Assembly: GCA_021791615.1 (NCBI GenBank)
Contig: JAJYWG010000052.1
Span: 1-14,137 of the forward strand
DNA length: 14,137 bases
DNA from: Actinomycetes bacterium
GTDB lineage: Bacteria > Actinomycetota > Acidimicrobiia > Acidimicrobiales > RAAP-2
Direction of reading: 5' to 3'
Below the pieces are notes generated by a model. That model was not told the origin of the DNA, did not search any database, and saw only the letters and a program-made list of their open reading frames with translations. Shown here piece by piece: positions 1 through 14,137 of this stretch. The position numbers were made by a program, and so were the translations under genes. Position 1 is the stretch's first letter; the number at the start of each line of letters is the position of its first letter.

Positions 1-2
1 CC

Positions 3-1076
3 GCCGTGAGCCGCCGGTCGATGCACGACGTCGTCCGGTGGGTGGACGAGCAGGAGACCGAGGAGGTGCTGGACGTGCTCCACGCGGCGGGCGTGCACGA
101 GGCGATCCAGGCAGCCCGGGCCACGTGGCTCCGGGACGAACGCCAGCGCAGCGCCATCTACACGACGGCGGAGACGGTGCTCGAGCCCTTCGCCGACATG
201 GAGGCGGCGGACGTGTCCGAGGTTGCGCCCGGCCCACTGCCCGGTCCTGCGCCCGGCGCACTACCCGCCAGCTACGCCCCGGCCTCGCCCCTCTTCCCGG
301 AGCAGTCCGACACGCCTCCCTACGGGACGCCCGCCCTGCGGGCGGGACCGGTGTGGGGCGGACCGATGCCGGCCGACCCTCCTGGCGACGACGTGCCCCG
401 CGGCGGACCCATCGACTGCGCCCGGCTCATCTCGGGCTCCCACACCCTCTACGTCTGCGCCCCGGCGCACGACCAGCGACGACTCCGCGGGCTCTTCGTC
501 GCCCTCGTCCAGCAGTCCTTGCACGCCGCCTTCGCCCACTCGGCCCGGACCGGCCGGCCCCTCGACCCGCCGCTCCTCGTGGTGCTGGACGAGGCGGCGA
601 ACATCGCCCCCCTCCGGGACCTCGACGGCCTGGCGGCGACGTGCGCCGGCCACGGTGTCCAGCTCGTCACCGTGTGGCAGGACCTGGCCCAGGTCCGGGC
701 CCGCTACGGCGAGCGCGGCGCCACGGTGGTGAACAACCATCGCGCTAAGGTCTTCCTCCCCGGGATCGCAGACCCGGCGACGCTGGAGCTCGCCAGCCAG
801 CTGGCCGGGACAGAGGAGCGCCCGACCCCGTCGGTCACCTACGGCGCCCGCGGCGAGCGGACGGTGACGACGGCACCGGCCGTGCGCCGGCTCCTCCCGC
901 CCGACGCCCTGCGGCGGATGTCGCGGGGCACGGCCGTCCTCCTCTACGGCTCGCTGCCCCCGGCGCGCATCCGCCTCCGACCGTGGTTCGAGGACCGGGT
1001 CATGCGGGAACGGGCCGGTGCACCCGCTCCCGCGCCCCGGCGCCCCCGGTGGCGCCCGTTACAGTCGCGGGCGTGA
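3..1076 (+). CDS. VirD4/TraG-like coupling ATPase, C-terminal part (5' end outside window)
   Basis: The reading frame is open to the left edge, so only the C-terminal part is visible (356 residues counted from a GTG at 6, which is probably internal). Hydrophobic beta strands LYVCAP (148-153) and LLVVLDEAANI (190-200, Walker B type, Asp195-Glu196) are followed by a glutamine-bearing motif in VTVWQDLAQ (221-229). This is the arrangement of the C-terminal RecA lobe (TraM-recognition region) of type IV secretion coupling proteins. The Walker A loop expected upstream is not in the window. Residues about 70-135 are a Pro/Gly/Ala-rich insertion, probably a flexible linker. Family members are membrane-anchored hexameric ATPases that feed DNA or protein to a secretion channel. 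No other conjugation gene is visible, so this may be a chromosomal paralogue rather than part of an active transfer system. Its stop overlaps the next gene's GTG by 4 bp. Confidence 0.72.
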   Translation, partial: AVSRRSMHDVVRWVDEQETEEVLDVLHAAGVHEAIQAARATWLRDERQRSAIYTTAETVLEPFADMEAADVSEVAPGPLPGPAPGALPASYAPASPLFPEQSDTPPYGTPALRAGPVWGGPMPADPPGDDVPRGGPIDCARLISGSHTLYVCAPAHDQRRLRGLFVALVQQSLHAAFAHSARTGRPLDPPLLVVLDEAANIAPLRDLDGLAATCAGHGVQLVTVWQDLAQVRARYGERGATVVNNHRAKVFLPGIADPATLELASQLAGTEERPTPSVTYGARGERTVTTAPAVRRLLPPDALRRMSRGTAVLLYGSLPPARIRLRPWFEDRVMRERAGAPAPAPRRPRWRPLQSRA

Positions 1077-1942
1077 GCGCCGAGACGGCTTCTGTCGACG
1101 ACCGGCCGGCGCCGTCCGATCGGCGCGCACCGGGCCCGGCTGTCGTCACCGCGCCGTCGGCCGTGCCGGGAGCGAGGGCCGGGCACCCCTACACCCTGGC
1201 CATCGACATCGGCGGGACGGGGCTCAAGGCCTCGGTGCTGGACGCCGCCGGGACAATGGTGGCCGACCGGGTCCGTGTCCCCACCACCTACCCCATGTCG
1301 CCCCAGTCGCTGGTGGAGCGGCTCGAAGGCCTGGTCGAGAAGCTCCCGGAGGCCGACCGGGTGTCCGCCGGCTTCCCGGGGATGGTGCGCGGTGGTGTGA
1401 TCCTGAGCGCGGCCCACTTCGTGACCGTCTCGGGGCCCGGCAGCGACGTGGACCCGGAGCTGACCCGCGCCTGGGACCACTTCGACCTGGCGGCCGCCCT
1501 GCAGCAGACGACGGGCAAGCCCACCCGGGTGGCGAACGACGCCGACGTGCAGGGCCTGGCGGTGGTGGAGGGGGCCGGGCTGGAGTTGGTGGTGACGCTC
1601 GGCACCGGCTTCGGCACCGCCTACTTCCTCGACGGCGCGCTCATGCCCCACCTGGAGATCGCCCACCAGCCCTTCCGCAAGGGCGAGACCTACAACGAGC
1701 AGGTGGGCGAGCTCACCCGCAAGCAGATCGGCGACGGCCGCTGGAACCGCCGGGTGGTGAAGGCCATCGACACGATGGCCGAGCTCTTCTTCTACGACCG
1801 TCTGTACCTCGGGGGCGGGAACGCCCGGCGTGTCGACCGCGACGGGCTGGGGGACCGCCTGGACAAGATCACCGTCGTGGACAACCGGGCGGGGATCCTG
1901 GGCGGCATCAAGCTCTGGCAGGACAAGCACCTGGGGGTCTGA
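1073..1942 (+). CDS. ROK-family sugar kinase, polyphosphate-glucokinase-like
   Basis: This 289-aa protein carries an N-terminal phosphate-binding loop AIDIGGTGLKA (43-53), a second glycine-rich ATP-binding segment TLGTGFGTA (175-183), the catalytic-type Asp in VANDADV (Asp156), and E-x-x-H in LEIAHQPF (Glu195-His198). These are hallmarks of ROK sugar kinases. The ROK zinc motif (CxCGxxGC) is absent, as in polyphosphate/ATP glucokinases, so phosphorylation of glucose or a related hexose is the best guess; the phosphoryl donor cannot be read from sequence. The first about 38 residues are Ala/Pro-rich and lie outside the fold. I chose the GTG at 1073 because it forms a GTGA overlap with the stop of the upstream gene, which suggests translational coupling; an in-frame start at 983 would overlap that gene by 94 bp. 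The protein is cytosolic. Confidence 0.82.
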   Translation: MSAETASVDDRPAPSDRRAPGPAVVTAPSAVPGARAGHPYTLAIDIGGTGLKASVLDAAGTMVADRVRVPTTYPMSPQSLVERLEGLVEKLPEADRVSAGFPGMVRGGVILSAAHFVTVSGPGSDVDPELTRAWDHFDLAAALQQTTGKPTRVANDADVQGLAVVEGAGLELVVTLGTGFGTAYFLDGALMPHLEIAHQPFRKGETYNEQVGELTRKQIGDGRWNRRVVKAIDTMAELFFYDRLYLGGGNARRVDRDGLGDRLDKITVVDNRAGILGGIKLWQDKHLGV

Positions 1943-1970
1943 GCTGAGGGGCCCGATGCCGGCGTTCCGC

Positions 1971-1986
1971 CTGCTCCAAGGAGCAG
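1971..1986 (+). terminator. Short perfect hairpin after the ROK kinase gene
   Basis: A 7-bp inverted repeat (CTGCTCC, AA, GGAGCAG) begins 29 bp after the kinase stop codon. There is no T-tract, so it is at best a weak actinobacterial-style terminator. The adjacent GC-rich stretch up to the tRNA has a second small hairpin (CCCGCG/CGCGGG, 2034-2053) and a TAGAGT that could be a -10 box for the tRNA (2021-2026). None of this is strong. Confidence 0.3.
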
Positions 1987-2079
1987 CGCCCCGCCGCCGG
2001 GACCCCCCGAGGGGAGCGGGTAGAGTGGGAAGTCCCGCGGGCTTGCTCGCGGGTGCCGACCGGCCAGCCGGCGGCGAGG

Positions 2080-2153
2080 GCGCTCGTAGCTCAACGGACT
2101 AGAGCATCTGACTACGGATCAGAAGGTTGGGGGTTCGAATCCCTCCGAGCGCG
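2080..2153 (+). tRNA. tRNA-Arg (anticodon ACG)
   Basis: A full cloverleaf can be folded. The acceptor stem GCGCTCG (2080-2086) pairs with CGAGCGC (2146-2152), with discriminator G at 2153. The D stem is GCTC/GAGC (2089-2092 with 2102-2105). The anticodon stem TCTGA/TCAGA (2107-2111 with 2119-2123) encloses the loop CTACGGA, giving anticodon ACG at 2114-2116. The T arm has a 5-bp stem (one G-U) around TTCGAAT (2134-2140). No CCA is encoded. Anticodon ACG, with A34 normally edited to inosine, reads CGU/CGC/CGA arginine codons. The 3' half of such genes is a common integrase target, and foreign-looking DNA starts directly downstream. Confidence 0.96.
2129..2153 (+). other. Candidate attachment site (attL) in the 3' end of tRNA-Arg
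   Basis: The T arm plus 3' acceptor strand of the tRNA is the usual attB core for tyrosine integrases. The tRNA stays intact here, base composition changes just beyond it, and a tyrosine integrase gene lies at 6786-8030. I looked for a second copy of the tRNA 3' end further right and found none, so the other junction (attR) is either outside the window or lost through the later transposon insertions. This is inference from context. Confidence 0.4.
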
Positions 2154-2260
2154 CTGAGTTGACCAGGGCGTTCTTCGCCCGGAAGGTGTTCGGCGCCGGT
2201 GGGAGGGACCGACGCCGGGACCAGTAGGACAATGGCGGCTCAGGGAGGGGGTAGGCCACG
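2154..2260 (+). promoter_or_regulatory. Leader of the EVE/nuclease operon with weak promoter-like elements
   Basis: This 107-bp gap must hold the promoter of the three-gene + strand operon unless the operon is read from the tRNA promoter. TTGACC at 2159-2164 resembles a -35 box, but the -10 position 17 nt on (GAAGGT) is poor. A small hairpin GGGCG-TTCTT-CGCCC (2166-2180) may serve as the tRNA terminator. A purine run AGGGAGGGGG (2242-2251) lies about 9 nt before the GTG at 2261 and is a good ribosome-binding site, which supports that start. Confidence 0.35.
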
Positions 2261-2725
2261 GTGCCCTGGATCTTCGTGGTTGGCAACCGCGAGGCCCTGT
2301 CGTGGGTGCTGACCAAACAGCGGATGGCCTTTCGGGACCGAGTGCAGACGGAGGGTCTCCGCTCGGGGCAGCCGGTTGCGATCTACGCCTCCAGACATAC
2401 GTGGGGTCGTCCCAACAATGACCGAAGCCAGGTCGCGGCGATTGGCGTCCTGGCGTCTCCCGTTCAGCGGCGACCCGTCGAACTCGGAGGAGAGATCTTC
2501 CCCAAGTCGTGTCGACTCACTTTCGACGTCGTCCTCCCAGAGCGGCACGGGTTACCCTTCCGCCCCCTTGTTCGGCGGCTCAACTTCATCCCAAAGAAGG
2601 GTGGCGACAAGGGATGGGGCGCCTACCTCCGGAGGACGGTTGTCGAGGTAGACGAACGTGACTTCGGGATCATTGCATCCGCACTGAGGCGCTACTCGCC
2701 CGACGGCGGGAGCGATTCCAAGTGA
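2261..2725 (+). CDS. EVE/PUA-like domain protein, probable modified-base reader
   Basis: This 154-aa protein is a single small domain. It starts with a WIFVVGNREAL strand (residues 3-13), as EVE proteins do with their Trp-containing first strand. It continues with GQPVAIYASR (36-45), VAAIGVLASP (58-67), a strand pair around LTFDVVLP (86-93) and a late aromatic/Gly segment DKGWGAYLRR (116-125). This order resembles the EVE branch of the PUA superfamily, whose members bind modified bases and are common in defence islands. I assign the fold by pattern only. It has no catalytic motif, so a reader or specificity role is more likely than an enzymatic one. The GTG start follows a strong purine-rich ribosome-binding site. 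The stop overlaps the next gene's GTG (GTGA, 2722-2725), so it is very probably co-translated with the putative nuclease genes. Confidence 0.6.
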   Translation: MPWIFVVGNREALSWVLTKQRMAFRDRVQTEGLRSGQPVAIYASRHTWGRPNNDRSQVAAIGVLASPVQRRPVELGGEIFPKSCRLTFDVVLPERHGLPFRPLVRRLNFIPKKGGDKGWGAYLRRTVVEVDERDFGIIASALRRYSPDGGSDSK

Positions 2726-3900
2726 CCGACTTCACCCTGTACTGCGACTCGGTATCCGATGAGCTGCTCGCGAAAGCTTGGAACTTGCGGTCCGGACCTT
2801 TGTCGTCGGCAAGCGTGGTTCGTTTACCGACGCCGCGCTCGGCCCCCGCCGCCCTGGCGCCCCTCTTGAGATGGGAGCGTCCCGACTGGGTCATTTCGGA
2901 TGGCGAGCGAGTGCGCTGCGTCGTCGAGTTCAGCGGACATGGATACACCGGTGATAACTCGTTCCAAAGATTTGCGCGGATCTACCGGGCGGCGACCCTC
3001 GGCATCCCAGTCATTTACTTCACTCCCTTCAACAGAACGCGATTGAACGAGATCGATGACGGGCGATTTAGTCCCAGGAACGTTGCCCCGGAGTTGTTTC
3101 AGACGATGCTCGCCATGAGCGAGCGGTTGGCGGTGCCCTGCATGGCCATCCATTGGCCCACCACGGATCAGGGGACCCCTGCGCCGCTGCACCTTGTCGG
3201 GGAACCCGCTGAGACGCTCGTTCGGCTCGTGCACTTCCTGGTCGCGGCCGAGAGTTCGGGCTCGAACGGGAGTCTGCCAAGTCAGTTTCACGACGCTGTC
3301 GAAGCCATGGTCCGGCAGGCCGCGCTTCCGTGGCGAGGGTCTGCAACTCGTACCCGCCTCGAATTGCCCGTGGACATCACCAGGGTGGCCTGGATCTGGT
3401 CGGTGCTGCCTTCGACATACTTCTCATCGGGGAAGGTGGACAAGGTGCTTGCCGCTGCTGCTCTCCGACAGCGCGACGTCCGCCCCCTCGTCGGAGTTGC
3501 CGATCACTTCTGGAAGGCGAAGGGCTCTGCCGTTGTGCAGTACATCGGCTACCAGTGGCGGCCCGATCCAGCCTCGGGACTGATAGCCCTGTCGGCGGGT
3601 CTGGCCGTCGCCAGTGGACTGCCTCTCATCGTCGTGTGGCCGCGGGTGTTCAGCAAGCCAGGGCCAGAACAAGTGAAGCTCCGCGAATCACTGGCTCGGT
3701 TTAAGGCAACGGGACGAGGCCCGCTGACGGATCTGGCCCTCGAACTCGGTTTTCTCCCGGAGGACATTGCGCGCTTCCGGGCGCGCGTGAGCACCGATCC
3801 TGACCAATTCGGAACCTTTGGGCCGGACAGCAAGGTTGGGCGGATCCTCAAAGACACGGCGAAGCTCGTAGTGTTCGGCGACGCAGTGGTCGCGCCGTGA
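2722..3900 (+). CDS. Putative restriction-endonuclease-like protein with degenerate PD-(D/E)xK motif
   Basis: This 392-aa protein belongs to no family I recognise with certainty. Residues 53-71 read RPDWVI...VVEFS: Pro54-Asp55, then thirteen residues, then Glu69-Phe-Ser71. The spacing and flanking hydrophobic strands match a PD-(D/E)xK nuclease core, with Ser in place of the usual Lys. A segment with Gln82 (SFQRFARIYRA, 80-90) follows, where such folds have a helix, and then the core-like strand GIPVIYFTPF (94-103). The C-terminal half (about 210-392) has no known motif. The same PD-x13-E spacing recurs in the next gene. It sits in the middle of a GTGA-coupled operon with GGGAG 9 nt before its GTG. 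A type II-like endonuclease subunit is the leading hypothesis; a catalytically dead specificity partner is the alternative. Confidence 0.5.
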   Translation: MTDFTLYCDSVSDELLAKAWNLRSGPLSSASVVRLPTPRSAPAALAPLLRWERPDWVISDGERVRCVVEFSGHGYTGDNSFQRFARIYRAATLGIPVIYFTPFNRTRLNEIDDGRFSPRNVAPELFQTMLAMSERLAVPCMAIHWPTTDQGTPAPLHLVGEPAETLVRLVHFLVAAESSGSNGSLPSQFHDAVEAMVRQAALPWRGSATRTRLELPVDITRVAWIWSVLPSTYFSSGKVDKVLAAAALRQRDVRPLVGVADHFWKAKGSAVVQYIGYQWRPDPASGLIALSAGLAVASGLPLIVVWPRVFSKPGPEQVKLRESLARFKATGRGPLTDLALELGFLPEDIARFRARVSTDPDQFGTFGPDSKVGRILKDTAKLVVFGDAVVAP

Positions 3901-4373
3901 CTGAAGAGGACCTCTCCCTCGCTCTCTTTCAGGCAGCCCTGCACGATCCAACCATCACGGTTCTTTCTTGGCAAGCAGTGGATGGGAAGACTTACTTCAC
4001 GGCAGATGTGATCCTGCGCTTGCCCAATGACGAGCGTGTGGCACCAGACCTAGTAATCCTGGTGTGTAACCGCTCTGTTTGGCTGATTGAGGTGAAGGAC
4101 TCACACCGGAAGGCTCTCGATGATGAAGCGAAGCTGCAGCGCCTGGTGACCGAACTGGGAACGACTGAGATTCTTTCGCAGATTTCCCGGCGGGCCGTGG
4201 CGCATATCCAAGACTGCGAATTGCGGCTTGCCGTGGCGTTTGATGAGGATCTTCCGAGTCGGGACGGAGCGTGTGTTCCCTCGGTCGTGCACATCAGTTG
4301 GGGATACATCCGTGAGGAAGTCGAGAGGTCCGGCTTGGCTGCGGCGCTTACCCGCCTGGTGCTGTCTGCATGA
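3897..4373 (+). CDS. Small PD-(D/E)xK nuclease-like protein
   Basis: This 158-aa protein has a textbook PD-(D/E)xK signature: Pro50-Asp51 in APDLVILV, thirteen residues, then Glu65-Val-Lys67 in VWLIEVKDS, with both elements on hydrophobic strands. A helix with acidic and basic residues follows (70-90). This is essentially a minimal nuclease core with no obvious DNA-recognition domain, so it probably works with a partner, most simply the 392-aa protein upstream. Its GTG start overlaps that gene's stop (GTGA, 3897-3900) and there is no strong ribosome-binding site of its own, so translational coupling is likely. It ends 20 bp before the end of the oppositely oriented methyltransferase gene. The family is too divergent to exclude a different PD-(D/E)xK role, such as Holliday junction or modification-dependent cleavage. 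Confidence 0.6.
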   Translation: MTEEDLSLALFQAALHDPTITVLSWQAVDGKTYFTADVILRLPNDERVAPDLVILVCNRSVWLIEVKDSHRKALDDEAKLQRLVTELGTTEILSQISRRAVAHIQDCELRLAVAFDEDLPSRDGACVPSVVHISWGYIREEVERSGLAAALTRLVLSA

Positions 4374-4393
4374 GAGCGTTTCGAGACCCACGA

Positions 4394-5527
4394 TCACTCA
4401 ACTTTGAAGATGAGAACGTGGTCCTGGTTGATCACTTTGTCGGACCGTGCCGATCTGTGGTACTTCGCACTTCCATGGTGTGCCACTCGCTCGAAGTGCG
4501 AGTGGATTACCAGCCGCTCGCGAACTGCCGCATCGGCAAGTCGGTCGATCACGGGGAGCTGCACGTCTCCCAAGGTCGAGTTCGAAGCGACTAGTGCAAA
4601 GACGCCACCGGCGCGGGTTACTCGCGCTGCCTCCCGAAAAACCGCTCCCATGTCTCTGATGTAGCCGTCCAACAATCCGGTATCTCCAGATTTCCAACCC
4701 TCGACAATCTCATTCCGGTTGATCTTCACCCTCGACCACCCACCGATCTCCAGCTCGAATCGTAAGACGTCCGCCGAATAGCGATAAAGCGCGAAGTATG
4801 GCGGATGACAGAAAGTCAGGGTTGCGGCGCGGTCGGGAAGGGGCAGGCGCCGAGCGTCGGCGAGGCCAACGGCTGCGTCCAACCGTTCGCTGGGAACCCA
4901 ATCGAGCGCCGTCCGAGCCGTCGCCTCGAAGTCGCCAGCTATGTCCGCTACCGCCGAGTCCGGATCGTAGAAGAGGCGACCCGTTCGGGCTGACGCGTTC
5001 GACGCCCTTCTCAGACGAGAGAGCAGTGAGCACAGCAGGAGTACCCGTTCTGGCGGGGAGGCTACCTTGTCCACCGCGAGCCGTAGTCGTGCGATCTCAC
5101 TTTGCGCGTGCGCAGTGAACCACCGATCCGCATTTCGCGTCGAAGCGAACAGCGAGCGCACCTCGTCCTGACTCGGCGTCTCGGCTCTCAAGATAGCTGT
5201 CAAGGCAGCCAAATATGCCTTGTGGTCGACCTGCGTCACCTTGGCTGACGCGTACGCGATGCCAACTGGGTTGACATCAAACCCAACGGAGTTCCATCCC
5301 CTCGCCACCGCCTCCACGAGGGTCGTGCCAGAACCGCACATAACATCGACAACGAGACCGTTGACTTCGCCTAGGAGATCCCGGGCTAGATCAAGGACGT
5401 GGCCGGTCACATCCGGAGCCAGTTTTCCGAAGTACCTGAAAGCTCCATGCCCATCACGACGCTGTGAGTGATTCGAACTTGCGATGTCGATGGTTCCGTC
5501 GATCGCCAACTTCGGCAGTTGCTGCAT
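4394..5527 (-). CDS. DNA methyltransferase (amino-MTase, HPPY motif), paralogue 1
   Basis: This 377-aa protein has SAM-binding motif I VVDVMCGSGTTLVEA (59-73), the acidic end of strand 2 in GFDVNP (82-87), and catalytic motif IV HPPY (241-244) in place of the usual DPPY. Motif I precedes motif IV by about 170 residues, which leaves room for a target-recognition region between them. An N-terminal GAFRYFGKL (28-36) matches the equivalent segment of the neighbouring methyltransferase, so the two are probably paralogues. Known families with these motifs methylate the exocyclic amine of adenine (N6) or cytosine (N4); which one cannot be told here. The ATG is 2 nt after the stop of the second methyltransferase gene and lacks a clear ribosome-binding site, which indicates coupled expression. 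It probably protects host DNA from the convergent nuclease operon. Confidence 0.8.
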   Translation of the reverse strand: MQQLPKLAIDGTIDIASSNHSQRRDGHGAFRYFGKLAPDVTGHVLDLARDLLGEVNGLVVDVMCGSGTTLVEAVARGWNSVGFDVNPVGIAYASAKVTQVDHKAYLAALTAILRAETPSQDEVRSLFASTRNADRWFTAHAQSEIARLRLAVDKVASPPERVLLLCSLLSRLRRASNASARTGRLFYDPDSAVADIAGDFEATARTALDWVPSERLDAAVGLADARRLPLPDRAATLTFCHPPYFALYRYSADVLRFELEIGGWSRVKINRNEIVEGWKSGDTGLLDGYIRDMGAVFREAARVTRAGGVFALVASNSTLGDVQLPVIDRLADAAVRERLVIHSHFERVAHHGSAKYHRSARSDKVINQDHVLIFKVE

Positions 5528-5529
5528 GT

Positions 5530-6789
5530 CTATCGTTCAAACACCAACAGGTGCTGAGAGCTCATGCGACGGGACAAGGTCCAGCCGGTCTGGTTGTTTA
5601 GGCGATGCTCGCTTCGCTGAATGAGTTTGAGTCCGAGGTCTGCACCGAACTCGGCCGTAATGGTTCCCATCGGAATCCGCACGTGGTCGATTGAACCGTC
5701 GCCGATGACCACGGCAATGTGCCCACCTCGCCGGACCACCCGGTTGGCTTCTCCGAGGATCTTTGCCCAGCCGATGATGTACTTCTTCAACCCATTGGGG
5801 ACGTGAAAGTAGCTGCCGCGGTACGCCAGCTCTCTCTTCTGTATCGCACTCGGCGCGAAACCAAGAAGGAGGAGCTGCAAGTGGGTCACCTCTGAGAAGG
5901 CCGTGTTGGTCACATAAGGAGGATGAAGGAGAACGAAGTTGACAGACTCGTGATCAAGAGGGAGGTTGTCTGCCTCTGCCGGTGCAACCGTAGAATGAAC
6001 CGGATCGGTTGCTCGGAGTGCAGAGAAGCCTTCCTCGAACGTCCGAGTCGCTCGCTTCAAGAGGTCGATGGGTGGTCTCGGAACCTTCTGCCGGTCCACG
6101 ACGGTGTTGATCTTCTTCGTGTTGGCGAAGGAAGCCGTGCGAGCGATCGAGAGGATCAACGCGGTCTCGGCAGGGGACTCAGCTAGGTGCAATCCGGTCG
6201 CGATTAGGCCGTAAGCGTCGTCGGAGAAGTACTTGCGCAACGCCTCCGGAGGCAGGAGCGGTCGCCACTCTTCGATCGTACGGCGAGCCAACGACTCGAT
6301 ACTGCCCTCGTCAATCGGAGTCGCTACGGCTGCAGTAACAAGGCGCGAAACGGGATTCAGATCGAAATTGACCGACGGGCGCTTGCTACTGGCCGCTTCA
6401 ACTGCGGTCGTCCCGCCCCCACACATTGGGTCAAGGATGACGTCACCTGCGGTGGTGTACCGATCCAGCAGGTAGGCAACGAGGGGAGGCGGCAACTTCC
6501 CCACGTAACGAAAGAGGCCGTGCGTCAGGTAGCCGGTATCGGCCTTTCGGGGCACCTCTATCAGCTCGGGGTGCCCCGCAGTGACCTCGACCCAGGAGGC
6601 TCGCTCCTGGAGGGAGGGCGGTGGAGAGTCCAGCAGGCGTTGGGGCCTGGCCGGAAGCACCTCCCCCTCTGAGCGTTGTTTCTGCCCCTGACCGGTCATC
6701 TCCGCATTCTGACAGGCGGTCGTATCACAACGTTGGGATTTCGATCTGGACGGAACCACGGTGTAGGAGCGGTCGGGACTTCCAGTCAT
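5530..6789 (-). CDS. DNA methyltransferase (amino-MTase, HPPY motif), paralogue 2
   Basis: From the ATG at 6789 the product is 419 aa. It has GLFRYVGKLPP (91-101), motif I VILDPMCGGGTTAVEA (117-132), FDLNP (142-146) and catalytic HPPY (289-292). The layout is the same as in the downstream methyltransferase: FRYxGKL, motif I, a long middle region, PLDHES-type strand, HPPY, and a conserved GGHIAVVIGDGS strand (355-366). The start is chosen because ATGA (6786-6789) overlaps the integrase stop. Another in-frame ATG at 6804 lies inside the integrase gene without a better ribosome-binding site. The first about 45 residues look unstructured, so a later start is also possible. Cys/Gly variation in motif I (MCGGGTT) is within the family's range. 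It is probably the partner of the downstream paralogue, each modifying one strand or one half of an asymmetric target. Confidence 0.78.
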   Translation of the reverse strand: MTGSPDRSYTVVPSRSKSQRCDTTACQNAEMTGQGQKQRSEGEVLPARPQRLLDSPPPSLQERASWVEVTAGHPELIEVPRKADTGYLTHGLFRYVGKLPPPLVAYLLDRYTTAGDVILDPMCGGGTTAVEAASSKRPSVNFDLNPVSRLVTAAVATPIDEGSIESLARRTIEEWRPLLPPEALRKYFSDDAYGLIATGLHLAESPAETALILSIARTASFANTKKINTVVDRQKVPRPPIDLLKRATRTFEEGFSALRATDPVHSTVAPAEADNLPLDHESVNFVLLHPPYVTNTAFSEVTHLQLLLLGFAPSAIQKRELAYRGSYFHVPNGLKKYIIGWAKILGEANRVVRRGGHIAVVIGDGSIDHVRIPMGTITAEFGADLGLKLIQRSEHRLNNQTGWTLSRRMSSQHLLVFER

Positions 6790-8030
6790 CGAGTCGCCTG
6801 ACATTCGTCAGCGACCGTCTGAACTCCGCGGATCGTGGCTCGGTCGAATGCGTGGCTGTAGTAGGCCAGCGTTACGGCCGGACTGGAGTGGCCAAGGATG
6901 CGGGCCACTTCGGGTCCGGTATGTCCGTGGGCTATCAAGATGGACGCGACCGAATGTCTGAGCTGGTGGGGATGTACAGGGCCGATGCCCGCCTGTCGAC
7001 CGAGGCGCTCCAACGCGTGTCGAAGGTTGTCCGGATCGATGGGAGTTCCCAGAGCGGTAGTGAAGACAAGATTCTCGTCCACCCAGTCGGCACTCCAGAG
7101 GGGACCAGAACGAAGTCGCTGGCGGGCCTGTTCAGAACGCCATCCCCTCAGGAGAGACACGAGCACGGGTGGCATGGGAAGCGGACGTCGGCTTGAGCGC
7201 GTCTTGGTGGGCCCGATCACGAGACGCGTTTGCCCTTCGAACCGAATCCGGGACAGCGAACGACGGATCGTCAAGATCCCAGAATTGAGATCGACGTCTG
7301 ACCAAGAGATCGCGAGCGCCTCCCCGCGCCGCACCCCGAGAAGGGCAAGTACGGCCAACAGGGGCTCCCACCTCGTGCCCACGGCGGCTTCGAATAGCAA
7401 GCGCACCTTATCGGGTTCCAGGGCTTTCGAGATAGGTCCGTCGTGCTCAGACAGTGTTCTGCGAACATGGCTCGCCCCGACCGTCACGATGCTGCACACG
7501 AGTCCGTCCCGCTTCGCTCCGCCGAGGAGTCTTCCGAGTGCATTACGCGACGCTTCGATAGTCCGCGGGCTTCGACCAGCGGCTGCCAGGGCGTTCATCA
7601 TCCTCTCGACGTCGTCCGTGGTCAAGGTTGGGAGTGAGCGAGAACCGAGCTGAGGGATGACGTAGTACTTGAATACCTGTTCGTAGAAGCTCAGGGTTGA
7701 TCTGGCAAGCCCCCGCCCGGCCGAACACTTCGCAAGCTCTCTGCTGAGCCAGACTTCGACATAAGTCGCTACCGTCACGTGGCCGGACGGAACCACGAGT
7801 CCTCGGTCTGCGGCGTCCAACATCTCACCGATCGCTTGCTCGGACCGTTTCCGATGTTGAGACTTTCCTTCGCCCGGAAGACGTCGAACGATGCGTCGTC
7901 GACGTCTACCGCCTGGAAGGGTAACTCGGACGTCGTAGGTGCCGTCCGCACGCAACGAAAGTGAACCGGCACCGTTTGCTCTACGGACGACGGTCGTGTT
8001 ACCGCCACGGAGGCGGGATACGTTCTTCAT
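6786..8030 (-). CDS. int: Tyrosine integrase of the island
   Basis: The protein is 414 aa, the usual size of phage/ICE-type integrases. The N-terminal segment (about 20-75: GAGSLSLRADGTYDVRVTLP...) resembles the three-stranded AP2-like arm-binding domain. Residues about 85-185 form the SAM-like core-binding domain, and the catalytic domain follows from about 205. The catalytic residues are present: Arg234 (LGVRRGE), Lys276 (PTKTRSSRR), His355 and Arg358 (HPHQLRHS), His381 (LGHSSP) and the nucleophile Tyr390. The ATG is preceded by AGGAG (8037-8041) at a 6-nt spacing. The enzyme would recombine attP with a chromosomal site, plausibly the tRNA-Arg at 2080-2153. Unusually, its stop overlaps the start of a methyltransferase gene (ATGA), so integration and DNA modification genes probably share one transcript. 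All catalytic residues are intact. Confidence 0.93.
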   Translation of the reverse strand: MKNVSRLRGGNTTVVRRANGAGSLSLRADGTYDVRVTLPGGRRRRRIVRRLPGEGKSQHRKRSEQAIGEMLDAADRGLVVPSGHVTVATYVEVWLSRELAKCSAGRGLARSTLSFYEQVFKYYVIPQLGSRSLPTLTTDDVERMMNALAAAGRSPRTIEASRNALGRLLGGAKRDGLVCSIVTVGASHVRRTLSEHDGPISKALEPDKVRLLFEAAVGTRWEPLLAVLALLGVRRGEALAISWSDVDLNSGILTIRRSLSRIRFEGQTRLVIGPTKTRSSRRPLPMPPVLVSLLRGWRSEQARQRLRSGPLWSADWVDENLVFTTALGTPIDPDNLRHALERLGRQAGIGPVHPHQLRHSVASILIAHGHTGPEVARILGHSSPAVTLAYYSHAFDRATIRGVQTVADECQATR

Positions 8031-8062
8031 GTTCGGCTCCTGGTGGGTTCAGGGGTCGGATG

Positions 8063-8092
8063 GGCCGGGGGGTGTTAGCGCACCTCCCGGCC
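8063..8092. promoter_or_regulatory. Inverted repeat overlapping the integrase transcription start (candidate operator)
   Basis: Two 12-base arms, GGCCGGGGGGTG and CACCTCCCGGCC, flank the 6-base spacer TTAGCG, with one mismatch. The repeat lies immediately downstream of the proposed -10 box and would cover the transcription start of the integrase/methyltransferase operon. There is no T-tract in either direction, so a terminator is unlikely. A repressor or autoregulatory binding site fits best, with a 5'-UTR hairpin as the alternative. Confidence 0.45.
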
Positions 8093-8094
8093 AC

Positions 8095-8123
8095 ATGATA
8101 GGTGCCGGAGGTGACAACGTCTA
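8095..8123 (-). promoter_or_regulatory. Putative promoter of the integrase-methyltransferase operon
   Basis: On the - strand, TAGACG (8118-8123) and TATCAT (8095-8100) are separated by 17 nt and resemble -35 and -10 boxes at 4 of 6 and 5 of 6 consensus positions. They lie about 65 nt upstream of the integrase ATG, leaving a leader that contains the 12-bp inverted repeat and an AGGAG ribosome-binding site. This is a pattern-based prediction. Confidence 0.4.
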
Positions 8124-8167
8124 CACGTAGCGAGGACCCGCTTCCTGACGGTGGCGCAGGTCGTGGC

Positions 8168-8443
8168 CTACTCCCGCCCGACATTCGCCAGTCCCAACCG
8201 GATGAGTTCGGCCTCAATCGCTGGGTCGCCCATCTCACGAGCTTTGCGAACGAAGTCTCTCAGCTCCTCCTCGGCGTATGTGTCGAAGTCGCTGGGTCGA
8301 CAACCCGTCAGAACGCCAATCCAGTCGATACTCCCGTCTTCATCCTGGGCGGATTCAGCCGGTGGCCGCGACAAGCTCGTTGAATCGTTCCGCAGGAGTT
8401 GGAGTTGGCGCGCTTTGACGGACAGGTTGGTTGTGTTGATCAT
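8168..8443 (-). CDS. Short hypothetical protein, probably a gene remnant fused to the IS3 end
   Basis: This 91-aa ORF starts with an ATG that overlaps the stop of the IS3 transposase fragment (ATGA, 8440-8443). The first about 14 residues (MINTTNLSVKARQL) are encoded by what appears to be the terminal non-coding part of the IS3 element. Residues about 15-91 come from flanking DNA and look protein-like: an acidic stretch ESAQDEDGS, then a predicted helix rich in Glu/Arg (AEEELRDFVRKAREMGDP) and a C-terminal helix. I recognise no family. The simplest reading is that the IS3 inserted in or next to a small gene and replaced its 5' end. It may still be translated from the transposase message. It lies upstream of the integrase promoter, in the same orientation. 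Confidence 0.4.
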   Translation of the reverse strand: MINTTNLSVKARQLQLLRNDSTSLSRPPAESAQDEDGSIDWIGVLTGCRPSDFDTYAEEELRDFVRKAREMGDPAIEAELIRLGLANVGRE

Positions 8444-8733
8444 GCCGCCTGACGGTCGGCGTGGTGGTGGATGGCAGCCTCGTACTCGGCCGGGCTGCGG
8501 TATCGGAGCGAACTGTGAAGCCTCCGCGTGTTGTACCAGCCCTCGATGTAATCGAAGACGGCGGCCCGGAGCCCGGCCCGGGTGGGCCAGGCGCGGGTGT
8601 CGATCAGCTCGCGCTTGATGGTGGCGAAGAACGACTCGGCGACGGCGTTGTCCCAGCATTCACCGGCCATCCCGACTGAGAGGACAACGCCGTTCGCCCG
8701 GGCCAGCTTGCCGTAGTCGAGGCTCGTGTACTG
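8440..8733 (-). pseudogene. IS3 transposase OrfB, C-terminal fragment
   Basis: The frame resumes at QYTSLDYGKL after the IS30 element and runs to the TGA at 8440. It contains the third catalytic residue, Glu, in ECWDNAVAESFFATIKREL, and the conserved C-terminal YIEGWYNTRRLHSSLRYRSP block of rve-type integrase cores. It is non-functional alone because both catalytic Asp residues lie on other fragments. The longer ORF extending to 8874 runs antisense-free through IS30 sequence in another frame and is an artefact of the junction. Confidence 0.9.
8731..8733. repeat. IS30 target-site duplication, left copy (CTG)
   Basis: CTG here and CTG at 10183-10185 bracket the IS30 element. Deleting one copy plus the element rejoins the IS3 transposase codons ...GGG AGC CAG | TAC ACG AGC..., giving the family-typical SDRGSQYTS. 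A 3-bp duplication is normal for IS30 elements. Confidence 0.8.
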
Positions 8734-8760
8734 CCTGGGTTCAACCGGTCGAAGCAACAC
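8734..8760. repeat. IS30 terminal inverted repeat, left
   Basis: This 27-base end matches the reverse complement of 10156-10182 at 21 positions. The best-conserved block is TTCAACCGGTCG, followed after two mismatches by GCAACAC. The three outermost bases do not match. The transposase stop codon (8741-8743) is inside it. Confidence 0.88.
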
Positions 8761-10138
8761 TGGTTGGTCCATCTGATTGTAGAAGAGCGTCGAGTGCCTC
8801 TGCTGGAGTGCGCCAACCGAGCGTCTTTCGCGGGCGGCCGTTGAGAGTGAACGCGACCGCGTCGAGGTCGTCACGATCCCAGCGGTAGAGATCGGTGCCC
8901 TTGGGGAAGTACTGGCGCAAGAGCCCGTTGGTGTTCTCGTTCGTCCCGCGCATCCACGGCGAGTGCGGGTTGGCGAAGTAGACGGCGAGGCCGGTGTCGA
9001 TCCGGAGCTTCGCGTGCTGGGCCATCTCGGTGCCCTGGTCCCAGGTGAGAGATCGCCGCAGGTGCTCGGGGAGCGTCATGATCTTGCCGGTGATCGCATC
9101 ACGGACTGCCTCAGCACCGTGGCCGGCGAGCGGCGGCCCGTTCTTCACCTTCTGTCCTCGGTGACCTTCCATGGGCGGCAGGTGCAAGAGCATCGTGTAG
9201 CGCGTGGTGCGCTCGACAAGCGTGCCGATCGAGGACTTGTCGCGCCCGATGATGAGGTCACCCTCCCAGTGCCCCGGCACCGCGCGGTCCTCGGCTTCTG
9301 GCGGTCGCTCGGAGATCATCACCTCGGGCGTGATGTAGTTCTTCCCTCGCCCCTTCGCTCGCGCTCTTGGGACCCGAAGCGCTCTCCCGGTCCGAAGGCA
9401 GGTCACGAGCTCGTGTTTGAGCGCCCCGCGGCCCTGGACGAAGAGCGACTGGTAGATGGCCTCGTGGGAGATACGCATAGTCTCGTCGTCGGGGAAGTCG
9501 AGTGGGAGGCGCTTCGCGATCTGCTCGGGGCTCCAGGCCTTTGCCCACCGGCGATCCTGGCGCGGCCCGTGACGGCGACCCTTGAAACGAACGGTGGGAC
9601 CTTCGACCGCCGTGCCGTCAGGCCGGGTGACGAGGCCTGACAGACGTTCCTCGACGTAGGCGCGGAGCCTCTCGTTGTGGGCGAGCCTCGCTTCCTTCGG
9701 ACGCTTCCTGCGGCGCTCTGCGTGCCACTGGGCGACCGTCGCCCGGTAGCCCGAAGAGTCCGTGCGCGTCGCCGCATTGCGGCGCAGCTCTCTCGAGATC
9801 GTCGACGGCGAGCGGCCGAGATGCCGGGCGATCTGCCGCACCCCCGAACCGCGAGCCCGCTCGATCGCGATCTCCTCACGTTCTGCGAGCGAGAGGTAAC
9901 GGCCGGAGGCGGGAGCGAGGCTGATCGGGCACATCCCGCCAGCCTCGCGGAACCACCTGGTGCCGACGGGGACCGACACCCCTGCAGCGATCGCAGCTTC
10001 CTCGGTCGTCGCGCCTCTCGCGATCTGGCGCCAGAAGCGCTCGAGCTGATCACGTTGCCAGCCTGGCGGGTGCCCTGGCGAGTGCAGCTTGCCTCGCATC
10101 GCCCAGGTCGCTCTTCGTGCATCCTGCTTGGTTGCCAT
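8741..10138 (-). CDS. IS30-family DDE transposase, full length
   Basis: This 465-aa protein catalyses cut-and-paste or copy-out transposition of the IS30 element. Residues about 78-120 form the IS30 helix-turn-helix (YLSLAEREEIAIERARGSGVRQIA...RSPSTISRELRRN). The first about 70 residues carry a further HTH-like stretch (ATTEEAAIAAGVSVPVGTRWFREAGG). The DDE triad is complete: Asp294 in GHWEGDLIIG, Asp367 in LTWDQGTEM and Glu401 in the NENTNGLLRQYFPKG block. The C terminus has LNGRPRKTLGWRTPAEAL, which is invariant-like in the family. The ATG at 10138 is preceded by GGAGG with a 6-nt spacing. The length is at the upper end of the family range. There is no frameshift and no missing motif, so the enzyme is probably active. 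Confidence 0.95.
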   Translation of the reverse strand: MATKQDARRATWAMRGKLHSPGHPPGWQRDQLERFWRQIARGATTEEAAIAAGVSVPVGTRWFREAGGMCPISLAPASGRYLSLAEREEIAIERARGSGVRQIARHLGRSPSTISRELRRNAATRTDSSGYRATVAQWHAERRRKRPKEARLAHNERLRAYVEERLSGLVTRPDGTAVEGPTVRFKGRRHGPRQDRRWAKAWSPEQIAKRLPLDFPDDETMRISHEAIYQSLFVQGRGALKHELVTCLRTGRALRVPRARAKGRGKNYITPEVMISERPPEAEDRAVPGHWEGDLIIGRDKSSIGTLVERTTRYTMLLHLPPMEGHRGQKVKNGPPLAGHGAEAVRDAITGKIMTLPEHLRRSLTWDQGTEMAQHAKLRIDTGLAVYFANPHSPWMRGTNENTNGLLRQYFPKGTDLYRWDRDDLDAVAFTLNGRPRKTLGWRTPAEALDALLQSDGPTSVASTG

Positions 10139-10155
10139 CGCTCACCTCCATCGAG

Positions 10156-10182
10156 GTGTTGCGACGACCGGTTGAATCCGCC
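10156..10182. repeat. IS30 terminal inverted repeat, right
   Basis: Reverse-complement partner of 8734-8760. It is followed by the second CTG copy at 10183-10185 and then by IS3 transposase sequence. Confidence 0.88.
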
Positions 10183-10336
10183 CTGGCTCCCGCGGTCGGA
10201 GTGGAAGATCACGCCCCTGTCCGGCCGGCGGGCGAGAAACGCCATCTTCAGGGCGTCTTCGACCAGCTCGGTGCGCATGTGGTCGGCGAGTGCCCAGCCG
10301 ACGACCCGGCGCGATGCCAGGTCGATGACCGTCGCC
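10183..10336 (-). pseudogene. IS3 transposase OrfB, middle fragment
   Basis: This sliver of about 154 bp encodes ATVIDLASRRVVGWALADHM...FHSDRGSQ, the strand-helix-strand portion of the rve catalytic core including the second catalytic Asp (HSDRGSQ). It lies between the double-recombinase element (right) and the IS30 element (left). An ATG at 10336-10338 arises from the junction with the right-hand element and is not the native start. Joined in frame to the other two fragments it rebuilds a normal IS3 core. Confidence 0.9.
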
Positions 10337-10341
10337 ATTCT

Positions 10342-10349
10342 GTGGAATC
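10342..10349. repeat. Inverted end motif GTGGAATC of the two-recombinase element (left)
   Basis: GTGGAATC starts 5 bp inside the left boundary and is the reverse complement of GATTCCAC at 13825-13832. It could be one arm of a recombinase core site; in a circular form the two arms would face each other across about 14 bp. Confidence 0.5.
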
Positions 10350-10356
10350 TGCCGTG

Positions 10357-12714
10357 TCAAGTCTTCTTGGTTCGGCGCGTTGGCCGGAGGCGGACGTTCG
10401 GAAGCTCCGTGGCCGTGATTGTGGAGCAGATCGACCGAGGCGTTGGACCTGAGGGGCTCGGCACGTCGTGCAGCCGGTCGACGAGCGCAGCGAGGGAGGC
10501 TTGACCTTCCTCGACCGCCGCACGCTCGTCGTCGGTGAGCGGCACGGCGACGAGCATGCGTTGGAGGTTCTTGGCGCCCTCGAGGAGCTGGGCGCGGCTT
10601 GACTCCTTCGGGATGTAGAAGTCGCAGCGAGCACATGCCATGCGATGCGGACACTGCTCGAAGAAGGAGTAGCTGCAGTAGCCGTGGCCGAGGTCGTAGT
10701 GCTGCCAAGGCTCTCCGTTCCCGGCACGTCCCGAGGTGACGGCGTCGCGGTCCAAGAGGACCTCGATCGTCCGCAGGTTGCGGGCGAAGTACCCGGCGTC
10801 GTTGTAGGCCTTCGACAGGGTGGCGGGGCTGATCTTCGCGTAGTGCTGGGTGCTGGCCGGACTGCGGTGCCCGAGCCAGGCTTGGAGCTCGAACAGCGTC
10901 ATCGGCTCCTTGGCGTTGTAGAGCTGGCTGGCGATGGTGGAACGGGCCCGGTGGCTCGTGATCCTGCCGCGCACGTCGGTCGGCGGCACGCCAGCCTTCC
11001 GGCACAGGGCGGGGATAATCGTCCGGTTGAGGTAGCTGCGGGCGACCGGCTGGCCTCGGACACAGAAGAGGATGTCGACTCGCTCTGCGGTCTTGGCGTC
11101 GAGCGTCGTCGGCTGGGACGGTCGGAGGCGCTGCCACGCCTCGATCGCCTGGCCGAGCAGCGGATCGACGGGTTTGGTGAAGGCCGTGCCGGTCTTGTGC
11201 ACGGGCACGTCCAGCAGGCAGACGGCGTCCTGGGCAAGCACGTCGGACGCATCCGGTCGGATCGACTGCCCGTCGTGCTGCCAGCGCATGCAGCCGACTC
11301 GGAGCCGGGTGATCTCGTCAGAGCGCAGCCCGGCGAAGAGCCACGTGAGGGTCACTGCCCGGATCAGCTCCATCGGGTAGTAGGTGTCGGCGGAGTTGCC
11401 CGGGAGGTCATCGGCCTCGAGGTTCAGTCCGGCCCACAGCAGCTTCGCCCACAGGGCGTCGTCGATCACCCTCGGATCGGTGGCGATGAGCGCGCCGACA
11501 CTGCGGGGGACGCCGAGGGCGCGGGCGGGGTCGAACCGGCGGGTGATCCACTCCCACTCCTGGCAGTCCCGGAAGAAGGTCCTCGTCGCCATCAAGATGT
11601 GCGCTTTGGTGCGCGGCGAGATCGGCTTGCCCTCCCGGGCTCCCAGTCCCTCTCGTCGCTGGACGTAGTCGCCGACCGACATCCGGTCGACGGCCGCCAC
11701 CCATGCGGCACACGTCCCGCGCGTCCACTGCGAGGGCTCGGTGATCTCGGGGTGCTCGGCCGTGAGCCAGCGCCCGGCCTTCGCCATGATCGTGCGAACG
11801 ATGGCGCGCACCTTCGGGGTGAGCGTCGAAGTCGCGTGCCAGCGCTCGATCCAGGCGGTCCAGGTGGGGTCGGCCCCCTCGATGACCGGGGCGGCGTTGT
11901 AGCCGGTGCGCACCGGCGCGTCGCAGTGTCCGAGGGCGGCGACGGCACGCTGGAGGGCGTAGAGGATGGGCATCTGGTAGTCGCTCGTCGCCGGATGCGC
12001 CCGAAGCCGGTCGAAGGACGCGGTGCTGAGATCTTCGAGCAGTGGGCTCCGGTTCACGAGGAGCACCTGGCTCACGATGCCCCGAAGCTGGTGGCGGGCC
12101 ACTTCAGGGATCCGATAGCCCCAGGCGTCGAGGGTCGCCGCCACCTCGGTGATCGAGATCTCGACGGCGCCTGTGCCCAAGACGAGTTTGGCGAGATGCA
12201 GTCGGTTGAAGGTCCCGAGCTGCTCGAAGCGGTCGAAGCCCCCGACCAGGTAAGCGAGAGCGACGACGAAGGGACGGACGGTGGTCTCGGTGGGGAGCGA
12301 CCGCTCGGCGAGGAAGGTCTCGGCGCTCTGACCGAGGAGCCCGGCCCACTCGTCGCTGCTCCAGGCCCACCACGGCCGCCCAAGTACCCCGCAGTGCTCG
12401 AGCACCAGCCCGACGGCGTGCAGGCCAGCGCGGCGATGACGGACGTCGTCTCGGTGATGAAGGGCGGCCCGGACGGCATCGAGCGGCTCAGCGAGGCGGG
12501 CGAGCTCCCTCCACGACGTTGCCGTGCGGCGAGGGACACCTCCCCGCAGGCGGTTGCGGCGCAGCCCTTGGGGCCCGATGGCCTGAAGCGCTCTGCGCTC
12601 CTTGTCGCTCAGCGCGCCGGTGCGGTCGACTGCCCGCGGCTCGACGGCCATCCACTGCCTTCGACGCGGCTCTGCGCTGGCGGGGACGGGAACGGGAACG
12701 GTGACGGTGCTCAC
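10357..12714 (-). CDS. Large tyrosine recombinase, TnpB-like, with C-terminal Cys4 zinc-finger-like motif
   Basis: The protein is 785 aa from the GTG at 12714, which overlaps the upstream recombinase stop (GTGA); the open frame further upstream is antisense to nothing useful and lies inside the first recombinase gene. The catalytic residues are complete: Arg464 (FAGLRSDE), Lys507 (VHKTGT), His588 and Arg591 (TSHRARST), His616 (LGHRSP) and Tyr625 (STQHYAK). Residues 1-440 are a long non-catalytic region that probably contains the core-binding domain near 290-400. After the catalytic domain a cluster Cys680, Cys688, Cys694, Cys697 (GYCSYSFFEQCPHRMACARC) suggests a zinc-binding finger, a feature seen in Tn554 TnpB-type recombinases. 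It is longer than the about 630 aa I recall for Tn554 TnpB. It is coupled to, and probably acts with, the 351-aa recombinase on the same element ends. Confidence 0.85.
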   Translation of the reverse strand: MSTVTVPVPVPASAEPRRRQWMAVEPRAVDRTGALSDKERRALQAIGPQGLRRNRLRGGVPRRTATSWRELARLAEPLDAVRAALHHRDDVRHRRAGLHAVGLVLEHCGVLGRPWWAWSSDEWAGLLGQSAETFLAERSLPTETTVRPFVVALAYLVGGFDRFEQLGTFNRLHLAKLVLGTGAVEISITEVAATLDAWGYRIPEVARHQLRGIVSQVLLVNRSPLLEDLSTASFDRLRAHPATSDYQMPILYALQRAVAALGHCDAPVRTGYNAAPVIEGADPTWTAWIERWHATSTLTPKVRAIVRTIMAKAGRWLTAEHPEITEPSQWTRGTCAAWVAAVDRMSVGDYVQRREGLGAREGKPISPRTKAHILMATRTFFRDCQEWEWITRRFDPARALGVPRSVGALIATDPRVIDDALWAKLLWAGLNLEADDLPGNSADTYYPMELIRAVTLTWLFAGLRSDEITRLRVGCMRWQHDGQSIRPDASDVLAQDAVCLLDVPVHKTGTAFTKPVDPLLGQAIEAWQRLRPSQPTTLDAKTAERVDILFCVRGQPVARSYLNRTIIPALCRKAGVPPTDVRGRITSHRARSTIASQLYNAKEPMTLFELQAWLGHRSPASTQHYAKISPATLSKAYNDAGYFARNLRTIEVLLDRDAVTSGRAGNGEPWQHYDLGHGYCSYSFFEQCPHRMACARCDFYIPKESSRAQLLEGAKNLQRMLVAVPLTDDERAAVEEGQASLAALVDRLHDVPSPSGPTPRSICSTITATELPNVRLRPTRRTKKT

Positions 12715-13766
12715 TTCTTGCCGGCCGTCGTGTCGTCGCCCGACAGGAGGCTGATGCGCCAGGCGTGGATCTCCGCCATCCCCCGGTTGAGCTTGTCGGA
12801 GAGCTCTCGACCCGAGAGATGGATGTAGCGAAGCGTCGAGTCCGTGCTCGCATGCCCGGCGAAGGTGGCGATGGCGTGCAGCTCCCAGCCCATGCGGGCG
12901 AGATCGGTCAGGCAGAGATGCCGCGTCGTATGCGTGGAGAACTGCGGAACACCGGCGGTGAGCGCGACCCGGCGCACAACCTTCGACCAGGTCCACAGGC
13001 TGAGCGGCTCGGCCCGGTTGCGTCGGGACTCCGAGAGGAACAGCGGCCCGCGGCTGCGGCTGATGGTCGCACGGTGATCCAGGTAGGCGGCGAACAGCAC
13101 GCCCGTCGCGGCCGAGTAGGGCACCGCGCGTCCCCGCCGGGTCTTGGTCGTCTCGGCGCGGACCCGGATCATGCGGTGGCCCGGGTCGAGGTCGTCGGTG
13201 CGAAGCGAGCACAGCTCCTCGCGCCGCAAGGCAGCGTCATAGGCGAGAGCGAGCATGAGGCGGTTGCGGATCGGCTCGCCACGGAAGACGGCGAGCACGT
13301 CGAGCCACTGCTGCTCGGTCGGGATCCACGGCAGCTTCTGGAGGCGCGGCACGAGCCCCCGGTCGCCTCCGAGGCCGTGCCGGGCGCCATAGCGGCCGCG
13401 CCCGACCGGGTTCGAGTCGCGGACACCTTCTTCGACCAAGAAGTCGTAGAACAGACGAACCGGAACGAGGCGCTGCTGCAGCGTGGCGTTGGCAAGCCCG
13501 GCGCCCGAGTCGAGCGACAGCGTGTTCGCCCCGTGGCGACCCGGGCGGTTCGTCAGCTCCCGAACGAAGGATGCGACCTGGGCCCGGCTGGCGACGAGCG
13601 GGTCGATACCGTTCCGCTCGCAGTGCTCGAGGTACTCAGCAAGCCCGCGCGCATAGGCGTCGATCGTCCGCGGCGCCCGACCGATGTCGGTCCAGATCTG
13701 CAGCCACTCGGCAGCCCGCTCGTGACGGCCGAAGACCGGCCACTTCTCCTCCAGTTCGATGTCCAA
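12711..13766 (-). CDS. Tyrosine recombinase, TnpA-like
   Basis: This 351-aa protein has an N-terminal SAM-like core-binding domain (about 15-125, with APRTIDAYARGLAEYLEHC and LFYDFLVEEGVRDSNPV) followed by the catalytic domain. The active-site set is complete: Arg181 (AALRREEL), Lys208 (ETTKTRRGR), His279 and Arg282 (THTTRH), His305 (AGHAST) and nucleophile Tyr314 (TLRYIHL). Translation is taken from TTG at 13766: the frame has a TGA 7 codons upstream, no ATG or GTG intervenes, and GAGAGG lies 11 nt before it. The length is close to Tn554 TnpA. Its stop overlaps the GTG of the larger recombinase (GTGA at 12711-12714), so the two are made together, probably in fixed ratio for a heteromeric recombination complex. 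Confidence 0.9.
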   Translation of the reverse strand: MDIELEEKWPVFGRHERAAEWLQIWTDIGRAPRTIDAYARGLAEYLEHCERNGIDPLVASRAQVASFVRELTNRPGRHGANTLSLDSGAGLANATLQQRLVPVRLFYDFLVEEGVRDSNPVGRGRYGARHGLGGDRGLVPRLQKLPWIPTEQQWLDVLAVFRGEPIRNRLMLALAYDAALRREELCSLRTDDLDPGHRMIRVRAETTKTRRGRAVPYSAATGVLFAAYLDHRATISRSRGPLFLSESRRNRAEPLSLWTWSKVVRRVALTAGVPQFSTHTTRHLCLTDLARMGWELHAIATFAGHASTDSTLRYIHLSGRELSDKLNRGMAEIHAWRISLLSGDDTTAGKK

Positions 13767-13841
13767 GGCGTCGTTGACCTCTCAGTTCGTGGGGTCCGGA
13801 GGGGGCCATTCAACCCCGCCGCTTGATTCCACGTAACTAAT
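13767..13841 (-). promoter_or_regulatory. Leader and end region of the two-recombinase element
   Basis: These 75 bp between the first recombinase start and the IS3 junction must contain the promoter, the ribosome-binding site GAGAGG (about 11 nt before the TTG) and the right recombination end. No convincing -35/-10 pair is seen, so transcription may come from the interrupted IS3 gene upstream. Confidence 0.35.
13825..13832. repeat. Inverted end motif GATTCCAC of the two-recombinase element (right)
   Basis: Reverse complement of the motif at 10342-10349. It lies 9 bp inside the right boundary (GTAACTAAT, then IS3 sequence). The spacer differs from the left end, as expected if the crossover region is shared with different target sequences. 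Confidence 0.5.
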
Positions 13842-14137
13842 AGGTACGCCCAGCCCTCCCAGGTCATGACGTAGGTGATGTCGCCGACATATCGCCGGTC
13901 GAGTTCGGTGCATGGGCCGAAGTGGCGTTGGATCAGGTCCTTGGCGCGTTCGGCGGCCGGGTCGGCCACGGTGGTCTTGCGCCAGCGCTTCTTGCACCGT
14001 CCTTCGAGGCCCGCCCGGCGCATCAGCCGACGCACCCGGCGCCGACCGCAGCAGACCCCCTGGCGCCGCAGCTCGGCGTGGACACGCGGACTGCCGTAGG
14101 TTCCCCTGGAGGTGGTGTGGATGGCGGTGATCTTCTC
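13842..14137 (-). pseudogene. IS3 transposase OrfB, N-terminal fragment (continues beyond window)
   Basis: The frame is open at the right edge and encodes the HTH_21-type region TSRGTYGSPRVHAELRRQG...RRVRRLMRRAGLEG typical of IS3 OrfB, then the start of the rve core RRYVGDITYVMTWEGWAYL with the first catalytic Asp (VGDITYV). It ends in the middle of the Leu codon, where the two-recombinase element begins. The third base of that codon is found across the insertion at 10336. OrfA would lie to the right of the window. Confidence 0.9.

Follow-up and report, generated by a model that had tools for sequence, protein, structure and literature searches.

The 14,137-nucleotide stretch of Actinomycetes DNA analysed here (the window) carries five adjacent genes that very probably, at roughly 85% by our estimate, encode a heterodimeric Type IIT restriction endonuclease, its two methyltransferases and an EVE-like accessory protein, the whole set being carried as cargo on an integrative island at a tRNA-Arg 3′-end. 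In the proposed mechanism, the 392-aa large subunit would recognize a short asymmetric site and cut one strand with a D-x13-E-x12-QR centre, and the 158-aa small subunit would dock onto the large subunit and cut the other strand with a PD-x13-EVK centre. Each of the two − strand methyltransferases would modify one strand of the site, leaving the host protected. A sequence-only reading of this DNA had proposed a Type IIT-like system of two unequal nuclease subunits, two methyltransferases and an EVE-like protein, which the present analysis supports; that reading had delimited the five genes correctly and had left the integrase and the tRNA boundary unconnected to them. Of the two outcomes that it had named as refuting it, the lack of any nuclease fold and the separation of the + strand genes from the methyltransferases in homologous loci, neither was encountered.

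Organization of the locus

The features of the locus are as follows.

2080..2154, + strand: tRNA-Arg(acg), from ARAGORN; a host gene, and the island's probable attachment site
2261..2725, + strand: EVE-like protein, 154 aa; profile of three sequences against solved UPF0310/EVE proteins
2722..3900, + strand: predicted large restriction subunit, 392 aa; D-x13-E-x12-QR, matches BsmI 1-442
3897..4373, + strand: predicted small restriction subunit, 158 aa; PD-x13-EVK, PD-(D/E)XK fold predicted
4394..5527, − strand: amino-methyltransferase (N6-A/N4-C type), 377 aa; PF01555 (E 2.5e-7), PADLOC type II methyltransferase (E 4.7e-37), DVMCGSGTT and HPPY motifs
5530..6804, − strand: amino-methyltransferase (N6-A/N4-C type), 424 aa; PF01555 (E 1.8e-9), PADLOC type II methyltransferase (E 5.4e-31), DPMCGGGTT and HPPY motifs
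6786..8030, − strand: tyrosine integrase, 414 aa; PF00589 (E 5.9e-22)

The first gene starts 106 bp after the end of the tRNA-Arg gene at 2154. The coordinates bear out the layout described earlier from the sequence: the + strand genes overlap by GTGA at each junction (2722-2725 and 3897-3900), the + and − strand genes converge across 20 bp (4374-4393), and the two methyltransferase genes are separated by 2 bp. Within the operon, the EVE-like gene precedes that of the large subunit and would be translationally coupled to it. On the − strand, the integrase gene and the start of the 424-aa methyltransferase gene share 19 bp. Because of this overlap, a transcript running from the integrase through both methyltransferases would supply methylation together with the integrase, with the endonuclease genes lying on the opposite strand, and protection may be expressed along with integration. 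Promoter and terminator scans gave nothing usable above shuffles. According to the available text of a 2025 review, the regulation of Type IIT genes had, to its authors' knowledge, not been studied (PMC12707154), and the gene overlaps at this locus, EVE-like with endonuclease and integrase with methyltransferase, offer a concrete place to study it.

The two predicted nuclease subunits

Nuclease-type folds are predicted for both candidate nucleases, as the sequence-only reading had anticipated. The predicted fold of the large subunit is BsmI-like and superposes over its whole length on BsmI 1-442, but with only 13% identity in the structural alignment, and a sequence profile of the large subunit reaches BsmI with an E-value of only 0.0099; both figures speak against the assignment. 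The motif read earlier as PD...ExS is better read as PD-x13-E-x12-QR, formed by P54-D55, E69 and Q82-R83. D55, E69, Q82 and R83 are invariant in all 41 rows of the large-subunit alignment, and P54 is variable. The non-canonical E-x12-QR spacing is present in the BsmI sequence when the two are aligned, and also in the related loci L035, L036 and L057. This motif is said to have been described by Xu in 2007 as that of the BsmI/BtsI/BsrDI family. The motif alone is no proof of identity, since a loose D-E-x12-QR pattern also occurs by chance in a GcvT gene (L034). The best single-sequence match of the large subunit in the PDB was the protease VP4 (E 5e-4), which vanished when the profile was used and was set aside.

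In the small subunit, the PD-x13-EVK motif noted earlier was confirmed as P50-D51, E65 and K67. The predicted structure matches BsmI 468-658, although unrelated nucleases score equally well and none of the Foldseek rows attains 0.001.

None of the three + strand proteins has a Pfam match at E-values up to 1, and relatives of the large subunit, which include proteins at 44-61% identity, are called "hypothetical protein" wherever a source name is shown. Since the family is unannotated in this way, the comparison puts a likely identity on it, that of a split BsmI, and the family is a possible source of new nicking enzymes.

The methyltransferase pair

The two methyltransferases are paralogous, as had been suggested from the sequence, with 28% identity over 306 columns (E 3e-19). 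In plasmids they have distant matches only (14 and 9 records), all below 60% identity and none covering 80% of the query. Matches were also found at about 24% identity in four records of the Sulfolobus viruses STSV1 and STSV2, and as short pieces in two viral contigs.

Such a pair is not by itself diagnostic of a split BsmI, because elsewhere similar pairs adjoin other kinds of genes. On a Methylobacterium plasmid (L029, 4598-8339), two methyltransferases of the same superfamily are followed by a BfiI-type enzyme (PF18243, E 2.1e-70), another type of asymmetric-site enzyme with a related methyltransferase pair. On a Cryobacterium plasmid (L028, 4739-10973), the genes that follow two methyltransferases encode an AAA ATPase between two hypothetical proteins; this set may be another kind of asymmetric-site system.

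Recurrence in other genomes

Large-subunit, small-subunit and methyltransferase genes recur together in three other genomes. Profiles A1-A3 were built without P0001, P0043 and P0047, which are proteins of the window itself or nearly identical to them, and without P0042, a 280-aa fragment. The large-subunit profile A1 matched three of 396 genomes of the phylum (G632, G662 and G676); the G676 match (E 7e-4) is false, the protein being a glycine cleavage T protein (PF01571). A broader large-subunit profile, A4, gave four matches in 376 genomes, namely G632 and G662 again with G713 and G011, and among 31 genomes of the class of G632 it matched G632 itself alone.

In G632 (L035), a 625-aa methyltransferase, a 172-aa small subunit with a PD-EMK motif and a 391-aa methyltransferase with HPPY lie convergent with a 342-aa large subunit. 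In G662 (L036, 2034-5322), an m5C methyltransferase, an HhH-GPD protein, the large subunit and a small subunit that overlaps it share one operon. The glycosylase-like HhH-GPD gene may be a thymine-DNA repair companion of the m5C enzyme. In G713 (L057), a protein of 497 aa with E-x12-QR is accompanied by a PF01555 methyltransferase and by a small-subunit candidate of 220 aa, judged by eye. In G011 (L058; A4 E 2.6e-5), a 538-aa protein, in which QG replaces QR by eye, lies beside a PF01555 methyltransferase.

The large-subunit match therefore adjoins a DNA methyltransferase gene in four of the five genomes matched by the large-subunit profiles, and large and small subunits are found together in three of the five. 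The earlier suggestion that all five genes travel together holds for this part, but not for the EVE-like gene, which has no tblastn match (E up to 0.1) in L035, L036 or L056-L058. Of four related loci that lack a match, three are short stretches: L035 (16 kb) provides the only fair test of absence, because L036, L057 and L058 span 3.2-5.3 kb.

A1 had no match in genome_contigs or viral_contigs, nor in any of eight host relatives, and the large subunit had none in plasmids or phages. Among 395 genomes of the class of G001, A1 matched none, with at most four candidates per genome scored among the 20 listed, an empty answer that says little. Profiles A2 and A3 and the integrase had no match in viral_contigs, and the small subunit and the EVE-like protein had none in plasmids.

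The EVE-like protein

For the 154-aa protein, a profile built from three sequences aligns along most of its length with PH1033 and MJECL36, two UPF0310/EVE proteins of solved structure (profile positions 6-136 and 1-135 of 150; E 2.5e-4). A match to NCBIfam PRK02268 (E 2.6e-5) falls far below the cut-off of that model, the window protein does not reach the gathering score of the Pfam EVE domain (PF01878), and a relative in L050 scores 19.6 bits against the Pfam EVE model, for which the cut-off is 23. The protein is designated EVE-like rather than a member of the EVE family.

EVE domains are described, in the available text of Bell et al., as specificity modules of modification-dependent enzymes, and stand-alone EVE proteins occur there with Type I and SWI2/SNF2 systems, as do EVE-nuclease fusions (PMC7641849). 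As at the present locus, EVE is in those cases a separate protein within a restriction locus, but its partners are Type I systems, SWI2/SNF2 systems and nuclease fusions, not Type IIT systems. No mention of a Type IIT system with EVE was found in that text or among the matches listed in a literature search. The EVE-like protein would most likely have an accessory role, binding a modified base and tuning the enzyme's site of action.

EVE matches were found in 12 of 396 genomes, and the gene context was read for the four strongest. Two of these four directly adjoin restriction genes. In L050 (5830-7195), the EVE-like gene is convergent with a restriction gene of the XamI type (PF09572, E 2.5e-38), and an integrase lies some 3.6 kb upstream. 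In L053 (5553-7090), the GTG start codon of the EVE-like gene overlaps the stop codon of a gene of the McrC family (PF10117, E 2.5e-48). In L051 and L052, no restriction gene was recognized by eye. The association with restriction genes thus recurs in two of four cases with a changing partner, which fits a swappable accessory.

It is quite possible, at somewhat less than even odds, that the other four genes form a Type IIT system as proposed and that the EVE-like gene is an independent passenger on the transcript with a role of its own, for instance reading modified DNA or RNA apart from the enzyme. Its lack of a match in the related loci fits this explanation, as does the presence of its relatives beside unrelated partners (the XamI gene, McrBC) or beside no recognizable restriction gene. 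Against an independent passenger stand the GTGA overlap with the large-subunit gene and the two relatives directly beside restriction genes.

A closer involvement is also conceivable, though rather unlikely, in which the EVE-like protein serves the Type IIT enzyme as a third subunit with a regulatory function. Binding of a modified base would then direct or license the methylation-blocked enzyme onto modified phage DNA, or hold the enzyme off the methylated sites of the host. If so, methylation-blocked cleavage and modification sensing would be united in a single island, and this EVE would serve as a plug-in shared by McrBC systems, Type IIT systems and other Type II systems.

The probable tRNA-Arg island

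The locus is a probable mobile island beside a tRNA gene. A ROK-family gene in the host flank (983-1942) has 27 related loci in genome_contigs, all from metagenome-assembled genomes named as Acidimicrobiaceae, Acidimicrobiales, Acidimicrobiia, Actinomycetes or Actinobacteria. In six of the 27 (L001, L002, L007, L021, L024 and L026), a tRNA-Arg gene follows 92-136 bp after the ROK match. In L001, L002 and L024, a single alignment continues across the tRNA and ends at window positions 2154-2156, which marks a break in synteny at the end of the tRNA. The alignment with L026 also stops at the tRNA, but that contig ends there and cannot show such a break. GC content drops from 0.745 (1-2000) to 0.613 (2155-8030), and the integrase gene lies within this stretch. 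A second, flanking copy of the tRNA end, allowing up to three mismatches, was not found within the window.

In L021, a different island (10900-19320) occupies the same tRNA-Arg. Its genes encode a Type III-like Res protein (PF04851), a PF01555 methyltransferase and an HTH/M78 protein, and a repeat of the tRNA 3′-end at 19292 closes it. Restriction islands have therefore entered this tRNA in one other genome at least.

The right flank of the island is filled with other insertion elements, and IS-like and recombinase genes extend over 8168-14137. It is improbable that the island has decayed and its intact-looking genes are no longer expressed or mobile. Such a history would fit this right flank and the missing second attachment copy within the window, but all six reading frames of the island are open and both nuclease subunits keep the catalytic residues that are conserved in their relatives.

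Within the right flank, a transposase gene at 8741-10138 (− strand) with HTH_38 and rve domains, which we take to be IS30-like, is flanked by 24-nt inverted repeats of 88% identity (8737-8760 and 10156-10179). Another, presumably IS3-like, is apparently in pieces, with HTH_21 at 13553-14137 and rve at 8443-8874, its continuity being judged by eye. Two tandem tyrosine recombinase genes (PF00589) lie at 12711-13766 and 10357-13212. The elements of 8168-14137 are nested mobile elements. On the host side, window positions 3-1076 encode the C-terminal part of a relative of Type IV secretion coupling proteins (PF02534, PF12696), and similar DNA precedes the ROK gene in several Acidimicrobiia loci.

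Comparison with known systems

A Type IIT endonuclease is defined by a pair of dissimilar catalytic sites, placed in separate subunits or separate domains; it recognizes an asymmetric sequence, which it cleaves internally or near one side, and is as a rule accompanied by two methyltransferases, one per strand (PMC4081073, in its available text). The locus encodes two nuclease-like proteins whose conserved motifs and predicted folds differ, at the level of sequence and model, together with two paralogous PF01555 methyltransferases.

It is very unlikely that the + strand operon is instead an EVE-guided, modification-dependent (Type IV-like) nuclease facing a separate methyltransferase system: while EVE domains do act as specificity modules of such enzymes (PMC7641849) and the two operons are convergent rather than a single transcript, this explanation is disfavoured because the large subunit matches BsmI across its whole length and distant relatives without EVE retain their methyltransferase neighbours, and the large subunit of L035 is likewise convergent with a methyltransferase gene.

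The core of the locus is a new, divergent member of the known Type IIT/split-BsmI kind, to which BtsI and BsrDI belong. The EVE-like gene within the operon is the unusual part of the locus and, with the integrase-methyltransferase overlap, makes it a variant of that kind. BsmI itself is a single chain with both catalytic domains (structures 9f38, 9ezd, 9ez5 and 9ez7), whereas here the counterparts of its two portions are separate proteins. BbvCI and Bpu10I, the former having been named earlier as an example, likewise pair two subunits with two methyltransferases to act on an asymmetric site, as proposed here. In that group both subunits take part in recognition and in cleavage. Their methyltransferases, however, are m5C enzymes, in contrast to the PF01555 methyltransferases of this locus. 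Their subunits are similar in size (PMC4081073, available text), compared with 392 and 158 aa here, and a BbvCI-like arrangement was rejected on subunit size and methyltransferase family.

BtsI and BsrDI are heterodimeric Type IIT enzymes with a large nicking subunit, a small subunit and two methyltransferases; the present locus likewise has unequal subunits and two separate methyltransferases, a likeness drawn without direct sequence comparison. The available text on these enzymes mentions no EVE gene or integrase (PMC2909958), both of which are present here. From the concentrations given in that text, the BtsI subunits compute to ∼38 kDa and ∼18.6 kDa (PMC2909958), close to the 392 and 158 aa of the predicted subunits. 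BspD6I, also among the closest known systems, is a heterodimer of a large nickase and a small subunit.
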